Of a DNA stretch of 64,000 bases, positions 1 to 64,000 are shown in pieces. The notes beneath the pieces are model-generated. The model did no database searches, had not been told where the DNA came from, and worked only from the letters and a program-made list of their open reading frames with translations. Position numbers and translations under genes: made by a program. Origin of the DNA: Haloarcula salinisoli (GTDB lineage: Archaea; Halobacteriota; Halobacteria; Halobacteriales; Haloarculaceae). The stretch lies in the NCBI RefSeq assembly GCF_019599405.1, contig NZ_RKLQ01000001.1, positions 434,001 through 498,000 of the forward strand, read 5' to 3'. How positions within the stretch are numbered: position 1 is the stretch's first letter; each line of letters begins with the position of its first letter.

Positions 1-1233
1 ATCATCGTCCTGCCGCTGTACATCGCCAGCGGGCAGGTGACACTCACTGGTATCGCAGGGACGGAGATTCTGGGCTTCGTCCTGCGTGAGGAGACCCTCA
101 TCGGGCTGGTGCTGTCGCTGTTTGGCCTGTTGAACTCCTTCGGGCAGCCGTTCACGGGCCGGCTCTCCGACCGGACCGGCCGCCGTCGGGTGTTCGTCCT
201 CACGGGACTGGTGCTGTTCGGAATCGGCAGTGCTGCCTACCCGTTCCTCACGTCCTACTGGTCGGTACTCGCCGCCAGAGCGTTCCAGGGTATCGGGGCG
301 GCCTTCACTATCCCCGCCACCGTCGCCCTGGTCAACGACTACGCCGCAAGCGACAGCGAGCGCGGCGGCAACTTCGGCGTGTTCAACACGTTCCGACTGA
401 TTGGTTTCGGCTTCGGCCCCATCGTCGCCGGGATTCTCATCACGGGCGGCTTGAGTTCGGAGGGCGTCGTCACGTACACGTTGGGCGCGTTCTCGCTCTC
501 CGGGTTCAACGCCGCCTTCGCCGTCGCCGTCCTCGGTGCAATCATCAGCTTCTGTCTCGTCGCCGCCCTCATCGACGACCCGCCGGCCGCTGCCGACGCC
601 GCGAGCAAGAACCTCTCTATCGCCGTGCTGGACCCCGACGGCGAGGGGCTGGACCCCGTCTTCGTCCTCGGTGTCGCCACGTTCCTGATGGCGACGACTA
701 TCGCGCTCTTTGCGACGCTCGAAGGCCCGATTCGGATGCGCCTAGACGAATCGACGTTCATGTTCAGCGTCCAGTTCGCCGCCGTCGTCATCGCGAACGT
801 CATCTTTCAGGTCCCAATCGGCCGGGCGAGCGACCGCTTTGGCCGCCGTCCGTTCGTCGTCGCCGGCTTCGCCGTGCTCGTCCCGTCGGTGTACGCCCAG
901 GGTATCGTGATGGACCCCTGGCTCATGCTCGCTGCCCGATTCGTCCAGGGTATCGCCGTCGCGCTCGTGTTCGCCCCGTCGCTCGCGCTGGCCGGCGACC
1001 TCGCCGGCGAGCGGGGCTCGGGCACGACGCTGTCGGTCCTCACGATGGCCTTCGGCCTCGGCGTCGCCGCCGGACCGCTGGCCTCCGGCGTCCTCTACAA
1101 CCTCGGGGGCTTCTCGACCCCCTTCACCGTCGGCGCGGTGCTGGCACTCGCCGCGCTCGGACTGACTTACTGGCAGGTCGAGGAGACGCTCTCGGTCGAG
1201 GCGGACGCTGGAGCGGCCCCGGCACAGGACTGA
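1..1233 (+). CDS. MFS transporter, 5' end outside window
   Basis: Major facilitator superfamily permease; the substrate cannot be told. The reading frame is open from base 1, so the true start lies upstream and about 410 residues are visible. Two copies of the MFS loop motif are present, one per half: LSDRTGRRRVF in the first half and ASDRFGRRPFV in the second, each between two hydrophobic helices. Hydrophobic segments alternate with short loops to the C terminus, which ends in an acidic tail. It is most like the haloarchaeal drug/sugar-exporter-like MFS group. Only the loss of the first helix through the window edge is odd. Family call is firm, function open. Confidence 0.9.
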   Translation: MIVLPLYIASGQVTLTGIAGTEILGFVLREETLIGLVLSLFGLLNSFGQPFTGRLSDRTGRRRVFVLTGLVLFGIGSAAYPFLTSYWSVLAARAFQGIGAAFTIPATVALVNDYAASDSERGGNFGVFNTFRLIGFGFGPIVAGILITGGLSSEGVVTYTLGAFSLSGFNAAFAVAVLGAIISFCLVAALIDDPPAAADAASKNLSIAVLDPDGEGLDPVFVLGVATFLMATTIALFATLEGPIRMRLDESTFMFSVQFAAVVIANVIFQVPIGRASDRFGRRPFVVAGFAVLVPSVYAQGIVMDPWLMLAARFVQGIAVALVFAPSLALAGDLAGERGSGTTLSVLTMAFGLGVAAGPLASGVLYNLGGFSTPFTVGAVLALAALGLTYWQVEETLSVEADAGAAPAQD

Positions 1234-1282
1234 GGGCCACCCCACCGCAGGGGTTAACTCCGACACTGGCATACTATCTGAT

Positions 1283-1903
1283 ATGTTCACAGACCGAACG
1301 GACGCCGGTGAACAGCTAGCTGCAGCGGTCCGTCGGTCGGACATCGAGGTCGACATCGTCCTGGGGATTCCCCGCGGCGGCCTCCCGGTCGCTCGCCCCG
1401 TCGCCGACGCGCTTTCGGTTCCCCTCGACGTTGTGGTCGCGAGCAAAGTGGGCGCGCCGGGCAACCCCGAGCTGGCGGTCGCCGCCGTCGCCGACGACGG
1501 GACGACCTGGCGCAACGACTCGCTCATCGGGAAACTCGACCTGACGACCGGGTATCTGGAAGACGAAATCGAACACGAACAGCGGGCCGCCCGGCAGAAA
1601 CGCGAGCGCTACCGCGAGGGCCGGCCGCCACTCGACCTGACCGGTAAGCACGTCCTCGTCGTCGACGACGGACTGGCGACCGGGGCGACGATGTTCGCCT
1701 GTGTCGAGCGGGTCCGGGAGGCCGGCGCGGCGAGCGTCGCCGCCGCGGTACCGGTCGGGTCGCCCCGGACCGCCGACCAGCTGGAGCGACAGGTCGACCA
1801 CCTCGAGATACTGGAGCGGCCCCGGAGCTTCAGGGCCGTCGGACAGTTCTTTCGGGACTTCTCGCAGGTCACCGACGAGGAAGCGATGGCACTGCTAAAC
1901 TAA
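1283..1903 (+). CDS. phosphoribosyltransferase family protein
   Basis: A 206-aa type I phosphoribosyltransferase. The PRPP-binding loop is seen as VVDDGLATGAT at residues 126-136, and an early glycine-rich turn GIPRGGLPVA at 28-37 matches the family's PPi loop region. Such stand-alone haloarchaeal proteins are usually annotated only as phosphoribosyltransferase; the base or other acceptor is unknown. The ATG follows the MFS stop by 49 bp on the same strand. Its 3' end overlaps the stop of the convergent dapE gene by 9 bp, so both genes end in the same few bases. The fold is clear, the substrate is not. Confidence 0.88.
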   Translation: MFTDRTDAGEQLAAAVRRSDIEVDIVLGIPRGGLPVARPVADALSVPLDVVVASKVGAPGNPELAVAAVADDGTTWRNDSLIGKLDLTTGYLEDEIEHEQRAARQKRERYREGRPPLDLTGKHVLVVDDGLATGATMFACVERVREAGAASVAAAVPVGSPRTADQLERQVDHLEILERPRSFRAVGQFFRDFSQVTDEEAMALLN

Positions 1904-3049
1904 CCGCTCGACCGTCTCCCGCACCGAGCGAGCGGCCGCCCGGACCTCGGAGAGCCGGACGTACTCGCGTTTCGAGTGGGCGACCGCCCCCACCTCGTCG
2001 GAGAGCACACCCGGACCGAAGACCACCGTCGGCCCGTGGGCAGCGAAGTAGGAGGCCTCCGTCGCGGCCTCGAACGGCCGAACGGCCCCGCCACTCGCGT
2101 TCTGTAGCGTCCGAACCAGCTCGGCGTCGTGGTCGGTCGCGAAGGCGTCCGGAAACGGCGTATCGGGCCGGATGAGCGCCACCTCTACCGATATCGATTC
2201 GGGGAGCCACTGCGAGAGGTGTGTCTCCAGCGCCTCGGGGAACTCGTCGCTGGTCTCGGGCGGCACCGAGCGGCGGTCGAACGTGATGACACACTCGGCC
2301 GGTATCTGGTTGGTCGCCTCGCCGCCCTCGACCATCGACGGTGTCAGGATGGGGCGACCCAGCGTCTCGTGCCCGTTTGGCCCTGCTGTTTCATCATAGC
2401 TCTCCATGGCCTGCAGGAGGGGTGCCGCGGCTCTGATGGCGTTGGCCCCGCTCTCGGGGTCCGCGGCGTGACCGCTCTCGCCGTGAATCGTCACCGTGCC
2501 CTCGAACTGCCCTTTCGCCGCCGTACAGACGTCCAATCCGGTTGGCTCGCCGACGATGTAGCCGTCGGCGTCGAGACGCTCGGCGAGGTGGGCGCCCCCG
2601 GTTTGCGTGGTCTCCTCGTCGATGGAGACGGCCAGCGTCACCGCTCCCTCGGCCGGTTCGACGGTGAGAAATGCGTCGACGAGGCTGGCGAGTGGGCCCT
2701 TCGCGTCACACGCGCCGCGGCCACAGACGACGTCGCCGGTGAGGCCGCCGCCGGCGCCGGTTATCTCCTCGTCACCAGGCGGTTCCTCCCGGTGCTCGTA
2801 GGGGAGATGCGGCGGCACGGTGTCGATGTGTGTGTTCAGGACGAGGTGGGTCCCCTCGGCGGCCGCCGCGGCGTCGGGGTCGGCCGCACCGGTCGTCGCG
2901 ACGACGTTGCCCAGCTCGTCGACGGTCGGGTCGGCGCCTGCCCGGTCCAGCGTCGCCACGAGCAGGTCCCGCATCGGGCCCACGTCGGCCGTCGAGTCGG
3001 TCTCGACGGCCTCGCGGTGGAACCGTTCCGGGTCGAAGCCGACGCTCAT
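1895..3049 (-). CDS. dapE: succinyl-diaminopimelate desuccinylase (M20 peptidase family)
   Basis: A 384-aa M20 metallohydrolase predicted to release succinate from N-succinyl-LL-diaminopimelate in lysine synthesis. Visible metal-site elements are LNTHIDTV (His74), the CDAKG stretch (Asp115) and IDEET (Glu145/146), followed by the dimerisation-domain signature ESGHAADP. It is last in the lysA-dapE pair: its ATG overlaps the lysA stop by 4 bp, so translation is probably coupled. Other M20 members (carboxypeptidase, N-acetyl-lysine deacetylase) have the same motifs; the call rests on the dap neighbours. Confidence 0.88.
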   Translation of the reverse strand: MSVGFDPERFHREAVETDSTADVGPMRDLLVATLDRAGADPTVDELGNVVATTGAADPDAAAAAEGTHLVLNTHIDTVPPHLPYEHREEPPGDEEITGAGGGLTGDVVCGRGACDAKGPLASLVDAFLTVEPAEGAVTLAVSIDEETTQTGGAHLAERLDADGYIVGEPTGLDVCTAAKGQFEGTVTIHGESGHAADPESGANAIRAAAPLLQAMESYDETAGPNGHETLGRPILTPSMVEGGEATNQIPAECVITFDRRSVPPETSDEFPEALETHLSQWLPESISVEVALIRPDTPFPDAFATDHDAELVRTLQNASGGAVRPFEAATEASYFAAHGPTVVFGPGVLSDEVGAVAHSKREYVRLSEVRAAARSVRETVERLV

Positions 3050-4281
3050 CGTTCCATTCGGGTCACGTCCGCCAGCGTCTCGCGGTCGCGGACGACACGG
3101 GTCTCGCCGCCCTCGATAGCGACCTCCGCGGGCCGGGGCTGTGAGTGGAACTGGTTGGCGAGCTCGTAGCCGTAGGCGCCGGCGTTGCCGATTGCCAGCA
3201 GCTCCTCGCGCTCGGGGCGGGCGATTGGCCGGTCGGTACAGAAGACGTCGGCGCTGGTACAGCAGGGACCGCCGACGGAGACCGACTCGGCGTCCCGTTC
3301 AGGCGCCGAAATGTTCCGAATGGGGTGGTACGAGCCGAACATCGCCGGCCGGATGAGCGTCGCCAGCGAGGCGTCGACACCGACGACGGTCGCCGCCGGT
3401 GCCTTCTTGATTGTGTTGACCTCGGTCAGAATCAACTCGGCGTCGGCGACGACGTAGCGGCCCGGTTCGAGCTTGACCTGTGCGTCGAGGTCACCGACGG
3501 CCTCGCGCACCTTCTCGCCGACGACGGCCATATCGAGCGGTTCCTCGTCTTCGCGATAGGGAACGCCGAAGCCGCCACCGAAGTCGACGAAGTCGAGCGG
3601 TGTCACGTCTGTCTCGACGGTCCGGCCCATGTCGGCGACCTTCCCGATGGCGCGGCAGTGGTCGTCCAGGTCGGCATGCAAAACGCCGCTGCCGGCGTGG
3701 GCGTGGATACCAACGAGGTCGAACCGGTCGGCGATATCCGCGGCTAGCTGGGGGACCTGGTCGTAGGGGATGCCGAACTTGGCGTCTTTCCCGGTCGCGA
3801 CCTTCTCGTGGTGGCCGGTCCCGATGCCGGGGTTGATGCGGATGGCGACCCGGCCGTCGTATCCTCGCTCTTCGAGGCGGTCGAATGTGTCGCGGGCACC
3901 GCCGGTGATTGTGAGGCCGGGGTTCTCCTCGGCCAGCTCGACCGCGTAGTCGAGGTCGGCGTCGGGCGGGTTCACGGCGGTGTACTGGAGTGTGTCCGGG
4001 TCCGCGCCCGCCTGGACGGCACGGTGGAGTTCGCCCGCGGCGGCACACTCGATATCGGCGCCCGTCTCCAGCAATTTCTCCAGCACGGCGCGGCCGGTGT
4101 GGGCCTTCGCGGCGTACATCACGTGGGCGTCGGGGAAGGCCGACGCGAACCGGTCGTAGTTTGCTGCGACCCGGTCCAGGTCGACGACGTACAGTGGCGT
4201 CCCGTGGTCGGCCGCCAGCCGACCGAGACGGTCGTGGTCCCAGTCCGCGAGGCGACGGACCGGCGGCGAGTCCTGACTCAT
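3046..4281 (-). CDS. lysA: diaminopimelate decarboxylase
   Basis: PLP-dependent fold-type III decarboxylase, 411 aa, converting meso-diaminopimelate to lysine. The N-terminal barrel carries the Schiff-base lysine in MYAAKAHTG (Lys59). Further features are a HAHAGSGV stretch, the glycine-rich phosphate-binding segment DFGGGFGVPY, and the EPGRYVV and CCTSADVF segments of the C-terminal domain that build the active site across the dimer. The ATG at 4281 gives a normal family N terminus; an in-frame ATG 51 bp further upstream would add an implausible basic leader. First gene of the lysA-dapE pair and divergent from the sensor kinase at 4412. Confidence 0.92.
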   Translation of the reverse strand: MSQDSPPVRRLADWDHDRLGRLAADHGTPLYVVDLDRVAANYDRFASAFPDAHVMYAAKAHTGRAVLEKLLETGADIECAAAGELHRAVQAGADPDTLQYTAVNPPDADLDYAVELAEENPGLTITGGARDTFDRLEERGYDGRVAIRINPGIGTGHHEKVATGKDAKFGIPYDQVPQLAADIADRFDLVGIHAHAGSGVLHADLDDHCRAIGKVADMGRTVETDVTPLDFVDFGGGFGVPYREDEEPLDMAVVGEKVREAVGDLDAQVKLEPGRYVVADAELILTEVNTIKKAPAATVVGVDASLATLIRPAMFGSYHPIRNISAPERDAESVSVGGPCCTSADVFCTDRPIARPEREELLAIGNAGAYGYELANQFHSQPRPAEVAIEGGETRVVRDRETLADVTRMER

Positions 4282-4411
4282 TGCCCGAACAACGGTGACG
4301 GCGGCTAACAAGCGTTGTGTTCTGGCAGCCACTGCGGGAGCGCCGGTCGACCGGCCCTTCCGCCGTATTCTTTATTGCAGGATAGACGAACACACTACTG
4401 GATACGACTGA

Positions 4412-6190
4412 ATGCCGGTCGACCCACAGTTCGTCGGGCTGTTACAGATACTGCTGGGAGTGGTGTCGCTGTTCTTCCTGAAACCGGCCTACGACAACCG
4501 CGACAGGGCCGGGAGCTGGAGCTTCGCCGTCCTCTGTGTCGGTATCGGCGTCTACGGCCTCAGCGCCGGCCTCGACTGGTTCGTCTCCGGCTACGCGCTC
4601 TCGCATCTCGTCTTCACGTTCCGGTCGCTGGGTGGCGTCCTCATCACGACGGCGTGGCTGTTGCTCGCGCTTTCGGTGACAGATAGGCTCCCGGTCACGC
4701 GGCGACACGGGGCGGCGTTTGCCAGCTACGTCGTCGCGACACAGCTGTTCTTCTGGACGGACCCGCTCCACCACCTCGTCGTCGCCCCCGGCTCGACGAT
4801 GAACGGCGCCAACTTCGACCCGACTATCGGCGTCGGACTGTGGGCGATCCTGGGCGTCGGCTATCTCGCGACGTTCGTGGGGACCGGTCTCCTCGCCGCA
4901 GACGCCCTCCGGTCGACCGGCATCCGGCGGCGACAGCGACTCGTCCTCTCGCTGGCTATCGTCCCGACGCTGCTGGGGAGTCTGGCGACGGTCTCGGGCG
5001 TGACCGTCTACGACTACACGCCGCTTGGCTACGCGCTGACCGCGACCATGTTCGCGTGGGCGCTGTTCAGCGGCCGGTTTCTCGACCTCACGCCGGTCGC
5101 GCGCCGGACCGCACTGGGCGAGATGTCCGACGCCGTGGTGACACTCGACGACGGGAACCGCGTCGTCGACTGCAACCGCCGCGCTCGCGAGCTGTTCGAC
5201 GCCGACGACGACTACACCGGTAAATCGGCCGCCGACTTCTTCCCCTCGGTCGTGGGCGAACTCGATTCGTTCGACGACGTCGAGACGGAGACGGAGATAC
5301 AGATACGCCCGGACGACCGCGACCGGCACTTCAGCCTCTCCGTCTCGCCGGTGACCCGGCGCGGCCATAGCGGCCGCGTCGTCGTCCTGCGCGACATCAC
5401 CGACCGGAAGCGCCGCGAGCAGGAGCTCGAACGGCAGAACGAGCGGCTGGACCGCTTTGCCAGCATGGTCGGCCACGACCTGCGGAACCCGCTGACCGTC
5501 GCCGCCGGCCAGCTCGCGCTCGCCGAGGCGAAATGCGAGTCCGACGTGGTCCGTGAACACGTCGAGGCGGTCGAACGCTCACACGAGCGGATGGACGCGA
5601 TGGTCGAGGACCTGCTGACGCTGGCCCGGTCCGGCCAGCGCGTCGAGGAGACGGAGCCGGTCGAGCTGGCGGCGCTCGCCCGGGAGGCCTGGACCCACGC
5701 CGAAGTCGAGGGTTGTGAACTCGATATGGCTGTCCCGGACGACGTGACCATCGCGGCCGACCACGACCGACTGCTGCACGTCTTCGAGAACTGTTTTCGC
5801 AACGCTGCCGAACATGGCTCGGCAGGCAATCAGAACGCTGCGCGTTCTGATGACGCCGCAGAACACGGTTCTGCGAACCCTGACTCGCAGGCTCGTCAGG
5901 ACGCCGCCGAGCACAACGACGGGTCAGTGACCGTCCGCGTCGGACTGCTCGGGGAGACCGGCGACGGTCTGCTCGGCTTCTTCATCGAGGACGACGGTGA
6001 GGGGATTCCCGCGGCCGACCGCGACCGGGTGTTCGACCACGGGTATACGACCGGGGAGGCCGGGACGGGGCTCGGTCTCTTCATCGTCAAAGACATCGTC
6101 GACGCCCACGGCTGGGACGTCCGTGTGACCGAGGGGACCGACGGCGGCGCCCGGTTCGAGGTGACCGGCGTCGAACCCGGTGACGGGTAG
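4412..6190 (+). CDS. membrane sensor histidine kinase (7TM-PAS-HisKA-HATPase)
   Basis: A 592-aa membrane histidine kinase. Residues about 5-220 form seven hydrophobic segments of the haloarchaeal 7TM sensor type. A PAS domain follows (about 230-335), then a HisKA helix pair with the phospho-acceptor His355 in GHDLRNPLT, and a HATPase domain with N box (NCFRNAAEHG) and G box (GTGLGLFIVKDI). Between N box and the next strand there is an extra stretch of about 35 residues (about 465-500) encoded by four consecutive DNA palindromes, with the peptide AAEH repeated three times. No response regulator is adjacent. The gene splits the dap cluster and is followed 72 bp later by a pseudokinase on the same strand. 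Confidence 0.9.
   Translation: MPVDPQFVGLLQILLGVVSLFFLKPAYDNRDRAGSWSFAVLCVGIGVYGLSAGLDWFVSGYALSHLVFTFRSLGGVLITTAWLLLALSVTDRLPVTRRHGAAFASYVVATQLFFWTDPLHHLVVAPGSTMNGANFDPTIGVGLWAILGVGYLATFVGTGLLAADALRSTGIRRRQRLVLSLAIVPTLLGSLATVSGVTVYDYTPLGYALTATMFAWALFSGRFLDLTPVARRTALGEMSDAVVTLDDGNRVVDCNRRARELFDADDDYTGKSAADFFPSVVGELDSFDDVETETEIQIRPDDRDRHFSLSVSPVTRRGHSGRVVVLRDITDRKRREQELERQNERLDRFASMVGHDLRNPLTVAAGQLALAEAKCESDVVREHVEAVERSHERMDAMVEDLLTLARSGQRVEETEPVELAALAREAWTHAEVEGCELDMAVPDDVTIAADHDRLLHVFENCFRNAAEHGSAGNQNAARSDDAAEHGSANPDSQARQDAAEHNDGSVTVRVGLLGETGDGLLGFFIEDDGEGIPAADRDRVFDHGYTTGEAGTGLGLFIVKDIVDAHGWDVRVTEGTDGGARFEVTGVEPGDG
5806..5900. repeat. in-frame palindrome cluster inside the kinase ATPase domain
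   Basis: Four inverted repeats lie end to end within the coding sequence: TGCCGA/TCGGCA (5806-5824), CAGAACG/CGTTCTG (5831-5849), GCAGAAC/GTTCTGC (5858-5874) and CCTGAC/GTCAGG (5879-5900). The frame stays open and the rest of the domain is intact. They look like the short palindromes in this window's spacers, but here within a gene. Confidence 0.75.
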
Positions 6191-6205
6191 CTGTGTGGAC
6201 CCAAA

Positions 6206-6216
6206 CCTATTTTTGC
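6206..6216 (+). promoter_or_regulatory. TATA box for the pseudokinase gene
   Basis: CCTATTTTTGC is the only A/T-rich stretch in the 72-bp spacer after the histidine kinase stop and lies about 50 bp before the ATG at 6263. A separate promoter with a short leader is inferred. Confidence 0.4.
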
Positions 6217-6262
6217 ACTACCAGTAGACTCATGGTAAGAACCGGGTGGAACAACCAATAGC

Positions 6263-7615
6263 ATGGAATCGGAGGTCCCACGACGCCCGCCGCTGGAGCT
6301 CGTCAAGCAGGGGAGCCTCTGGGTCGTCGAGGACTACCGGAAGGGGTCGCGGACGGGGGAGAGCCACGCCACCCACGACTCCCAGCTGTCGGCCATGCGA
6401 TACGCGAAATCGAAGATGGAGGCCGATCGCCACCCGTGTATCGTCCGCTGGGACTCCCCGCGCAGCGTCGGCGCACTCTACTGGAACCCGCTGTTCGAGA
6501 CGCTCGAGGTCCGACGTGACGAACTCGTCGGCGGGTGGAGCGTCGTCCCAGAGGCCGGGACCTGTGCGATGACGGTCGCACCCTCCCGCGAGGACGCGGC
6601 CGACCGCGCCAAGAAGCTCCAGCGGCTCTACGATTTCAGACATCTCCGCGTCTATGACGGCCGCGGCGAGGAGTACGAGGAACGGGACCACCGCTTTCTG
6701 CGCCACGACATCACCCGCTCCGGCGTGCGGTTCGACCCCGATGCCGTCGCCGAGGTCCCCGAACCCGAGGAAGCCGACCCCGAAACGGGGGCGTCGGAGC
6801 CGGCCGACGAGCCCGCGGGCCCCTCCGACGTAGGAATGGTCGGTCCCGCCAGCCCCGGCCAGCTCGGGGCCTCCGTCCCCGACGTGACTCAGGTGGAGTT
6901 CACCGACACCGACGGCGCGGTCCACCGCTACTCGACGCCGTGGCACGGCGGCACCGATGCACAGATTATCACGGTCTCACGCAAGTACGCGACCGACGAG
7001 GGCGTACCCGAGGCCTTCGCCGAGGCGTTCGAACGCTGGCAGGCGGGCGACGACGCGCCGAACGTCGCCACGGTCCACGAGTCCGGCACCGACCCGACCT
7101 CCTGGGTCGCCTACCGCGTCGGCGCCCACTCACTCGCCGACATCGGCACGGAGCTGCCGGCCCGCTCCCGGCTCGAACTGCTGGGCGACATCGCGGACGC
7201 GGCCGCCGCCGTGGGCGGGCCGTCGACGCCGCTGTGCGGGCTCGTCCCGGAGAACGTCCACCTCATGGAGGCCGAGGGCGACCGGCGGGCGACGGTCGCC
7301 AACTGGGGTATCGAGTGGGCCGTCCGCGACGCGGTCGGACTCTCCCACGACGGTCCCTTCCTCGCGCCCGAACAACGCGAGGGCCGCCTGACCGCGACCA
7401 CCGACGTCTACCAGCTCGGTGCGCTTGCCTACTGGCTCTGCTGTGAGCAGCGGCCACCCGAGACCCCGACACCCCAGCCCGGCGAGATTCCACGGCCGAT
7501 ACAGAGCGTCTCCTCGCGGGTCAAACCACACATCGCGCAGGCGCTCGCGGCCGACCCCGACGAGCGGTTCGACTCCGTCGAGGCGTTCTATCGAGCGCTG
7601 GCGGACGCTGCATAG
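6263..7615 (+). CDS. protein kinase-like protein, predicted pseudokinase
   Basis: A 450-aa protein with a novel N-terminal part (about 1-190), a Glu/Pro/Ala-rich linker, and a C-terminal kinase-fold domain (about 225-448). The fold is recognised from the ordered C-lobe pieces LVPENVHL, ANWGIEWA, FLAPEQREG, TDVYQLGALAYWL and the terminal ADPDERFDSVEAFYRAL. Compared with active Ser/Thr kinases, the HRD catalytic Asp is lost (CGLVPEN for HRDxKPEN) and the DFG Asp is Asn (NWG), while PEN and APE remain. It is therefore probably a non-catalytic scaffold or nucleotide sensor. Together with the preceding histidine kinase it forms a signalling insertion in the dap region. Partners are unknown. Confidence 0.8.
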   Translation: MESEVPRRPPLELVKQGSLWVVEDYRKGSRTGESHATHDSQLSAMRYAKSKMEADRHPCIVRWDSPRSVGALYWNPLFETLEVRRDELVGGWSVVPEAGTCAMTVAPSREDAADRAKKLQRLYDFRHLRVYDGRGEEYEERDHRFLRHDITRSGVRFDPDAVAEVPEPEEADPETGASEPADEPAGPSDVGMVGPASPGQLGASVPDVTQVEFTDTDGAVHRYSTPWHGGTDAQIITVSRKYATDEGVPEAFAEAFERWQAGDDAPNVATVHESGTDPTSWVAYRVGAHSLADIGTELPARSRLELLGDIADAAAAVGGPSTPLCGLVPENVHLMEAEGDRRATVANWGIEWAVRDAVGLSHDGPFLAPEQREGRLTATTDVYQLGALAYWLCCEQRPPETPTPQPGEIPRPIQSVSSRVKPHIAQALAADPDERFDSVEAFYRALADAA

Positions 7616-8019
7616 CGAGACGACGAGCGAAGCGAGTCGTCTCGTATGGCGAGCGGGGAGAAACGACCCGCAAGCCGAGGGAAGCGAGTCGTCTCGCTGC
7701 TCTCCGGCTCACTTCGTTCGCCGTTCCGCTTCGAGGCGTTCCCTCCGGTCGGAACCTCGCTACTCACGGTTCGCTTCGCTCACCGTTCGTTTTCGAGACG
7801 TCTCCCGTTGGTCGACGTCTCGCTACTGCTCCGCGGCTCGCGATGCTCGCCGCGTCGCTTTCGAGATATCGACGCCGTCGATATCTCGCTACTGCTCCAC
7901 GGGTCACTTCGTTCCCCGTTCCGCTTCGAGGCGTTCCCTCCGGTCACGCCTCGCTACTCACGGTTCGCTTCGCTCACCGTTCGTTTTCGAGACGTCTCCC
8001 GTTGGTCGACGTCTCGCTA
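7616..8019. repeat. palindrome-rich spacer with about 100-bp direct repeat
   Basis: No gene is seen between the pseudokinase and dapD stops. The spacer is a chain of hairpins such as GAGACGACnnGTCGTCTC and CGAGACGTC/GACGTCTCG. A block of about 100 bp occurs twice in direct orientation (about 7722-7825 and 7918-8019); the last 71 bp of each copy (7755-7825 and 7949-8019) are identical. The second copy runs into the dapD stop codon at 8017-8019. The two genes converge here, so the hairpins may serve as a two-way transcription barrier. Confidence 0.8.
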
Positions 8020-8847
8020 GTCCCGAAGCGCGTCTTCCCGCTCCGTCGCTTCGAGCGTCTCCTCTTCGACGTCGGTCGCCACCACGGCGGGCTTGTAGGC
8101 GCCGCCGGGGATGAGGTCGTGGTCGCCGACCGAGGAGTCGACGAAGCGCTGGAACGCCCGCCGCTCGGGGGGGAGTTCGCCGTAGATGACTTCCTCCTCG
8201 ACGAGGTCGTAGACGGGGATGCGCGGCGTCAGGAGCGTGTTCTCGCCGACGATAGAGCCCTCGCCGACGACGAAGCCGCTGGTGACGCGACAGCCCGCGC
8301 CCAGCGAGACGTCGTCTTCGACGATGACGGGGGCGTTCTCGACCGGTTCGAGGACGCCGCCGATGAGCGTGTTCGCGCCGAGCTTGACGTTCTCGCCGAT
8401 CTGCGCACAGGAGCCCACGGTGTCACAGGAGTCGATGAGCGTCCCGTCGCCGACGTGGGCACCGATGTTGACGAAGGAGGGCGACATCATGATGCAGTCC
8501 TCGCCCAGATACGCTCCGCGGCGGATGGTCGTTCCGTCGGGGGTGTTGCGGGTGCCACGGTCTGCGAGGTCGTCGGTTTCCCGGAGCGGCAACACGTCGT
8601 GGTACTGCACGCCGCCGTACTCGCGGGCGACGGTCTCCCGGAGGCCGAAGTTCAGCAGGATACCCTGCTTGACCCAGGCGTTTGCGTCCCACTCGTCGCC
8701 GACCTTCTCGGCGGCCCGGACCTCCCCGGCTTCCAGTGCTGTCAGAAACTCCTCCAGCACTGCGAGATGGTCGTCGGTGGCGTCTGCTGCCGTCAGTCCG
8801 TCCTGTTTGCGCGCCCAGAGGTCGCCGATGTCTGCTTCGAGGCTCAT
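8017..8847 (-). CDS. dapD: tetrahydrodipicolinate N-succinyltransferase
   Basis: A 276-aa left-handed beta-helix acyltransferase that adds succinate from succinyl-CoA to tetrahydrodipicolinate. After an alpha-helical N-terminal domain the sequence shows hexapeptide-type repeats (for example VNIGAHVGDGTLID, GSCAQIGENVKLG, LIGGVLEPVENAPVIVED) characteristic of DapD, and ends in a short acidic tail. Its presence, with dapE, fixes the succinylase branch rather than the acetylase or dehydrogenase branches. It is downstream of dapB on the same strand, with the small zinc-ribbon gene between. The aminotransferase of the pathway is not in this window. Confidence 0.9.
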   Translation of the reverse strand: MSLEADIGDLWARKQDGLTAADATDDHLAVLEEFLTALEAGEVRAAEKVGDEWDANAWVKQGILLNFGLRETVAREYGGVQYHDVLPLRETDDLADRGTRNTPDGTTIRRGAYLGEDCIMMSPSFVNIGAHVGDGTLIDSCDTVGSCAQIGENVKLGANTLIGGVLEPVENAPVIVEDDVSLGAGCRVTSGFVVGEGSIVGENTLLTPRIPVYDLVEEEVIYGELPPERRAFQRFVDSSVGDHDLIPGGAYKPAVVATDVEEETLEATEREDALRD

Positions 8848-8949
8848 ACGCAGTCGGTTGCGACTCAGGGGGCTTACCTATCGGGGTTTTGCGCCGACGA
8901 GCGGGGGACTGCTTCGCCCGTCCCGGAGCGGGCCGGAGTCGATAGCTGT

Positions 8950-9072
8950 TCAGTCCGCGCCCTGACCGGGGATGTAGCCGCAGTCGCTGCAGTGTGTGAC
9001 TGTCCGTGCCGGTGTGAACTCGCCGGCGCAGTGTGGGCATCTGGATGCGGGTCGTCGGTGTGTCGTTACCAT
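8950..9072 (-). CDS. 40-aa zinc-ribbon microprotein
   Basis: A short open frame from ATG 9072 to TGA 8950 encodes 40 residues with two Cys pairs, CPHC (12-16 region) and CSDCGY (28-33 region), spaced 12 residues apart, the pattern of a one-finger zinc ribbon. The N terminus is basic and the C terminus short. It lies between dapB and dapD on the same strand, with its own TATA-like element GAGTATAAGG (9095-9104) about 28 bp ahead of the ATG, as in leaderless haloarchaeal transcripts. Such microproteins are often missed by gene callers. A role in dap regulation would be a guess from position. Confidence 0.7.
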   Translation of the reverse strand: MVTTHRRPASRCPHCAGEFTPARTVTHCSDCGYIPGQGAD

Positions 9073-9094
9073 ACCTGTCGCTGGGCAGTCAGCG

Positions 9095-9104
9095 AGTATA
9101 AGGC
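9095..9104 (-). promoter_or_regulatory. TATA box of the zinc-ribbon gene
   Basis: GAGTATAAGG (plus-strand reading) is centred about 28 bp upstream of the ATG at 9072, the expected place for a leaderless archaeal promoter on the minus strand. Confidence 0.5.
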
Positions 9105-9150
9105 TGTGCGTTATATTGAGTAGACTGTATAAGGTCCATTATATCGATAT

Positions 9151-9903
9151 TCAGGCGTCGACGACCGCGCCGAACTCGTAGCGACCGGCCTCGCGACCCG
9201 AGAGCCACGCCGCGGCGTCGAGCGCGCCGGCGGCGAAGACGGCCCGGTCCTCGGCGTGATGGGAGAGCGACAGCACCTCGTCGTTGCCCGCGAGGATGAG
9301 TTCGTGTTCGCCGCGGATGTCACCGGCGCGGCGGGCGAAGACGCCGATCTCGTCGCCCTCTCGGGGAGCGTGACCCTCGCGGCCGTACACCGGCTCGACG
9401 TCGCGTTCCTCCTGGACCACTTCGAGCAGGGTCTTCGCGGTACCGGAGGGGGCGTCGACCTTCCCATTGTGGTGGCTCTCCATCAGTTCGAGGTCGTAGT
9501 CGTCGAGCGCTCGGACCGCCTCCCGGACCGTACGCTGGAGCACCTGGATACCGCGCGAGAAGTTCGTCGCCTTCAGCAGCGGGACCGACTCGCTGACGAC
9601 GTCGAGGTCGGCCAGTCCGTCGTCGGAAAAGCCCGTGGTCCCGACGACCAGCCCGACGCCGGCCTCGACACAGGCCTCGGCCAGGGGCAGCGTCGACTCG
9701 GGGATAGAGAAGTCGACGACCACGTCCACGCCGTGCTCGGCGAGGGCGCCGGCCACGTCCTCGGCGACGACCGGGACCCCGTCGACCTCGCCGGCTTCGA
9801 CGTCGAAGCCGACGACGACCTCGAGGTCGTCGCGGTCGGCGGCCGTCTCGATGACCGTCTGTCCCATGCGACCCGCCGCACCGTTGACGGCAATCCGTGT
9901 CAT
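9151..9903 (-). CDS. dapB: 4-hydroxy-tetrahydrodipicolinate reductase
   Basis: A 250-aa NAD(P)H-dependent reductase of the DAP pathway. The Rossmann nucleotide loop is VNGAAGRMG at residues 6-14; the active-site segment ESHHNGKVDAPSGTA spans 142-156 with the conserved His144/His145 and Lys148; VGTTGFS marks the region before the substrate domain. Length fits the family. The ATG overlaps the dapA stop by 4 bp, so dapA-dapB are translationally coupled. Well supported. Confidence 0.95.
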   Translation of the reverse strand: MTRIAVNGAAGRMGQTVIETAADRDDLEVVVGFDVEAGEVDGVPVVAEDVAGALAEHGVDVVVDFSIPESTLPLAEACVEAGVGLVVGTTGFSDDGLADLDVVSESVPLLKATNFSRGIQVLQRTVREAVRALDDYDLELMESHHNGKVDAPSGTAKTLLEVVQEERDVEPVYGREGHAPREGDEIGVFARRAGDIRGEHELILAGNDEVLSLSHHAEDRAVFAAGALDAAAWLSGREAGRYEFGAVVDA

Positions 9904-10826
9904 CGCTCTACCTCCGCGTAGGCGTCCTCTAAGTCCTCCGTTTCGAGGTCGGCGAGCACGTCACGCAGGTCCTCGAGATACTCGTCGGCCAGCCTGGACA
10001 GCGGCTGGCGAAGGTGGGCCGGGCCATAACCCCGAATCCGCATCGCCTCCTTGACCGGGATGGGGTTGGTCTCGACGAACAGCTCGCGAAAGAGCGGCCC
10101 GAGTTCGTGGTGGATGGCCCGCGCTCGCTCGAAGTCGCCGGCCAGCCCTGCCCCGACCATCGCGCAGGTGCGCTCCGGTTCGACGTTTGCGGCCACGGAG
10201 ATACAGCCCGCCGCTCCGACCGACAGCATCGGCAGGGTCATGCCGTCGTCGCCCGACAGCACCGCGAACTCCTCGTCTCGGGTGCGCTCGATGATTTCGG
10301 ATATCTGGTTCATGTCGCCACTTGCTGCCTTGTACGCCTGGATGTTCTCGTGGGCAGCGAGGGAAACGGCGGTGTCGGGCTCGATGTTCTGCCCGGTTCG
10401 GGACGGGACGTTGTAGACAATCTGGGGGCAGTCCACCGCGTCGGCGATGGTCTCGTAGTGGTCGACCAGGCCGCGCTGTTCGGGCTTGTTGTAGTACGGC
10501 GAAATCAGGAGCAGGGCGTCGGCACCGGCGTCGGCGGCCCGCCGGGAGAGCGAGAGCGCCTCGCGGGTGTTGTTGGAGCCGGTGCCGGCGATGACTGGGA
10601 CGTCGTCGACGGCGTCGATGACCGCCTCGACGACCTCGATGTGTTCGTCGTGGGTCATCGTCGCCGACTCGCCCGTCGAGCCGGCCGGGACCAGCCCGTC
10701 GACGCCGGCGGCCTCCAGCCGCTGGGCGTCTCGCCGGAGTGTCTCGAAGTCGATACTGCGCTCGTCGTCGTCGTGGAACGGCGTACACATCGCGGGGTAG
10801 ACGCCGTGGAAGTCGGGTGCTGTCAT
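9900..10826 (-). CDS. dapA: 4-hydroxy-tetrahydrodipicolinate synthase
   Basis: A 308-aa class I aldolase that condenses pyruvate with aspartate semialdehyde. The substrate-binding GSTGES motif is at 49-54, YYNKPEQRG at 111-119, Tyr138 in YNVPSRTG and the Schiff-base Lys166 in AYKAASGD. First gene of the dapA-dapB unit; dapD, lysA and dapE follow further downstream on the same strand. DapA homologues also act on sugar acids, but the neighbours settle the assignment. Confidence 0.94.
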   Translation of the reverse strand: MTAPDFHGVYPAMCTPFHDDDERSIDFETLRRDAQRLEAAGVDGLVPAGSTGESATMTHDEHIEVVEAVIDAVDDVPVIAGTGSNNTREALSLSRRAADAGADALLLISPYYNKPEQRGLVDHYETIADAVDCPQIVYNVPSRTGQNIEPDTAVSLAAHENIQAYKAASGDMNQISEIIERTRDEEFAVLSGDDGMTLPMLSVGAAGCISVAANVEPERTCAMVGAGLAGDFERARAIHHELGPLFRELFVETNPIPVKEAMRIRGYGPAHLRQPLSRLADEYLEDLRDVLADLETEDLEDAYAEVER

Positions 10827-11127
10827 TGCTGAGTGGTGTGGTGTCGCTGTGGGATTAGTTGTCCGGTCTGTCCGTCAAAAGAGCGACCCGTGACGGGTGC
10901 GCCACGCCCGCCACGAGTCAGCGACCCTCGACGAGTGCGCCACGCCCGCCGAGAGTCAGAAACTACCGCTTGCGCTTGCGTTTCGGGACGACGCCGTCGC
11001 CGCTGGGTACCGAACGTGCCGTACCGTGGCGTCGTCGCATACTCGTCTGGCCGTCCGTGAGCGACTTATCCTTTTTGCTCTCCGCGAACCCCGAAAACCT
11101 ATCCGGGTTCGGGTGGGAAATCACCGT
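10827..11127. other. spacer between dapA and NYN gene with short direct repeat
   Basis: No gene is convincing here. A 16-bp unit GTGCGCCACGCCCGCC occurs at 10897-10912 and again at 10935-10950, 38 bp apart, each followed by a GAGTCAG tail. A near-palindrome GGTAC...GTACC lies at about 11005-11026. The A/T-rich stretch about 11090-11100 (AACCTATCC) is 27-35 bp ahead of the NYN start and is the likely TATA box of that gene. Confidence 0.55.
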
Positions 11128-11625
11128 ATGACTGTCTCTCACTCGGGACAACGCGTGGCCGTCCTGGCCGACGCGCAGAACCTCTATCACACTGCCCGGA
11201 GCCTCTACACGCGTAACATCGACTACTCGGAACTGCTCGAAGCGGCCGTCGACGGCCGCGAACTCACCCGCGCTATCGCCTACGTCATCCGCGCCGACTC
11301 CCCGGAAGAGGAGACGTTCTTCGACGCGCTCACCGACATCGGATTCGAGACCCGTATCAAGGACATCAAAACGTTCCAGGACGGCTCCCAGAAGGCCGAC
11401 TGGGACGTGGGGATGAGCCTGGACGCGGTCACACTGGCGAAACACAACGACGCTATCGTGCTGTGTACCGGCGACGGCGACTTCGCACGCGTCTGTCGGT
11501 ACGTCCGCCACGAGGGGTGTCGCATCGAAGCGATGGGGTTCGAGGAGTCCTCCTCTGAAGACCTCAAGTCCGCCGTCGACGGGTTCGTCGACCTGAGCGA
11601 GGAACCCGACAAATATCTGCTGTAG
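11128..11625 (+). CDS. NYN (LabA/DUF88) domain protein, PIN-like fold
   Basis: A 165-aa protein of the NYN family, PIN-like proteins thought to be RNases. Acidic candidates for the metal site are in AVLADAQNLY near the N terminus and in the LCTGDGDFARVCRYV segment; the C-terminal part GCRIEAMGFEESSSEDL is also typical. The frame remains open further upstream, but the ATG at 11128 gives the family-like N terminus and has a TATA-like element at the right distance. It stands alone. Nuclease activity is inferred from the family. Confidence 0.82.
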   Translation: MTVSHSGQRVAVLADAQNLYHTARSLYTRNIDYSELLEAAVDGRELTRAIAYVIRADSPEEETFFDALTDIGFETRIKDIKTFQDGSQKADWDVGMSLDAVTLAKHNDAIVLCTGDGDFARVCRYVRHEGCRIEAMGFEESSSEDLKSAVDGFVDLSEEPDKYLL

Positions 11626-11661
11626 CTCGCAAGGGTCAGAAACCAGAGAACAGAGCGACGG

Positions 11662-11856
11662 TTAGACCGCGCGACCGTCTTCCGAAGTGCCGACCAGCAA
11701 GGCGCCGGCGGCCAGGCCCAGCGCCGCGACGCCGGCCATGACGCCGGCCACGGTGGTCGAGATGCCGATATCGAACGGGCCCGACGCGAGAATCAGCACC
11801 GAGCTGACGACCAGCAACGCGGCGCCCGCATACACTTTCCGCTTGTCTGTAGCCAT
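11662..11856 (-). CDS. small membrane protein with two helices
   Basis: A 64-aa protein starting MATDKRKVYAG. Two hydrophobic segments (about 8-26 and 32-55) are separated by a short polar turn; the tail SEDGRAV is charged. The ATG at 11856 was chosen because TATAAATT (11884-11891) lies about 30 bp ahead; a longer start at 11898 would include that element in the gene. No family is recognised. Convergent with the NYN gene. Confidence 0.65.
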   Translation of the reverse strand: MATDKRKVYAGAALLVVSSVLILASGPFDIGISTTVAGVMAGVAALGLAAGALLVGTSEDGRAV

Positions 11857-11988
11857 TGTAGGGGTGTCTAGCGTGCCATCCGGTATAAATTTCCCCAAAC
11901 GCGTCGGAAATTATGCGAGAGAGTCACATACACTGGCCACTGCGGGCGGACCGAAAACGGGTTACCTCCACGGACGCCACCACAGCCA

Positions 11989-12450
11989 ATGAGCGACAGC
12001 GAGCTCCGTGGCCTCCGTCGCGGGGCCGACTACCAGTTCGGTCGAGGTGCCGGTGCGGCCCTGCTGGAAGACGCCGTCGAGGTCACCCACACCAGTTCGG
12101 GGCGGCCCCGGCAGGTCCACGCCGACGACGGCCGCATCGCCACCTACGCCACCGACGGCCGCTTCGTCCTCGGACTGGCCGGCGGCCGACGCCTGCTCGA
12201 TGCCTTCGACGCTCCCGCTCACCGCGTCGTCGTGGGCGACGAGAGCGAGCCGTTCGTCCGCGGAGGCCGCAACACCTTCGCGAAGTTCGTCCAGCAGGCC
12301 GACCCGTCGATTCGGCCCGGCGACGAGACGCTGGTCGTCCACGAGAACGGCGACCTGCTCGCGGTCGGCCGCGCGGAACTCCCCGGCAGCGGGATGGCCG
12401 ACTTCGAGACCGGGATGGCTGTGAAAGTGCGACAGGGGACCGATAGCTGA
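11989..12450 (+). CDS. PUA domain RNA-binding protein
   Basis: A 153-aa protein whose C-terminal 75 residues form a PUA domain: RVVVGDESEPFVRGGRNTFA, then DPSIRPGDETLVVHENGDLLAVGRA, the glycine-rich turn and ending strand. The N-terminal half resembles the small haloarchaeal PUA proteins related to archaeosine tRNA transglycosylase accessory domains. It probably binds structured RNA. The lipoprotein gene follows 8 bp later on the same strand. The role of the N-terminal half is unknown. Confidence 0.82.
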   Translation: MSDSELRGLRRGADYQFGRGAGAALLEDAVEVTHTSSGRPRQVHADDGRIATYATDGRFVLGLAGGRRLLDAFDAPAHRVVVGDESEPFVRGGRNTFAKFVQQADPSIRPGDETLVVHENGDLLAVGRAELPGSGMADFETGMAVKVRQGTDS

Positions 12451-12458
12451 CCGTCGCT

Positions 12459-12851
12459 ATGCGCCGCCGTTCCCTACTGGCCGGGCTCGCGGTCTCGACG
12501 GCTGCGCTCGCGGGCTGTGGCGGTGACTCGCCGAGCACGGTCACGCCCGACCCCGACGACCCGGTAGTGTTCGTCGTCACCAACGAACAGACCGTCAGCG
12601 CGACGGTACAGCTGACAGTGGCCCGCGACGACGGCTCGACCGTCCTCGACGAATCCGTGACCCTCGATGCGGGCGCAGTCAGGGAGTTCGACCCCGGCAT
12701 CGACCGGCCGGGCACCTACGAACTCACGGCGGCTATCGAGGACGGATTACAGCGGACGATTACGCTCAACGTCGAGGCAACAGATATCCGAAACGGCTCG
12801 AACTACGAGGTCATCCTCCGGGACAACAGCGTCCAGGTGACGTGGGCGTGA
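12459..12851 (+). CDS. predicted Tat lipoprotein, unknown function
   Basis: A 130-aa secreted protein. The start MRRRSLLAGL carries a twin-arginine motif followed by a hydrophobic stretch and a lipobox LAGC with Cys20, so the mature protein is probably lipid-anchored outside the cell. The mature part is a single beta-rich domain: VVTNEQTVSATVQLTVARDD, FDPGIDRPGTYELTAAIEDG, RNGSNYEVILRDNSVQV. Such Ig-like lipoproteins are common in haloarchaea and lack a known function. It lies 8 bp after the PUA gene. Confidence 0.75.
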   Translation: MRRRSLLAGLAVSTAALAGCGGDSPSTVTPDPDDPVVFVVTNEQTVSATVQLTVARDDGSTVLDESVTLDAGAVREFDPGIDRPGTYELTAAIEDGLQRTITLNVEATDIRNGSNYEVILRDNSVQVTWA

Positions 12852-12885
12852 ACCCTGCGGGAAGCGCGGTGCCCCGGCGGCGTGA

Positions 12886-13278
12886 CTACGCGTAGGCGTC
12901 GGTAAACTCCTGTTCGCGGCGCAGCAGCTCTTCGACGCCGTGGTCGAGCAACGCCTCGCCCAGCGCCGTCGCCCGGTAGTACGAATAGAGTCCGTCACTC
13001 GTCGGTTCCTCGCGCTTGCGGTTCTCGACGAGGCCCACGTCGACCAGCGTGTCGAGGTGGTGATGGAGGGTGTTCCCCCGCACGTCCAGGGCCTCCCGCA
13101 GCTCCTTGGCGCTCATCGCGCCGTCGCGCTTGAGCCGGTAGAGCACCCGGAACCGGGTCTCGTTGCCGACGGCCCGCTGCATCGCCATGTACTCCTCGAA
13201 GGTGAGGATACTCCGCTCGGGGAGGAGGTCCGCCGGCTCCGGAGGCATTCCTTCATCTCCTGTCCGATCGATGGACAT
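12886..13278 (-). CDS. winged-helix (ArsR-like) transcriptional regulator
   Basis: A 130-aa DNA-binding protein. A winged helix-turn-helix spans about residues 30-100: NETRFRVLYRLKRDGAMSAK, LREALDVRGNTLHHHLDTL, VDVGLVENRKREE. The LHHHL recognition helix is typical of haloarchaeal ArsR-type regulators. The C-terminal helix could dimerise. The ATG at 13278 was chosen; a frame-open extension to 13323 is rich in basic residues and less likely. Divergent from NAC at 13401. Ligand and targets unknown. Confidence 0.82.
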   Translation of the reverse strand: MSIDRTGDEGMPPEPADLLPERSILTFEEYMAMQRAVGNETRFRVLYRLKRDGAMSAKELREALDVRGNTLHHHLDTLVDVGLVENRKREEPTSDGLYSYYRATALGEALLDHGVEELLRREQEFTDAYA

Positions 13279-13368
13279 GTGACCAGATTCTCCGGCGGGG
13301 AAAATAATTCTTCGCGACCGCAACCGGGCTCGCGTCCCTGACAGCGTCCAGGAACTGCCGACCCGGTG

Positions 13369-13380
13369 GGCTTTTTTATC
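13369..13380 (+). promoter_or_regulatory. TATA box of the NAC gene
   Basis: GGCTTTTTTATC ends about 21 bp before the ATG at 13401 and is centred about 27 bp upstream, consistent with a leaderless transcript for NAC and TrmI. Confidence 0.55.
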
Positions 13381-13400
13381 CAGAACGCGCAGCCTCGGGT

Positions 13401-13787
13401 ATGTTCGGTGGAGGCGGCGGGATGAACCCGCGCAAGATGAAACAGATGATGGAACAGATGGGTATCGATATGGAGGATATCGATGCCGAGGAAGTGATTA
13501 TCCGGACCCCCGAGGAGGAGCTGGTCTTCACGGACGCGGAGGTCCAGCTGATGGAAGCTCAGGGCCAGAAGACCTACCAGGTCGTCGGTGACCCCGAGAG
13601 CCGCGAGCGCGGCGAGGGCGCGAGCGCTGGCGGCGCGGCCGACGACGACGCCAGCGACGACAGCGGCGTCGACGAGGACGACGTCGAAATCGTCGCGATG
13701 CGGACCGGTGCCGACGAGGACACCGCCCGCGAGGCCCTGGAAGCCAACGACGGCGACCTGGCGGACGCGGTCGACGAACTGGAGTAG
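13401..13787 (+). CDS. nac: nascent polypeptide-associated complex protein
   Basis: Archaeal NAC, 128 aa, a homodimeric ribosome-associated chaperone of new chains. The Gly/Met-rich N terminus ([20 protein letters not shown]) leads into the NAC beta-barrel ([20 protein letters not shown]...TYQVVGDPE). An Asp/Ala-rich linker is followed by a UBA-like three-helix domain ([20 protein letters not shown]). Length and domain order are standard. The next gene (TrmI) begins 1 bp after the stop, so they form one operon. Confidence 0.93.
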
Positions 13788-13788
13788 C

Positions 13789-14508
13789 GTGTACCTGTTC
13801 GTCCACGAGGACCGCGAACACCTCCTCTCGCCCGGCGAGCGATTCGAGTCCGACCTCGGTATCCTGGAGGTGCCCGAGGACGTCACACCCGGCGACGTCG
13901 TCGAGACGCATCTGGGGAACGGCTTCACCGTCCGGCGGCTGCGCGGGCCGGACCTCTTTGCCCATCTGGAGCGCACCGGCGCGCCGATGATGCCCCGCGA
14001 CGTCGGGCTGGTCGTGGGCAAGACCGGCGTCGCCGCGGGCGACCGCGTGCTCGACGCGGGGACCGGGACCGGCATCCTCAGCGCCTACATGGGCCGGATG
14101 GGGGCCGACGTGACGACCTACGAAATCGACCCGGACTTCGCCGAGGTCGCGCGCGACAACATGGAGATAGCGGGCGTCGGGGACAGCGTCGAGGTCAGGA
14201 CCGGCGACGTGACCGACGACCTCGACGAGCTGTCGGGCTTCGACGTGGTGACGCTGGACACCGAGGACGCCCCGACCGTCGTCGAGCGCACCCCGACGCT
14301 GCTCGCCCGGGGTGGCTCACTGGCCGTGTACTCCCCGTTCGTCGAGAACACCCGCGAGGTCGTCGCTGCGGCCCGCGAGGTGGGGCTCGAGGGTATCGAG
14401 ACGCTCGATACCATCCAGCGGGAGATGGACTTCGACGATCGGGGCTCCCGACCGTCGACCGGCGGCGTCGGCCACACCGGGTATCTGACGTTCGCCCGAA
14501 GACCGTAG
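13789..14508 (+). CDS. trmI: tRNA (adenine-N1)-methyltransferase TrmI
   Basis: A 239-aa class I SAM methyltransferase of the TrmI family, which methylates A57/A58 of the tRNA T-loop in archaea. The GTG at 13789, directly after the NAC stop, gives the family start YLFVHEDREHLLSPG. A small N-terminal beta domain precedes the Rossmann fold with DAGTGTGILSAYMG as SAM motif I, YEIDPDF as the acidic motif II and VTLDTEDAP before the catalytic region. The NAC-TrmI pair links translation-related functions. Confidence 0.9.
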   Translation: MYLFVHEDREHLLSPGERFESDLGILEVPEDVTPGDVVETHLGNGFTVRRLRGPDLFAHLERTGAPMMPRDVGLVVGKTGVAAGDRVLDAGTGTGILSAYMGRMGADVTTYEIDPDFAEVARDNMEIAGVGDSVEVRTGDVTDDLDELSGFDVVTLDTEDAPTVVERTPTLLARGGSLAVYSPFVENTREVVAAAREVGLEGIETLDTIQREMDFDDRGSRPSTGGVGHTGYLTFARRP

Positions 14509-14757
14509 GAAACGAGGTTTTCGGGAGCAAAGCGACCGAAAACCTCGATACGCGAGCGGGGAACGGAGTGACCCGCGAGCAGAGAGGGAGCGAAACGGCG
14601 AACGTAGTGAGGTAGAGCCATAGCGAGGTTCCGAACGGAATGAGGAACCGCGACGCAAATCGGTCGCGAAATTCTCGGGAGCTGCATCGACCTGCGGCGA
14701 CACACCGGTTTCCGCGAGCCGTGGTTTCAAGCCCCAGTGCTCCCAAGAGGCGTCTGT
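14509..14757. repeat. palindrome-rich spacer after trmI
   Basis: Within about 250 bp no gene is seen. It opens with a 12-bp stem CGAGGTTTTCGG/CCGAAAACCTCG around 14515-14552, followed by shorter mirror arms (CGGGGAACGGAGTGACCCG, GGTTCCGAACGGAATGAGGAACC) to about 14665. The first hairpin sits right after the trmI stop and may end its transcript. Confidence 0.65.
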
Positions 14758-14961
14758 ATGAGCGACGCCCCCGACGAGACGACGACGTGGCCCGAGCTCG
14801 CCATCGGGTTGTACGACCGACTGACCGGCCGTAACGCCGAGATAACGTACGAGTTCGAGGACATGGAGGTCGACGTCCCCAGCACCACGGGCGAGGACCC
14901 CGAGTACGCCTACTGGCGTATCGACGGCACGCTCACCGTCAAGGCCCGCGAGAAGGAGTGA
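14758..14961 (+). CDS. small conserved haloarchaeal-type protein, unknown function
   Basis: A 67-aa acidic protein starting MSDAPDETTTW. It has the look of a compact beta domain (AEITYEFEDMEVDVPST, YAYWRIDGTLTVKAREKE). No motif of known function. The stop overlaps the GTG of the next gene, so both are probably one unit. ATG 14758 was chosen over an upstream in-frame ATG because the extra seven residues are unlike a normal N terminus. Confidence 0.72.
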   Translation: MSDAPDETTTWPELAIGLYDRLTGRNAEITYEFEDMEVDVPSTTGEDPEYAYWRIDGTLTVKAREKE

Positions 14962-15362
14962 CGGCGACACCGACCGGACAGCACGGCGACCCGCCAGCGA
15001 CCCTCGCTGAGCTGCTGGACGACCTCGAAGACCGGCCCGAACTGTCGGTCGAGGCCGATCTGGACGTCGAGCTAGACGGCCACCCGGCGAGCGTCGTGGG
15101 GTACGACGACCTCGTGGCGCTGGACCTGCCCTCTGTCCCCGCTGCTGTCTCGCTGTGGCGCAACCGCCCGATCGACGTGATGGATGCAGCGGCGCTGCTT
15201 TCGTCTGTGGGTCTGACTGCCGAACTCCGGGTCCGTGGAGTCCCGGTCGCCCGTCTCGGCGACGACGCCGTCCCCAGCGGCCTCGCCCGACGGCTCGGGC
15301 TGGGGCCGGTCGAGCTGGTCCCCGAGGGGCCGCTGCTCGCGCTCACTCGACGGCGCGAATGA
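14958..15362 (+). CDS. hypothetical protein, 134 aa
   Basis: Starts with GTG overlapping the preceding stop by 4 bp, a sign of translational coupling. The N-terminal third is acidic (LAELLDDLEDRPELSVEADL); the middle contains a mixed alpha/beta stretch (IDVMDAAALLSSVGLTAELR) and the C terminus is VELVPEGPLLALTRRRE. No family recognised. Its last 20 bp overlap the convergent gene at 15343. Codon use is like that of its neighbours. Confidence 0.65.
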   Translation: MTATPTGQHGDPPATLAELLDDLEDRPELSVEADLDVELDGHPASVVGYDDLVALDLPSVPAAVSLWRNRPIDVMDAAALLSSVGLTAELRVRGVPVARLGDDAVPSGLARRLGLGPVELVPEGPLLALTRRRE

Positions 15363-15954
15363 GCTCGAGCAGTTCGTCGCGGTAGGCCGCCGCCGACCGG
15401 GTCAGCGGCTCGTCGGGGTCATCGAGGTCGAGCATCTCCCCGACCGGCTGGTCCGGATAGGCACCCGCGGCGATGCGGAACCCGTCGGCGTGCCAGACGC
15501 CGACCCAGCCGGTCACCGACAGCGTCGTCCCGAGCGACGCCAGCGGGAGGTCGGCCGTGTAGCTTCGCAGATGCAGCTTGTCGCCGCCGTCGGTCCGAAT
15601 CCGCTCCTTGCGGCCCCGGGAGACGTCCTCGAAGCCCCGCTCGCGTAGCTCCTCCGCGAAGGCCGACTGCGCTTCCGAGCGGACCGTCGGCAGTATCATC
15701 ATCGGACCGATGCCGGGCGCCAGCGACGGCCGGAAGGTTAGCGCCGTCGCGAAGAAGAACCGCCACTGGTGGTCGAGCCCCGCCGCCGATGCGGCGGCCT
15801 CGCGCGTTCGCACGTCGTCGTAGAGCCTGGTCGCACCGACGACCGTCGCCCTGCTGAGTCGGAAGACGGTCTCGACGCGCTCGTCGGTCAGTTCCCAGCC
15901 ACCGCGGGCCAACTGCGCCTCGGGGACGTCCGGCTCGGCGGCGTCTGGAGCCAC
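15343..15954 (-). CDS. conserved hypothetical protein, 203 aa
   Basis: A soluble protein starting with GTG at 15954, 4 bp after the transcription factor S stop. Segments such as ELTDERVETVFRLSRATVVG, WRFFFATALTFRPSLAPGIG and TADLPLASLGTTLSVTGWVG suggest an alpha+beta fold; similar proteins occur in haloarchaea without assigned function. Being immediately downstream of the tfs gene it is probably co-transcribed with it. I do not recognise a catalytic motif. Confidence 0.7.
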   Translation of the reverse strand: MAPDAAEPDVPEAQLARGGWELTDERVETVFRLSRATVVGATRLYDDVRTREAAASAAGLDHQWRFFFATALTFRPSLAPGIGPMMILPTVRSEAQSAFAEELRERGFEDVSRGRKERIRTDGGDKLHLRSYTADLPLASLGTTLSVTGWVGVWHADGFRIAAGAYPDQPVGEMLDLDDPDEPLTRSAAAYRDELLELIRAVE

Positions 15955-15958
15955 AACC

Positions 15959-16282
15959 CTAGTGGTCGTCCTCTCGCCACTTGTGCTCGCACTCGGTGCA
16001 GGTGAAAAAGCGCGTCTCGGACTCGTCTGCGGCCCGAATCTGTTTCATCTCGTAGAACGCCCGGTCGTTGCCACACTCCGGACAGCGCGCGCCCGTCGTC
16101 GGCCCCATATCCTGTGGGTCGACCTCTGAGGTGTCGACGACCTCCGAGGACTCCTGTCCCTGGGTCGTGACCGCTTTTTTATCGGCCTCGGCGTCACGTG
16201 CTTTCTCGTAGCCACAGCTACCACAGACCCACATATCGTCCTCTGTCTTCATCATCGAGCCGCAGTCGTCGCAGAATTCCAT
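15959..16282 (-). CDS. tfs: transcription factor S (TFIIS/RPB9-like cleavage factor)
   Basis: A 107-aa archaeal TFS that rescues backtracked RNA polymerase by stimulating transcript cleavage. The N-terminal zinc ribbon is CDDCGSMM...CGSCGYEK; an acidic linker follows; the C-terminal ribbon is CPECGNDRAFYE...CTECEHKWRE, with the catalytic acidic pair in RAADESET. Both ribbons and the DE pair are intact, so it should be active rather than an inhibitory paralogue. A TTAAAC box at 16312-16317 lies about 30 bp upstream; repeat element A1 starts 95 bp upstream of the ATG. Confidence 0.93.
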   Translation of the reverse strand: MEFCDDCGSMMKTEDDMWVCGSCGYEKARDAEADKKAVTTQGQESSEVVDTSEVDPQDMGPTTGARCPECGNDRAFYEMKQIRAADESETRFFTCTECEHKWREDDH

Positions 16283-16377
16283 TGTTGTACGCAGTATGCC
16301 ACGGGTCTGTGTTAAACGCCCGGGTTCCTAGCTGTCTATCTGGTCATGACTGCAACGCGTACAACAGCAGCCATGAA
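16283..16377 (-). promoter_or_regulatory. tfs promoter region
   Basis: The spacer between tfs and repeat A1 holds a TATA-like GTTAAACG (16311-16318, read on the plus strand) about 30 bp from the ATG. Nothing else is seen. Confidence 0.45.
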
Positions 16378-16679
16378 CAGCCAGAAAGCCCCGGCAGGCT
16401 CCGGTCGGGGGACTCGTTGCGCTCCTCACTCACTACGTTCGTTCCGGTGCTTACGTCGTCCGCCTTCCCGGAGCCTGCCGCCCCTTCCAGCCCCGCCCGG
16501 TCGGCCGTTCCACGGGGCGGGACTGAAAGGGGCCGAGCGCGTGGCGGCTTCGCCGCCACGTTAGACGAGGTCGGCAGAGCCGACCTCGCGCTCGACGAGC
16601 GAGACGAAGTAAGGACCGCAGCCGTAGGCGAGGACCGCAGCGAGTCGTAGCCGACGAGCGGTCGGGGGCTTTCCGGCTG
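16378..16679. repeat. structured repeat family A, copy A1
   Basis: A 302-bp non-coding element bounded by CAGCCAGAAAGCCCC (16378-16392) and GGGGCTTTCCGGCTG (16665-16679), one mismatch apart from perfect complementarity. Inside are a variable arm GGCAGGCTCCGG (16393-16404) paired with CCGGAGCCTGCC (16468-16479), and a central stem CCCCTTCCAGCCCCGCCC (16481-16498) facing GGGCGGGACTGAAAGGGG. A GTGGCGGC hairpin (about 16541-16559) lies in the last arm. Stem order outer, arm, central stem, arm gives a cloverleaf. Copies A2 and A3 share the layout. No protein is plausible here. Confidence 0.8.
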
Positions 16680-16765
16680 TCGTAGGAGTAGTCACTCGAA
16701 GCTGCTATCGGTCAGTCCCATATGTGGGACGTCGCAGTTACAGAAGTGGAGGGAGTTCAGCTGAT

Positions 16766-17782
16766 TTATCCGTTATCGACCCAGGCGGGGCAGGCGTCCA
16801 TGTCGTCCAGCGTCTCCTCGTGGAACGAGCAGTATGGAGCGACATCGTCGCCGTCCATCACGTACTGGAAGTGCCGGCAGTTGCCACAGTAGCTGTCGGG
16901 TTCCCCGCGGTGGACCGCCGTCTCGGTGATGGGGTCCTGACCGGTGGCGGTCGTGGTGCCGCCGTCGGTGGAGGGGGAGGCCTCCGGACCGGCGTTGGCC
17001 AGTTTGGGGTCGAGGTCGTGTTCGGTCGGGCCACGCGGCGCGCTTTGTGCGGGCTCGTGCGGGCTGGCGTCGGCCTGCTGCGTGCTGGACCCGGGTCGCT
17101 GGGTGGTGGGGTCGGACCCGGAGGGCTGGCCCATGACCTCGCTGCCGTCGGTGCGCTGGGTCGACCCGCCGTCGCTGGTGGTCGTCCCGCGGCGGTTGGT
17201 CTGGGTCTCGACGTCGCCGTCGGGGTCTCGACCGAAGAAGCCGATACCACCGAGGCCGGGCAGCGAGCGGGACTCCTCGACGAGCTTGATGGTCCCCTCC
17301 TCGGTGACCTCCATGCGGGCGGTGCCGCCGGGGTCGTTGCGGGTCTTGAACGTCGCCAGCGCGGCGAACAGACACCAGAACGTCGTCAGGACGCCGGTGA
17401 AGTAAACGGTGCTGGCACCCAGCGCGAGCAGCGGGGCGTCGGCCATCCAGCTGTAGGGGTAGAGCCGCTGGAACGCGGCGACGCCGACCAGTGCGACGCC
17501 GGCGCCGCCGACCGCCGCCAGCCGGGTCCGGGGCCCTGCGGGGAGCACGGCGAAGATGCCGAGCACGACCGCCGGCAGCCCGACACCGGCGACGATGCCG
17601 GCGATCTCCCGGGCAGCGTAGTCGCCCAGTCCCAGGGTCGCCCCGAGGCCGGTGGTCGCCAGCGCGATGGCGGCCACGAGTCCCGCCGCACCGGCCAGGA
17701 ACAACCCGGTCCCAACGAGCTGCTGGCGCCGCGTCGCCACGCGGCCGACCTTCCCCTCGTACACATCGCTCAAACTGGTCAT
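16766..17782 (-). CDS. membrane protein with C-terminal Cys-rich domain
   Basis: A 338-aa protein. Four hydrophobic segments occupy residues about 20-150 (LFLAGAAGLVAAIALATTG, IAGIVAGVGLPAVVLGIFAV, LAAVGGAGVALVGVAAF, ALGASTVYFTGVLTTFWCLF). A short cytoplasmic-like domain (about 155-200) is followed by a long Gly/Ser/Thr/Gln-rich linker, then about 45 residues with four Cys (YCGNCRHF...YCSFH...DACPAW) that resemble a small metal or redox site. It looks like a haloarchaeal membrane family of unknown role. The linker is low complexity and should vary between strains. Confidence 0.75.
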   Translation of the reverse strand: MTSLSDVYEGKVGRVATRRQQLVGTGLFLAGAAGLVAAIALATTGLGATLGLGDYAAREIAGIVAGVGLPAVVLGIFAVLPAGPRTRLAAVGGAGVALVGVAAFQRLYPYSWMADAPLLALGASTVYFTGVLTTFWCLFAALATFKTRNDPGGTARMEVTEEGTIKLVEESRSLPGLGGIGFFGRDPDGDVETQTNRRGTTTSDGGSTQRTDGSEVMGQPSGSDPTTQRPGSSTQQADASPHEPAQSAPRGPTEHDLDPKLANAGPEASPSTDGGTTTATGQDPITETAVHRGEPDSYCGNCRHFQYVMDGDDVAPYCSFHEETLDDMDACPAWVDNG

Positions 17783-17907
17783 AGCGGTACTAGAACGGCG
17801 TTCCTCAAAACTCCCCGTCAGACACTCGCAAGACGGGTGTGCGCGCGAACGAGTCGGTTCACAGACGTTCCGAAAGCACTAATCGGGCAGGCAGCCAGGG
17901 TTCGGGT

Positions 17908-18195
17908 ATGAGCGACGACGACACCGAGGAGACCGAAGAGCCCGCCGTCGAACTCGGCGAGGGACCGGACGTCGAGGGGGCCCCGCTCTCGCGGGTGACC
18001 GCACGGCTCACGTGGGGTATCGAGCACAGCACCGTCGTCGACCGGGAGGGTGACACCACCATCCGGACGCCGGACGGGCCACAGGAACTGGCCACGGTCC
18101 TGGACGAGGTCGACGAGACGTACTTCCCGGACCGACACGAGTTCGAGGCCGCAGTGCGCGAGGCCGTCGGCACCGGTCCGGTCCCGACCGAGTAA
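17908..18195 (+). CDS. DUF5789-like small protein
   Basis: A 95-aa acidic protein. The core LSRVTARLTWGIEHSTVVDREG then IRTPDGPQELATVLDEVDE and YFPDRHEFEAAVREAVGTGP matches the haloarchaeal DUF5789 type as I remember it. No function known. The ATG at 17908 precedes an acidic N terminus; earlier in-frame codons give a basic, unlikely leader. Its stop is followed directly by the stop of a convergent 57-aa gene at 18196. Confidence 0.72.
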   Translation: MSDDDTEETEEPAVELGEGPDVEGAPLSRVTARLTWGIEHSTVVDREGDTTIRTPDGPQELATVLDEVDETYFPDRHEFEAAVREAVGTGPVPTE

Positions 18196-18369
18196 CTAGC
18201 GCATCGACTCCAAGGCGGTGACCGTATCGGAGATGAGCCACGCCTGGTCGTTCTCGGGTGATTCGATACTGAGGGCACAGAACGAGTCCGCCCCGTCGTC
18301 GACGGTAATGTGGTAGGCCTCGCTCTGTAGCTCGGCAGCAGGGGGTGTGTCTGGGGGCTGTGAGGGCAC
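18196..18369 (-). CDS. 57-aa DUF7331-like microprotein (GTG start)
   Basis: A GTG at 18369 opens a 57-aa frame on the minus strand: PSQPPDTPPAAELQSE, then YHITVDDGADSFCALSIESP and WLISDTVTALESMR. The ending with Trp, Ser-Asp-Thr and Met-Arg resembles the short haloarchaeal DUF7331 proteins. GGTTAAACC (18394-18402) is 25-33 bp ahead of the GTG, as for a leaderless transcript. The competing frame starting at ATG 18371 gives Pro/Ser/Arg-rich nonsense. The stop abuts the convergent stop at 18195. Confidence 0.65.
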   Translation of the reverse strand: MPSQPPDTPPAAELQSEAYHITVDDGADSFCALSIESPENDQAWLISDTVTALESMR

Positions 18370-18393
18370 ATTCTGTGCCCAACAGGTTCGGAC

Positions 18394-18402
18394 GGTTAAA
18401 CC
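18394..18402 (-). promoter_or_regulatory. TATA box of the DUF7331-like gene
   Basis: GGTTAAACC lies 25-33 bp upstream of GTG 18369 and supports that start. Confidence 0.5.
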
Positions 18403-18496
18403 AGTCGATTCGGTAGATAGCAGGTCTGAAACGTTGGATTAAAGGCAAAAACTCCGCGAGGGCGGTGGGGTCTGTGACCAGCGCCTCCGACTCGTT

Positions 18497-19792
18497 CTAG
18501 AAGTCAGAGAGCTGCGACTGCAGGCCCGCCACGAGTTCGGACTTGCGCCGGAGCGCGCCCATCGGCACGGGCAGCTGGTCCGCCACGGCGTTCAGCGTTT
18601 CACCGAACGTCTGCCCCACTCCTGGTTCCCCATCGAAAGCGTTGCGCACGCCCTCGCGGACCTGCCAGACGCCCACGGGCGCCCAGTAGTCGTCCGTTAT
18701 CTCCCGGAGCACGAGACACTTTGCCTGCCGGCCCCGTTCCTGGAGGTGTTCCAGCACCCCCAGGCGGGCGGCGTAGTACGCCCCGGCGGTCTCCTCGACG
18801 TAGCTGGTCCGACCCTCGTATCCCTCGTGGGCGCTCGACATATAGTAGCCCGTGTCGGGGCGGGGGTTCCAGACGCTCCCCGGCGATTTCATCTCGACGA
18901 GTTCGAACTCCCAGCGGCCCGGCGAGAGGAGCACCCAGTAGCGGTTGCCCATGTACTCGTTGTACCAGAGTTCGGGCTTGTCGATGGTGTCGCTGTTCCG
19001 GAGTGTCCCTCGCAGATACTGGCCGACGGTGTCGTCAACCGCCGTAATCGACCACCGCGTCGGTACGAGCGACCGCTCGCTGGCCTGACCGAGCGCCCCC
19101 GCCGAGAGGATGGTGTTGATGTCGTAGACGTCGAAGCCCCGACGATAGAGATAGGTCATCGCGCCCTGGGCCTGCCAGTCGTCGTCCGAGAGGGTCTTCT
19201 CGACGGCCTTCGGGACGTGGGGATTCTCCGTCAGGTCGGCGCCCGTCGCCGTCGCCCGGGGGCCGGTCGGCGTCCCAACGTCGTCGAAGGAGAGATCCAG
19301 ATCCGGTTTGCCGTCCAGCCCGACCTCGACCTCCACCGGGTGGTCGGCGATGGCGACCTCGCGCTGGACGCCGACAAAGCCCTCCCAGACGTCGTAGGCG
19401 TTGCCGGTCTGGCGGCCACGACGCCCGCCGGTCTGGACCGAATCGACGGGGGTCTGGCGCGTCGAGTTGAGCATCCCCGTCCGGCGCTGGAGCACGTCCT
19501 CGATGCCCAGCCCCTCGCTGTACCAGTCGCTGCTCGTGGCGTACCCCTCCGCGGCCGCGTCGCGGTCGACCGGGGAGAGCAATCCCGTCGAGACGTTCGG
19601 GTAGCCAGAGCGGCCGACGAAAATCTCGGGGGCGGTCGAGCCAAACAGCGCGTCGCCCTGCAGCGCCTCGTCGAACTGTTGCTCGACGTCCTCGAGGTGG
19701 TCCGTGATGGCGTAGGATTTCTCCTCGGCGAGGCGGCGCTTCTCGGCGGTCTCGTCGCGCTCGAACCCCTCGATGTACTCGTCGAGTCGCAT
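18497..19792 (-). CDS. nreA: DNA repair protein NreA (PCNA-interacting)
   Basis: A 431-aa archaeal Nre protein, a repair factor that binds PCNA. Family segments seen are GSTAPEIFVGRSGYPNVSTG near residue 50, the WYNEYMGNRYWVLLSPGRWE core, and YYAARLGVLEHLQERGRQAK. The C terminus ends QSQLSDF, a PIP-box-like tail expected to bind the sliding clamp. No N-terminal zinc finger is visible. Start MRLDEYIEGF (19792) chosen over an ATG 27 bp upstream. Known work on this family is in Haloferax and Thermoplasma; the repair pathway is not settled. Divergent from a membrane protein gene. Confidence 0.87.
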   Translation of the reverse strand: MRLDEYIEGFERDETAEKRRLAEEKSYAITDHLEDVEQQFDEALQGDALFGSTAPEIFVGRSGYPNVSTGLLSPVDRDAAAEGYATSSDWYSEGLGIEDVLQRRTGMLNSTRQTPVDSVQTGGRRGRQTGNAYDVWEGFVGVQREVAIADHPVEVEVGLDGKPDLDLSFDDVGTPTGPRATATGADLTENPHVPKAVEKTLSDDDWQAQGAMTYLYRRGFDVYDINTILSAGALGQASERSLVPTRWSITAVDDTVGQYLRGTLRNSDTIDKPELWYNEYMGNRYWVLLSPGRWEFELVEMKSPGSVWNPRPDTGYYMSSAHEGYEGRTSYVEETAGAYYAARLGVLEHLQERGRQAKCLVLREITDDYWAPVGVWQVREGVRNAFDGEPGVGQTFGETLNAVADQLPVPMGALRRKSELVAGLQSQLSDF

Positions 19793-19888
19793 TACCGCGG
19801 GTTGGCCCCTGTTCGACAAGAAGGTGTCCCTGCCTATCGTGGGTAACTATTAGGTACTTCCACTGAGTAACAACAGGTGATATTAATC

Positions 19889-20275
19889 ATGGTAAACCTC
19901 ACGAAGTGGTCGGGGCTCGTCGCGACCATCGCGAGCCTCGTCGTCATCGTCCTGCCCGCGTTCTTCCGAGTGACCCACCCACAGGCGCTGACGAGCCTGT
20001 TGCTGGGTGAGGTCGCCGCCATCGCGCTCGCCCACTCGGCGTACCGGGCTTCCTCGGGGAAGCAGGCGGCGCCGCTATCGATCGCCGTGGCCGTCGTCTC
20101 CGGGCTGATACTGTTGGTGTCGCCACTGCTGCTCTCGCCCTTCGACCCGTTCCTGACGATAATGCTCGGCACGAGTGTGCTCGTGCTGGCCGGCGGCGTG
20201 TTGGCTGGCGTCGACCGCATCCGCGGCGGCGCGGCGGGCCGACAGACCGGTGCCGAGCGTATCGCCGGGAACTGA
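19889..20275 (+). CDS. small membrane protein, four helices
   Basis: A 128-aa integral membrane protein. Hydrophobic segments occur at about 8-27, 36-50, 65-85 and 90-110, with a basic glycine-rich tail (DRIRGGAAGRQTGAER). A GTG 12 bp earlier is also in frame; ATG 19889 gives a normal start MVNLTKWSG. Function not recognised. It precedes the rnhA gene by 73 bp on the same strand. Confidence 0.7.
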   Translation: MVNLTKWSGLVATIASLVVIVLPAFFRVTHPQALTSLLLGEVAAIALAHSAYRASSGKQAAPLSIAVAVVSGLILLVSPLLLSPFDPFLTIMLGTSVLVLAGGVLAGVDRIRGGAAGRQTGAERIAGN

Positions 20276-20348
20276 GCTGGCCAGGCGACGTTGCCGACGA
20301 GACAGCCGGACCACAATCCCTTTGCCGCCTGCCCGGTCTCTCCCGGTA

Positions 20349-20945
20349 ATGCCCGTTATCCAGTCGGACCCCGACGCGGCTCGTGAGCGACTCGCCGCGG
20401 CCGGCGTCACCGTCGCGGACGGTAACACCGACCACGAGCGCTGGCGCGCCGAGTACGGCGGCGCCACCGCGGTCGCCTACGACGACAAGGTGGTCGTTCA
20501 GGGGGGCGACACCGCGCGCCTGGAAGCGCTCTTGCGAGACGACGACGGCGGCCGCGTCCACGTCTACTTCGACGGGGCCTGCCGTGGCAACCCCGGCCCC
20601 TCGTCGGTCGGGTACGTGCTGGTCGACGACGGCGGCATCGTCACCGAGGGCGGCGAGACTATCGGGACGGCGACGAACAATCAGGCCGAGTACGCCGCCC
20701 TCGTGAAAGCCCTCGAAGTGGCCAGCGACTACGGCTTCGACGATGTCCACATCCGCGGCGACTCCGAACTCATCGTCAAACAGGTCCGCGGCGAGTGGAA
20801 CACCAACGACCCCGAGCTCCGCGAGCAGCGTGTGCGGGTTCGGGAACTACTCATGCAGTTCGACGACTGGCAGCTCGAACACGTTCCGCGGGAGATAAAC
20901 GATCGCGCGGACCAACTGGCAAACGACGCATTAGACGATGCCTGA
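20349..20945 (+). CDS. rnhA: ribonuclease HI
   Basis: A 198-aa archaeal RNase HI that cuts RNA in RNA-DNA hybrids. Residues 1-65 form an extra N-terminal domain; the RNase H fold follows with all four acidic catalytic residues: Asp75 (YFDGACRGNPG), Glu114 (NNQAEYAAL), Asp138 (RGDSELI) and Asp188 (RADQLAND). The stop overlaps the next start by 8 bp. This arrangement is that of the haloarchaeal rnhA and rnhA-operon-protein pair. Confidence 0.93.
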   Translation: MPVIQSDPDAARERLAAAGVTVADGNTDHERWRAEYGGATAVAYDDKVVVQGGDTARLEALLRDDDGGRVHVYFDGACRGNPGPSSVGYVLVDDGGIVTEGGETIGTATNNQAEYAALVKALEVASDYGFDDVHIRGDSELIVKQVRGEWNTNDPELREQRVRVRELLMQFDDWQLEHVPREINDRADQLANDALDDA

Positions 20946-21483
20946 CCTCCCAGCCGACATCCAGGACGAGGTGGAACGACTCACGCGACTGGCCCGCCAG
21001 GCCGTCGACGAGGGCGCCGCGGCCGCCTATCGCGACCAGCGGGCGGCACTGCTCGCGGACCACGACTACGAGGCTCGCATCCGCGAGGAGGACACCGGCG
21101 ACGTGCTCGTCTGTTATCCTGCCGAGTGGGTCGACGACGGCGTCATCCAGCCCGAGATGGTCGAGGATACGGACCGCGGCGTCGAGATTCGCCTCTCGGG
21201 ACCGGGCGACCCGGACGAGTGGGACGAGGTCGAGGAACGGAACCGCGACGTCGTCGAGGCGGTTCGGGACGACCACGGCGAGGTCCACGGTGCGACAGCG
21301 CGGGCGCTCGCGGATTTCATGGGGAACCACTACGCGAAGTCCATCGCCGAGGCCACTCCCGCGGAGCTGGCCGAGTTCCGCGAGGAGTACTTCCCGCGCA
21401 ACGCCTGGCCGACCGACCGGCAGCGCGAGCTGCTGGATGACTCTGTCGAGCTAGCGGTCAAAAAAGCCGATTCGTCCCGTTAG
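20938..21483 (+). CDS. RnhA operon protein
   Basis: A 181-aa acidic soluble protein whose ATG overlaps the rnhA stop region by 8 bp, so translation is coupled. Segments LTRLARQAVDEGAAAAYRDQ, VCYPAEWVDDGVIQPEMVED and YFPRNAWPTDRQRELLDDS are typical of the protein annotated in haloarchaea as rnhA operon protein. Predicted mostly helical; no enzyme motif is seen. A role with RNase HI is inferred from coupling only. Confidence 0.8.
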   Translation: MPDLPADIQDEVERLTRLARQAVDEGAAAAYRDQRAALLADHDYEARIREEDTGDVLVCYPAEWVDDGVIQPEMVEDTDRGVEIRLSGPGDPDEWDEVEERNRDVVEAVRDDHGEVHGATARALADFMGNHYAKSIAEATPAELAEFREEYFPRNAWPTDRQRELLDDSVELAVKKADSSR

Positions 21484-21490
21484 GGACCGA

Positions 21491-21850
21491 CTACGCCTGG
21501 CCGTCGACGAGGTCGTGGAGCTCGTCGGCGCGGTCGCCGCCGGTGACGAACTTCGAGAACTCCCAGCCGAGCTGGTCCAGCACCGCTTCCTTTCCGTCCT
21601 CCGTCAGGGAGTACTGGTTCGTTCGCTTGTCGAGTTCGCTCTTCTCGACCAGCCCCATCTCGACGAGGTCGTCGAGGTTGGGGTAGAGTCGGCCGTGGTT
21701 GACCTCGTCGCTGTAGTAGGACTCGAGTTCTCGCTTGATAGCGAGCCCATACCGGGGCTCCTCGGCGAGGATGACGAGGATGTTCTGCTGGAACGCGGTC
21801 AGGTCTTTTGCAACGCCCGGACTGCTCTCTACGGCTTGTGCCTCTGACAT
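21491..21850 (-). CDS. PadR-type winged-helix regulator, RosR-like
   Basis: A 119-aa PadR-family protein. The winged helix is LTAFQQNILVILAEEPRYGL, AIKRELESYYSDEVNHGRLY, PNLDDLVEMGLVEKSELDKR, followed by a C-terminal dimerisation helix. The EVNHGRLYPNLD stretch is close to RosR, the oxidative-stress regulator of Halobacterium, so it may be its orthologue. A palindrome TTAACACTTGTTAA (21876-21889) overlaps its own TATA region, suggesting autoregulation. Convergent with the rnhA operon, 7 bp between the two stops. Confidence 0.85.
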   Translation of the reverse strand: MSEAQAVESSPGVAKDLTAFQQNILVILAEEPRYGLAIKRELESYYSDEVNHGRLYPNLDDLVEMGLVEKSELDKRTNQYSLTEDGKEAVLDQLGWEFSKFVTGGDRADELHDLVDGQA

Positions 21851-21869
21851 GGTAAGCCAAATGTCATCA

Positions 21870-21889
21870 AGCTATTTAACACTTGTTAA
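21870..21889 (-). promoter_or_regulatory. promoter and candidate operator of the PadR gene
   Basis: GCTATTTAAC (21871-21880) sits 21-30 bp upstream of ATG 21850 and acts as the TATA box. It overlaps an inverted repeat with arms TTAACA and TGTTAA (21876-21889), a natural place for a repressor to block TFB/TBP. Confidence 0.5.
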
Positions 21890-22105
21890 CTCCCGCGTAT
21901 GTTCCGGTAGTATCAGCCGATGGTGGCCGATATATAGGAAGTTAATAATTGTCACGAACTCGGTCAATCGTCTCCTCGGCCGCCCTCTAGCGCGAGATTA
22001 CCGACCAGCAGTAGGAGATACCTACTGTAACGTGACTATCTATCGTCGTGTCCGTGACCAGCCGACAAGTAGTTTATGCCCGCGGGGTGACGGTTCCATT
22101 ACGAA

Positions 22106-22120
22106 AATCCTTTTTAATAC
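22106..22120 (+). promoter_or_regulatory. ppa promoter
   Basis: A purine-rich BRE-like ACGAAAAT is followed by CCTTTTTAATAC ending 20 bp before ATG 22140. Spacing fits a leaderless strong promoter. Confidence 0.6.
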
Positions 22121-22139
22121 CCCGACGCACACGCGGACG

Positions 22140-22673
22140 ATGACGAATCTCTGGGAAGACCTCGAAACCGGACCGAACCCACCGGAAGAGATCTACGCCG
22201 TCGTGGAGTGTCTCAAAGGTGAGCGAAACAAGTACGAGTACGACAAGGATATCCCCGGCGTCGTGCTGGACCGGGTGCTGCACTCGAACGTCCACTATCC
22301 CTCCGACTACGGCTTCATCCCACAGTCGTACTACGACGACGAGGACCCCTTCGACGTGCTCGTCCTCGTCGAGGACCAGACGTTCCCCGGCTGTGTCGTC
22401 GAGGCTCGCCCGGTCGCCCTGATGAAGATGGACGACGACGGCGAGCAAGACGACAAGGTCATCGCCGTCCCCACCGAGGACCCCCGCTACGACCACATCG
22501 AGGACCTCGAGGACATCCCTCAGCAGACCATCGACGAGATTGACGAGTTCTTCTCGACGTACAAGAACCTCGAGGAGGGCAAGGAAGTCGAGACGCTGGG
22601 CTGGGAGGACAAGCAGGCCGCGATGGACGCCATCGAACACGCACAGGACCTCTACGACGAACACTTCAACTAG
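22140..22673 (+). CDS. ppa: inorganic pyrophosphatase (family I)
   Basis: A 177-aa soluble family I pyrophosphatase. The core signatures are ERNKYEYDKDIPG, SNVHYPSDYGFIPQSYYDDE and the metal motif DEDPFDVLVLVED, then KMDDDGEQDDKVIAVPTEDP. All the acidic metal ligands expected for Mg/Mn-dependent PPi hydrolysis are present. The C-terminal helix is strongly acidic. Single gene with its own promoter. Length is normal. Confidence 0.96.
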   Translation: MTNLWEDLETGPNPPEEIYAVVECLKGERNKYEYDKDIPGVVLDRVLHSNVHYPSDYGFIPQSYYDDEDPFDVLVLVEDQTFPGCVVEARPVALMKMDDDGEQDDKVIAVPTEDPRYDHIEDLEDIPQQTIDEIDEFFSTYKNLEEGKEVETLGWEDKQAAMDAIEHAQDLYDEHFN

Positions 22674-22844
22674 ACGCCACCGCGCAACGCTGTGCGGTCG
22701 GCCGCTCGAACACGCCGGCCACTGGCGCCGTGCCGGTCCGCTTCTCTCGGCCGACTATTTTCGCCAGTAATACCGGTAGCAGTTGCCGATTATGTATGAG
22801 CATGGGTAATCTTTTCACCGAACGGTCCTATGGTACCGTTGCAC
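22674..22844. other. spacer after ppa
   Basis: No gene seen. TTATGTATGAG near 22790-22800 could be a promoter element for the 41-aa frame at 22845. Confidence 0.3.
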
Positions 22845-22970
22845 ATGGCGACCGACCAATCCGCACCGTCGACGGAGGAGCTGGGCCTCGAACCCGACGA
22901 GGAGCCACCCGCGCCGCCGAGAATCGCACATCTCACAGTCGTGCCGACGAACGCGGACCGGTCGTCCTGA
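22845..22970 (+). CDS. possible 41-aa protein
   Basis: An ATG-to-TGA frame of 41 residues (MATDQSAPSTEELGLEPDEE then PPAPPRIAHLTVVPTNADRS S). Codon third positions are G/C-rich and the N terminus is acidic like other haloarchaeal proteins here. Directly after its TGA begins a family D-type repeat, as happens after the stops of two other genes in the window. No family recognised; it may be spurious. Confidence 0.4.
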   Translation: MATDQSAPSTEELGLEPDEEPPAPPRIAHLTVVPTNADRSS

Positions 22971-23190
22971 CAGCGTGGCGGCGATAGCGAGGGAGCGAAG
23001 TCGTCCGAGAGAGCTCCGCTCTCTCGTGATGCTGCAAGACCGAAGGTCTTGCACAGATCGCGAATCTCCGATTCGCTCACTCCCGAAAATCGGAGATTTT
23101 CGGACGACTCCCTCGGACCGTTCGCGCGGCACCGCCGCGCGAAGAAGCCGCCACGTTATACGGTTGCGGGCCGTCAGCCCGCAACCCACG
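22971..23190. repeat. family D repeat, partial copy D3 with nested palindromes
   Basis: Begins CAGCGTGGCGG and returns as CCGCCACGT (about 23149-23157), then GGTTGCGGGCC/GGCCCGCAACC-type stem at 23162-23186, the same module order as copies D1 and D2. The usual 3-bp loop of the first hairpin is replaced by about 165 bp of further palindromes: GAGAGAGCTCCGCTCTCTC, CAAGACC/GGTCTTG, CGAATC/GATTCG and CCGAAAATC...GATTTTCGG (23083-23103). No protein is plausible. The stretch to 23284 is the phosphodiesterase leader. Confidence 0.65.
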
Positions 23191-23284
23191 GGCCTCCTGC
23201 GCCCGATACCCCTGTCCGGTTGCCGCTTTCCGTGACGCGATTGCGAAAAGAAGCTTCTTGTCCCCGACCTGTCTAACGGCTCCC

Positions 23285-24628
23285 ATGGGACTATTCGACC
23301 GTCTGAAAGGTGACGACGCGCCGCGTGTCGCCTTCTTCGGCATCGACGGGGTGCCGTACAGCCTCATCGACGAGCATCCGGACGTGTTTCCGAACCTCAC
23401 CGAGCTCAAGGAGTCGGGCGCTGCCGGCCCCATCGACAGCATCGTGCCCCCCGAATCGAGCGCCTGCTGGCCGGCGCTGACGACCGGCGTCAACCCCGGC
23501 GAAACCGGTGTCTACGGCTTCCAGGACCGCGAGGTCGGGTCGTACGATACGTACGTCCCCATGGGTCGGGACGTCCAGGCCACCCGACTGTGGGACCGAA
23601 TCACCGACGAGGGCCGTGACGCCACCGTGCTGAACGTCCCCGTCACCTTCCCCCCACAGCGCAACGTCCAGCGGATGGTCTCGGGCTTTCTCTCGCCCGG
23701 CGTCGACAAGGCCGCCTACCCCGACGACCTGCGTGACCACCTTCAGGACACCAACTACCGCATCGACGTCAACGCGAAACTGGGCCACGACGACGACAAG
23801 ACGGAGTTCGTCGAGGACGCCCACAAGACGCTCGAACGCCGCTACGAGGCCTTCTCACACTACGTCGAGCAGGACGACTGGGACCTCTTTTTCGGCGTCT
23901 TCATGACCACCGACCGGGTCAACCACTTCCTGTTCAAGGACTACGAGCAGGACGGCGAGTACCAGGAGGAGTTCTTCGACTTCTATCGCCAGGTCGACGA
24001 GTATCTGGGCAAGCTGCGCGACCAGCTCGACGACGACGTGACGATGGTCGTCGCCTCTGACCACGGCTTCACCACCCTCGACTACGAGGTTCACTTCAAC
24101 GAGTGGCTCGCCGAGGAAGGATGGCTGGACTTTGCCGAGGACGACCACTCCGAACTCGGCGACATCAGCGAGGACACCGAGGCGTACTCGCTCATCCCGG
24201 GTCGGTTCTACATCAACCTCGAGGGCCGCGAGCCAAACGGCGGCGTCAGCGAGGACGACTACGAGGACGTCCGCGCGGACCTCAAGGAGAAACTCGAGAA
24301 CCTGGAGGGTCCCAACGGCAACAAGGTCGCCGACCGCGTCGTCACCCGCGAGGACGCCTTCCGCGGCGACCACTCCGATATCGCCCCCGACCTCGTCGTC
24401 ATCCCGAACCACGGCTTCGACCTCAAAGCCGGCTTCAAGGGCAGCGACGACGTCTTCGGCGTGGGCCCGCGCAACGGGATGCACTCGTTCGACAACGCCA
24501 CGCTGTTGGTCGACGACGCGGACGCCCGCATTAACGACGCCGACCTCTACGACATCGCGCCCACCATCCTGGACCTGATGGACCACGACTACGACCGGAC
24601 CGAGTTCGACGGTAGCAGTCTGGTATAG
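23285..24628 (+). CDS. alkaline phosphatase-superfamily phosphodiesterase
   Basis: A 447-aa type I phosphodiesterase/nucleotide pyrophosphatase-like enzyme. Metal residues are in VAFFGIDGVPYS (Asp21), the nucleophile region is SSACWPALTTGVNPGETGVYG (candidate Thr66), and the second metal set is in TTDRVNHFLF, VASDHGFTTL and the C-terminal NGMHSFDNATLL region with a His. Such haloarchaeal proteins are probably cytosolic phosphohydrolases of nucleotides or glycolipid head groups. No signal peptide. The stop TAG is part of TAGTACCTTTTT, an element shared with two other gene ends. Confidence 0.88.
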   Translation: MGLFDRLKGDDAPRVAFFGIDGVPYSLIDEHPDVFPNLTELKESGAAGPIDSIVPPESSACWPALTTGVNPGETGVYGFQDREVGSYDTYVPMGRDVQATRLWDRITDEGRDATVLNVPVTFPPQRNVQRMVSGFLSPGVDKAAYPDDLRDHLQDTNYRIDVNAKLGHDDDKTEFVEDAHKTLERRYEAFSHYVEQDDWDLFFGVFMTTDRVNHFLFKDYEQDGEYQEEFFDFYRQVDEYLGKLRDQLDDDVTMVVASDHGFTTLDYEVHFNEWLAEEGWLDFAEDDHSELGDISEDTEAYSLIPGRFYINLEGREPNGGVSEDDYEDVRADLKEKLENLEGPNGNKVADRVVTREDAFRGDHSDIAPDLVVIPNHGFDLKAGFKGSDDVFGVGPRNGMHSFDNATLLVDDADARINDADLYDIAPTILDLMDHDYDRTEFDGSSLV

Positions 24629-24880
24629 TACCTTTTTCCGCCTCGGGTTTCCTCGCGCGCTCTTAGAGCGCGCTGTGGGAACAGCGTGGCGGCTGCGCCG
24701 CCACGTCATCCGGTTGCGGGCCGCCGGCCCGCAACCCGCTCGGCGCAAAAATCTACGCTAAAAAGGCCGGAATCTCGGCCTGGGGCCTCGATTCCGGTGA
24801 AACCGCTCGCCGATGGCGAGCGGTATGCTTCGGCGGACTGCCTGCCCTTCCCCGTCGGCGCGGCACGGAGGCCGCGCCCG
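24626..24880. repeat. family D repeat, copy D1
   Basis: Starts at the phosphodiesterase stop. In order: TAGTACCTTTTTCC, hairpin GCGCGCTC/GAGCGCGC (24655-24673), hairpin GTGGCGG/CCGCCAC (24686-24704), hairpin GGTTGCGGGCC/GGCCCGCAACC (24712-24736), CAAAAATCTACGCTAAAAA, hairpin ACCGCTCGCC/GGCGAGCGGT (24802-24824), then GACTGCCTGCCC and further GC-rich pairs. Copy D2 (60283-60540, opposite strand) has the same order with different hairpin sequences. Confidence 0.75.
24629..24637 (+). terminator. T-run terminator of the phosphodiesterase gene
   Basis: TACCTTTTTCC follows the stop TAG immediately; U-rich tracts terminate archaeal transcription. The same TAGTACCTTTTT string ends the convergent cetZ gene. 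Confidence 0.5.
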
Positions 24881-24985
24881 GCCATTCGTGCGGTTATCGC
24901 AAGCATCCGCGCGAGCGTAACGAGCGCGGTTCACCGAAAGCGCGCCAGCGGGGCGCTTTCGGCATTTTTTAGCGTAGATTTTTGC
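24745..24985. repeat. 241-bp element with 20-bp perfect terminal inverted repeats
   Basis: GCAAAAATCTACGCTAAAAA at 24745-24764 and its exact reverse complement at 24966-24985 enclose GC-rich hairpins (for example CCGAAAGCGCG...CGCTTTCGG). It overlaps D1 and resembles a MITE in shape, but its left half continues as D1, so the inverted ends may simply be one more stem of the structure. No gene. Confidence 0.65.
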
Positions 24986-25032
24986 AAGGAGGGTGCCCGC
25001 AGGGCCGAAGGCCCGAGGACACCCTCCGCAGT

Positions 25033-25041
25033 AAAAAGGTA
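25033..25041 (-). terminator. T-run terminator of cetZ
   Basis: On the minus strand the cetZ stop TAG continues as TACCTTTTTAC, mirroring the phosphodiesterase end at 24626. Confidence 0.5.
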
Positions 25042-26115
25042 CTACATCAGCGAGTCGAGGTCGTCGCTGGAGTACTCTTCGGGGTCGGTGTCGTTGCCCT
25101 GGGACTTCGCTGCCTGTTTGGCCTTCTCCATGTACTCGTTGACGCGGTCGGAGCGCTCGATGCCCGAGAGGACGACCAGCGCGGCGATCTTCTCCGAGCC
25201 GAGCGGGAAGTCCCCGCCCCGGACTTCCATGCTGCCGGTCTCGTCTTCGACCCAGCGGCGGGCGCGTTCGACGCCCTTCCGGGAGAGGCGTTCGGGGTCG
25301 CCCGCGATGACCAGCAGCGCGGATTCGGCGTCGGTGGCGTTGGGGAGACTCATACTGGACAGCATAGCGTTTCGGGTGACGCTGGTGATGGTGTTGACGT
25401 TCTCCGCGGCGTCCTCGCTGGCCTCGGCGGCGGCGTAGCCGACGGCTGAGATGCCGCCGCTGCGGAGGGTGTTGATTATCTCCGAGGAGTCGACGACACT
25501 CTCGCCGACGCCTTCGACGGCCTCGCCGGCGGCCAGCAGCAGGCCGATGCGCTGGGCGATGGCGTCGTTGATGCGTTTGTACCCTTCGGCGACGCTGTCG
25601 CCGGAGCCGCGCCAGGCGTCGTTGTCGACGAGGATGACGGAGTCTGACTCCCGGATGGCGGTCTTCAGCGAGCGGCCGGCGTTGGCCTGGTAGAGCCCGC
25701 CCTCGTCGTCCCCGGGGAGGATACCGAGGGTGTAGACGGGCATCTCGTAGATACGTTTGAGTTCGCGGACCAGCATCGGCGCGCCGCCCGAACCGGTGCC
25801 ACCGCCCAGCCCGGCGACCACCACGACGGCTTCGGCCTCGGTGGTGATGCGCCCGTCCATGTTGTCCAGCACCTCCGTCGCCGACTCCTGCATTATCTGG
25901 GCGCCGAGTTCGTTGTCGCCGCCGACGCCGTGACCTTTGACGCGGTCCTGGCCGATGAGAGTGGTGTCGAGTTCGAGGTTCTGCAGGTCGGCTCTGGCGG
26001 AGTTGACCGCGAGGGCGCCACGGACGGCGTTGAAGCCCATGTTGTAGTCGAACTCCGCGAGGGCCTGTGTGACCTTCCCCCCGGCTTGACCGACACCTAT
26101 CAGGACGACTTTCAT
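25042..26115 (-). CDS. cetZ: CetZ tubulin/FtsZ-like cytoskeletal protein
   Basis: A 357-aa GTPase of the CetZ family, which controls cell shape and motility in haloarchaea. The N-terminal GVGQAGGKV loop, NSARADL segment, the tubulin signature GGGTGSG at 104-110, and the NDAWR and VVDSSEIINTL segments are all present, as is the synergy-loop region. The C-terminal tail is acidic and glutamine-containing. It is shorter than CetZ1 of Haloferax, so it may be one of the divergent paralogues. Next upstream on the same strand is a small winged-helix gene. Confidence 0.93.
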   Translation of the reverse strand: MKVVLIGVGQAGGKVTQALAEFDYNMGFNAVRGALAVNSARADLQNLELDTTLIGQDRVKGHGVGGDNELGAQIMQESATEVLDNMDGRITTEAEAVVVVAGLGGGTGSGGAPMLVRELKRIYEMPVYTLGILPGDDEGGLYQANAGRSLKTAIRESDSVILVDNDAWRGSGDSVAEGYKRINDAIAQRIGLLLAAGEAVEGVGESVVDSSEIINTLRSGGISAVGYAAAEASEDAAENVNTITSVTRNAMLSSMSLPNATDAESALLVIAGDPERLSRKGVERARRWVEDETGSMEVRGGDFPLGSEKIAALVVLSGIERSDRVNEYMEKAKQAAKSQGNDTDPEEYSSDDLDSLM

Positions 26116-26225
26116 ACGGAACCTCTAAGTCGCGGAACTAATCAACGTTGCGGCAATTCGACCGCTGTACTACTGTTACAGGCGCTGTGTCCGTGGCGCT
26201 GGCGGGCACAGCGACCGCCCCTTCC

Positions 26226-26495
26226 TCACTCGATGGTGAGCGTGTAGATGCGCTTGCGGGCGTCCGAGAAGGAAAAGCGGGAGCCGACGACGTCGACGTC
26301 TTCCAGCCGGGTCAGGGCGTACCGGACGGTTCGGGGCGGCAGTAGCGTCTCCTCGGCGAGCTGGCTCTGGGTCAGGCTGTCGTTGTACTCCAGTACCTTC
26401 GCGACCAGCTTCGCGCTGGGGGGCAGGTCCGCGACGGCCTCCCACCCCACCTGTTCCTCCTCGGTCTCTGGCTGCTGGATGTCGGATGTACTCAT
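26226..26495 (-). CDS. winged-helix (MarR-like) regulator, 89 aa
   Basis: A small DNA-binding protein. After an acidic 20-residue lead, the winged helix reads LPPSAKLVAKVLEYNDSLTQ, SQLAEETLLPPRTVRYALTR, LEDVDVVGSRFSFSDARKRI, ending in YTLTIE. Similar HTH proteins are common beside other genes in haloarchaea. The ATG 26495 follows TAATAATATTT (26520-26530) at about 27-35 bp. It lies 110 bp upstream of cetZ in the same direction; control of cetZ is a guess. Start MLYMS 9 bp earlier is possible but lies nearer the TATA box. Confidence 0.8.
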   Translation of the reverse strand: MSTSDIQQPETEEEQVGWEAVADLPPSAKLVAKVLEYNDSLTQSQLAEETLLPPRTVRYALTRLEDVDVVGSRFSFSDARKRIYTLTIE

Positions 26496-26518
26496 ATACA
26501 ACACCGTATCGCATACAG

Positions 26519-26531
26519 GATAATAATATTT
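26519..26531 (-). promoter_or_regulatory. TATA box of the winged-helix gene
   Basis: ATAATAATATTTC, the most A/T-rich tract in the 130-bp spacer, is 24-36 bp ahead of ATG 26495. The GTATCGCATAC stretch beside it (about 26506-26516) could be an operator. Confidence 0.45.
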
Positions 26532-26624
26532 CTTGTTCTATCTCATGCACTGTGGGAATCTTCCGGCAATATCTCTGTGGCCGGGGGCCGAAAGCTTACA
26601 GTCGGAACCATCCCGATAGTTCGT

Positions 26625-27137
26625 GTGGACGAAATCGAGGCCAGGACGGTCGTCTACGCGCCCCCCGAGGAGCTGTACGACTTTCTCGTCGACTTCCCGG
26701 GCTATGCGCGCTACTCGGAGTATCTCGACCGGGTGCGACAGGACGGCGACGGCACGGTCGGCACGAGATACGCCCTCCAGTTCTCGTGGTGGAAGCTCTC
26801 CTACACCGCCCGCTCGGAGGTGACCGGTGTCGACCCGCCCGAGCGCATCGACTGGCGCATCGTCAAGGACATCGACGCACAGGGCTACTGGGAGATAACA
26901 CCGACCGAGCCCCCCGACGGCGTCGACGTCGCCACGGAGGTCGTCCTCCACATCGAGTACGACGCCAGTTCGGCCTCTGCGAGTGCCGTCGACCTGCCGA
27001 AGCTCGTCTCTATGGGGTGGGTCATCGAGAAAGTCAAACCGCTCGTCCGCAAAGAAGCGACCCGCATCGTCAGACGGGTCGTCGACGATATCGAGGGCGA
27101 GCCCCGAGAGGCCGAGGTCGAGATTCGAACCGCCTGA
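26625..27137 (+). CDS. SRPBCC (START-like) domain protein
   Basis: A 170-aa single-domain START/coenzyme Q-binding-like protein. The fold is seen as DEIEARTVVYAPPEELYDFL, VDFPGYARYSEYLDRVRQDG, then beta strands and a long C-terminal helix (VIEKVKPLVRKEATRIVRRV). This family binds hydrophobic ligands. GTG 26625 gives the family start; earlier frame-open sequence is not protein-like. Its TGA directly abuts the stop of the convergent halocyanin gene. Confidence 0.82.
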   Translation: MDEIEARTVVYAPPEELYDFLVDFPGYARYSEYLDRVRQDGDGTVGTRYALQFSWWKLSYTARSEVTGVDPPERIDWRIVKDIDAQGYWEITPTEPPDGVDVATEVVLHIEYDASSASASAVDLPKLVSMGWVIEKVKPLVRKEATRIVRRVVDDIEGEPREAEVEIRTA

Positions 27138-27866
27138 TTACTCGTCGGGCATCTCGTAGTCGCCGCCGTAGCGCATGAAGACGTAGGCCATCCCCAGCGT
27201 CGCGACCATCACGACGGAGGTGGCGACGCCGAGCATCTTCGCGCTGCCGGGCACGCCCAGCGGGCCCGTACTGGACCCGCCGCCGCCGGTGCTCTTTGTC
27301 GGGTAGTCCGTGCCGACGACGATGGAGCCTTTCATCCCCGATGCCTCGTGGGGGGAACAGTAGTAGTTGTAAATGCCGTCTTCTTCGAAGGTGTGCTCGT
27401 AGTTGACACCGGAACTCGACGTGGCGCTGCCCGAGTCGAGGGTGTCCCCGCCGTCCTGGACGACGTTGTGGCCGCCGCCCTCGCCCGTCCACTCGAACTG
27501 GACCGTAGCGCCGTTGTCGACGTGGATGGCGGCCGGGCCGAAGCCGAAGGCGCCGCCGTTGGCCTCCACGCCCACTTCGACCGTTGCGGTGTCCTGTCCG
27601 CGGGCGTCGGTGACGCTCCCCGAGAAGTTCCCGACCCCGTCGAGGTAGCCGCCAAAGTCCGGCGGTCCGGCTTCACCGCCGCCGCCCTCGGTGCCGGCTT
27701 CGGTACCGTTGGCGGTCGCGGTTCCGGCCGGCGTGCCGGTCGCTGTCCCGTTCTCGGTCGCATTCTCCTGGGCGGCGGCGGTACCGGAAGCGGCCGCGAC
27801 GGCCGTCGCCCCCGTCGCCGTCCGCATAAAGGCCCGACGAGATACGTCCCTACTACCGTCTGTCAT
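27138..27866 (-). CDS. halocyanin-type blue copper protein
   Basis: A 242-aa secreted copper protein that shuttles electrons at the outer face of the membrane. A Tat signal (SRRAFMRTATG, residues 9-19) is followed by a Thr/Gly/Ala-rich spacer and a cupredoxin domain (about 75-185). The type I copper ligands are His133 (GGHNVV), Cys170 (YYCSPH), His173 and Met178 (SGMKGS). A glycine/serine linker and a C-terminal transmembrane helix (about 210-230) anchor it. A two-ended anchoring mode is ordinary for halocyanins. Confidence 0.92.
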   Translation of the reverse strand: MTDGSRDVSRRAFMRTATGATAVAAASGTAAAQENATENGTATGTPAGTATANGTEAGTEGGGGEAGPPDFGGYLDGVGNFSGSVTDARGQDTATVEVGVEANGGAFGFGPAAIHVDNGATVQFEWTGEGGGHNVVQDGGDTLDSGSATSSSGVNYEHTFEEDGIYNYYCSPHEASGMKGSIVVGTDYPTKSTGGGGSSTGPLGVPGSAKMLGVATSVVMVATLGMAYVFMRYGGDYEMPDE

Positions 27867-27966
27867 GGCTCGTCGTTAGGACTGGCCTGTCCTGAATATG
27901 TCGGTTTCCAGTCGGTCCTACCGACCGGTTCCCGGCCCCTTTTCAGCCGCGAACACGACAGTTCGC

Positions 27967-28809
27967 ATGATGTCACAACAGACACCGACAGCCGATACTG
28001 TCCCGCGTGCCAGCGGTATGCCGATGCTCGGGCTCGGAACATGGCAGAACGACGACCCTCAGGAGTGTACCGACAGCGTCGAGACCGCTCTGGAGATGGG
28101 CTATCGCCACGTCGACACCGCACAGGCCTACGGGAACGAGGACGCCGTGGGCGACGGGTTGGCCGCCGCCGACGTGGACCGCGAGGACATCTTCCTCGCG
28201 ACGAAGGTCTGGAACGCGAACCTCGCGGCCGAGGATGTCCACGCGACGACCGAAGAGAGCCTCGACGACCTCGGGGTCGACGCCGTCGACCTGCTGTACG
28301 TCCACTGGCCGGCCGGGGCCTACGACGCCGAGGCGACCCTCGGTGCCTTCGACGAGCTCTACGACCAGGGGAAGATACACAACGTCGGCGTCTCGAACTT
28401 CGAACCCCACCACGTAGAGGAGGCCATGGAGATTCTCGACGCCCCGCTCTTTGCCAACCAGGTCGAGATACACCCGTTCCTCCAGCAGGAGGAGCTCCGA
28501 GCGCACGCCGAGGAACACGACTACGAACTCGTCGCCTACTCGCCACTGGCCCGCGGCGACGTCTTCGAGAGCGACGTGTTGACCGACATCGGGGACAGCC
28601 ACGACGCCAGTGCCGCCCAGGTCAGCCTCGCGTGGCTCAACGACAAGGGAGTCACCGCCATCCCGAAAGCGACCGGGCGCGACCACATCGCGGACAACTG
28701 GCGGAGTCTGGACCTCGAACTCAGCGAGGCGGAGATCGCCCGCATCGACGATATCGACCGCGAGGACCGGAAGGTCGACCCGGACTTTGGCCCCGACGCC
28801 TGGGACTGA
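27967..28809 (+). CDS. aldo/keto reductase
   Basis: A 280-aa NAD(P)H-dependent oxidoreductase with a TIM barrel. The catalytic tetrad is complete: Asp50 and Tyr55 (DTAQAYGNE), Lys80 (LATKVW), His113 (YVHWP). The cofactor part near the C terminus, IPKATGRDHIADNW, fits the AKR family. Substrate is likely a small sugar aldehyde or ketoacid. Two ATGs in tandem (27967 and 27970) could start translation. Divergent from halocyanin. Confidence 0.92.
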   Translation: MMSQQTPTADTVPRASGMPMLGLGTWQNDDPQECTDSVETALEMGYRHVDTAQAYGNEDAVGDGLAAADVDREDIFLATKVWNANLAAEDVHATTEESLDDLGVDAVDLLYVHWPAGAYDAEATLGAFDELYDQGKIHNVGVSNFEPHHVEEAMEILDAPLFANQVEIHPFLQQEELRAHAEEHDYELVAYSPLARGDVFESDVLTDIGDSHDASAAQVSLAWLNDKGVTAIPKATGRDHIADNWRSLDLELSEAEIARIDDIDREDRKVDPDFGPDAWD

Positions 28810-28901
28810 GCGACGGCCACCGCGCCCCACCGCCGTCGGTGTGATAGTATTCTCCGCCACGGCCTGAAAGCTTTACCACGGGGAGGGGTAAACTGGGATG
28901 T

Positions 28902-29642
28902 ATGTCAGTCGGGAACGACGGGGTGCTCGCCGGCCTCCGAATCGACCTCCGGCGGTTACACGAGACGTGGATGGAGCTGGTCTACCCTCGCCAGCGGGGC
29001 GCGGGCGACACAGTGTTGGGGACGTGGCAGCCGGACACCCAGCTCGGCATGATACTGTACCGGGCCTGGTCGGCGCTGGGGGTCCCGGTCATCGCCTTCG
29101 TCTACCCGCTGGTCCTGCTGGGTGCGTTCGTCCGGTTCCAGACTCGCCGCATCGGCCGCACCGCGGCCAGCCTGGGCCTGCTCGGCGTCGTCGTACTCTC
29201 GCTGGTGGTCTGGGGCGCGCTCGCGGCACTCGCTCGGTTCCAGCTCGACCTCATCGCCGGTGGCTTCCTGGCCATCGCGCTCGCCGGCGGGGTGGCGACC
29301 GTCTCGGCCGCGCTGGCCGTCGGGACGAAGTCGGCCGGCGGTCGGGCCACGACGGTCCTGCTCGCCTATCCCTTTGCCATGACCGCTATCTTCCTCCCGC
29401 CGGTCGTGGCCGCGCTGTTCTCGAAGACGCTCGCCGCCGTCGTCCTCCCCAACAGCACCGCCCTGGCCCGGTGGCTGCTCGCCAACGCGCTCGCACCCAT
29501 CGGCCTCGCCGAGACGTTCTCCCGGACGTTCGAACTGGAGGGTGTGGGCTATGTCATCATGTGGCTGGCCATCTCCTTCCCCATCGGCTGGGTGCTGGGC
29601 TCGCTGGTCACCCTGGCCGACCTCGTCAGACCTACCGAGTAA
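28902..29642 (+). CDS. membrane protein, about six helices
   Basis: A 246-aa integral membrane protein with hydrophobic segments at about 50-75, 88-110, 118-140, 146-170, 182-198 and 215-238. The N-terminal 45 residues (MSVGNDGVLAGLRIDLRRLH) are soluble and amphipathic. No transporter motif is seen; conserved haloarchaeal membrane proteins of this type lack an assigned role. A TAAA-rich GGGGTAAACTG near 28885-28895 sits just ahead of the ATG and is the likely promoter or RBS area. The next gene begins 40 bp later. Confidence 0.72.
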   Translation: MSVGNDGVLAGLRIDLRRLHETWMELVYPRQRGAGDTVLGTWQPDTQLGMILYRAWSALGVPVIAFVYPLVLLGAFVRFQTRRIGRTAASLGLLGVVVLSLVVWGALAALARFQLDLIAGGFLAIALAGGVATVSAALAVGTKSAGGRATTVLLAYPFAMTAIFLPPVVAALFSKTLAAVVLPNSTALARWLLANALAPIGLAETFSRTFELEGVGYVIMWLAISFPIGWVLGSLVTLADLVRPTE

Positions 29643-29682
29643 AGTAACGGCTTTGGGTCTGGGCTCCTAACTCGCGGCTGCT

Positions 29683-29868
29683 ATGGAACTAGACGCGCTG
29701 AAGACGGCTGTCGCCTTCCTCGTCCTGTTCGGTGTCCTCGCTGTCGGGACGCTGATGAGTCCGATGACGACCAGTACCGTGATGATGGTTCTGGGCGGGC
29801 TGCTCGTGTTCGGCGTCGTGACACTGCTGCTGGGCGTCAAACACGGCGAGTACCGCGCCTCACACTGA
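29683..29868 (+). CDS. two-helix small membrane protein (DUF7333-like)
   Basis: A 61-aa protein almost wholly made of two membrane helices (about 8-26 and 32-52) separated by TTSTVM, with the polar end KHGEYRASH. It resembles the small haloarchaeal DUF7333 proteins. It follows the six-helix membrane protein on the same strand and may share its transcript. Function unknown. Confidence 0.7.
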   Translation: MELDALKTAVAFLVLFGVLAVGTLMSPMTTSTVMMVLGGLLVFGVVTLLLGVKHGEYRASH

Positions 29869-29944
29869 TCGGGATTATCGTAGTGACGGGCCGGTGTACG
29901 ACGACCGCTGTTCGGCGCTACCCGGCCACGCGCTACGATGTTCC

Positions 29945-30697
29945 CTATACGACGTCGCTCGGGCGAACAACTGCTTTTTCCGGTGACTCAGACTCGCTCG
30001 TAGCCACCGCCAGGTCACTGGCAGCGTCCTCGCCAAAGCGGACCGTCGCGCCCGCCCGAAGCGGCGCGAGCAGCCCCGCGACGACGGCACCCGCCGAGGT
30101 GACCGGCGCCCGGAACGCCACGGTCGTCTCCGCGTCGACGTCGTACTCCTCGACGACGCGCTCGCTCGCCGCGAGCACCTCCTCGTGGCTGTAGGTCCCG
30201 TTGTCGTCCCGCAGCGCAGGGTCGTCGGGGGCGCGCTCGCCCGGCGGCTGCAGGGGGTTCTCGCTCCACAGTTCCCGCTCGAAGCCGGCGACGGTGGGGT
30301 CCTCGCTCGGGCCGCCGTAGGCCAGCGCCTTCGTCCCCGGTGCCAGCTCGTAGCGGTCGAGCCACGCCGCCGGCGCCACGAGTGCGGTCGCGTCGACCTC
30401 GGTCCCCGGAGCGATGTCCGCCACCGCGCCATCGAGCGTCGCGGACAGCAGCGCGAGCAGCCCGTCGGGACAGTCCCGCAGGTAGCCCGGTTCGTCCCCG
30501 TCGGTGGGGTTCTTCGGCCCGACGACGACGGCGACGGCCATCCCCTCGCGGACCCCGTAGTGGCGCATCAGGTTCCCGCCCTTCCAGACGTTCGTACAGA
30601 AGTCCCGGTAGCTGTACGGCGCCGACCGCTCCGGCGTCGTAAACAGCACACCCTCGCGCTCGCGACCGGCCGCAACCAGCTCACTCAGCGTTTGCAT
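29945..30697 (-). CDS. truncated ANL-superfamily (acyl-CoA synthetase-like) protein
   Basis: A 250-aa protein matching only the first part of an AMP-binding enzyme: YSYRDFCTNVWKGGNLMRHY as in the ANL N-subdomain, then TVAFRAPVTSAGAVVAGLLA and PLRAGATVRFG. The adenylate loop (Ser/Thr-Gly-rich TSGTTGxPKG type) is missing; its place is taken by DDNGTYSHEEV. There is no C-terminal domain. It is therefore probably not an enzyme and may bind acyl or adenylate ligands, or be a decayed copy that kept its frame. ATG 30697 chosen over an upstream ATG. No partner gene nearby. Confidence 0.72.
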   Translation of the reverse strand: MQTLSELVAAGREREGVLFTTPERSAPYSYRDFCTNVWKGGNLMRHYGVREGMAVAVVVGPKNPTDGDEPGYLRDCPDGLLALLSATLDGAVADIAPGTEVDATALVAPAAWLDRYELAPGTKALAYGGPSEDPTVAGFERELWSENPLQPPGERAPDDPALRDDNGTYSHEEVLAASERVVEEYDVDAETTVAFRAPVTSAGAVVAGLLAPLRAGATVRFGEDAASDLAVATSESESPEKAVVRPSDVV

Positions 30698-30737
30698 AGC
30701 ACTCCGTTCGCAGTGCCCGGACAAAAGAGAGCCGAAA

Positions 30738-31883
30738 TTAGAGGGAGTTCTTCAGCTTCTCGAAGAACCCCTCGTCGACGTCGACCTCCTCGCCGCCGGC
30801 CTCGGCGAAGGCTTCCAGCGCCTCCTTCTGCTCGCTGTTGAGGCTGTCTGGCGTGACAACCTGCACCTGGACGTATAGGTCGCCGTTGCCGCGCCGGCGC
30901 AGTCGGGGCATCCCCTTGCCCTCTAACCTGAATACTTCGCCGCTCTGGGTGCCGCTGGGGACGTCCACCTCGACGTCGCCGTCCAGCGTCGGGACGGTGA
31001 TGGTGTCGCCGAAGACCGCCTGCGGGAACGAGATGGCGTGGTTATAGGAGAGGTCGTCGCCGTCGCGCTCGAAGTCGGGATGGTTCCGCACGGACACCTG
31101 GATGAGGAGGTCGCCGTTGGGGCCGCCGTTCTCGCCGGGCGCGCCCTCCCGTTCCATCCGCAGGCTCTGGCCGTCCTCGATACCAGCCGGAATCTCCACT
31201 TCCAGCGTGGCCTCGTTGCGGACGGTGCCCTCGCCGCGACAGGTCGAGCAGGTCTCGTCGTAGAGGGTCCCCTCGCCCTCACAGCGCCGGCAGGTCGCGG
31301 TCTGCTGGACCCGGCCCATCGGCGTCTGCTGGACGCGCGTGGTCTGGCCCTGACCGTTACACTCCGGACAGGTCTCCGAGTCGGCACCGGGCGGATGGCC
31401 CTTCCCGTCGCAGTCCTCGCAGCTCTCGGGTCGCGTGACGGTTATCTGCTTTTCGGCGCCGTTGTAGGCCTCTTCCAGGTCGATTGTGAGACGGGTCTGG
31501 AGGTCCTGTCCCTGTCGACGGCGGGAGCCGCCGCGGCCGCCGCGACCGCCGCCACCGAAGAACTGGTCGAAGATGTCCTGCATGTCGAAGCCGCCGGCGC
31601 CACCGACGCCACCGGCGCCGCCCATGCCGCCACCGCCGCCGGCGCCGCCGCGCTTCTCGGCCTGCTCGAAGCGGTCGTGGCCCATCTGGTCGTACATCTG
31701 CCGTTTCTCTTCGTCGGTGAGGACCTCCTTTGCCTTCTTCGCTTTCTTGAACTTCTCCTCGGCGTTCGGGTCGTCGCTGACGTCCGGGTGGTACTCCCTG
31801 GCCTTCTGCCGGTAGGCCTCCTGTATCTCGTCTTCAGAGGCGTCCCGGGAGACCCCCAGTATCTCGTAGAAATCCTGGCTCAT
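30738..31883 (-). CDS. dnaJ: chaperone protein DnaJ
   Basis: A 381-aa type I J-protein. J domain with HPD at 32-34, a Gly/Arg-rich linker (about 70-135), and four CxxCxGxG zinc motifs (CEDCDGKGH, CPECNGQGQ, CRRCEGEGT, CSTCRGEGT), then the two beta-barrel client domains and a C-terminal helix. It stimulates DnaK ATPase. ATG 31883 was chosen since it starts the J domain and AGATACTTGA lies 26-35 bp ahead. The gene is 0.9 kb downstream of dnaK, with a pilin-like gene inserted on the other strand. Confidence 0.97.
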   Translation of the reverse strand: MSQDFYEILGVSRDASEDEIQEAYRQKAREYHPDVSDDPNAEEKFKKAKKAKEVLTDEEKRQMYDQMGHDRFEQAEKRGGAGGGGGMGGAGGVGGAGGFDMQDIFDQFFGGGGRGGRGGSRRRQGQDLQTRLTIDLEEAYNGAEKQITVTRPESCEDCDGKGHPPGADSETCPECNGQGQTTRVQQTPMGRVQQTATCRRCEGEGTLYDETCSTCRGEGTVRNEATLEVEIPAGIEDGQSLRMEREGAPGENGGPNGDLLIQVSVRNHPDFERDGDDLSYNHAISFPQAVFGDTITVPTLDGDVEVDVPSGTQSGEVFRLEGKGMPRLRRRGNGDLYVQVQVVTPDSLNSEQKEALEAFAEAGGEEVDVDEGFFEKLKNSL

Positions 31884-31908
31884 TCGTTGTGTGAGTGGTA
31901 CTGGATTG

Positions 31909-31918
31909 AGATACTTGA
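31909..31918 (-). promoter_or_regulatory. TATA box of dnaJ
   Basis: AGATACTTGA (plus-strand reading) lies 26-35 bp ahead of ATG 31883, so dnaJ has its own promoter. Confidence 0.45.
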
Positions 31919-32031
31919 AAAGAACGGGTCTCCTACGGGCCGCGACACCCGCCGCCGCTGTCGCCCGCCTGCGCCCGCTCCACGGTCCGGGACCGGGGGG
32001 CTTATTTTTCCCCCGGGAGACAGTCCGCCCA

Positions 32032-32535
32032 ATGAGTGTGAGGTCGGACGCCCGCGCCGCCGTGCCCGTCGAGCGCATCGCCGTCTGGGGAGTCGCGGTG
32101 CTGGCCGTCGCCGCGTTCGCCGGACTGGTCGTCGGGCCGGGCGCCGACTTCCGGACCGCGGCCCCGTCGGCCGACTTCGAGGGGAGCTACAACAACACCA
32201 CGGGGACTGTCACGGTCACCCACGCCGGCGGCGACGACCTGACAGGCGAGTCCGTCGTCGTGGTCGTCACCGACGCCGACGGCGACACGACGACGCGGCT
32301 GCTGTGGGCCAACGAGTCGACCCTCCCCGTGACTGAGGGCGATAGCTTCGCCGTCGACGACCCGCTCGCCGACACCGACGGTGACGGGAACTACCTCGAC
32401 GGCGACGGCTCCGTGGGCTTCTACCTGGAACCCGGCGACACCGTCGCGGTCGTCTGGACCGGGCGCCTGACTGGCGCGCCGGAGACCCGGACGGCGACGC
32501 TGGAGACGATTACTGTCGGGAACGAGACTGGCTGA
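32032..32535 (+). CDS. type IV pilin-like / secreted single-TM protein
   Basis: A 167-aa protein with one N-terminal membrane helix (about 15-37) after a short basic lead, followed by a beta-rich extracellular domain: YNNTTGTVTVTHAGGDDLTG, VVVVVTDADGDTTTRLLW, GFYLEPGDTVAVVWTGRLTG. The C-terminal part resembles the common beta domain of haloarchaeal PilA-type pilins, but the N terminus lacks a clear prepilin peptidase site. It stands between dnaJ and dnaK in reverse orientation. Pilin is a best guess. Confidence 0.6.
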   Translation: MSVRSDARAAVPVERIAVWGVAVLAVAAFAGLVVGPGADFRTAAPSADFEGSYNNTTGTVTVTHAGGDDLTGESVVVVVTDADGDTTTRLLWANESTLPVTEGDSFAVDDPLADTDGDGNYLDGDGSVGFYLEPGDTVAVVWTGRLTGAPETRTATLETITVGNETG

Positions 32536-32809
32536 ACGGTCGGTAAAAGGTAAGCCGCAGTAGCGTTTTCGCCGAGCGGAACATCCCCGCGCCGGTCCTC
32601 GTCGCCGTCGTCTTCTTCGAGAACCCGCTCCGTTCGTCTTCCGAGCCGACGAAAGCGACCCGACTCGTCGTGTTACTCCTCGTCTTCCTGAGAAAGCTCC
32701 CGTCGGTCGCTTTCGTCCACTTCGAGAAGTTCGCTCCGCTCACTTCTCGAAACACCGATAGACTCACTGCGTTCGTCTATCGAGCCGACGAGGAAGACGA
32801 CTCGTCGTG
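32536..32809. repeat. palindromic spacer between the pilin-like gene and dnaK
   Basis: No gene. The 275 bp hold partial mirror repeats and short direct repeats, e.g. GAGCCGACGA at about 32641 and 32781, and ACTCGTCGTGTTACTCCTCGTC at about 32664-32685 again at about 32802-32823, where the second copy runs into the dnaK stop. Hairpin CGAGAAG/CTTCTCG at about 32721-32748. Likely a two-way end for converging transcripts. Confidence 0.55.
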
Positions 32810-34729
32810 TTACTCCTCGTCGTCTTCCTCGTCTACGTCCTCGAAGTCGGCGTCGACGTACTCCTCGCCCTGACCGGCCGCGCCGCCAGCGCCACCGGGC
32901 CCAGCGCCGCCGGGGCCGGCCGCACCGCCTGCTGCGCCAGCACCCGCGCCAGCGGCGCCCGCTGCGCCACCGGCGGCCTGCTGGGCCTGCCCTTCGTACA
33001 TCTGCTTGCCGATCTCCTGGAGCGCCTCACTCAGGTCCTCGGTGACTTGCTCGTACTCCTCGCGGCCGGCGTCCTCGTCTTCGAGGGTCGCCTCGACGTC
33101 CTCGACCTTGGCTTCGATGTCCTCGATGATGTCCGCGTCGAGGTCCTCCTCGTTCTCCTCGATGAGGGTCTCGGCGCGGCGGACGGCGGCCTCGGCCTCG
33201 TTTCGGGCCTCGATTTCCTTGCGGCGTTCCTCGTCCTCTTCGGCGTGTTCCTCGGCCTCCTCCTGCATCTGTTCGATCTGCTCGTCGGAGAGGCCGGCGC
33301 CGCCCTCGATGGTGATGTCTTCCTTGTTCCCCGAGCCCTTGTCCTCGGCCTCGACGTTGACGATGCCGTTCTCGTCGATGTTGAAGGAGACTTCAATCTG
33401 CGGGGTGCCCGCGGGGGCCGGCGGGATGCCGGAGAGCGCGAAGGCACCGAGCAGCTCGTTCTCCTCGGCGATCTCACGCTCGCCCTGGAAGACGCGAATC
33501 TGGACCTGCGTCTGGTTGGCCTGTGCGGTCGTGAAGATCTTGGACTCCTCGGTCGGAATCGTCGTGTTCTTCTCGATGAGTCGCTCGAAGAGGCCGCCCT
33601 TGACCTCGACACCCAGCGAGAGTGGCGTCACGTCGAGCAGGACGATGTCGTCGACGTCGCCCGAGAGGACACCGCCCTGGATGGCCGCGCCCAGCCCGAC
33701 CGCCTCGTCGGGGTTGACGTTCTTCTTGGGCGCCTGGCCGGTCATCTCTTCGACCCTGTCCTGGACCTGGGGCATCCGCGTCGACCCGCCGACGAGGATG
33801 ACCTCGTCGATGTCGCCCTTGTCGTAGCCGGCGTCTTCGAGGGCCTGCTCCGTCGGGCCGACGGTCCGGTCGATGAGGTCCTCGGTCAGGCTCTCGAACT
33901 TCGCGCGGGTTATCTTCTGTTCGAGGTCCAGCGGCCCGTCGTCCGTCGTCGCGATAAAGGGCAGGTTGATGCGGGTCTCCTTTCGCGAGGAGAGTTCGAC
34001 CTTGGCTTCCTCGGCGGCCTCGGTCAGCCGCTGGAGGGCCTGGCGGTCCTCGCGGAGGTCGACGCCGTGCTCGTCCTCGAACTCGTCGGCCAGATAGTCG
34101 ATGATGGCGTGGTCCCAGTCGTCGCCACCGAGGTCGTTGTCCCCGTTGGTCGCGACGACCTCGTAGACGCCCCCGCCCAGGTCGAGAATGGAGACGTCGA
34201 AGGTGCCCCCACCCAGGTCGTAGACGAGGACGGTCTGGTCGGACTCGTCGTCGAGCCCGTAGGCCATCGCGGCCGCGGTGGGCTCGTTGACGATGCGCTC
34301 GACCTCGAAGCCGGCGATTTCGCCGGCGTCCTTGGTCGCCTGGCGCTGTCGGTCGTTGAAATAGGCCGGGACCGTGATGACGGCCTTCTCGATCTCGTCG
34401 CCGAGATACTCCTCGGCGTCGTGTTTGATCTTCTGGAGTATCATCGCCGAGACCTGCTCTGGCGTGTACTCCTCGCCGTCGAGCGTCACCGAGTAGTCGT
34501 CCTCGCCCATGTGACGCTTGATGGACTGAATCGTCTGCTCGGGGTTCTTTACCGCCTGATTCTTCGCTGGCTTGCCGACGAGACGCTCCCCGTCGTCGAA
34601 CGCGACGACGGAGGGTGTCGTCCGCTCGCCTTCCGCGTTGACGATGATTTCGGGGTCGCCACCTTCCATGACCGCGAACGCGCTGTTCGTGGTCCCGAGG
34701 TCGATACCCAGAATCTTGTTGCTCGCCAT
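32810..34729 (-). CDS. dnaK: chaperone protein DnaK (Hsp70)
   Basis: A 639-aa Hsp70 that folds proteins with DnaJ and GrpE. The ATPase domain starts with [14 protein letters not shown] and contains [14 protein letters not shown] and the [11 protein letters not shown] motif; the substrate domain follows with [12 protein letters not shown] and the lid helices. The tail after about residue 590 is Ala/Gly/Pro-rich and ends in a run of acidic residues. GrpE is directly upstream (155 bp). GGTTAAAAGT (34756-34765) is the likely TATA box. Confidence 0.98.
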
Positions 34730-34755
34730 CTTACCATGTCGTACCGGGTTCGGCC

Positions 34756-34765
34756 GGTTAAAAGT
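34756..34765 (-). promoter_or_regulatory. TATA box of dnaK
   Basis: GGTTAAAAGT lies 27-36 bp ahead of ATG 34729, so dnaK can be transcribed apart from grpE. Confidence 0.45.
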
Positions 34766-34884
34766 TGCTAGATGCGACGACAGCTAAACCACGAGCAGTG
34801 GCCGCCTGCTGTCGGTTTTCACGTTACTACGGCGCTCTAACCGGAGCGTATATTACGTACCGCAATCCGACCGCTCCCGTCCCC

Positions 34885-35559
34885 CTATTCCTCTTTGCTG
34901 ACGGTGACCTGTGCCTCGCGCAGGACCTTCTCGGCCATCTCGTAGCCCGGCCGGTGGACATCCGCGATGGCCCCCGGTTCCTCCTCGCTCTCGACGTTTG
35001 CCAGCACCTGGTGGACCGACGGGTCGACGTCCTCGCCGGGGTCGGGGTCGATTACGTCGACGTTCTCGGCGTCGAGCACGTCGTCGAGCTGGCGCAGCGT
35101 CGACTCGACGCCGCCCCTGATGTCAGTGTCCTCGTCCTGCTCCAGCGCCCGTTCGAGGTTGTCCCGCACGTCCAGAATCCGGCTCACGAGGTCCTCCGTG
35201 GCCCGCTGTTGCTCCTCTTCGCGGCGCTTTTTCATCCGTTTCTTGTAGTTCTGGAACTCCGCCTGCTTGCGCTTGAGCTTCTCCTCCAGCTCCTCGGCCT
35301 CGCTCTCTAGCTCCTCGACCTCTGATTCCAAGCTCTCGTTCTGGCTTCGCAACGCCGCGAGTTCGCGAGCGATTTCCTCCGGGTCGGACTCGGCGACCCG
35401 CTCGACGAGGTCCTCGTCGGTCTCGCCGGCGACGTCCTCGAGGTCTATCTCGCCGGTGTCGACGCCCTCGGGCGCGTCCTCGATGTCGACCTCACCGTCG
35501 ACGTCGGCATCCCCGTCGTCGGATGTCGTCGCCTCCTCGGCTGCGTCCTGCTCACTCAT
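34885..35559 (-). CDS. grpE: nucleotide exchange factor GrpE
   Basis: A 224-aa GrpE. A strongly acidic N terminus (residues 1-65) leads into a long coiled-coil (LESEVEELESEAEELEEKLK, KRKQAEFQNYKKRMKKRREE) and the C-terminal beta domain with VIDPDPGEDVDPSVHQVLAN and PGYEMAEKVLREAQVTVS. It releases ADP from DnaK. First gene of the grpE-dnaK-dnaJ group. GAATAAAAGG (35581-35590) is 22-31 bp upstream of the ATG. Confidence 0.95.
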   Translation of the reverse strand: MSEQDAAEEATTSDDGDADVDGEVDIEDAPEGVDTGEIDLEDVAGETDEDLVERVAESDPEEIARELAALRSQNESLESEVEELESEAEELEEKLKRKQAEFQNYKKRMKKRREEEQQRATEDLVSRILDVRDNLERALEQDEDTDIRGGVESTLRQLDDVLDAENVDVIDPDPGEDVDPSVHQVLANVESEEEPGAIADVHRPGYEMAEKVLREAQVTVSKEE

Positions 35560-35580
35560 ACCCGAAGGGAGTGGTCACGC

Positions 35581-35590
35581 GAATAAAAGG
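35581..35590 (-). promoter_or_regulatory. TATA box of grpE
   Basis: GAATAAAAGG lies 22-31 bp ahead of ATG 35559; leaderless spacing. Confidence 0.5.
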
Positions 35591-35711
35591 ATTCAGAAAC
35601 GCGGTGCCCGCCAAGGACATATATATCTGCCACGTCTCGGTGAAAATATATGCAACTGGGACCGTCGTCGGAGAGGCGGATCGCAACCACCAGACGGCGC
35701 GGACGAGCCCC

Positions 35712-36614
35712 ATGAGCCGAGACGCGATATACGTCGAACGACTGGTCAGTGGGCCGCTGGACGCGGTGTGGGAGCGGACCCAGGAGCCCGACGAACACGA
35801 GCGGTGGGACCTCCGGTTCTCGGAGATCGACTACCTCCCGCGAGCCGAGGGCGAGCCACAGCGGTTCACGTACGCGACCCACGTCGGCTTCGGCCTCGGC
35901 GTCGAGGGGACCGGCGAGTCGGTCGCGACCAACGAGGACGGCGAGGAGACGACCTCGGTGCTCTCTTTCCGGAGCGACCAGCGCCGCTCGCTCATCAGCG
36001 AGGGGCGGGGGTTCTGGCGGTACGTGGAGACCGACGACGGCCTCCGGTTTCTCACCGAGTACAACTACGAGACCCGCTGGGGCCCGGTCGGGGCGCTCGT
36101 CGACCGGCTCGCCTTTCGCCCGCTGCTCGGCTGGGCGACCGCGCTCAGCTTCGACGTGCTGGCCCGCTGGGTCGAGGACGGCACACCGCCGGCGACAAGC
36201 TTCCGGAGCTTCTTCGCCCACGCCGTCGCCAGGGTCGGCCTGGCGCTCATCTGGGTGTATCAGGGGCTCGTCCCGAAGCTGCTCGTCGGCCACCCGGCCG
36301 AACTGGCCCCGTTCCGTCGCGCCGGCCTCGGCGGCGTCGCCGGCGAGGCGGTCGTCGCGCTCGGAGTCGCCGAACTGGCCGTCGGCGTCGCCCTGCTGGG
36401 CTGGTGGCGCTCCTCGTGGCTGGCCTACCTGGCGGGGCTGGCCCCCGTCGTGCTGACCGCTGGCGCCGTCGTGACCGACCCGGGGGTCGCGCTCGGACCC
36501 TACAACCCAGTCGTGACGACCGTCGGGATGGCCGCGCTGGGCCTCGTCGCCGGGCGACTGGCCGGAACGGTTCCCACGGCAGCGAACTGCCTGCGGACGG
36601 CCCCCGACGGATGA
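35712..36614 (+). CDS. START-like domain fused to DoxX-like membrane domain
   Basis: A 300-aa two-part protein. Residues about 5-150 form an SRPBCC/START-like fold (IYVERLVSGPLDAVWERTQE ... LTEYNYETRWGPVGALVDRL). Residues about 175-290 are a DoxX-like four-helix membrane domain (ARVGLALIWVYQGLVPKLLV, GVAELAVGVALLGWW, LAYLAGLAPVVLTAGAVV, VGMAALGLVAGRLAG). Its stop overlaps the next ATG (ATGA). The operon with DUF4166 and YndJ also occurs in bacteria, as I recall, and may act on a lipid or quinone-like ligand. Two A/T-rich boxes (35617-35627, 35643-35652) lie upstream. Confidence 0.82.
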   Translation: MSRDAIYVERLVSGPLDAVWERTQEPDEHERWDLRFSEIDYLPRAEGEPQRFTYATHVGFGLGVEGTGESVATNEDGEETTSVLSFRSDQRRSLISEGRGFWRYVETDDGLRFLTEYNYETRWGPVGALVDRLAFRPLLGWATALSFDVLARWVEDGTPPATSFRSFFAHAVARVGLALIWVYQGLVPKLLVGHPAELAPFRRAGLGGVAGEAVVALGVAELAVGVALLGWWRSSWLAYLAGLAPVVLTAGAVVTDPGVALGPYNPVVTTVGMAALGLVAGRLAGTVPTAANCLRTAPDG

Positions 36615-37273
36615 ACAGCGTCTACGAGCGCGCGCTGGGGCCGGCGTACGACGAGCTCCACCCGGCCATCGCCGAGCGGTACGCACTGACCAGCGCGGAC
36701 CGCACGCGCTGTGTCGGTCGGGGCCGGATGTACTCGGTCCGTCACAACCCGCTCGCGCTCCCGGTGCTGTGGGCCGGCACCCGACGGAACCTCCTCTTTC
36801 CCGAACAGGGGGCGCAGGTCCCGTTCGAGGTCCGAACGACACCGTTCGACGACGACGGCGTCGAGACGGTCGCGTACGTCAGGCAGTTCGACGTGGGACG
36901 CGAGCGGCGGTTCGACGCCTACATGCGGTACGACGAGGCCCGTGACTGTGTGGTGGACGCGCTGGGTACCCACCGGAACCCGGTGACGGAGCTTCAGTTC
37001 TCGGTCACCGAGGGCGACGCGCTCCGGATCGGGACCGGCGCGCAGTGGCTCCGCCTCGGCGACCGGCAGGTGCCGGTACCGCGGCCGCTCCGGGCCGACG
37101 TGACCGTCGTCGAGCGCTACGACGACGAGCGGGATCGCTTCGAGATCAGCGTCGCGGTGGCCAACCCCGTTCTCGGTCCGGTGTTCGCCTACGACGGCTG
37201 GTTCACCGTCGATTTCGAGTCCGTTTCCGCCCTGCCCGAGACCGACGCCCCGGCGGACCGGGACCGGGGCTGA
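36611..37273 (+). CDS. DUF4166 domain protein
   Basis: A 220-aa protein whose family is normally found beside or fused to DoxX/saccharopine dehydrogenase-like proteins. Features: YERALGPAYDELHPAIAERY start, GRGRMYSVRHNPLALPVLW, PFEVRTTPFDDDGVETVAYV and a C-terminal beta part (FEISVAVANPVLGPVFAYDG). The ATG overlaps the previous stop by 4 bp and its TGA overlaps the next ATG by 1 bp, so all three genes are coupled. Probably a beta-barrel ligand-binding module; function unproven. Confidence 0.82.
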   Translation: MNSVYERALGPAYDELHPAIAERYALTSADRTRCVGRGRMYSVRHNPLALPVLWAGTRRNLLFPEQGAQVPFEVRTTPFDDDGVETVAYVRQFDVGRERRFDAYMRYDEARDCVVDALGTHRNPVTELQFSVTEGDALRIGTGAQWLRLGDRQVPVPRPLRADVTVVERYDDERDRFEISVAVANPVLGPVFAYDGWFTVDFESVSALPETDAPADRDRG

Positions 37274-38814
37274 TGTCGGCCCCTGGCCGGACAGCGACCG
37301 TCGACTCGACGCGGGACTGGCTCCCGGCGCTCGCGGACGTGAGCGCCGGTCTCGGAGCCGTCGGCTGGCTGTGGCTCGTCGCGGTCGGCGAACTGGGTGC
37401 CAGTCGGGCGCTGCCTGCACTGGCGATACTCGTCGTGGCCCCGCTGGTGGTGCGCCTGGCCGACACCCCGGGCCGGGACGGTCGCCGCTCGCGGTGGTAC
37501 GCGCTCGCGGTCCTGGGCCAGCCGCTGGCGGCTATCCCGGCGGTCGGCTCGCTGACACTGACGGCCGGGCCGACGGCGGCGGCCGCCGCCGTCCCCTGGG
37601 CGCTCGCGACCCTCGCCGTCGCCGGCTTCGGGCTGTGGCGGTCGCTGGACCGTGGCCCGTGGCCCCTCGCGGAGCTGGCGATCGACGCGGGGCTGGCGTA
37701 CGTCGCCGTCGGCGGCGTCGTGTTGCTGCTGGACCGGGGTGGCGTCCTCGCGAGCCGATCGGTCACTGTCGCGCTCACCGTCGGCGGGATGCAGTCCGTC
37801 GGCCCGGCCCTCTCGATATTCGCGGGTCTGGCCGGGCGGTCCCGGTCGGCTGGACGGCTCGGGACCGTCGTTCGCGTGGCGACGCCCGTGGTGGTGGCCG
37901 GGCCGGCCGGCGTCGTCGCCCTGGCGCTTGGCTCGCCGCCCGTGGGGGTCGAACGGCCGCTCCTCGACGCCGGCACGACGACGGTCGCGACCGTCTCGCT
38001 GGCCGTCGCCGGCTTCGCCGTGGCGGCTACGGCCGGGTGGCGACTCGCCGTCCCGGACTCACCGGCCCGACCGCCGGGCATCAACTTCAGTCGGCTGCGG
38101 GCCGGGTGGCGGGTTGGTCCGGACTTCCTCGACCGGCGCGGTCTGACGCGGGAGACGCCAGTCGCCGGGATGGTCGACTCGATCGAGGCCTACGCCCACG
38201 CGGGATTCGACCCCGCTGCCGTCGCCCCGTCGGTCCGCCGGTTCTACGAGCGAACCGGCGAGTACGCGCTCGCCGTCGATCCCGACTGGGCGCGGCCCTG
38301 GGGGTGGCTCGCTCGCCTGTACCGCCCCGTCGCGACGCGGACTGGACAGCTCTCTATCCCGCTGACGGCCGTCGCCGGCGACGCCGCGCTGACCGGGCGG
38401 GTGGTGGGCGTCGGTGGTACCGACCCGGCGACCGGCGACCACGCCTGGATCCGGTCCAACGCCGACCGCGTCACCGACGCCCGGCGGATGACGTACGTCG
38501 GTGTCTACGACCGGTACGTCGGCGCCGGCCGGTCGTTCCTGCGCGTGGCGTTCCCGCTCCCGGGCGCGAACCTGACCGGTATCCTCCGGCTGGAAAACGA
38601 CGGCGACGGGCTGGTCCTGTCCTCGTTCCCGGCCCGGGGTAACGCTGACGACGCCGGGCTCTACCTCGTCGTTCTGGGGGTCGGCGTCCGCCTCCCGCTG
38701 AACGAGACACTCGTGGTCCGCCCGGACGGGGAGTCGGTCAGGGCGACACACCGCGTCGAGGCGCTCGGCGTCCGGCTGTTCACCCTCCGGTACGACATCA
38801 CTCGCTGCACGTAG
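37273..38814 (+). CDS. YndJ family membrane protein
   Basis: A 513-aa protein. The first 290 residues hold about nine hydrophobic helices; the remaining 220 residues are a soluble domain (INFSRLRAGWRVGPDFLDRR, AHAGFDPAAVAPSVRRFYER, LSIPLTAVAGDAALTGRVVG, TYVGVYDRYVGAGRSFLRVA). It matches the YndJ family, known in Bacillus with no set function. The C-terminal domain resembles the START/DUF4166-type partners in being beta-rich. Third gene of the coupled operon. Ends 43 bp before the XPB helicase gene on the same strand. Confidence 0.8.
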   Translation: MSAPGRTATVDSTRDWLPALADVSAGLGAVGWLWLVAVGELGASRALPALAILVVAPLVVRLADTPGRDGRRSRWYALAVLGQPLAAIPAVGSLTLTAGPTAAAAAVPWALATLAVAGFGLWRSLDRGPWPLAELAIDAGLAYVAVGGVVLLLDRGGVLASRSVTVALTVGGMQSVGPALSIFAGLAGRSRSAGRLGTVVRVATPVVVAGPAGVVALALGSPPVGVERPLLDAGTTTVATVSLAVAGFAVAATAGWRLAVPDSPARPPGINFSRLRAGWRVGPDFLDRRGLTRETPVAGMVDSIEAYAHAGFDPAAVAPSVRRFYERTGEYALAVDPDWARPWGWLARLYRPVATRTGQLSIPLTAVAGDAALTGRVVGVGGTDPATGDHAWIRSNADRVTDARRMTYVGVYDRYVGAGRSFLRVAFPLPGANLTGILRLENDGDGLVLSSFPARGNADDAGLYLVVLGVGVRLPLNETLVVRPDGESVRATHRVEALGVRLFTLRYDITRCT

Positions 38815-38857
38815 CGACCGCGAAACCGTTATCGACCGCCCCCCGCAAAGTCCGACC

Positions 38858-40192
38858 GTGCTGGAGTTGACGTTCGAGGAGGGGACTATTCGCCTCGCTG
38901 GAGACGTCCCCGCAGACCTGCCCGGCGTCGAGCACGACGAGCGCTCGAAATCGGCGCGCGCGCCGGCGTATCGGTACGCCGACCTGCTGGACGCGCTGGC
39001 CGGGCGCGGCGTCGACTACGACGACCGCGTCCTCGACACCGCGCCGGTCGGCCTCTCGACCACCTACGAACTCCGGGAGTACCAGCAGGCCGCGCTCGAT
39101 AGCTGGCGCGACGCGGGCGACCGCGGCTGCCTGGAACTGCCCACGGGGAGTGGCAAGACGGTCATCGGCATCGCGGCGATGGTCGAACTCGGGACGCCGA
39201 CGCTGGTCGTCGTCCCGACCATCGACCTACTGGAGCAGTGGCAACGCGAACTGGAGACGGAGTTCCAGCAGCCAATCGGCCGGCTGGGCGGGGGCGAGCA
39301 GCGCGTCGAGAGTGTCACCGTCGCGACCTACGACTCGGCGTATCTGCGGGCCGACGAACTGGGGGACCGCTTCGGCCTCGTCGTCTTCGACGAGGTCCAC
39401 CACCTCGGTGGCGAGGGGTACCGCGACATCGCGCGCCTGCTCGCAGCGCCCGCTCGGCTCGGACTCACCGCGACGTTCGAGCGCCCCGACGGCGCCCACG
39501 AGGTCATCACGGACCTCGTCGGGCCACTGGTCCAGCGCGTCGACGTGGACGACCTGGCGGGCGAGCATCTGGCCGACTACGACATCAAGCGCATCGCGGT
39601 CGAACTGACCGACGACGAGCGCGAGCGCTACGAAGCACACCAGGGCACCTTCACGGACTACCTGAAGCAGTCGAACATCCAACTGCGCTCGGGCAGCGAC
39701 TACCAGGAACTCGTGAAACGGTCGGGGACCGACCCGAAGGCTCGGGAGGCACTGCTCGCGAAACAGCGCGCCCGCGAGGTGATGATGAACGCCCAGCGGA
39801 AGGTCGAGCGGCTAGCGGACATCCTCGACCGTCATCGCGAGGACCGCATCATCGTCTTCACCGCCTACACCGACCTCGTCTATCGGCTCTCCGAACGATT
39901 CTTGCTCCCCGCTATCACCCACGAGACGGGGGCCAGCGAGCGCCGCGAGATTCTCGAACGCTTTCGGGATGGCACCTACTCCCGAGTCGTAACGGCGAAC
40001 GTTCTAGATGAGGGCGTCGACGTGCCCGACGCCAACGTCGCCGTCGTGCTCTCTGGCAGCGGCTCCGAGCGGGAGTTCACCCAGCGGTTGGGCCGGATTC
40101 TCCGGCCGAAAGCCGACGGGTCGCGGGCGCTGCTGTACGAACTCGTCACCGAGGAGACGGCAGAGGAGCGGGTGGCCCGGCGGCGGCGGTAG
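38858..40192 (+). CDS. xpb: XPB/Rad25-like DNA helicase
   Basis: A 444-aa SF2 helicase. After an N-terminal damage-recognition-like domain (1-65), the motor has Walker A LPTGSGKT (94-101), DEVH box (178-181), LTATFERPDG (motif III region), and the second lobe with VLDEGVDVPDANVAVVLSG and QRLGRILRPK (motifs V-VI). In archaea XPB unwinds damaged or promoter DNA with the nuclease Bax1, whose gene lies 3.8 kb downstream, beyond the opposite-strand PolB2 operon. Start GTG 38858. Motifs are complete, so it should be active. Confidence 0.93.
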   Translation: MLELTFEEGTIRLAGDVPADLPGVEHDERSKSARAPAYRYADLLDALAGRGVDYDDRVLDTAPVGLSTTYELREYQQAALDSWRDAGDRGCLELPTGSGKTVIGIAAMVELGTPTLVVVPTIDLLEQWQRELETEFQQPIGRLGGGEQRVESVTVATYDSAYLRADELGDRFGLVVFDEVHHLGGEGYRDIARLLAAPARLGLTATFERPDGAHEVITDLVGPLVQRVDVDDLAGEHLADYDIKRIAVELTDDERERYEAHQGTFTDYLKQSNIQLRSGSDYQELVKRSGTDPKAREALLAKQRAREVMMNAQRKVERLADILDRHREDRIIVFTAYTDLVYRLSERFLLPAITHETGASERREILERFRDGTYSRVVTANVLDEGVDVPDANVAVVLSGSGSEREFTQRLGRILRPKADGSRALLYELVTEETAEERVARRRR

Positions 40193-40209
40193 GCTGGTGC
40201 GCGCTCGCC

Positions 40210-42315
40210 CTACTCGAACGACGACAGCCGCGCGTCCCGGGTGTCCCGCAGGTACCGCTCGATACGGTCCCGGTCCCACCCCAGCGGCGAGAGGACGCTC
40301 TCGGCCGCCCGGAGCAGCAGGTCGGTGTAGAAAGAGTCGTCGTACCCGTCGGCTTCGAACGGGAGTCGGACCCGCGCACGGCTCCGTTTGTCGTCGTCGA
40401 CGACGACGTACCGAATCGACTGGCCCGGCGCCCGGTCGATGCCGTGGTCGGCGTAGCGCTCCAGCGCTGCAACGGTCTGTGTCCGCCCCTGATATTCGGA
40501 CAGCGGCTTCGACACGCGCTTGCGAACCACCAGCTCCTCGGGGTCGACCGCGCCGCGGTGGAGCGTCGAGAGCTGCACCGAGAGCCGGTCGGCGACGGGT
40601 TCGGGCTCGCGGTGGTCGTCGAGGGTCTCGATCAGGTCGCGCTGGGCGTCGGCGACGAACGTCGGCGTCGAGCGCTGGCGACACTCGATACCCCGGAACT
40701 TGTACTCGTCCCGGCCGGCGACCTTGCCGAAGTACTTCGTCAGCGCGCCACGGCGCCCGTCGGCCGTCGGGACGAGGCAGACCCACGCGAAGTCGTCCTC
40801 GTGTTCGAGCGGGATTCCCTGCGCGTTGGATATCTCGTCGGTCAGCGTCGACAGCGGCTCGTGGTCGTCGCGAGCGGGCGTCACCCACAGGCTGTCGACG
40901 ATACCGTGGAGCACCCGCCAGCCGCCGGTCTCCAGGGTGGCCTTGGCGTCGAGCATCACCTCGCGGGCGACGGCGTTGATGGCCTCGTGGACCTCGATGC
41001 GACCGAACTTGGCGTTCGAAAACCCCTGGTAGCCAAAACAGGTGACGAGAATCCACTTCAGCGCTGACGCCCGCGCGTCGAGCCGGGCCCGTTCGTCGGC
41101 GTCGTCGGTCGCGCGCATCCGTTCTTTGAGGTCGGCCCGGTCGTCGATGATGGGGCGGAGCACCGACGGGACGAAGCCCGGCTCCGGACAGACGCTGTAG
41201 TCCAGTGTCGGCACGTCGTCGGTGTCGTGACAGCCACACCGGACGGTCTCCGGGCTGAGGTTGTGGACACACATTATCGAGGGGTACAGCGACGCGAAAT
41301 CTATCTCGACGACGTTCTCGTGAAGCCCGACACGGGGCTCGAAGGTGAACCCGCCCCGGTCGGCGTCGTGCAGCGTCCGCGCCGGCTTGAACGCCTCGCC
41401 CTCCCACGCCCGCCAGGGGACGAGTACGCCCCGGTCGAACGCTTCGCGTATCTGTATCGCGGTGAAGACGCTTCCGATAGAGGCCCACGCGGCCTCCTGC
41501 AGCGGTTTCCAGGACCGCTCCACGAGGTCCAGCAGGCCCGGCAGCCCGCCCTCGTCCCACAGGAAGCTGTTCGAGCGGTCGACGATGGCCCGGCCGGGCA
41601 CGTCGTACCGGGCCGGCGAGTGGCCCACGCGGCCGTAGCTCTCGTACGTGCTGTCGCCGGCCAGCTGCCGGTAGCCGGGCCGGCGACCCAGCTGGAGGTC
41701 GACGCCACACGCCGTCGCTCGCTCGGCCAGCAGCGGGACCAGCGCCGCAGTGGAGAGTACGAGCACGTCCGGGTCGTGCTCCCGGAGCCGGGCGGCGACC
41801 GCTTCGAGGACGCCCGTCTCGTCGTCGGCGAGTCGGTCGCCCGCACACCTGAGTTCGGTCAGGTCGTCGTCGGCCACGGCCCGCTCGGGCAGGGCGAGTG
41901 CGAGCGTCCGGAGTTCTTCGGTCGGGACGGGCTGCGTGTCCCTCTCCAGGCAGTAGCGGAACTTCGGGGTCATATCGACGTTGAACAGTCGGAGCCGGCC
42001 GGGGGCCCATCGGCCTGGCTCGTGGACCGTGCGAATCTCGCGGGCCAGCGTGGCCACCTCCGACGGGCGGTCCACGTCGACCCGGAGCACCGCCGCTGGC
42101 CCGTCGGCCCGGAGCGACCGCCGGCGCTCGACGGTCGCAGTCCGGACGACCTTCGGGTCGTCGGCGAGCCGGTCGCGAAGCCACTCCCGGGGCCGTCGGT
42201 CGGCGGCGACGAACAGCGACGGGGTGTAGGATTCGTCGCGAGTGACGACGGCGTCGTGACCGTCGCGGGACCAGACACGCACTGCGTCGTCCGTGACGTC
42301 GACGGCGAAGACCAC
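40210..42315 (-). CDS. polB2: family B DNA polymerase, PolB2 type
   Basis: A 701-aa polymerase of the archaeal PolB2 group, shorter than PolB1/PolB3. The proofreading domain is degenerate: the ExoI place reads LFNVDMTPKFRYCL, without the usual D-x-E. Polymerase motif A is intact (IDFASLYPSIM, Asp about 338). Motif B is altered (WILVTCFGYQG), and motif C reads HGIVDSLWV instead of YGDTDS, so the first Asp is Ile while the second, metal-binding Asp474 remains. PolB2 of Sulfolobus (Dpo2) is reported as damage-induced and able to extend past lesions, so activity is possible. It is last in an operon with a 106-aa protein and a RecA-like protein. Confidence 0.88.
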   Translation of the reverse strand: MVFAVDVTDDAVRVWSRDGHDAVVTRDESYTPSLFVAADRRPREWLRDRLADDPKVVRTATVERRRSLRADGPAAVLRVDVDRPSEVATLAREIRTVHEPGRWAPGRLRLFNVDMTPKFRYCLERDTQPVPTEELRTLALALPERAVADDDLTELRCAGDRLADDETGVLEAVAARLREHDPDVLVLSTAALVPLLAERATACGVDLQLGRRPGYRQLAGDSTYESYGRVGHSPARYDVPGRAIVDRSNSFLWDEGGLPGLLDLVERSWKPLQEAAWASIGSVFTAIQIREAFDRGVLVPWRAWEGEAFKPARTLHDADRGGFTFEPRVGLHENVVEIDFASLYPSIMCVHNLSPETVRCGCHDTDDVPTLDYSVCPEPGFVPSVLRPIIDDRADLKERMRATDDADERARLDARASALKWILVTCFGYQGFSNAKFGRIEVHEAINAVAREVMLDAKATLETGGWRVLHGIVDSLWVTPARDDHEPLSTLTDEISNAQGIPLEHEDDFAWVCLVPTADGRRGALTKYFGKVAGRDEYKFRGIECRQRSTPTFVADAQRDLIETLDDHREPEPVADRLSVQLSTLHRGAVDPEELVVRKRVSKPLSEYQGRTQTVAALERYADHGIDRAPGQSIRYVVVDDDKRSRARVRLPFEADGYDDSFYTDLLLRAAESVLSPLGWDRDRIERYLRDTRDARLSSFE

Positions 42316-42316
42316 G

Positions 42317-42637
42317 CTACTGCGCCCCGTCTGTCCGACGCTCGTCCGCCACGGAATCGGGGGCTTCGTCCCCCGCCTCGACTGCCGCCCGGAGCCGCGC
42401 TATCTCGTCGGACTGCTCCCGGAGCCGCTCCTCGTGGGCCAGCAGCATCGAGACCAGCACCAGGGTGTCGCGGTCGAGGTGGTTGGCGTAACCGGCGGCG
42501 TCGGCGAAGGCTCGCGCGCCGTCGAACAGCCGGTCGAAGTCCGCCTGGTGGCGCCGCCGGAGCGCGCGGCGGTAGTCGTCGAACTCTCCCTCGTAGCCGT
42601 CGAGGAAGCCACGGTAGGTCGGATTGGTCCGGCCCAT
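42317..42637 (-). CDS. 106-aa protein of the PolB2 operon
   Basis: A helical protein starting MGRTNPTYRGF. It has a charged middle (YEGEFDDYRRALRRRHQADF) and a C-terminal helix LLAHEERLREQSDEIARLRA that could form a coiled coil, followed by an acidic tail. No family certain. It sits between the RecA-like protein (2 bp) and PolB2 (1 bp between stop and start), so it is surely co-translated. It may be an adaptor between the two. Start ATG 42637 chosen; longer in-frame sequence is Arg-rich nonsense. Confidence 0.72.
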   Translation of the reverse strand: MGRTNPTYRGFLDGYEGEFDDYRRALRRRHQADFDRLFDGARAFADAAGYANHLDRDTLVLVSMLLAHEERLREQSDEIARLRAAVEAGDEAPDSVADERRTDGAQ

Positions 42638-42639
42638 GC

Positions 42640-43296
42640 TTACTCGATGGCCACCTCCCGGAGCGTGGCTGGCGCGGTCTCGGCGGCGGCCGGTTCGCCG
42701 TCGACGGCGCCGTACAGGTCGACCCAGTACGGGATGGTCGTCTGCCACCAGCCACGGTGCCAGTAGGCTGTCGTCTCGAACTCGTCGGTCTCGAATGCAT
42801 AGCCCTGGCTCGTCCGGCGACACTCGATAACGTCGGCGGCGCGCTCGCGAATCGCCGCGCGGTGAGCGTCGGTCCCGTGGGGCGCGCTCACGAGCACGGG
42901 GACATCGAGCGCGTCGGCGAGGTCGGCAAGCAGCGCCAGCGACCCGTCGAACAGCCGCTCGGTCTCCGTCGACGGGCCGTCGGCGGCCTCGTAGAGGGCG
43001 GCGAGGTTCGGCGCGACCACCAGCGCCGTCCGCGCGCTCGCCTCGCCCACGAGGTCGCGGACGAGCTGGTGGTGCTGGTGGGCCTGGAACGCCCGCGCGA
43101 TGCGTATCCCGCGCAGCTCCCGGCGGTTCGCGCCCTCGTCCAGCAGTCCGTACGTCTCGGCCACACCGCCGGCGTCGACCCAGAGGGTCTCGCCCTCGCG
43201 TTCGGCACCGCGGACGAGCCGCTGCAAAGCGGCCCGGTCGGGCTGCTCGACGAAGACGAGTCCCGCGTCGAGCGGTGGTGTCGTCGATTGTGTCAT
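42640..43296 (-). CDS. RecA/RadA-like protein without Walker A
   Basis: A 218-aa first gene of the PolB2 operon. The alpha/beta pattern follows a RecA-fold core: VDAGGVAETYGLLDEG, IRIARAFQAHQHHQLVRDLV, TALVVAPNLAALYEAADGPS, LFDGSLALLADLADALDVPV LVSAP. The Ile-Ala-Arg-Ala-Phe and His-Gln-His stretch recalls the RadA region after the ATP site, yet no GxxxxGKT is seen. It could play the part of the ImuA/SulA-like RecA-related proteins that accompany bacterial translesion polymerases. Operon position and lost ATP loop are direct; the function is inferred. Confidence 0.65.
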   Translation of the reverse strand: MTQSTTPPLDAGLVFVEQPDRAALQRLVRGAEREGETLWVDAGGVAETYGLLDEGANRRELRGIRIARAFQAHQHHQLVRDLVGEASARTALVVAPNLAALYEAADGPSTETERLFDGSLALLADLADALDVPVLVSAPHGTDAHRAAIRERAADVIECRRTSQGYAFETDEFETTAYWHRGWWQTTIPYWVDLYGAVDGEPAAAETAPATLREVAIE

Positions 43297-43301
43297 ACTC
43301 G

Positions 43302-43331
43302 TCAGGTAGCTGTGCCTGATATGTATAGGCG
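43302..43331 (-). promoter_or_regulatory. promoter and inverted repeat of the PolB2 operon
   Basis: GATATGTATAGGCG (43318-43331, plus-strand reading) is the TATA region, 22-35 bp ahead of ATG 43296. Between it and the start lies TCAGGTAGCTGTGCCTGA (43302-43319), whose arms TCAGG/CCTGA are perfect and extend with one mismatch. It would sit over the transcription start, a likely operator. Confidence 0.5.
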
Positions 43332-43452
43332 AGCCGTGTCCGCGGAGTGGAAGTGAAAGTAAAGCGTCGCCGTCGGGGCCGGTCCTCGACGGGACGTGCC
43401 CGGCGGCAGCCCCGGCATCACAGCTATACAGCGTGACCCACTAGTTGGTATT

Positions 43453-43896
43453 GTGACAGACTCCGACGACACACCGGCGCTGGGCGAGACGGAGCTGTCG
43501 GCGCTACACGAGGCCGAACTCGGTGTCGAGTGGCTGCGACGGGCCCACGGCAGCCTCGTCGAGGTCCACCACGCAACCGGGCACGCGATGGACCACCTCC
43601 ACGACGCCGAGGCGATGCTGCGCGAGGCCGGCCACACCGACCTGGCCGACCAGTTACGCGAGGAACTGCTCCCCAGCGGTGCCATCGAGGACCGCTGGAC
43701 CTACGACCTTCTGGAGACGTTCGAGTCCGGCATCCTCGAAGACGTGACCGGGTACGAGCGACAGGTCCGCGAGGAACTGGCCGACGGCGAACGCCATATC
43801 ACCGAACGGCGCCAGGAGAAAGAGTGGAAGCGACGTGCGAGTGAACCGTCGCCACGCGACCCCTCGGAGCGAACGGGTGATGACAGGGGCCCGTAG
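43453..43896 (+). CDS. 147-aa protein beside Bax1
   Basis: Starts with GTG 43453 (TDSDDTPALGETELSALHEA). Mainly helical: VEWLRRAHGSLVEVHHATGH, LHDAEAMLREAGHTDLADQL, WTYDLLETFESGILEDVTGY, with a basic C-terminal tail ERRQEKEWKRRASEPSPRDP. CAGCTATACA (43421-43430) is 23-32 bp upstream of the GTG. No family recognised. It lies between the PolB2 operon (divergent) and the bax1 gene (same strand, 60 bp), so it may belong to the damage island. Confidence 0.7.
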   Translation: MTDSDDTPALGETELSALHEAELGVEWLRRAHGSLVEVHHATGHAMDHLHDAEAMLREAGHTDLADQLREELLPSGAIEDRWTYDLLETFESGILEDVTGYERQVREELADGERHITERRQEKEWKRRASEPSPRDPSERTGDDRGP

Positions 43897-43920
43897 CGCG
43901 ACGACTGAGGGCCGTCCGAC

Positions 43921-43934
43921 GGTCGTTTTTTGTA
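43921..43934 (+). promoter_or_regulatory. TATA box of bax1
   Basis: GGTCGTTTTTTGTA ends 22 bp before GTG 43957, fitting a leaderless promoter of its own. Confidence 0.45.
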
Positions 43935-43956
43935 CCGCCGTCGCCCACTGTCGGCC

Positions 43957-45501
43957 GTGCTGACGAAGGAGCTCCTGCGGGTCTCGCGGGCCGGTGGCGG
44001 CTACCACCCGCAGTTCGCCGACGAGGGCCACGAGCGGCTCGCGGCCCGGGTGCTGGGCGTCTACCAGGGTCACGTCGGAGAGTCCCGGTCGACACTCCAG
44101 CGAGCGCTGACCGACATAGAGGGGGAGGCCGAGGACTTCAAGCTCGTCCGCGGGTTCGCGAAGCTCGTCGAGCGGGAGGCGACCGTCGAGACGCGTGCGC
44201 CGATGCCGCCCGAGCGAGCGCGCAAGCGGGTGTTCGAGGCCGCCGAAGCTGTGGGCGTGGTCACCGAGGGGGAACGGAGTGCGGCACTGTCACGGGCGGC
44301 CGACGGACTCGGTCTCGACGCCGACGCGCTGGAATCGTCGCTGTACGCCGACCTCGAGGACCGACAGATTCTGGTCGACGTGGACGCCCGCTGGTCGCCG
44401 AGCGAGCTGGTCGGGCAGTACAACCTCTCGCTCGCCCAGACGGCGCTGTTCGACGCCACCGAGGTCCGGGTGCGCTCCTCGGACCCGAAAGCCGTCGTGT
44501 CGGCGGTCAAGCGGCTCCGACTGATGTACGAAATCCGCCAGACCCCAGAGGGCCGCGAGGTCGTCGTCACCGGTCCCGACGCCATCTTCTCGAACACGCG
44601 CCGGTACGGGACGCGCTTCGCCCGCCTCTTGCGCACCGTCGCCGAGACGAGCGAGTGGACGCTGTCGGCGACCATCGACGACCGCGGGACCGAGCGGGAA
44701 CTGCGCCTCACCGAGGCGGACGTCGCCGTGCCGGGCGTCGAGCCCGTCACCGACGTGACCTACGACAGCGGCGTCGAGGCCGACTTCGCCGCCCGCTTCG
44801 GGTCGCTGGGACTGGACTGGGCGCTGATTCGCGAGCCCGAGCCCCTGGAGGCGGGCGAACACGTCGTCATCCCCGACTTCGCCTTCGACTGGCGACCGGG
44901 CGGCGACGGCGAGGTCCGCGACACCGCGAGCGGCGACACCGACCTGCGAATCTTCTTCGAGGTGATGGGCTTCTGGACGCCCGAGTACGTCCAGAAGAAG
45001 CTCGACCGGCTGGCCGACGTCGACGACGTGACGATGCTCGTCGCCGTCGACGAGTCCCTGGGCGTCGGCGAGCAGATCGAGGCCCGTGACCACCGCGCCA
45101 TCCCCTACTCGGGCACGATTCGCGTCAAGGATATCCGGGACGCGTTACGACCCTACGAGGACGACCTCGTCGCCGAGAGCGCCGCCGACCTGCCCGAGAA
45201 ACTCCGCCCCGACGCCGACGTGGTGTCCCTCGCGGCCCTCGCCAGCGACTACGGCGTCAGCGAGGACGCCATCGAGGACAAGGCCGTCCCCGACCACGAG
45301 CGGGTCGGGCGGACGCTGATTCGGCCGTCGGTGCTCGATGACCTGGGCGAGCGCATCGAGCCGGATATGTCGCTGTCGGCCGTCGAGGATATCTTAGAGG
45401 CGTACGGTATCGACGACGACGGCGCCGTCCTCTCGCGGCTGGGCTACCGCATCGAGTGGGACGGGCTCAGCGGCGGCACGGTTCGGGAGCGGTCGGCGTA
45501 G
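43957..45501 (+). CDS. bax1: Bax1 nuclease, XPB partner (DUF790)
   Basis: A 514-aa archaeal Bax1 (binds archaeal XPB). DUF790 features: start LTKELLRVSRAGGGYHPQFA, a helical N-terminal half, and the nuclease part HVVIPDFAFDW ... LRIFFEVMGFWTPEYVQKKL with PD-(D/E)XK-like residues Asp, Glu and Lys. The C terminus is helical with a winged-helix-like DVVSLAALASDYGVSEDAIE. In characterised archaea XPB and Bax1 form a helicase-nuclease used in excision repair. Here the pair is separated by the PolB2 operon and the 147-aa gene. GTG 43957 is the start. Confidence 0.92.
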   Translation: MLTKELLRVSRAGGGYHPQFADEGHERLAARVLGVYQGHVGESRSTLQRALTDIEGEAEDFKLVRGFAKLVEREATVETRAPMPPERARKRVFEAAEAVGVVTEGERSAALSRAADGLGLDADALESSLYADLEDRQILVDVDARWSPSELVGQYNLSLAQTALFDATEVRVRSSDPKAVVSAVKRLRLMYEIRQTPEGREVVVTGPDAIFSNTRRYGTRFARLLRTVAETSEWTLSATIDDRGTERELRLTEADVAVPGVEPVTDVTYDSGVEADFAARFGSLGLDWALIREPEPLEAGEHVVIPDFAFDWRPGGDGEVRDTASGDTDLRIFFEVMGFWTPEYVQKKLDRLADVDDVTMLVAVDESLGVGEQIEARDHRAIPYSGTIRVKDIRDALRPYEDDLVAESAADLPEKLRPDADVVSLAALASDYGVSEDAIEDKAVPDHERVGRTLIRPSVLDDLGERIEPDMSLSAVEDILEAYGIDDDGAVLSRLGYRIEWDGLSGGTVRERSA

Positions 45502-45596
45502 GGCCGTCCGGGCCAGTGGATAAGCCGCCCCTATCCGCACTCGGGGGCGATAGCCTCTCTATAGTTAGGCCGCTGTTGGCCCCTGACTCAGTCGCT

Positions 45597-45806
45597 ATGA
45601 CCGCAGTCAAAATCGTCAAGATTCTCGGCGTATCGACCGAATCCTGGGAGGCCGCGGCCCAGGAGGCCGTCGCGGAGGCCACCGAGACCATCGACGACAT
45701 CCACGGCGTCGAGGTCGAGAGCTGGACAGCGGAGGTCGAGGGCGGCCAGATAACGGAGTACAAGGCCACAGTCGAGGTCGCCTTCCTCATCCACCGGGGG
45801 CGGTAG
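45597..45806 (+). CDS. dodecin, flavin-storage protein
   Basis: A 69-aa dodecin. The single domain reads VKIVKILGVSTESWEAAAQE, AVAEATETIDDIHGVEVESW, TAEVEGGQITEYKATVEVAF; the flavin-stacking Trp is in VESWTAEV. Halophilic dodecins bind riboflavin as a dodecamer. Its own A/T-rich element CTCTATAGTTAG (about 45555-45566) lies upstream. Its stop is 4 bp from the convergent glycosyltransferase stop. Confidence 0.94.
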   Translation: MTAVKIVKILGVSTESWEAAAQEAVAEATETIDDIHGVEVESWTAEVEGGQITEYKATVEVAFLIHRGR

Positions 45807-45809
45807 GGA

Positions 45810-47210
45810 CTACTTCTCCAGCCCGACGCGGGTCATCTCGCCCCACGACTTGTCGCCGCGGACGAACTGAAGCAGGGCCTTCCACGCGATGAGGGCCTTC
45901 CACTGCCGGTAGAGGACGTTCTCCGCGACCCCGTAGCCCAGAATCGCGACGATGTCGCGTGGGCGGGTGTACCGACGGAAACTGACCACTTCAGTGAAGA
46001 CGCTGAGCCAGGACATCAGGGTTCCCAGCCCGAGCGCGACCGCCACGAACAGGACGAAGAAGGGGACGTCGAGCACGCCGAGCAGGAACGCGACCGGTAT
46101 GAGCACGTATCCGACCCCCTCGATGAGTGGGCCCAGCGCCTCGACGAGGACGAAAAACGGCAGGGCGACGAGCCCGACGGCGCCGTACCGTCGGCGGCCG
46201 ACCATCCCGCGGTGGGTCAACAGCGACTCCAGCAGCCCGCGGTACCACCGACTGCGCTGGCGGGCCAGCACGGCCCGTGACTCGGGGGCCTCCGTCCAGA
46301 CGACGGCGTCCGGGACGAACTCGACGCTGTAGGCACGGTCCCGTTCGGCGAAGTGGTGATGGAGCGCCAGGATGAGCTCCATGTCCTCGGTGATGCTGTC
46401 GGTCGAGTAGCCACCGATCTCTCGGACGGCACTGGTTCGAAACACCCCGAACGCCCCGGAGATGATGAGCAGGCTGTTGAGCACACTCAGGCCGATTCGG
46501 CCGGAGAGAAAGGCTCGCAGATACTCCATCGTCTGGAGGTTGACGAGCCGCGAGTCCGCCAGACCGACCCGCTGGACGACGCCGTCCCGGATGGAACAGC
46601 CGTTGGCGACCCTGACGGTCCCGCCCGTCGCCAGCATCCGCTCGGGGTCCCGGAGGAACGGCCGGACGACCTCGAGCAGCGCCGACCGCTCGATGATGGT
46701 GTCGGCGTCGACCGCACAGAACAGCGGCTGGTCGGTGAAAAAGAGGCCGGCGTTGAGCGCGTCGGCCTTCCCGCCGTTTTCCTTGTCCAGCACCACCAGG
46801 TTCGCGTCGCTCGCGCGATAGACGTCGGTAATCGGCTCGCAGGGCGGGTCGAGCGGATACGCCGCGTCGGCGCGTTCGAGGTCGAACTCCGCCTTGACCC
46901 GTTCCAGGGTCCCGTCGGTCGAGCCGTCGTTGACGACGACCACCTCGAAGTCCGGATACTCGACGCTCAACAGCGACCGGATACTGGAGACGATGACCGG
47001 CGCCTCGTTGTACGCCGGGAGGACGACGGCGATACCGGGGACAAAGGGGCTCTCGTGGAGATTGTACGGCGCGTCGACGCTCCGCTCGCGGCTGTCCCGC
47101 CGCGCACCGACGAGGGCGGCACCGTGAATCAGCAGGTAGCTGCCGTTGATGAGGACGAAGTAGCCGACGAAGAACCACACACTCGACTCGACGAGCGTGG
47201 CGAGGTTCAT
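45810..47210 (-). CDS. processive family 2 glycosyltransferase
   Basis: A 466-aa membrane glycosyltransferase of the hyaluronan/cellulose/PgaC-like group. An N-terminal helix (about 10-34) is followed by the GT-A domain: LPAYNEAP, VVVNDGSTDGT, the metal DAD at 168-170, the acceptor TED at 274-276 and the processivity motif QRSRW at 318-322, then three C-terminal helices. It probably makes a surface polysaccharide. Last gene of the kinase - regulator - HEAT operon, 55 bp after the HEAT gene. Start ATG 47210 chosen as it opens the first helix. Confidence 0.88.
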   Translation of the reverse strand: MNLATLVESSVWFFVGYFVLINGSYLLIHGAALVGARRDSRERSVDAPYNLHESPFVPGIAVVLPAYNEAPVIVSSIRSLLSVEYPDFEVVVVNDGSTDGTLERVKAEFDLERADAAYPLDPPCEPITDVYRASDANLVVLDKENGGKADALNAGLFFTDQPLFCAVDADTIIERSALLEVVRPFLRDPERMLATGGTVRVANGCSIRDGVVQRVGLADSRLVNLQTMEYLRAFLSGRIGLSVLNSLLIISGAFGVFRTSAVREIGGYSTDSITEDMELILALHHHFAERDRAYSVEFVPDAVVWTEAPESRAVLARQRSRWYRGLLESLLTHRGMVGRRRYGAVGLVALPFFVLVEALGPLIEGVGYVLIPVAFLLGVLDVPFFVLFVAVALGLGTLMSWLSVFTEVVSFRRYTRPRDIVAILGYGVAENVLYRQWKALIAWKALLQFVRGDKSWGEMTRVGLEK

Positions 47211-47265
47211 GCGCCGGTCCTCCGGGTCATGCCCCTTCTCGTGACGTCTGTGCCGGCCGCAGTCG

Positions 47266-48366
47266 TCACGCCCACGCCGCACCGACCCCCCAGAGACGCC
47301 CTCGCTGGCCGGTGATGGCGGCGTCAGCGCGGACCCAGTCGACGACTGGGCCGGTCCGCTCCGTCGGCTCGGGGAGTCCCGCCGACGGATGGAGCCACAG
47401 CGCCCGGACGGCGTCGAGCAACTGGCTGTCGAAGGCCCCGCCGAGAGCGGTCCGCAACTGGGCCGCTGACTGCTCGTCACCCCACGACGCGAGCAGCATG
47501 TAGGTGTTCGTACGCACCGACGGGTCGGCGTCGGCGACCAGCGCCTCGATATCGAGCCGGTCGCGGGTCGACGCCCGCCAGCCGTGGCGTTCGATGACAC
47601 CGATGGTCGTCGCCCGGACTCGGGGCGACTCGTGGGTCAACAGGTCCGGGAGCCAGTCCAGCCGTCCGCTCGGGGCGTCGATACTCGCGTACCGCAGGAC
47701 GAGCAGGGTCTGGACGAGGATCGGGGTGTCCCACGCGTCGAGCGCGGCCGGGAACTGGTCGAGCAGCGGCGTCTCGGCCCCGTCGTTGAGCCGATAGAGC
47801 GTATCGAGCCCGAACGCTGAGAGTGGCTGGTCGGTGTCCTCGAAGAGCAGCTCGGTGCCGATACGGCTCGCTTCCGGGGCCTCGCTCTCGTAGAGGACAC
47901 GTGCGGCCCCTGCCCGCACTCTCGGTGTGTCGGTACAGTACTCGCGGAGTCGGTCGACCGGGACCGGCGCGTCGAGGAGTGCGAGCCACGTCAGCGCGCG
48001 AATTCGCTTCCGGCCGACCGCGAGATTCCGCTTCGCTTCGGCCTGGATGCCCAGCGTGCGAGCGAGCTCACAGAGCCGGGCGTGTTCGCTGCCGCGGAGC
48101 TGGCGCAGATACCGTTCGAGGACGGGTCTGACCTGTCGTCGCTCGGCCGGAGAGAGGGTCCCGACCCACTCGTCCCACTGCGGGTCGGGCTCGAACAGCC
48201 GTTCCAGCAGCCGGTCTTTCAGCCGCGCTCTGGTGGCCGCTCGTCGGCCGTCCCGTCGGTGGTACCAGCCGGCTGTCGCGACCGTCACCACGCCGACACC
48301 GAGGGTGAGGACACCGATGACGACCGCAGCCGCGAGCAGTACGTCAGCCGAGAGCAGCGCCGTCAT
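47266..48366 (-). CDS. membrane-anchored HEAT-repeat protein
   Basis: A 366-aa protein with an N-terminal membrane helix (about 10-35), a basic stretch, then helical pairs over residues about 60-345 that read as HEAT-like repeats (LTWLALLDAPVPVDRLREYC, PRVRAGAARVLYESEAPEAS, PILVQTLLVLRYASIDAPSG, SPRVRATTIGVIERHGW). It is a scaffold candidate. Its ATG overlaps the response-regulator stop by 4 bp, so it is coupled to it. Same operon as the glycosyltransferase; it could connect regulator and enzyme. Confidence 0.78.
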   Translation of the reverse strand: MTALLSADVLLAAAVVIGVLTLGVGVVTVATAGWYHRRDGRRAATRARLKDRLLERLFEPDPQWDEWVGTLSPAERRQVRPVLERYLRQLRGSEHARLCELARTLGIQAEAKRNLAVGRKRIRALTWLALLDAPVPVDRLREYCTDTPRVRAGAARVLYESEAPEASRIGTELLFEDTDQPLSAFGLDTLYRLNDGAETPLLDQFPAALDAWDTPILVQTLLVLRYASIDAPSGRLDWLPDLLTHESPRVRATTIGVIERHGWRASTRDRLDIEALVADADPSVRTNTYMLLASWGDEQSAAQLRTALGGAFDSQLLDAVRALWLHPSAGLPEPTERTGPVVDWVRADAAITGQRGRLWGVGAAWA

Positions 48367-48731
48367 CGGAGGCGACTGGTGACCCGTGCGACGAGTTCGT
48401 TCGGGCTGAACGGCTTCGTCATATAGTCGGTCGCGCCGCGGTCGAATCCCTCGACGACGTGTTCCTCCTGGCCGCGCGAGGTGAGCATGATAACCGGCAC
48501 CGCGGCCAGTCGCTCGTCGTTCCGGATGCGCTCCAGTACCTGCAGTCCCGTCAGTCCGGGCATCATCACGTCGAGGACCACCAGGTCAGGCGGTTCGGCC
48601 GATTCGAGATACTCCCAGCACTCCCGCCCGTTCTCGAAGGCCGTCACGTTCCGGTCCCCGCTGTCGAGCTTGAACGTGACGAGTTCGCGTATCGTTTCGT
48701 CGTCGTCGGCTGTGACAATCTCTTTGGTCAT
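48363..48731 (-). CDS. stand-alone response regulator (CheY-like)
   Basis: A 122-aa receiver domain. The acidic pocket is in TADDDE, the phospho-acceptor Asp54 is in VLDVMMPG, Thr84 is in LTSRG and Lys106 in TKPFSP. There is no output domain, so it must act by protein contact. It lies 37 bp after the sensor kinase and overlaps the HEAT-protein gene by 4 bp, suggesting the HEAT protein or the glycosyltransferase is its target. Confidence 0.93.
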   Translation of the reverse strand: MTKEIVTADDDETIRELVTFKLDSGDRNVTAFENGRECWEYLESAEPPDLVVLDVMMPGLTGLQVLERIRNDERLAAVPVIMLTSRGQEEHVVEGFDRGATDYMTKPFSPNELVARVTSRLR

Positions 48732-48768
48732 CTCCTGTCAGCTCCCGTCTCGTCGACTATCCGCTCGC

Positions 48769-50790
48769 TCACTGGTCCGCCCCGTCCACTCGGAACTCGA
48801 AGCGTGCACCGCCGCCGTCGGCCTCGGTGATATCGAACGCCCAGCCGTGTGCGCTGGCGATGTCTGTCACGCTCATCAGCCCGATACCGGTCCCCTTCTC
48901 GGAGGTCGTCTGCCCGTGCAGGAGTACCTCCTGTCGTTTCTCCGCCGGGAAACTGGGGCCGTCGTTTTCGACGTAGAACCCGTCCCCATCGCGCAGCCGA
49001 CCGACCGTGACCGTCACGTCCTCGCCGACGTGCTCGCGCGCATTACGGAACAGATTGCCGAGCAACTGGAGCAGGCGTGTCTCGTCGGCCTCGATACGGC
49101 CGAGGTCGTCGGCAACGGCCAGGGTCGCCGCCGGGTCGTCGAGATACGACCACGCCTCGTCGACGAGCTGCTCGAGGGATACGTCGCTCTCGTCCGTGGC
49201 CGTCCGCTCGCCGCGAGCGATGTCGAGTAGTCCGCCGATGAGTGCGTCCATTCGGTCGAGCGACCCCTCGACGCGGTCGAAGTGCGCTTCGGCGTGGGTT
49301 TCGCGAGCGATTTCGAGAAAACCGACCGCTCCCGCGAGCGGGTTCCGGAGGTCGTGGGCGACGACGCGGGCGAACTCCTCTAGCTGTTCGTTCTGCCGCC
49401 GGATAGTCTCACCGCGCTCGACGAGCGATTCGCGGCGCTTGACCGACACCATCGCCGCCTCCATCAGCCCGCCAAGCAGCCGCAGGCTCTCGACGTCGAC
49501 GTCGCCGAATCCGCGTAGCTCGGTCGCTCCGCTGATGAGCACCCCGTGGTCACCGAGTGGCACGTGGACCTCCGACTCCAGCGCAGTCTCCCGGTTGTAG
49601 CTGTCCGGCTCGGCCGTCAAGTCTTCGTACACTCGAAGTTCGTCGGCGTCGAACGCGCGCCAGACGAGTCCGTCCCCGGGTGTGAACGTCGGCGTCTCGC
49701 CGACCACTGCCAGACAGGCGTCCGTCTCCGCCAGCGGCCGCAACGCGCCGGCCGTCGGGTCGTGCTTCCAGCAGGCGGTCACCGGGAGGTCGAGCAGGTC
49801 GGCGCTCGCGTCGACGCCTATCTGTGCCACCTCGCCGGTCGATTCGGCCCGCAACAGTTCGCCCGCCACGTCGTTGAGGCCACGGAGCCGCTCCTCGAAC
49901 TGCTGGCGCTCTATGGTGTGGCCGGCCCACTGGCCGAGGAGTTTGACGAACTGCTGTTCGTTCGGACTGAACGACGTCTCGCGGGCGTCGTCGGCCGCGA
50001 AACAGAAGGTCCCGTGGAGGTCGCCGTCGACCAGCACCTTCGTCCCGATGTAACAGCTCAGCCCGAACGTCTGGTAGGCCACGTCGTCGGGCCCGACTTC
50101 GGCGGCGACGTCTGCCAGTCCGACGAGCCCGTCGCTCTCGACGGTCCGCCGGCAGTACGACTGCTCCAGGTCGACCGTGGCGCCCGGTGTGAGTATCTCA
50201 CTGTCGCCGACCACGTCGACCAGTTCCTGTGTCTGCCCGTCGATACTGGTCAGGAATCCGTAGGGGAGGTCGAGATAGTCACAGCCGATTTCCAGCACTT
50301 CCCTGAGGCGTTCCGCTTCGGTGACCTCGCTGCTCGCGCTGACCTCGTAGAGCTGCTGTAACGCCTCTCTGTCCCGCTCGAGTGCTGCCACTGCCCGCTC
50401 GCGCTCGGTCACGTCCCGGACGATACCGACGATTTCCACGATGGTATCGTCACAGCGGTTGGCCGACAGCCGGACGTTCAGGACACTGCTATCGGGGCCA
50501 GCGGTTTCGATAGTCAGTTGCTGTTCCCGGTCGGCTCCGTGACACAGCGACCCGATTGCCTCTTTGAGCCGCTCGAACTCGCTGTCGTCGAACAGCCCTG
50601 ACTCACCCAGCGTCTCCAGGGACGCCCCGATGAGGGACGCTCGGGTCTGGCCGGTAAAGTCCGCAATGGGTTGGTTGACGAACGTCATCTCCCCGTCGGT
50701 GTCGAAGACGATGACGCCGTCACCGACGGTTTCGACGATGGACCTGTACCGCTCTGCGTCCGGGTCCGCGCTGTTCGGGTCTGCCGTCAT
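48769..50790 (-). CDS. sensor histidine kinase, PAS-GAF-GAF-HisKA-HATPase
   Basis: A 673-aa soluble histidine kinase. PAS (about 20-130), two GAF-type domains (about 150-300 and 310-455), a coiled link, HisKA with acceptor His479 in VAHDLRNPL, and a HATPase (N box LLGNLFRNAREH, G box GTGIGLMSVTDI). The signal is probably a cytosolic small molecule or redox state; GAF Cys residues (CRR, CYI) are present. First gene of the four-gene operon. ATG 50790 was chosen; an ATG 21 bp upstream is also in frame. Confidence 0.9.
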   Translation of the reverse strand: MTADPNSADPDAERYRSIVETVGDGVIVFDTDGEMTFVNQPIADFTGQTRASLIGASLETLGESGLFDDSEFERLKEAIGSLCHGADREQQLTIETAGPDSSVLNVRLSANRCDDTIVEIVGIVRDVTERERAVAALERDREALQQLYEVSASSEVTEAERLREVLEIGCDYLDLPYGFLTSIDGQTQELVDVVGDSEILTPGATVDLEQSYCRRTVESDGLVGLADVAAEVGPDDVAYQTFGLSCYIGTKVLVDGDLHGTFCFAADDARETSFSPNEQQFVKLLGQWAGHTIERQQFEERLRGLNDVAGELLRAESTGEVAQIGVDASADLLDLPVTACWKHDPTAGALRPLAETDACLAVVGETPTFTPGDGLVWRAFDADELRVYEDLTAEPDSYNRETALESEVHVPLGDHGVLISGATELRGFGDVDVESLRLLGGLMEAAMVSVKRRESLVERGETIRRQNEQLEEFARVVAHDLRNPLAGAVGFLEIARETHAEAHFDRVEGSLDRMDALIGGLLDIARGERTATDESDVSLEQLVDEAWSYLDDPAATLAVADDLGRIEADETRLLQLLGNLFRNAREHVGEDVTVTVGRLRDGDGFYVENDGPSFPAEKRQEVLLHGQTTSEKGTGIGLMSVTDIASAHGWAFDITEADGGGARFEFRVDGADQ

Positions 50791-50978
50791 CGACCCGTCC
50801 GGCGGTTCCACCTGCGTTCAGTGTCGGCTTCGATACGGAGGGCACGCCGTTGCATATCTACCTATGTCACCTAGAACGGTATGTAAGTAATGCACAAGCA
50901 TATGATATGTGACCGTTCGGCTCGTCGGGTGGCCGGGAGACGAACGACGGTGTCCTGCCAGCTCTCGTCGCCGGCGGG

Positions 50979-51485
50979 CTACTCCCCGAGCTCTCGCCGT
51001 CGGCCTTTCGGGACCTGCGAGCGGAGTTCGCCGTAGACGTACAGCCCGACCCCGACCGGCTCCTGGCGGCCGGCGAGGTCGTGGGTGACGACGAGGTAGC
51101 CCCAGTCGCCGTCCCAGTCGAGTTCCTGGTCGTAGCCAGCGACGAAGGCTTCGGCCTCGCCCTCGGAGAGGTGAATGACACACTCCGAGGCGTGCTCGCC
51201 AAAGCGCTGGACGGCTTCCAGCGTCGGTTTCCAGTGTTCCTGGCGCGTCCTGAGGAACGTCATCCCGAGCGCCTCGACGTCGACCGGCGAGGGCGGCTCG
51301 CCCCGGTATATCCACAGTTTCCCCTTCCCGCGCTCCCAGAACGTGTAGTCGTCGAAGGTCTCCGGCGGGACGCCAAAGCGCTCGTCCCAGAAGTCCAGCA
51401 CCTCTTCGCGGGTCGCCCGCTCGGACGCCTCGCGGTCGGCGTCGCTTTCGGGCAATCTGGTGAATTTCGTACTGTCGTTGCTCAT
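50979..51485 (-). CDS. PUA-like domain partner of RNA methyltransferase
   Basis: A 168-aa protein. EEVLDFWDERFGVPPETFDD, YTFWERGKGKLWIYRGEPPS, then GMTFLRTRQEHWKPTLEAVQ and a C-terminal beta part resemble the PUA-like/NIP7-like RNA-binding domain found fused at the C terminus of archaeal and eukaryotic Nop2-type methyltransferases. Its ATG overlaps the methyltransferase stop by 4 bp. The pair is probably one RNA-modifying unit that became two genes. Family name DUF7122 is from memory. Confidence 0.75.
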   Translation of the reverse strand: MSNDSTKFTRLPESDADREASERATREEVLDFWDERFGVPPETFDDYTFWERGKGKLWIYRGEPPSPVDVEALGMTFLRTRQEHWKPTLEAVQRFGEHASECVIHLSEGEAEAFVAGYDQELDWDGDWGYLVVTHDLAGRQEPVGVGLYVYGELRSQVPKGRRRELGE

Positions 51486-52390
51486 TGTGCGACCTCCAGT
51501 TTCGCACAGAAAAAGCCGCCCGTGTCGTTGAAATGTGGGTAGATGCGCTTTGCCTTCCGGACGCTAGGGTCGAACTCGTCGTCCTGCCACTCGGTGACGC
51601 CCTCGCGGTGGTCGAGTGCGAGGTCGAAATCCACGAGGGCACAGTCCTCTCGTTCGAGGACGTGGTCCAGCACGGCCTCGTTCTCTTCGGGCGCGAACGT
51701 ACAGGTGGAGTAGACGACGGTCCCGCCCGCTTTCGTGGCCTGGACGGCCCGTTCGAGGATGTCCTTCTGCACCCCGGAGATTCCCCGAACGTGGGACATC
51801 GACCACTCCTCGAAGGCGTCGGGGTTCTTGCGGATGGTCCCCTCACAGGAGCAGGGCACGTCGACCAGCGCCCGGTCGTACTCGGCCCCGCCGAAGGGCT
51901 TCAGCGAGTGGTTTCTGGCGTCCTCGTGGGTGACCGCAATCGAGGTCGCCCCCAGGCGCTCGGTGTTGGTCCGCAGCGCCGAGATGCGCCCGAGGTTGTT
52001 GTCGGTCGCCACCACTTCGCCGCGGTCGTCCATCAGCGCCGCGAGCTGTGTCGCTTTGCTCCCCGGCGCGGCACAGGCGTCCCACACCCGCTCGCCCGGC
52101 TGTGGGTCCAGTACGGCCGCCGGCACCGCTGAGACCTCCTCCTGACCGTGAATCCAGCCGTGGAAGTACGGCCAGTTCGCCCCCGGCGAGGTATCCGGGA
52201 GCACGAACAGCTCCTCGTGCCAGTCGACTGGCTCGTATGCGATGTCGGCCTCGTCCAGGGCCGCCCGCACCTCCGCGACGCTGGCCTTGATAGTGTTGAC
52301 CCGAATCGCCGACGGCAACGGCCGCTCGCAGGCCGCCCGGAACGCCTCGAAGTCGTCGACGATTGGTCGGTACCGCTCCGGTGGTTCCAT
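51482..52390 (-). CDS. RNA (cytosine-5)-methyltransferase, RsmB/Nop2 family
   Basis: A 302-aa SAM enzyme. The SAM motif is DACAAPGSKA (104-113); the two catalytic Cys are Cys180 in VPCSCEG and Cys230 in STCTFAPEENE; GNF-type spacing is normal. A short N-terminal domain (RVNTIKASVAEVRAALDEAD) matches the archaeal Nop2-like group that modifies rRNA or tRNA. The C-terminal RNA-binding domain is encoded separately by the next gene, with a 4-bp overlap. Start ATG 52390. Structured repeat A2 begins 89 bp upstream. Confidence 0.9.
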   Translation of the reverse strand: MEPPERYRPIVDDFEAFRAACERPLPSAIRVNTIKASVAEVRAALDEADIAYEPVDWHEELFVLPDTSPGANWPYFHGWIHGQEEVSAVPAAVLDPQPGERVWDACAAPGSKATQLAALMDDRGEVVATDNNLGRISALRTNTERLGATSIAVTHEDARNHSLKPFGGAEYDRALVDVPCSCEGTIRKNPDAFEEWSMSHVRGISGVQKDILERAVQATKAGGTVVYSTCTFAPEENEAVLDHVLEREDCALVDFDLALDHREGVTEWQDDEFDPSVRKAKRIYPHFNDTGGFFCAKLEVAQ

Positions 52391-52478
52391 TGAACTGGGG
52401 TTTGCGAGGACGGTGTTTGTGCGTTTCGAAGCTAGGTATCGGCGTTTGGGTTTCTGACGGGAACGCTACCGCTCGGAA
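52391..52478 (-). promoter_or_regulatory. promoter region of the RNA methyltransferase
   Basis: The 88-bp spacer between the ATG and repeat A2 has no clear TATA box; weak candidate GGTGTTTGTG at about 52412-52421. Nothing else is seen. Confidence 0.3.
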
Positions 52479-52742
52479 CCGCCAGAAAGCCCCGACCGGT
52501 TACACTCCCACGACTCGCTTCGGTCCTCACTCACTGCGTTCGTTGCGGTCCTTGCGTCGTCGGGGTTCGTGTAACCGGTCGCCCCTTTCAGTCCCGCGCG
52601 TAGCCGGTTGGTCAACTGCATGGGTGGGACTGAAAGGGGCGGCCTGTTCGACGACGGCGGGCGACGTAAGCACCACAGCGAGTGTAACGAGCGAGGAGCG
52701 CAGCGAGGCCCCCGAGTCGAACGGGTCGGGGCTTTCTGGCGG
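52479..52742. repeat. structured repeat family A, copy A2
   Basis: A 264-bp element. Outer stem: 19 bp perfect, 52479-52497 with 52724-52742 (CCAGAAAGCCCCG core). First arm: GACCGGTTACAC (52494-52505) with GTGTAACCGGTC (52569-52580). Central stem: GCCCCTTTCAGTCCC (52581-52595) with GGGACTGAAAGGGGC (52626-52640), loop with GCCGGTTGGTCAACTGC. Last arm: CCTGTTCGAC (52643-52652) with GTCGAACGGG (52716-52725), one G-U type pair. It is the simplest copy and shows the four-stem cloverleaf plan most cleanly. It lies 85 bp from the end of tnpB. Confidence 0.85.
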
Positions 52743-52827
52743 TGAACACTCACGGTACTATCCGCAAACCCAATCACAGTCACGTCTGCTAGCAGCCATG
52801 CCTGTCAACTACCCCACCCTACTTCGC
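52743..52827. other. spacer with right end of TnpB element
   Basis: Contains TCAACTACCCCACCCT at 52805-52820, which pairs with AGGGTGGG (52852-52859) inside the tnpB end. By analogy to IS200/IS605-family right ends the element probably stops near 52806; a guide, if any, would be copied from DNA just beyond. Confidence 0.45.
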
Positions 52828-54099
52828 TCACCCTGACGGATTCGCTCGTGGAGGGTGGGACTTGTCCGTGAACTCGGACTCGAACCCGTCTGGGTGGGCG
52901 GTGAATCCGCCACTCGGCGTCACTGTTCCAGACTTCAGGGCGAGTTGACTGTCGCCCGTCCGCCGAGACGACTGTTGGCCTCGACGAACATACCGCATTC
53001 CAATGTTCTTCGCCGCATTGTAATCCGCGTTCGCTTCAGACTCGCATCTCACGCACCGGAAGTCGGTGCGAGTCGGGCGGTTCTCGCCTGCCGTGAATCC
53101 ACACTCCGCGCACCGCTTCGAGGTGTACGCCGACCCGACTTGCTTCACCGAGATTCCTTCCGCTTCGGCTTTGTACTCCACCTGCTCATACAGCGCTTGG
53201 AATGCCCATTTGTGCCCCCACGATGCACCCGTTCGATCGCGGATATGGGTCAGATCCTCGAACGCTATCACGTCGCACTCGTACCGGAGTGCTTCGTCTA
53301 CGATGGCGTTCGACGCTCGGTGGAGTACGTCACGGACGTATCGCAGCTGGCGTCCACTCGACTGTTCAAGGGTTCTGTGGGCGCTTCGAGTGTCTGTCTG
53401 TTGGAGGCCAGCGCGTACCTTCTCGAACTCTCGGAGGTCGTGGGTGAGTTCCCGCCCGCTGAAGAAGCAGGCGGTGCTGGTGACAGCGAGATTTTCGATA
53501 CCGAGGTCAACCCCGAGGACCGTTCCGTCCTCAGCGGTATCACGTTCTGTATCGGTTTTGAGTCGGCGGAAGCCGATATGCAAGAAGTAGTCGCCGCCGC
53601 GGGCGGTAAGCGTGCTTTCTGTGACGCTCCACTTTTTAGAATCGAGGTACTGCTGTTGGTAGCCATCATCGGCGTCGGGCAGAGCAAGTTCACACCGGAC
53701 GCGACTCTCCGTCGTAGAGAGCGACACCGTATCGTCATCAAACAGTGTCATGGTCCGGGTGTCGTATTTCACTGTGGGCGTGGTGAAGGTTGGCTTGCTG
53801 ACCTTCTTGCCGTTGGCTCGGCGTTCGATACAGCCGGTAATGGCTTGTGCGGCTTGGTGAGTGGCGAGAATCGCGTGCTGACTCCCGAGGTCGGTTTCGT
53901 CGCGCACTGTGTCGTAGGCGAGGGGCTGTACGTCGCTCTTTGCGTTGCACTTGCCCCACGCCATATCGGTGGCGATTTGGCAACCACGCTTCCACTCGGT
54001 GATAGTCTGTTCGAGCAGGTCGCGCTGCTCGTCAGTTACCGAGAGGCGTGTGATTGCCGTCCGACGCACATAGTCGTCTGCCACAGCTTCAATGTGCAT
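52828..54099 (-). CDS. tnpB: RNA-guided nuclease TnpB (IS1341 family)
   Basis: A 423-aa TnpB, ancestor-type of Cas12 nucleases. The RuvC triad is complete: Asp198 (GVDLGIENLAV), Glu281 (IAFEDLTHIRDR) and Asp359 (ADYNAAKNIG). The zinc finger is Cys330/333 and Cys349/352 (CAECGF, CVRCES). The helical DNA-recognition lobe occupies 20-180. A TATA box at about 54108-54117 is better placed for a GTG start at 54084 (VADDYVRRTAITR) than for ATG 54099. Frame is uninterrupted, so the protein may be active. Confidence 0.92.
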   Translation of the reverse strand: MHIEAVADDYVRRTAITRLSVTDEQRDLLEQTITEWKRGCQIATDMAWGKCNAKSDVQPLAYDTVRDETDLGSQHAILATHQAAQAITGCIERRANGKKVSKPTFTTPTVKYDTRTMTLFDDDTVSLSTTESRVRCELALPDADDGYQQQYLDSKKWSVTESTLTARGGDYFLHIGFRRLKTDTERDTAEDGTVLGVDLGIENLAVTSTACFFSGRELTHDLREFEKVRAGLQQTDTRSAHRTLEQSSGRQLRYVRDVLHRASNAIVDEALRYECDVIAFEDLTHIRDRTGASWGHKWAFQALYEQVEYKAEAEGISVKQVGSAYTSKRCAECGFTAGENRPTRTDFRCVRCESEANADYNAAKNIGMRYVRRGQQSSRRTGDSQLALKSGTVTPSGGFTAHPDGFESEFTDKSHPPRANPSG

Positions 54100-54105
54100 C
54101 TGTGG

Positions 54106-54117
54106 CCTGTTAAATAT
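54106..54117 (-). promoter_or_regulatory. TATA box of tnpB
   Basis: GTTAAATATCGG (plus-strand reading) is centred about 27 bp upstream of GTG 54084. Confidence 0.4.
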
Positions 54118-54240
54118 CGGTGTTTGTAGCCGATACGAATGTGCTCCTCCCCTCCCTACTCACTCACTTCGCTCGCTCCTTGAGGAAGGGGACTCTGCAC
54201 TTCCCCTACGTTGAAGCGGCCAGCGGCCCTCTATCAAGTC

Positions 54241-54975
54241 ATGGCACACGTAGAGGTACATCGCGACGATATCGAACTCGACGCGCCGACACTCGTCGAG
54301 GGGTTGCCGGGGGTGGGTCTCGTGGGCAAGCTCGCAGCCGACCATCTGGTCGAGGCCTTCGACATGGTCCACTACGGGACAGCGCGCTGTGAGGGACTGC
54401 CGGAAATCGCCGTCTACAGCGATGGAGAGCCAGATGTCCGTGGCCCTGTACGACTCTACGCGGACCCCGAGCGGGACCTGCTGGTGCTCCAGAGCGACGC
54501 GCCGGTGTCGCCCGAGGCCGCCGAATCGTTCGCGGGCTGTATGGTCGAGTGGTTCCGGAGTGAGGACGTGACGCCGCTGTTCCTCAGCGGGATGCCGGCC
54601 GAGCGCAACGACGAGCCGTCGCTGTACGGCATCGCGACGGGCGACGGGGCCGGGTTGCTCGCCGAGGCCGACGTTCCGACCCCCACCGAGTCCGGCGCGA
54701 TAACGGGGCCGACCGGCGCGCTCGTCCACGAGGCCCAGCGGGTCGGGCTCACCGGCGTCGGGCTCGTGGTCGAGGCCGACCCGCAGTTCCCGGACCCGGA
54801 GGCAGCGGGCGCCCTGCTGGAGGCGGGAGTCGGACCGCTCACCGGGGTCGAGGTCGACACCGCGACGCTGGCCGACCAGGCCGAGGAGATACGCCAGGCG
54901 AAGGCCCAGCTGGCCCAGCAGATGCAACAGGGCGGCGAGGAGTCCACCAGCGCGCGCCCCCTGGGGTTCCAGTGA
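54241..54975 (+). CDS. PAC2 family protein (proteasome assembly chaperone-like)
   Basis: A 244-aa PAC2-family protein. The fold is seen in LVEGLPGVGLVGKLAADHLV, VHYGTARCEGLPEIAVYSDG, LLVLQSDAPVSPEAAESFAG, ERNDEPSLYGIATGDGAGLL and GVEVDTATLADQAEEIRQAK. Archaeal homologues are thought to assist proteasome assembly. ATG 54241 is preceded by the TnpB element's left end by about 46 bp, so its promoter may be within or just after the insertion. Its stop overlaps the start of sppA. Confidence 0.88.
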   Translation: MAHVEVHRDDIELDAPTLVEGLPGVGLVGKLAADHLVEAFDMVHYGTARCEGLPEIAVYSDGEPDVRGPVRLYADPERDLLVLQSDAPVSPEAAESFAGCMVEWFRSEDVTPLFLSGMPAERNDEPSLYGIATGDGAGLLAEADVPTPTESGAITGPTGALVHEAQRVGLTGVGLVVEADPQFPDPEAAGALLEAGVGPLTGVEVDTATLADQAEEIRQAKAQLAQQMQQGGEESTSARPLGFQ

Positions 54976-55970
54976 TGGCCGACGCGGATTCAGTCGTCCG
55001 GCTGGGCATCGTCCTCCTGGGAACCGCCGCCGCCGTCGTCGCCGGCGCGCTGGTCTTCGTCGTCTTCCCCACCACCCTCACCGACCTGCTCGGGGTTTTG
55101 CTCGTGCTGGTGACGGGTCTGGTCGGCGCGCGCATCGCGACGAACGCCGCGGGGTCGCTGGCGCCGAGCCACAACGTCGCGGAGGTCGCAGTGGAAGGAC
55201 CGATAACGCGGGACGGTGGCGGTGGCATCGCCAGCGCGCCGACCGGGCCCGGTGCCGACGACATCGTCGAGCAGATAGAGCGGGCCGACGACGACCGCGG
55301 CGCCGACGCGCTCCTGTTGAAGCTCAACACGCCGGGCGGCCAGATTGTCCCCAGTGAGGACATCCGGCTGGCCGCCGAGGCGTTCGACGGCCCGACCGTC
55401 GCCTACGCCACGGACGTCTGTGCCAGCGGTGGCTACGACATCGCCGCGGGCTGTGAGGAGTTGTGGGCCCGCGAGGGCTCCATCGTCGGCTCTATCGGTG
55501 TCATCGGCTCGCGGGTCAACGCCAGCGACCTCGCCGACCGGATGGGCGTCTCCTACGAGCAGCTGACAGCCGGCGAGTACAAGGACGCCGGGACGCCCCT
55601 GAAGGAGTTCGACGAGGACGACCGCGAGTATCTCCAGGGACTCATCGACGACTACTACGACCAGTTCGTCGAGACCGTCGCCGAGGGCCGCGGGCTGGAC
55701 GAGGCGGCGATTCGGGACACCGAGGCCCGCGTGTTCCTCGGCTCGGAGGCCCACGAGATGGGGCTCGTCGACGATATCGGCACCCGCGATGACGTCGAGG
55801 ACCGACTCGAATCCCGGCTTGGCGAGCCGGTCACCGTCACGGAGTTCGAGCCCCAGCGGGGCCTCCGGTCGAAGATTCGCGGCGGCGCCCAGTCGGTCGC
55901 GTTCGCGCTTGGGGCCGGACTCACCAGTGCCTTCGAAGGCGACGTCGACGGGCTCTCGTTCCGGCGGTGA
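54975..55970 (+). CDS. sppA: signal peptide peptidase SppA-like (S49) protease
   Basis: A 331-aa membrane serine protease. Two N-terminal helices (about 8-32 and 37-58) anchor the protein; the S49 domain follows. The nucleophile is Ser151 in CASGGYDIAA and the general base Lys203 in GEYKDAGTP, with IGVIGSRVNASDL between. It probably cleaves leftover signal peptides in the membrane. TGATG overlap couples it with the PAC2 gene; a GTG 3 bp before the ATG is the alternative start. Confidence 0.92.
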   Translation: MADADSVVRLGIVLLGTAAAVVAGALVFVVFPTTLTDLLGVLLVLVTGLVGARIATNAAGSLAPSHNVAEVAVEGPITRDGGGGIASAPTGPGADDIVEQIERADDDRGADALLLKLNTPGGQIVPSEDIRLAAEAFDGPTVAYATDVCASGGYDIAAGCEELWAREGSIVGSIGVIGSRVNASDLADRMGVSYEQLTAGEYKDAGTPLKEFDEDDREYLQGLIDDYYDQFVETVAEGRGLDEAAIRDTEARVFLGSEAHEMGLVDDIGTRDDVEDRLESRLGEPVTVTEFEPQRGLRSKIRGGAQSVAFALGAGLTSAFEGDVDGLSFRR

Positions 55971-56154
55971 GTCGGGCCTGGGAGCACGGTGAGCTGTCAG
56001 GGCTCGCGCTTTTGCCCTTCGGGCAGCGGACTGTGACGGCGTCTCGGATGCCACCGGAATCAGCCGCCTCGCCATTTCTATCATCAATTACTGTGTAGAA
56101 ATACTGCCACGCCCCCGCGAGGGTTTTTTATTTCGCGCCCCTCTGTGCACCACT
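55971..56154 (+). promoter_or_regulatory. spacer with DUF373 promoter
   Basis: After the sppA stop only a short hairpin TTTTGCCCTTCGGGCAGCGG (about 56011-56030) is seen. GGGTTTTTTATTTC (56121-56134) is the TATA box, 22-34 bp ahead of GTG 56155. Confidence 0.5.
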
Positions 56155-57276
56155 GTGACAACGCTGGTGGTGTGTATCGACCGGGACAGCCCTGTGGCAG
56201 ACAGGTGTCCGGTCGTGGGGCGGGCTGCCGTCGAGTCGACGATAACGGAGACCGGTGTCGTCGACCCCGAGGACAGCCGCATCAACTGCCTACTGGAGGG
56301 GTTACGGGTGGCCGAGGACCTCGAAGCGGAGGGGGACGACACCGTCGTCGCGGTCGTCGGCGGCGGCGGCGACGCCGTCGGGAGCGACCGCGAAATTGCC
56401 CGCCAGACGGAGTCGCTGGTCAAACAGTACGACCCGGACTCGGCGGTGGTCGTCGTCGACAGCGCCGACGACGAACGGCTGGTGCCCATCATCGAGAGCC
56501 GTGTCCGCGTCGACGCCGTCGACCGCGTCGTCGTCCGGCAGGCCCGTGACATCGAGTCTACCTACTACCTGCTCAAGCAGTTCCTCGCCGACGAAGAGCT
56601 TCGACGGACGGTGCTGGTCCCCGTCGGTATCGCGCTGCTTGCGCTCCCGCTATTGCTCCAGTTCGTCGCGCCCACCACCGCGCTGGGCGCTATCGCAGCC
56701 GCCCTGGGCGTGTTCCTCATCTACAAGGGGCTGGGAATCGACGACTACCTCGCCCGGCTGCCGGGCCAGATACGCGAGGCGCTGTACTCCGGACAGGTCT
56801 CGCTCGTGACGTATGTCGTCGCCGGCGGGCTCTCCATCGTCGGCATCTTCGCCGGCGCGCTGGAGATATCGCCCCCTGGGTCGACCGGCCTCTTCATCCT
56901 CGCGAACCAGTTCCTCTTCGAGAGCGTCCCCTGGCTGACAGCGGCGGCGCTTGCGGCCTCGCTGGGGCGGCTGCTCGACGAACTCCTCCAGCGGGAGGGG
57001 ATCCGCAGCGCCTACGTGAACCTCCCCTTCGGCGCGGTCGCGGTCGGGCTGGTGGTGCGGGGCTTTTCGGCGTACTTCCTCGAACGGGCGGGCGTGTTCG
57101 GTCCCTTCCGCGTCCCGGCGATGGACTTCGGCGTCGTCGAGGTCAACGGCTTCACGATGGATCTGGGGACTCGGCTCGCGACGTTCATCCTCGCGGGCAT
57201 CCTCGTCGCCGTCCTCGGCGTCCGCGTCGCGGCCTACGTCAGCGAGAACGACATCGAGGCAGAACTGGTCGAATAG
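56155..57276 (+). CDS. DUF373 family membrane protein
   Basis: A 373-aa archaeal DUF373 protein. Residues 1-145 form a soluble domain (TLVVCIDRDSPVADRCPVVG, RINCLLEGLRVAEDLEAEGD, VVAVVGGGGDAVGSDREIAR, DRVVVRQARDIESTYYLLKQ), followed by about seven membrane helices with the charged end SENDIEAELVE. Family of unknown function, present across archaea. The soluble part resembles a nucleotide- or phosphate-binding alpha/beta fold. GTG start supported by TATA spacing. Confidence 0.9.
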   Translation: MTTLVVCIDRDSPVADRCPVVGRAAVESTITETGVVDPEDSRINCLLEGLRVAEDLEAEGDDTVVAVVGGGGDAVGSDREIARQTESLVKQYDPDSAVVVVDSADDERLVPIIESRVRVDAVDRVVVRQARDIESTYYLLKQFLADEELRRTVLVPVGIALLALPLLLQFVAPTTALGAIAAALGVFLIYKGLGIDDYLARLPGQIREALYSGQVSLVTYVVAGGLSIVGIFAGALEISPPGSTGLFILANQFLFESVPWLTAAALAASLGRLLDELLQREGIRSAYVNLPFGAVAVGLVVRGFSAYFLERAGVFGPFRVPAMDFGVVEVNGFTMDLGTRLATFILAGILVAVLGVRVAAYVSENDIEAELVE

Positions 57277-57311
57277 ACAGCGATTTACACACGGCCCGGC
57301 TACGCGCTCCC

Positions 57312-58025
57312 ATGACTGACGGCGTGTGGGTGTCGCTGTTCTCGGGCGGGAAAGACTCCTCGTGGGCGCTGTATCGCGCACTCGAGAACGACTACCCCGT
57401 CGAGCGGCTGGTGACGGTCCACCCCGAGGGCGACTCCTACATGTACCACGTCCCGGCGACGCGTCTGGCCTCGCTGGCCGCCGAGAGCATCGGTATCGAA
57501 CTCGTCGAGGTCGAGCCCGACGACTTCGGTGCCGACGACGTCCCCGACTCGGGCGAACAGGGTGACGCGGAACTCGAACCGCTGGAGGCCGCCCTCCGCG
57601 AGCTAGACGCCGATATCGGCGTCGCCGGCGTCACCGCCGGCGCCGTCGAGAGCGAGTACCAGACCAGCCGTATCGAGGCGATGGCCGAGCGCCTGGAGGC
57701 CAACCTCTTCGCCCCGCTCTGGCAGGAAGACCCCCGCGCTCTCGCCGACGCGATGCTTTCGGCCGGCTTCGAGATTCGCATCATCCGCGTGGCCGCCTAC
57801 GGCCTCGACGAGTCCTGGCTCGGGCGAACGCTCGACGCCGACGCGCTCGACGAACTCGAGGCCCTCAACGACGAGTACGGCGTCCACATCCTCGGCGAGG
57901 GCGGCGAGTTCGAGACGCTCGTCACTGATGGCCCACATATGGACCAGCGCATCGAACTGGAGTACTCGACCGAATGGGATGGAACGCGGGGGACTATCGT
58001 GGTTGAGGACGCCTGGCTGGAGTGA
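57312..58025 (+). CDS. dph6: diphthine-ammonia ligase (Dph6)
   Basis: A 237-aa ATP-pyrophosphatase of the alpha-ANH type. The PP loop SGGKDSS is at 10-16; VHPEGDSYMYHVPATRLASL and VAGVTAGAVESEYQTSRIEA and the C-terminal GEGGEFETLVTDGP complete the Dph6 pattern. It amidates diphthine on elongation factor 2, the last step of diphthamide synthesis. Stands 35 bp after the DUF373 gene. The assignment is firm for the family. Confidence 0.93.
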   Translation: MTDGVWVSLFSGGKDSSWALYRALENDYPVERLVTVHPEGDSYMYHVPATRLASLAAESIGIELVEVEPDDFGADDVPDSGEQGDAELEPLEAALRELDADIGVAGVTAGAVESEYQTSRIEAMAERLEANLFAPLWQEDPRALADAMLSAGFEIRIIRVAAYGLDESWLGRTLDADALDELEALNDEYGVHILGEGGEFETLVTDGPHMDQRIELEYSTEWDGTRGTIVVEDAWLE

Positions 58026-58156
58026 TTGGTACCGGCCACGAGCGAGCGCTGCGAGCGGCCGGCCTTCTGCCGTCGATTTTTGCAGCCCAGGTGTGCGAGT
58101 AGAATAACCAGTTTTTACTAGGGCGACGGTGAACCAGGGTGGTCCCGGTGATTCAG
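58026..58156 (+). promoter_or_regulatory. spacer and promoter of the methyltransferase gene
   Basis: CCAGTTTTTACTAGG (58108-58122) is A/T rich and 35-49 bp ahead of ATG 58157; TCGATTTTTGC (about 58073-58083) may end the dph6 transcript. Confidence 0.4.
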
Positions 58157-59212
58157 ATGAGTGACACACAGGCCGATAGCGACAGCGCGCGCACCGACAC
58201 AGAACTATTCACCGCGGCGCAGGAACTGGTCGAGGGGCTGTGGAGCGGGCAGGTGCTCCACGCCGCAGTCGAGGTCGGGCTGTTCGACCGCCTCGACGAG
58301 GAGCCGACCGCGGCGGAGACACTCGCGACCGCGCTCGACCTGGACCCGGACGCGACCTACCGACTGCTCAGGGCGCTGGCTCACTTCGGTGTCCTCACCG
58401 AGGACGACAGCCGACGGTTCGCCCTGACGCCGGTGGGACAGTTCTTCCGTGCGGACCACCCTCGGTCGGTCCGGCCCGGACTCATGCTGTTCCACAGCCC
58501 GGAGTGGATTCGGGCCATGACACAGCTGCCCGATATCCTCCGCGAGGGCGGTCAGGACGGGTTCGTCCGCGAGCACGGCCGCGGGATATTCGATTACATG
58601 GAGGACGCGCCCGAGTTCGCCAGGGCGTTCGACGAGTTCATGACGGCGATGTCCCACCAGCACGCCGAGGCCGTTCTCGGCGTGCTGGAGGGGTACGACG
58701 TCTCGCAGTTCGACCGGGTCTGTGACGTCGGCGGCGGCCAGGGGTATCTGTGCTGTCGACTGCTTGCGCAGTACCCCGCCCTGGAAGGCACCGTCTTCGA
58801 CCGGCCCAGCGTCGTCGCCGAGGAGCCGGACCTGCCCGACGAGTTCGGTGTCGGGGACCGGTGTGACTACGTGGCCGGCGATATGTTCGAGTCGGTCCCC
58901 GAAGCCGACGCCTACGTGCTGAAGTGGATTCTCCACGACTGGACTGACGAGGAGTGTGTCGACATCCTCTCGACGGTTCGGGCGGCGGCCCCGTCCGACG
59001 CCCGGCTGTTCGTCGTCGAAGCGGTCGTGCCGGGGCCGGCGGAGTCACACTTCTCGAAGCAACTGGATATGACGATGCTCGTCCAGATGGGCGGCCGCGA
59101 GCGAACGCGGGCGGAGTACGCGTCGCTGCTCGAGCGTGCGGGCTGGACCATCGCCGACGAGTGGGTTCCACCAGAGGGGCCGATGCGAATCCTCGAAGCG
59201 ACCACGGACTGA
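58157..59212 (+). CDS. O-methyltransferase, COMT/ASMT-like
   Basis: A 351-aa SAM methyltransferase of the plant COMT type. An N-terminal winged-helix dimerisation domain (HAAVEVGLFDRLDEEPTAAE, TYRLLRALAHFGVLTEDDSR) precedes the Rossmann domain with CDVGGGQGYLCCRLL, TVFDRPSVV, DYVAGDMFESVPEADAYVLK, and the catalytic-type pair LHDWTDEECVDIL. The substrate, possibly a phenolic or isoprenoid compound, is unknown. The neighbouring HxlR gene converges. Confidence 0.88.
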   Translation: MSDTQADSDSARTDTELFTAAQELVEGLWSGQVLHAAVEVGLFDRLDEEPTAAETLATALDLDPDATYRLLRALAHFGVLTEDDSRRFALTPVGQFFRADHPRSVRPGLMLFHSPEWIRAMTQLPDILREGGQDGFVREHGRGIFDYMEDAPEFARAFDEFMTAMSHQHAEAVLGVLEGYDVSQFDRVCDVGGGQGYLCCRLLAQYPALEGTVFDRPSVVAEEPDLPDEFGVGDRCDYVAGDMFESVPEADAYVLKWILHDWTDEECVDILSTVRAAAPSDARLFVVEAVVPGPAESHFSKQLDMTMLVQMGGRERTRAEYASLLERAGWTIADEWVPPEGPMRILEATTD

Positions 59213-59248
59213 GACCGCTCGGTCCACTTCGGGCAGAGTGGGTGCTAC

Positions 59249-59590
59249 CTACGCCCGTCGCCCGCGCTCTTGCACCCACTCCAGAACCGGCCGGAGTCGC
59301 TCGGCAAGCTCCTCGCCGTCGTCGGTCAGTTCGTACTCGACACGGGGCGGTATCTCGTCGTACTGCTCGCGGGTGACCAGACCTTCGGCTTCGAGGTCGT
59401 CCAGCCGCGCCGACAGCGTCGACGTACTCGCCTCGGGGATGTGGTCCTCCAGCGTTCCGAACCGCACCGTGCCGTGAACCGCCACGACGCAGACGATATC
59501 CATCACGTACTTCCGGCCCAGCAGGTCCAGTACGTCGTCTAGCAGGCAGTAACACCGCGGGTCGTCGGTCGCACAGTCGAATCCCTCCAT
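59249..59590 (-). CDS. HxlR family winged-helix regulator
   Basis: A 113-aa HxlR-type DNA-binding protein. Winged helix: YVMDIVCVVAVHGTVRFGTL, EDHIPEASTSTLSARLDDLE, AEGLVTREQYDEIPPRVEYE. Its N terminus has three Cys (DCATDDPRCYCLLDD), as in redox- or electrophile-sensing HxlR members. It is divergent from the MerB-like gene with 77 bp between, so it probably controls that gene in answer to a thiol-reactive signal. Confidence 0.88.
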   Translation of the reverse strand: MEGFDCATDDPRCYCLLDDVLDLLGRKYVMDIVCVVAVHGTVRFGTLEDHIPEASTSTLSARLDDLEAEGLVTREQYDEIPPRVEYELTDDGEELAERLRPVLEWVQERGRRA

Positions 59591-59667
59591 AGCTTTGGCT
59601 TCGTGGACTTACTGCTTTACTTTGGACTTCACAGTATAATAACTTCGGGTAACAAAGCATAGCTGCG
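59591..59667. promoter_or_regulatory. divergent HxlR / MerB-like promoter region
   Basis: The 77-bp spacer is A/T rich. CTTTGG and TGGACTT recur (GGACTTACTGCTTTAC and CTTTGGACTTCAC at about 59602-59630), which could be a two-site operator. AGTATAATAAC (59632-59642) is a TATA box about 26-36 bp ahead of ATG 59668. Confidence 0.45.
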
Positions 59668-60282
59668 ATGGCAGACATCAACATCGAACCGAGCGAACTC
59701 GGTCTCGAACTGGCACTCGAACAGTTCCGGCTCCCCGACGACGTCGCGGCGGGACTTGGCGACCTCTACGGGACGACCCCACCCGATACCGCGGCGGCCT
59801 GGGTCGAGATGCTCCGTGACCGCAAGCACGAGTCCGACGGCGAACCACCCAGCGTCGCGGACCTCTGTACGACCGACGACGGCGCCCACGCGTTCGTCGG
59901 TGAGGACCGCTCCCAGTCGTACATCTGCGTGCTCGACCCGCTGGTCGTCCCGTTCCTGACCGACATGCCCGGAACCGTCCGCTCGACGACGCCCGAGCGC
60001 GGGACCACGGTGGAGATAACCCTCGGCCCAGCGGGCGTCGAATACTCCCACCCCGACGCCGTCGTCTCCCTGGGCGTGGCCGACGAGGTCGACTGCGCGT
60101 CGTGTACGTCCATCGAGGAGACCTACGAGCACACCTGTCCGTACATCCACGTCTTCGAGGACGAGGCCGAATACGAGACCTGGGCCGCTGAGACCGACGC
60201 GGCGACGACGAGTGTCCCGGTCGAGACTGGCGTCGCGCTCGCCGGCGGCCTCGCCGAGAATCTGTTCGGCCTGGCCAGCTGA
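59668..60282 (+). CDS. MerB-like (alkylmercury lyase family) protein
   Basis: A 204-aa protein related to organomercurial lyase. The region LDPLVVPFLTDMPGTVRSTT, PERGTTVEITLGPAGVEYSH and EHTCPYIHVFEDEAEYETWA follows the MerB core. Of the known catalytic Cys pair, the second (Cys157 in HTCPYIHVF) is kept; the first (Cys96 of MerB) is replaced by Thr at about 108. Extra Cys143/146 (DCASC) are present. Therefore classic C-Hg cleavage is doubtful. Divergent HxlR regulator suggests an inducible thiol or metal response. Confidence 0.78.
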   Translation: MADINIEPSELGLELALEQFRLPDDVAAGLGDLYGTTPPDTAAAWVEMLRDRKHESDGEPPSVADLCTTDDGAHAFVGEDRSQSYICVLDPLVVPFLTDMPGTVRSTTPERGTTVEITLGPAGVEYSHPDAVVSLGVADEVDCASCTSIEETYEHTCPYIHVFEDEAEYETWAAETDAATTSVPVETGVALAGGLAENLFGLAS

Positions 60283-60540
60283 ATCGGCCGAGCGCGGCCT
60301 CCGGGCCGCGCTGACGGGGACGGGCAGGCAGTCCTGTCGAGCATACCGCTCGCCGCTGGCGAGCGGTTTCACCGGAATCGAACGCAGTGAGATTCCGGCC
60401 TTTTTAGCGTAGATTTTTGCCGGGAGTGGGTTGCGGGCCAACGGCCCGCAACCGAACAACGTGGCGGCTTCGCCGCCACGCAGTTCCCGCAGGCCGACGA
60501 AGTCGGCCTAGGAAACCCGACCGGGAAAAAGGTACTACTT
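60283..60540. repeat. family D repeat, copy D2 (reverse orientation)
   Basis: Read on the minus strand from 60540: GTAGTACCTTTTT just after the nucleotidyltransferase stop, hairpin AGGCCGAC/GTCGGCCT (60491-60509), GTGGCGG/CCGCCAC hairpin (about 60461-60479), GGTTGCGGGCC/GGCCCGCAACC (60429-60453), CAAAAATCTACGCTAAAAA (60402-60420), hairpin ACCGCTCGCC/GGCGAGCGGT (60345-60367), CTGCCTGCCC and GCGCGGCC pairs (to about 60290). Same order as D1; the first hairpin is a different sequence that still pairs. Confidence 0.75.
60526..60537 (-). terminator. T-run terminator of the nucleotidyltransferase gene
   Basis: On the minus strand TAGTACCTTTTT begins 3 nt after the TGA stop, the same string as at the ends of the phosphodiesterase and cetZ genes. 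Confidence 0.45.
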
Positions 60541-61499
60541 CACTGCACGCGGGTGTTCTGGCCAAGCAACGAGCCGTGGAGGTCCTTGTCGTGGACGCTC
60601 GCCTCCTCGTCGATGACGGAGTCGGAGACGTCGGCGTCAGTGATGGACGCGTCCTGGAACACGACCGTGTTTTCGACGCTGGAGTTCTTGATGGTCGCGC
60701 CGGGCAGCACGTGGACGTTGTCGCCGAGCTTGGAGTTCTCGACGGTGGCGTCGTCAGCGATTATCTGGCCGCCTTCGAGGGCGAACTCGACGGCTTCGAG
60801 ATAGCTGTCGGCCGTCCCGATGTCGTACCAGACGTCGTCGAAGCTAAAGGGTCGCACGGAGCCCTGGTCGACGAGCCACTGGATGAACCAGCCGGGCTCG
60901 TCGGGGTTGTTGTCGCCGGCGAGGTACTCGTCGAAGCGGATTGCGTCGGCTGGGAAGGCATAGCAGGCGATGGAGACGAGCGTGCTCTTGGGGTTGTCGG
61001 GCTTCTCCTGGAAGTCGACGATCTCGTCGCCCTCGACCTGGATGAGGCCGTAGGACTTTGCCTTCTCCAGGTCGCCGACGTCGTACGCAGCGAGGGTCGG
61101 GTCGTCGTAGCTCTTGAAGTGGTCGATGAACTCGCTGATGTCGAAGCCAAAGAGGTTGTCACCGGCGATGACCAGCAGGTCCTCGTCGCCGAGCCCCTCG
61201 CGCTCGACGAGCTGTGCCAGCGCGCCGACGACGCCGAACTTCTCGTCCTCGTCGCTGGTGTCCTCGACGGACATACTTATCTTGTCGGTCCCGCGCTCCT
61301 CGAAGTGTGTCTCGAACTCGTCGGCGAAGGCGTCGTTCGTGCTTATCAGTATCTCACTGATTCGCTCGTCGCCTTCGAGCTCGTCGACGATGCCGTCGAT
61401 CACGGTCGACTCGCCGACCGGCAGCAACATCTTGGGTCGGTGTCGGGTGATCGGCCACATTCGGGTTGCGTATCCCCCGGCAAGGACAATTGCCTTCAT
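60540..61499 (-). CDS. sugar-phosphate nucleotidyltransferase
   Basis: A 319-aa NDP-sugar pyrophosphorylase. The nucleotide motif LAGGYATRMWP is at 5-15, then KMLLPVGE, VIAGDNLFGFD, FQEKPDNP and WYDIGTADSYLEA, all of the GlmU/RmlA/AglF fold. The C-terminal 70 residues form a left-handed beta-helix (IIADDATVENSKLGDNVHVL, IKNSSVENTVVFQDASITDA). In haloarchaea such enzymes supply sugars for N-glycosylation or exopolysaccharide. ATG 61499 gives the standard start MKAIVLAGG. The exact sugar is open. Confidence 0.9.
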   Translation of the reverse strand: MKAIVLAGGYATRMWPITRHRPKMLLPVGESTVIDGIVDELEGDERISEILISTNDAFADEFETHFEERGTDKISMSVEDTSDEDEKFGVVGALAQLVEREGLGDEDLLVIAGDNLFGFDISEFIDHFKSYDDPTLAAYDVGDLEKAKSYGLIQVEGDEIVDFQEKPDNPKSTLVSIACYAFPADAIRFDEYLAGDNNPDEPGWFIQWLVDQGSVRPFSFDDVWYDIGTADSYLEAVEFALEGGQIIADDATVENSKLGDNVHVLPGATIKNSSVENTVVFQDASITDADVSDSVIDEEASVHDKDLHGSLLGQNTRVQ

Positions 61500-61690
61500 A
61501 TGCGGACCCACAAACGGAACTGACAAGTTCTTTTCCCTCTTCGGAGACGGTCAGTGCTACCCTGTATACCAATCGTTCACCAGTAGAACTCCTGAATAAA
61601 GACATCATATACTGCTGTTGTCACCAACGTGGTCTAATTTTACGTCCCACGCTTCGACGACACAATCGCATACGGCCGGGGAATCGACCT
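61500..61690. other. spacer upstream of the nucleotidyltransferase
   Basis: No gene seen. ACAAGTTCTTTTCCC (61523-61537) on the plus strand is an A/T-rich candidate promoter for the minus-strand gene. Further A/T-rich sequence (61590-61645) is unlike the rest of the window. Confidence 0.35.
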
Positions 61691-62080
61691 TCAGTGTTCG
61701 ACGAACTCGACGAGGACGCCGCCGGTCGAGTTCGGATGGCAGAACGCCACCTCGTGTCCCCACGCGCCGGGGCGGGGTGACTCGTCGATGAGGTCGACGC
61801 CGGCCGCGCGCGCGTCGGCGAGCGCACCCTCGATGTCCTCGGTCGCCAGCGCGACGTGGTGCAGCCCCGGTCCGTGTCGGTCGAGATAGCTCGGGATGGC
61901 ACCCTCGGCGTCGGGCAGCGGCTCGAGGAGTTCGAAGTAGCCGTTACCCAGGTCCAGGAAGACGACGCGCAGTCCGTCGAACGTCTCTTCGTGGGCGACC
62001 GGTGCGTCGAAGGCGGTCTCGTACAGGGTCGCGAGTCCATCGGCGTCGTCGGTGGCGACGCCCGCGTGGTCGAACTGCAT
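61691..62080 (-). CDS. mce: methylmalonyl-CoA epimerase
   Basis: A 129-aa vicinal-oxygen-chelate protein that interconverts (2R)- and (2S)-methylmalonyl-CoA. Two beta-alpha-beta-beta-beta units carry the metal ligands: His5 (FDHAGVA), Glu in YFELLEPL, His in GLHHVALAT and Glu in VLVEFVE. The mutase large subunit gene lies next on the same strand, which fixes the function. Repeat A3 begins 81 bp upstream of its ATG. Length is standard. Confidence 0.93.
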   Translation of the reverse strand: MQFDHAGVATDDADGLATLYETAFDAPVAHEETFDGLRVVFLDLGNGYFELLEPLPDAEGAIPSYLDRHGPGLHHVALATEDIEGALADARAAGVDLIDESPRPGAWGHEVAFCHPNSTGGVLVEFVEH

Positions 62081-62160
62081 GGGCGTGCTTCTCGCGGACG
62101 GGTAATAGTTCGTGGCCCGGGCTCTGGGACGGTCTTTGGTTCGAGCAATGGGAGTTCGAA
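62081..62160 (-). promoter_or_regulatory. mce promoter region
   Basis: GGGTAATAGTTC (62100-62111) lies about 20-31 bp ahead of ATG 62080 and is the probable TATA box. Confidence 0.45.
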
Positions 62161-62530
62161 CTGCCAGAAAGCCCCGGCACGCTAACCTCGGGGGTGGTTC
62201 GAGAGAGCTTCGCTCTCTCGTCATCCCGAAAATCAGAGATTTTCGGAGAACTCGCTGTGCTCCTCACTACGTTGTCGTTCGAGAGAGCTTCGCTCTCTCG
62301 TGATCACGGAAGGCCTCTGGTCTTCCGAACGACGGTGCTTGCGTCGTCCGCCGTCGGTTAGCGTGCCGCCCGTTTCAGTCCCGCTCATAGCCGGTTGACC
62401 GGTCAGCATGGGTGGGACTGAAAGGGGCCGCGCTCTGGACGAACCCCGACGATGCAAGGACCACAATGAACGCAGTGAATGAGGACCGCAGCGAGGCGCG
62501 GGAGTTCAGAGCGCGGGGGCTTTCTGGTCG
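62161..62530. repeat. structured repeat family A, copy A3 with nested palindromes
   Basis: A 370-bp element. Outer stem CCAGAAAGCCCC (62164-62175) / GGGGCTTTCTGG (62516-62527). First arm GGCACGCTAAC (62176-62186) / GTTAGCGTGCC (62357-62367); central stem TTTCAGTCCC / GGGACTGAAAGGGG; last arm CCGCGCTCTGGAC (62428-62440) / GTTCAGAGCGCGG (62504-62516) with one wobble. The first arm's loop is enlarged by two copies of CGAGAGAGCTTCGCTCTCTC, CCGAAAATC...GATTTTCGG (62226-62246) and GGAAGGCC...GGTCTTCC. No gene. Confidence 0.85.
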
Positions 62531-62583
62531 TTAGAATTCCGATTAGCTCAAGTAAACACGATCCTCCGCTCCGGGACTCCCAC

Positions 62584-64000
62584 CTACATCGACGAGCCGG
62601 GTTGGTACTCCCCGAAGACGTCCCGGAGCACGTCACACACCTCGCCGGTCGTCGCGTAGACCTTCACCGCGTCGACGATGTAGGGCATGAGATTCTCGTC
62701 GCCGCGAGCCGCTTCTCGGAGCTCCTCCAGTGCAGCCGCGACGGCGTCGTCGTCACGCTCTTCGCGGACCTCGGCGACGCTCTCCTGCTGGGCCGCTTCG
62801 ACGGCCTCGTCGACCTCCTCGATATCCTGTTCGCCTTTCTCCTCGACCTCGAATTCGTTGACACCGACGATGATGCGCTCGCCGGCCTCCTGTTCGCGCT
62901 GGCGCTCGAAGGCAACGTCCTGAATCTGGCGCTGGACCCACTGGTTCTCGATGGCCCGGCGCATCCCACCACGCTCGTCTACGTCCTCGATTATCTCGCG
63001 GGCCTCCTGTTCCAGTTCGTCGGTCAGGGACTCGACGTAGTAGCTGCCCGCGAGCGGGTCGATGGTGTCGGCCGCGCCCGACTCGTGGGCCAGAATCTGC
63101 TGGGTCCGCAGAGCCGTCCGGACGGACTCCTCCGTCGGCAGGCCGATGGCCTCGTCCTTGCCGTTGGTGTGGAGGCTCTGGGTCCCACCCAGGACCGCCG
63201 CCAACGCCTGGTAGGCCACCCGGACGACGTTGTTCTCTATCTGCTGGGCGGTCAGCGTCGAGCCGGCGGTCTGGGTGTGGAACTTGAGTTGCTTGGACTT
63301 GGGATTCTCGGCGTCGAAGCGCTCGTCCATGAGTTTCGCCCAGAGCCGCCGCGCCGCACGGAACTTCGCGACCTCTTCGAGAATGTTGTTGTACGACGCG
63401 AAGAAAAAGGAAAGCTGTGGGGCAAAGTCGTCGACCTCCAGCCCGGCCTCGATGGCGGCCTCGACGTACTCGATACCGTTCCCGAGCGTGAACGCGATCT
63501 CCTGGGCGGCGGTCGAGCCGGCCTCGCGGATGTGATAGCCCGAGATGGAGATGGTGTTGAAGTTCGGCGTCTCCGCGGCGCAGAACTCGAAGATGTCGGT
63601 GATGAGACGCATCGACGGTTCCGGCGGGTAGATGAAGGTGTTGCGCGCGATGTACTCTTTGAGCACGTCGTTCTGGATGGTGCCCCGCAGTTCCTCGCGG
63701 TCGACGCCCTGAACGTCGCCGACGGCGATGTACATCGCCAGCAGGACGGCCGCGGGCGCGTTGATGGTCATCGACGTCGAGACCTCGGAAAGTGGGATGC
63801 CCTCGAAGACGGTCTCCATGTCGGCCAGCGAGTCGATAGCCACGCCCGTCTTGCCTACCTCGCCCGCGGCCATCGCGTCGTCGGAGTCGTAGCCCATCTG
63901 GGTCGGCAGGTCAAAGGCCATCGAGAGGCCGGTCTGGCCCTCGTCGAGGAGATAGTTGAACCGCTCGTTGGTCTCGGCTGCGGTCCCCATTCCGGCGTAC
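62584..64000 (-). CDS. methylmalonyl-CoA mutase large subunit, 5' end outside window
   Basis: 472 residues of the B12-dependent mutase barrel domain; the frame continues through the right edge (Tyr-Ala-Gly before [18 protein letters not shown]). Seen are [21 protein letters not shown]-type motif [58 protein letters not shown] and [20 protein letters not shown] of the CoA-binding barrel. The cobalamin-binding domain is not fused at the C terminus, so it must be a separate gene, as in other archaea. Next downstream is mce. Together they work in propionyl-CoA/methylmalonyl-CoA metabolism. Confidence 0.95.

Follow-up and report, generated by a model that had tools for sequence, protein, structure and literature searches.

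Family D, as judged from comparison of its copies, is probably a multicopy, non-coding palindromic element found in Halobacteria; it would insert at gene 3′ ends and act there as a REP-like two-way terminator. Three copies lie in the window, i.e., the 64-kb stretch of the Haloarcula salinisoli genome (the source genome) that was analysed (Table 1). The initial annotation had assigned D1 and D2 to one family, and indeed their modules align in the same order and both are matched by the covariance model. Its list of copies stands only in part: D1′, on the reverse strand, was overlooked, and D3, listed as a partial copy, is rejected as a member, since it has neither the GTACC-T5 end nor A5-box-A5. 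D3 has in common with D1 and D2 only the hairpin module made up of GTGGCGG and GGTTGCGGGCC (module E).

Table 1. Family D copies and adjoining features in the window (+, forward strand; -, reverse strand).
Feature	Position	Strand	Remarks
Stop codon (TAG) of phosphodiesterase-like gene	24626-24628	+	D1 begins with its G
D1 core	24628-24829	+	GTACC-T5, hairpin 1 (module E nested within), A5-box-A5, hairpins 2 and 3, ATGCT; covariance model match 1.0e-16
Module E within hairpin 1 of D1	24683-24735	+	
D1 box	24745-24764	+	GC-A5-TCTACGCT-A5; its TAC is complementary to X (GTA)
D1 tail hairpin	24841-24883 (3′ limit approximate)	+	CCTGCCCTTCCCCG ... CCCGGCC
D1′ (third copy)	24902-25042	-	Covariance model match 3.9e-23
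Stop codon (TAG) of CetZ-like gene	25042-25044	-	One base in common with D1′
D2 core	60340-60535	-	Nested module E at 60482-60430; covariance model match 1.8e-17
D2 box	60401-60420	-	
D2 tail hairpin	60283-60328 (60283 approximate)	-	Runs up to the stop codon of the MerB-like gene (59668-60282, +)
D3 of the initial annotation	22971-23190	+	Stand-alone module E and further nested palindromes; no family D copy

The fixed parts of the element are, in order, X (three bases), CC, T5, hairpin 1, A5, an 8-nt box, and A5. Most copies then continue with hairpin 2, GTGAA, hairpin 3, and ATGCT; some are without hairpins 2 and 3. D1, D1′, and D2 all contain X-CC-T5 followed by A5-box-A5, with X complementary to the box. 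Within the window, the box GCAAAAATCTACGCTAAAAA occurs three times versus none in 100 shuffles, and AGTACCTTTTT three times versus a shuffled mean of 0.04.

Conservation was assessed in 156 unique copies from 158 loci (59, L162-L220, together with 99 of 100 stretches, L379 being left out); these loci are the best-scoring matches and not the full set. Among the 154 copies that could be parsed, 150 have an X triplet complementary to that of the box, whereas pairing in shuffled controls reached at most 49%. Seven types of pair are represented, namely GTA/TAC (73), CCA/TGG (56), GAA/TTC (12), CGA/TCG (6), and three more that occur once each. The T run has a length of exactly five bases in 149/156 copies, and in 137/154 each of the two A runs is also exactly of that length. 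A C follows the forward T run in 79/156, and a tail hairpin follows 51 of the 156 cores. Downstream of the orthologue of the D1 gene in another genome (L422 in G228), TTGTTAC/GTAACAA replaces T5/A5 and the ends are CCAC/GTGG.

RNAalifold found no pairs in a MAFFT alignment, and the resulting first model (R1), which held sequence only, was set aside for R2. The covariance model contains 45 pairs and was built from 34 of 52 unique parsed sequences. With its structure, which was derived by averaging single-sequence pair probabilities over the same sequences that were then tested and is thereby biased in its own favour, 84.6% of cells are paired and 28 pairs show double changes, a result reached by none of 500 shuffles.

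The covariance search that the initial annotation had proposed as a check extended the family to 46 or 47 copies in the source genome, in two model searches (E ≤ 1e-3). Matches are present in 31 of 32 congeneric genomes and, at 1e-6, in 84 of 116 genomes of Halobacteria; across the phylum, 23 of 196 genomes were matched, all 23 from the order of the host. A screen of 391 Halobacteria genomes for the 20-nt box, allowing at most two mismatches, was positive in 115. Among the matches listed, the carriers of the box include Haloarcula, Halobacterium, Natrialba, Natronococcus, Natrinema, Halorientalis, and Halovenus, and the AT-rich bacterial matches that were inspected are without the element and look like chance. 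Eleven plasmid records were matched, all haloarchaeal, either with no feature under the match or without annotation. Phage records gave no match; an 18-nt box was found in three stretches of viral contigs, of which one, partly read, is AT-rich and without other parts of the element. The literature searched, which excluded most subscription papers, held no account of family D, and four fixed-motif strings of 13-14 nt were unmatched there.

The copies adjoin gene ends. With genes called by crude ORF filters, which applies to all position and arrangement counts given here, X has a sense stop codon no more than 12 nt away in 64/77 GTA, 8/12 GAA, 18/56 CCA, and 1/6 CGA copies, while eight shifted control positions gave 0-1 of about 156. 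In 41 of the 64 stop-adjacent GTA copies, the junction is TA|G, with the G belonging to the element. Gene-end linkage, on which the initial annotation had made its reading depend, thus extends to further copies, and its statement that D1 and D2 start close to stops is also borne out: D1 overlaps a TAG by one base and the GTACC of D2 begins 4 nt past the stop codon at 60540-60542. Among the 131 of 156 copies that could be classified on both sides, 63 lie between convergent genes, 66 face one gene end, and 2 are divergent, as against 23 convergent and 42 divergent among 201 other neighbouring pairs at the same loci (Fisher p = 1.4e-13 for convergent enrichment and 2.8e-8 for divergent avoidance). 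D1 and D1′ stand face to face between the convergent phosphodiesterase-like and CetZ-like genes. The interval that separates a nucleotidyltransferase gene from the MerB-like gene is filled by D2, which the convergent stops of these genes (60540 and 60282) bound on both sides; the earlier description of each copy as pointing away from its gene thus covers only one side of D2, and many copies are likewise bounded by gene ends on both sides. In 46 of the 131, a gene start rather than a gene end lies at the 3′ side. One copy (L213) begins 1 nt past a tRNA, and others lie near tRNAs in L011 and L199. Repeated fragments of tRNA-gene 3′ ends adjoin the element copies at the latter two loci.

Several lines of evidence suggest that the element has moved. 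Direct repeats flanking the element score at least 23 in 8 of the 156 copies, compared with a control maximum of 15 in 775 pairings. The comparison was widened to 264 pattern cores, drawn from all loci and still including some double entries. Of these, 28 rows score at least 17, corresponding to 24 distinct copies after four double-entry pairs were merged; the control for this set, made up of 792 random pairings, had a maximum of 56, with 13 as the 99th percentile and 25.9 as the 99.9th. The repeats of these 24 copies are 23-144 nt long, and the duplicated sequence is the 3′ end of a gene in all 20 copies with a callable host gene. The duplicated gene end is exclusively convergent, i.e., antisense to the element, in 19 copies and exclusively sense in none; one copy, L011, near a tRNA, has both, and four were uncalled. 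In the 19 antisense cases, the host gene runs toward the 3′ end of the element, and where a copy stands straight after a sense stop, that gene is without a duplication. Antisense insertion at the 3′ side does not account for the 46 copies with a gene start there. At the 5′ side the junction is formed by X, in most cases together with 0-9 added bases (two copies have 26 and 16), and the 3′ end is variable.

Empty sites are common. Among 30 gatA loci (one unreadable), there are five clear copies and three remnants, and the rest are empty; among 30 nuoI loci (one unreadable), three clear copies and one remnant were found, the rest again being empty. The D1 site holds six intact copies and one degenerate copy in 30 loci, and the D2 site five copies, two of them altered, in 30 loci, so most sister species are without the element at both sites. 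At the 3′ end of a Dph6-like gene, insertions occupy two points that differ between species. In the source genome, two stacked copies of different types occupy one gene end, which is itself present three times (L379, G000:C1:59488-62956). Donor copies were sought in the source genome without a close one being found: among 32 copies compared, none is more than 85% like another, and there is no sign of a recent burst. Taken together, the sites point to a mobile family, some copies of which would have jumped into gene ends.

Module E has the same insertion point in hairpin 1 of D1, of D2, and of a copy from another species (L332). Among the sites that were lined up, five other species have D1 sites without the insert, and two others have D2 sites without it. 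The solitary module E at D3 follows the stop codon of a short ORF and carries about 145 nt of further palindromes within its first loop; a related module of this type is present in G397 (L416). The window contains other repeats as well. Those at 16375-16676, 52476-52743, and 62158-62532 have CCAGAAAGCCCC ... GGGGCTTTCTGG ends, in direct and inverted orientation, and are perhaps family A of the initial annotation, and 7697-8019 is a tandem duplication, with a period of about 195 bp, of palindromes of a kind common in the source genome.

Insertion would leave the element with an exact 5′ end (usually 0-9 added bases), an irregular 3′ end, and a long duplication of the target. Loss of spare sequence may then draw the stop codon of the next gene up to X. 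The D1 site presents such steps, with stop, AATA, and GTACC in G397 and TA followed by GTACC in the source genome (G000), which fits a stop moving up to X. Once in place, the forward CC-T5 after the upstream stop would halt RNA polymerase coming from that gene, and T5-N8-T5 on the opposite strand, after hairpin 2, would halt polymerase coming from the facing gene, so that the element would separate its neighbours as a two-way terminator. This function is suggested by the resemblance of both motifs to the termination signals of Haloferax; in Haloferax volcanii, T5C stops 95% of transcripts in vivo (PMC7237163). The fixed motifs may be preserved by selection for termination or for the mobilising enzyme, and correction of the palindromes could account for fast turnover of the hairpin arms. 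At the D1 site of six species, the coding ends are 87-93% alike but the elements only 59-79%; GTACCTTTTT and A5-box-A5 are identical despite this divergence. Termination alone does not explain the X-box pairing, because an RNA ending at the first T5 would exclude the P1 partner.

The element could instead be a structured 3′ UTR RNA (a regulatory element, a source of small RNA, or a stability element) that folds into P1 and three hairpins, is bound by protein, and is reached by transcripts reading through. Its location after stop codons, the strong covariation of its pairs, and the X-box complementarity across seven types would all suit such an RNA, as would the single T-G pair type of hairpin 1, which gives 40 cases that we take to be one fixed U-G of the consensus (columns 24-53). 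A selected RNA should, however, show wobble on one strand, and when hairpin mismatches were counted without favouring wobble pairs, G-T (9) was no commoner than A-C (15) beyond the fixed pair, and hairpin 2 contained no G-T in 1231 pairs. Since no G-U preference exists past one fixed pair, the hairpins look like near-perfect DNA palindromes. Furthermore, T5 straight after the stop would end most transcripts before the fold, and many copies are antisense to the gene beside which they inserted. No Rfam family was matched at the curated threshold in the window, and ten other loci gave tRNAs only; the best sub-threshold match scored 20 bits against the 45 required. A structured 3′ UTR RNA is therefore considered unlikely. 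The earlier designation as a structured 3′-end family is retained insofar as it places the family at gene ends, while the pairing itself looks like maintenance of DNA palindromes and not RNA structure. It is less likely still that family D is immobile, with terminators arising and vanishing in place and gene ends duplicated by replication slippage at the palindromes. Palindromes do promote replication slippage, and no near-identical copies were found among the 32 compared. Slippage would nevertheless have to yield the same multi-part motif set at unrelated sites in different genera, two insertion points in one gene end across species, and stacked copies of different type.

If family D is mobile, the question becomes which enzyme moves it. 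One candidate is a Y1 transposase: family D would then be either a REP proper or a PATE-like, transposase-free relative of IS200/IS605, the box would serve as guide, and X would be where cleavage occurs or the target lies. This would account for the palindromes and has a haloarchaeal precedent (PMC3119063); the X-box base pairing resembles the guide and cleavage site of IS608 (PMC8266576), and a D core lies near one of 30 Y1 loci. Y1_Tnp is present, however, in only 21 of 32 congeneric genomes, and the 11 without a Y1 gene all have D matches, with 41 in G336 alone. Long target duplications, as seen in 24 copies, are absent from PATEs as described (PMC3119063). X as an IS605-type target site was rejected for the Dph6-like gene, where the empty-site junction has no GTAC. 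Movement by a Y1 transposase thus appears about as improbable as the 3′ UTR RNA. A retroelement inserted via target-primed reverse transcription would leave duplications that are long and vary in length, additional bases at one of the junctions, a precise end opposite a ragged one, and an orientation fixed relative to the target gene, much as observed. Yet the RVT_1 profile, the only reverse transcriptase profile searched, was matched in 0 of 32 congeneric genomes (3 of 14 in the control), and this origin is regarded as the least probable of those weighed. The gene-end element with a terminator role is preferred. More tentatively, and with considerable doubt, it may represent a class of archaeal mobile elements not described before. 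Such an element would be a palindromic cassette carrying a self-pairing tag at its 5′ side; it would insert antisense at gene ends, with a 5′ end that is precise, a 3′ end that is ragged, and gene-restoring duplications of 23-144 nt, and would then be kept as a two-way terminator. The enzyme involved would belong neither to the known reverse transcriptases nor to the Y1 transposases.

If the proposed reading is true, family D is an archaeal equivalent of bacterial REP, assembled from other components, and predicted terminator cassettes are repeated at the gene ends of one of the best-studied archaeal groups. It also makes testable what inserts a tiny palindrome antisense at a gene end with duplications far beyond the length made by ordinary transposases, and the seven natural tag-box types provide a ready set for recognition tests.

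Among known systems, REP, BIME, and REPIN sequences with their RAYT are, like family D, multicopy palindromes downstream of genes, for the most part where the flanking ORFs converge or run in the same direction (PMC3733652); the location of D agrees with this, with 2 divergent cases in 131. The GTAG tag at one end of REP often provides the TAG stop of the flanking ORF (PMC3733652), as the G of D does, and the guide-like role of the REP tag (PMC8266576) is a further likeness. REP sequences, however, are 20-50 nt long with an unpaired GTAG or CGTC tag (PMC3733652, PMC8266576), whereas D cores are mostly longer than 120 nt, contain several hairpins, and have a tag paired to an internal box. Unlike REP, D also has T5 tracts on both strands and duplications of 23-144 nt. 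REP goes with the RAYT (Y1) transposase (PMC3733652, PMC8266576), which sets it apart from an element with 11 of 32 hosts lacking any Y1 gene. D as REP or REPIN proper was accordingly rejected, both on size and unpaired tag and on Y1 in the host. By analogy, D would work like REP, yet it is no REP by the tests made. The PATEs and SMRs of Haloquadratum are likewise palindromic, transposase-free haloarchaeal elements (PMC3119063), and SMR-A inserts into the palindromes of other elements (PMC3119063), as module E does in D. They are described there as lacking target duplications, in contrast to the 24 distinct D copies; this point speaks against D as an IS200/IS605-derived PATE, and the two are set apart by description only. 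Finally, in the T-tract terminators of haloarchaea, T5(C) downstream of genes ends transcription (PMC7237163), as is predicted for D; D differs from plain T-tract terminators in being a repeated element with T5 in both directions, fixed spacing, and palindromes.

What the first reader, a model, noticed from the sequence alone, without database searches (positions are those of the whole stretch)
52479..52742. Family A: three cloverleaf-shaped repeats with compensating arms (A1 16378-16679, A2 52479-52742, A3 62161-62530)
All three share a fixed frame: outer stem CCAGAAAGCCCC/GGGGCTTTCTGG, first arm, central stem with TTTCAGTCCC/GGGACTGAAAGGGG, last arm. The first arms are unrelated in sequence (GGCAGGCTCCGG; GACCGGTTACAC; GGCACGCTAAC), yet each has an exact partner at the matching place; last arms of A2 and A3 also differ but pair. 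Such covariation means the fold is selected or copied as a structure. I know no named element of this shape; it could be a large ncRNA, a DNA cruciform element or a passive structured mobile element.
Basis: seen in the sequence. Interest (0 to 1): 0.8.

Follow-up and report, generated by a model that had tools for sequence, protein, structure and literature searches.

The report
Jumping DNA cloverleaf of salt-loving archaea
The three repeats are old copies of a small non-coding jumping element (a MITE of the IS6/ISH14 transposon type) that has spread through Haloarcula-type archaea; its hairpin arms change sequence almost completely between copies and species while staying exactly self-complementary, which suggests that the DNA shape rather than the sequence is what is kept.

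Summary
The window genome (a Haloarcula-type haloarchaeon) holds about 75-85 copies of the cloverleaf (174 ends), and the family recurs, in lineage-specific bursts, across haloarchaea. It is absent from the phage and viral collections searched. Young copies in a relative show what it is: a MITE of roughly 180-370 bp ending in GGYNGTGTTTAGTT. It has exact 8-bp target duplications in 14 of 26 copies, with 5 more one mismatch off. An intact 696-bp ISH14-like IS6-family insertion sequence has the same ends and an 8-bp duplication. In the window genome 17 of 127 copy ends still show this terminus, all at exactly the expected offset; A3 is one of them. The arm covariation is overwhelming: 138 arms, 110 distinct 13-bp stems, 96.9% Watson-Crick, very little G-U. 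This points to a DNA structure rather than an RNA. Copies at the same insertion site in sister species, with flanks about 95% identical, have unrelated or inverted interiors, no more alike than random copies. So the fold outlives both the sequence and the transposon ends. That it is a MITE is well supported. Why and how the fold is maintained is unsolved, and is the interesting part.

The parts
16377..16680 (.). Copy A1 between and including the 16-bp subterminal inverted repeats; arms 16392-16480 and 16533-16665; core stem 16481-16494/16519-16532
52478..52743 (.). Copy A2 between and including the 16-bp subterminal inverted repeats
52478..52493 (+). A2 left 16-bp inverted repeat (ACCGCCAGAAAGCCCC; family consensus ACAGCCAGAAAGCCCC)
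52493..52581 (+). A2 arm 1: 13-bp basal stem 52493-52505/52569-52581 around a conserved inner hairpin with two conserved mismatches
52582..52639 (.). A2 central hairpin: CCCCTTTCAGTCCC 52582-52595, loop, GGGACTGAAAGGGG 52626-52639
52640..52728 (-). A2 arm 2, same arm family in opposite orientation (11/13 paired)
52728..52743 (-). A2 right 16-bp inverted repeat
62160..62531 (.). Copy A3; arm 1 (62175-62368) carries nested extra hairpin modules; core stem 62369-62382/62414-62427; arm 2 62428-62516
62546..62563 (+). Eroded but recognisable IS6-type terminus of A3 (GCTCAAGTAAACACGATC, score 14.2, at exactly the expected offset)
62112..62585 (.). Approximate extent of the A3 insertion, from relatives with an empty site

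Best explanation
The repeats are copies of a non-autonomous transposable element (MITE) mobilised in trans by an ISH14-type IS6-family transposase. Shown here: its ends (GGYNGTGTTTAGTTNRG) match those of an intact IS6 insertion sequence, and young copies carry 8-bp target duplications. Inside the two 48-bp ends are stacked hairpin modules that meet at GCCCC/GGGGC: a 16-bp outer stem, a first arm, a central hairpin and a second arm, i.e. a four-way junction once one strand folds or a cruciform extrudes. Also shown: after insertion the transposon ends decay, but the outer stem and arm pairing persist; arm sequences diversify strongly while staying Watson-Crick exact; and at shared insertion sites the interior is replaced or inverted between species. 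Inferred: the fold acts at the DNA level, and is maintained by hairpin-templated correction and/or recombination between copies, or by selection for a folded-DNA function that is not yet known. The window copies are probably immobile now, because this genome has only two degraded IS6 transposase matches.
For: Covariation: 138 arms, 96.9% WC, mutual information up to 1.83 bits; of 174 arm pairs differing at one stem position 142 are compensated. In a 26-arm alignment 97.0% of cells pair (shuffled 68.7%, slid 33-46%) and 151 cells are changed on both sides (shuffled 45.5, slid 15-24). Copies: about 174 ends in the window genome. Uneven copy number among relatives: 153 ends in G024, 142 in G002, 105 in G114, few or none in most. 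Transposition: shared GGYNGTGTTTAGTT ends; 14 of 26 young copies with exact 8-bp duplications and 5 with one mismatch; the 696-bp IS with duplication GTTTAAAC encodes an IS6 transposase (NF033587, E 1.5e-54). Window genome: 17 of 127 ends match the IS6 terminus at offset 30, background 0. Empty sites for A3 in five relatives. Interior turnover: L063/L101 junctions nearly identical on both sides but interiors 130 vs 426 bp at 23% identity; full-length orthologous copies mostly 55-62% identical against a 60% median for non-orthologous pairs.
Against: Only a minority of window-genome copies keep recognisable IS6 ends, so their transposase is inferred from relatives; A1 and A2 show no clear terminus. 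G002, rich in copies, has no IS6 transposase match and G000 only two sub-threshold ones. No arm in the own-genome sample of 57 has a donor at 95% identity or more within that genome, so block exchange is not demonstrated. The lowest-energy fold often joins the two arms instead. The three-base periodicity and phased CTAG outside the ends are unexplained.
Confidence: 0.85

Rival explanations
1. A structured non-coding RNA gene family (or 3'-end RNA structure) whose fold is selected after transcription, spread as a repeat.
For: Very strong covariation; intergenic location; about half of the flanks are gene 3' ends.
Against: G-U pairs are about 0.7% on the arm strand and A-C (G-U of the other strand) about 1.4%, low for a covarying RNA. 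No Rfam family. The element is an imperfect palindrome, present or absent between close relatives.
Confidence: 0.05
2. The element is the MITE described, but its fold is maintained only by mutation: replication slippage and template switching in hairpins (quasi-palindrome correction) keep the arms perfect without any function.
For: Watson-Crick exactness with almost no wobble, strong stem divergence, own-arm pairing only.
Against: Pairing stops at a fixed 13 bp. Two mismatch positions inside the arm stay mismatched while their neighbours covary: G-G at alignment columns 18/76, and T-T or G-T at 32/62. Blind correction should remove them.
Confidence: 0.3
3. The element is the MITE described, but the cloverleaf is now a domesticated DNA-structure site (for example for a Holliday-junction-binding protein, chromosome organisation or transcription termination), kept by selection after transposition ceased.
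For: Outer stem and arms intact in copies whose IS6 ends have eroded; same sites occupied in sister species at about 92-96% flank identity; conserved mismatches in the arms.
Against: Copy number ranges from 0 to about 150 ends among close relatives, so the sites are dispensable. No protein or phenotype is tied to them.
Confidence: 0.25
4. A palindrome-associated (PATE) element of the IS605 type, given the TnpB gene next to A2.
For: TnpB (NF040570) lies at 52828-54099 beside A2; PATEs are palindromic repeats of haloarchaea (PMC3119063).
Against: PATEs lack terminal inverted repeats and target duplications (PMC3119063); this element has both.
Confidence: 0.02

Closest known systems
IS6-family MITEs, e.g. 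MITEHarch3 (ISfinder; cited in PMC6807381)
   Same: No transposase gene; IS6-type terminal inverted repeats; by its name probably from a haloarchaeon; the two IS6 MITEs mentioned in PMC7986276 are 227 and 336 bp, within the length range here.
   Different: Its sequence could not be obtained, so identity with this family is untested. A modular, hypervariable cloverleaf with interior turnover was not found described.
ISH14 and related archaeal IS6 insertion sequences
   Same: L334 is 696 bp with an 8-bp duplication, as listed for ISH14 (696 bp, 211 aa, 8-bp TSD in PMC6807381); its ends match the MITE ends.
   Different: Autonomous and protein-coding; shares only the terminal bases with the MITE. 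That L334 is ISH14 itself was not tested.
PATE, SMR and MITE elements of Haloquadratum (PMC3119063)
   Same: Short non-coding mobile repeats of haloarchaea, some palindromic.
   Different: PATEs have no terminal inverted repeats or target duplications; no covarying arms are described in the passages read.
REP/REPIN elements and integron attC sites of bacteria (from general knowledge)
   Same: Mobile or recombining DNA whose folded single strand matters; attC sites also conserve structure over sequence with fixed unpaired bases.
   Different: Different ends and enzymes; no integrase or RAYT partner was found or sought here.

Membership tests
IS6-family MITE | Terminal inverted repeats related to an IS6-family insertion sequence | tested here: met
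   GGYNGTGTTTAGTT ends shared with the IS of L334 (IS6 transposase NF033587, E 1.5e-54). In the window genome 17 of 127 ends are still recognisable, A3 included.
IS6-family MITE | 8-bp target-site duplication | tested here: met
   14 of 26 young copies exact, 5 with one mismatch. Not demonstrable for A1 and A2.
IS6-family MITE | No transposase; too short to code for one | tested here: met
   Young copies of about 180-370 bp; the outward frame is not consistently open through the element.
IS6-family MITE | Mobilised in trans by an IS6 transposase | not testable with these tools
   Needs a transposition assay. Most genomes of the genus have IS6 matches, G002 none, G000 only degraded ones.
PATE (IS605-derived) | No terminal inverted repeats and no target duplication | tested here: not met
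   Both are present; definition from PMC3119063.
Structured non-coding RNA family | Match to a known RNA family, or RNA-like wobble pairs in a covarying fold | tested here: not met
   No Rfam match at gathering score; G-U about 0.7% of stem pairs.
Structured non-coding RNA family | Transcription | not testable with these tools
   No RNA-seq available.

The most novel reading that the evidence does not exclude
The cloverleaf interior is a DNA-structure-based cassette. A four-way DNA junction with fixed GCCCC boxes is recognised as shape, and its arms are exchanged, inverted and rewritten at fixed genomic sites while exact complementarity and specific mismatches are preserved, independently of the transposase that spread the element.
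Probability: 0.25. Interest if true: 0.85.

Novelty: new variant of a known kind. Interest (0 to 1): 0.6.

Why it matters
It is a natural experiment in which dozens of copies keep one DNA fold while their stem sequences diverge strongly and the neighbouring genes stay about 92-96% identical. That makes a hard question testable: can DNA secondary structure itself be conserved in a chromosome, and is it kept by mutation bias, by recombination between copies, or by function? It also shows that RNA-style covariation can arise from a mobile DNA element, a caution for searches for new non-coding RNAs.

Tried and rejected
Structured RNA: rejected as the main reading, because of almost no wobble pairs and no Rfam family. 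IS605/PATE origin because of the adjacent TnpB: rejected, since the element has terminal inverted repeats and 8-bp duplications. An outward-reading peptide (GFLAVRS...) suggested by the three-base periodicity in the flanks: rejected, since the frame is not consistently open inside the element and holds stops. CTAG as an insertion target or the true terminus: considered; its enrichment may partly reflect avoidance of CTAG in genes, but its phase remains unexplained. One long hairpin as the conserved fold: rejected, since cross-arm pairing is 6/13 against 12.7/13 within arms. Block copying of arms between present-day copies: not demonstrated, since no own-genome donor reaches 95% identity. Literature searches by motif and topic found no description of this repeat.

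Full report
WHAT WAS CHECKED. The three repeats are present as described, with slightly longer outer stems: A1 16377-16680, A2 52478-52743, A3 62160-62531. The chance expectation for the six core motifs in the window is 0.34, and A2 folds 13.8 standard deviations better than shuffles.

COPY NUMBER AND ANATOMY. That genome holds 52+48 matches to the core half-site at up to one mismatch and 174 matches to the outer 16-mer at up to two, i.e. roughly 75-85 elements. A full copy reads ACAGCCAGAAAGCCCC, arm 1, GCCCCTTTCAGTCCC, loop, GGGACTGAAAGGGGC, arm 2, GGGGCTTTCTGGCTGT. Arms 1 and 2 are one family in opposite orientations. Copies with one arm, with no arm, or with nested double hairpins occur. 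Two minimal copies consist of the two ends joined, about 90 bp (L336, L337). So the element is modular.

COVARIATION. In 138 arms (selected for at least 10 of 13 pairs) the 13-bp basal stem shows 110 different sequences and 96.9% Watson-Crick pairs. At the variable positions the expectation after shuffling is 28-61%, and mutual information reaches 1.83 bits. Of 174 arm pairs differing at one stem position, 142 are compensated. On an alignment of 26 equal-length arms chosen without a pairing filter, 97.0% of cells pair against 68.7% in shuffles and 33-46% when the partner is slid, and 151 cells change on both sides against 45.5 and 15-24. Two inner helices covary too, around two positions that stay mismatched: G-G at columns 18/76, and T-T or G-T at 32/62 (read). 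G-T pairs on the arm strand are 13 of 1794 and A-C 25. RNA folds normally tolerate more wobble, so this points to DNA. The two arms pair with themselves (12.70/13), not with each other (6.02/13), although the lowest-energy fold is on average 6 kcal/mol better than the cloverleaf. The cloverleaf is therefore the conserved architecture, not always the most stable one.

WHAT IT IS. Copy number is lineage-specific: 153 outer ends in G024, 142 in G002, 105 in G114, few or none in most of 195 relatives. A search for GTGTTTAGTTNRG found about 100 ends in G024, many of them paired, and also true insertion sequences. One of these, G001:C5, is 696 bp, is flanked by GTTTAAAC on both sides, and encodes an IS6-family transposase (NF033587, E 1.5e-54; DDE_Tnp_IS240 in Pfam). 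The listed ISH14 is 696 bp and 211 aa with an 8-bp duplication (PMC6807381). Of 26 young MITE copies, 14 have exact 8-bp duplications, 5 have one mismatch, and 1 is exact with a 1-nt offset. A score matrix from those ends finds 17 of 127 window-genome ends at exactly offset 30, with a background of zero; A3 right is among them at 14.2 bits. A3 is missing in five relatives whose flanks align across the gap, the insertion including about 48 and 54 nt outside the outer stems. The family is therefore an IS6/ISH14-type MITE.

WHAT HAPPENS AFTER INSERTION. Most window-genome copies have lost recognisable IS6 ends, yet the 16-bp outer stem and the arm pairing are nearly intact. Fixed sites shared with sister species are revealing. 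In L063 (this genome) and L101 (H. rara) the flanking sequence is almost identical up to the outer stem on both sides, but the interiors are 130 and 426 bp and 23% identical. In L027/L041 one arm sequence reappears on the opposite side, as after an inversion (right flank homologous). At L001 the same site is occupied in five genomes with different arms, loops and numbers of 45-bp end units. Full-length orthologous copies are mostly 55-62% identical, no more than non-orthologous ones (median 60%). Not every pair is proven to be one insertion: L016/L305 is probably a separate, younger insertion. Basal stems have 56% mean pairwise identity while the inner arm keeps 78-81%. Something therefore renews the stems while preserving pairing. 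Candidates are hairpin-templated correction, exchange between copies through the shared boxes, or selection on a folded DNA. The data do not decide. The conserved mismatches argue against blind correction, the lack of close donors argues against recent block exchange, and the dispensability of sites argues against a vital function.

DISTRIBUTION. An exact core pattern was found only in haloarchaeal records among the 80 loci returned from the genome collection (a capped scan), not in IMG/VR viral contigs or phage records, and weakly in 19 plasmid records; all ten organism names listed in that output are haloarchaeal.

NOVELTY. IS6 MITEs are known, MITEHarch3 among them (PMC6807381); PMC7986276 mentions two, of 227 and 336 bp. 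Whether MITEHarch3 belongs here could not be tested. The searches made here found no description of this repeat or of interior turnover with preserved pairing, but the library lacks most subscription papers. I therefore call it a new variant of a known kind.

LIMITS. Genomes are draft or metagenome-assembled in part. The trans-acting role of the IS6 enzyme is inferred from shared ends and duplications. The covariation controls used shuffles and slid partners, not a phylogenetic simulation. No expression or biochemical data were available.

Noticed in passing
Flanks 0-110 nt outside the 16-bp outer repeats of most copies (e.g. window 52744-52800, L001, L065): Pyrimidine at every third base (72% against about 40%) for about 60 nt, and CTAG almost always in one phase (78 of 90 in this genome, 48 of 58 in others). 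No open reading frame explains it.
   Followed up: partly
L065 (G000:C2:324200-324750), L309, L310: Tandem 45-bp copies of the element's own end (GGGGCTTTCTGGCTGTTCGCAGTG...GCTAGC) outside some copies, up to five units; the number differs between species at the same site.
   Followed up: partly
window 52828-54099 (-): TnpB (IS605 OrfB-type RNA-guided nuclease family) gene next to A2.
   Followed up: partly
window 24626-24883 and 60286-60537: A second inverted repeat pair, 87-89% alike, with its own chain of hairpins (GTGGCGGC/GCCGCCAC, GGTTGCGGGCC/GGCCCGCAACC), apparently another repeat family.
   Followed up: no
window 7755-7825 and 7949-8019: A 71-bp direct repeat, 100% identical, starts 194 bp apart, with hairpin-like sequence.
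   Followed up: no
G000 contigs C1 and C2: Copies are dense on C1 0-0.8 Mb and all of C2 (about one per 30 kb) but nearly absent from C1 0.8-1.73 Mb.
   Followed up: no
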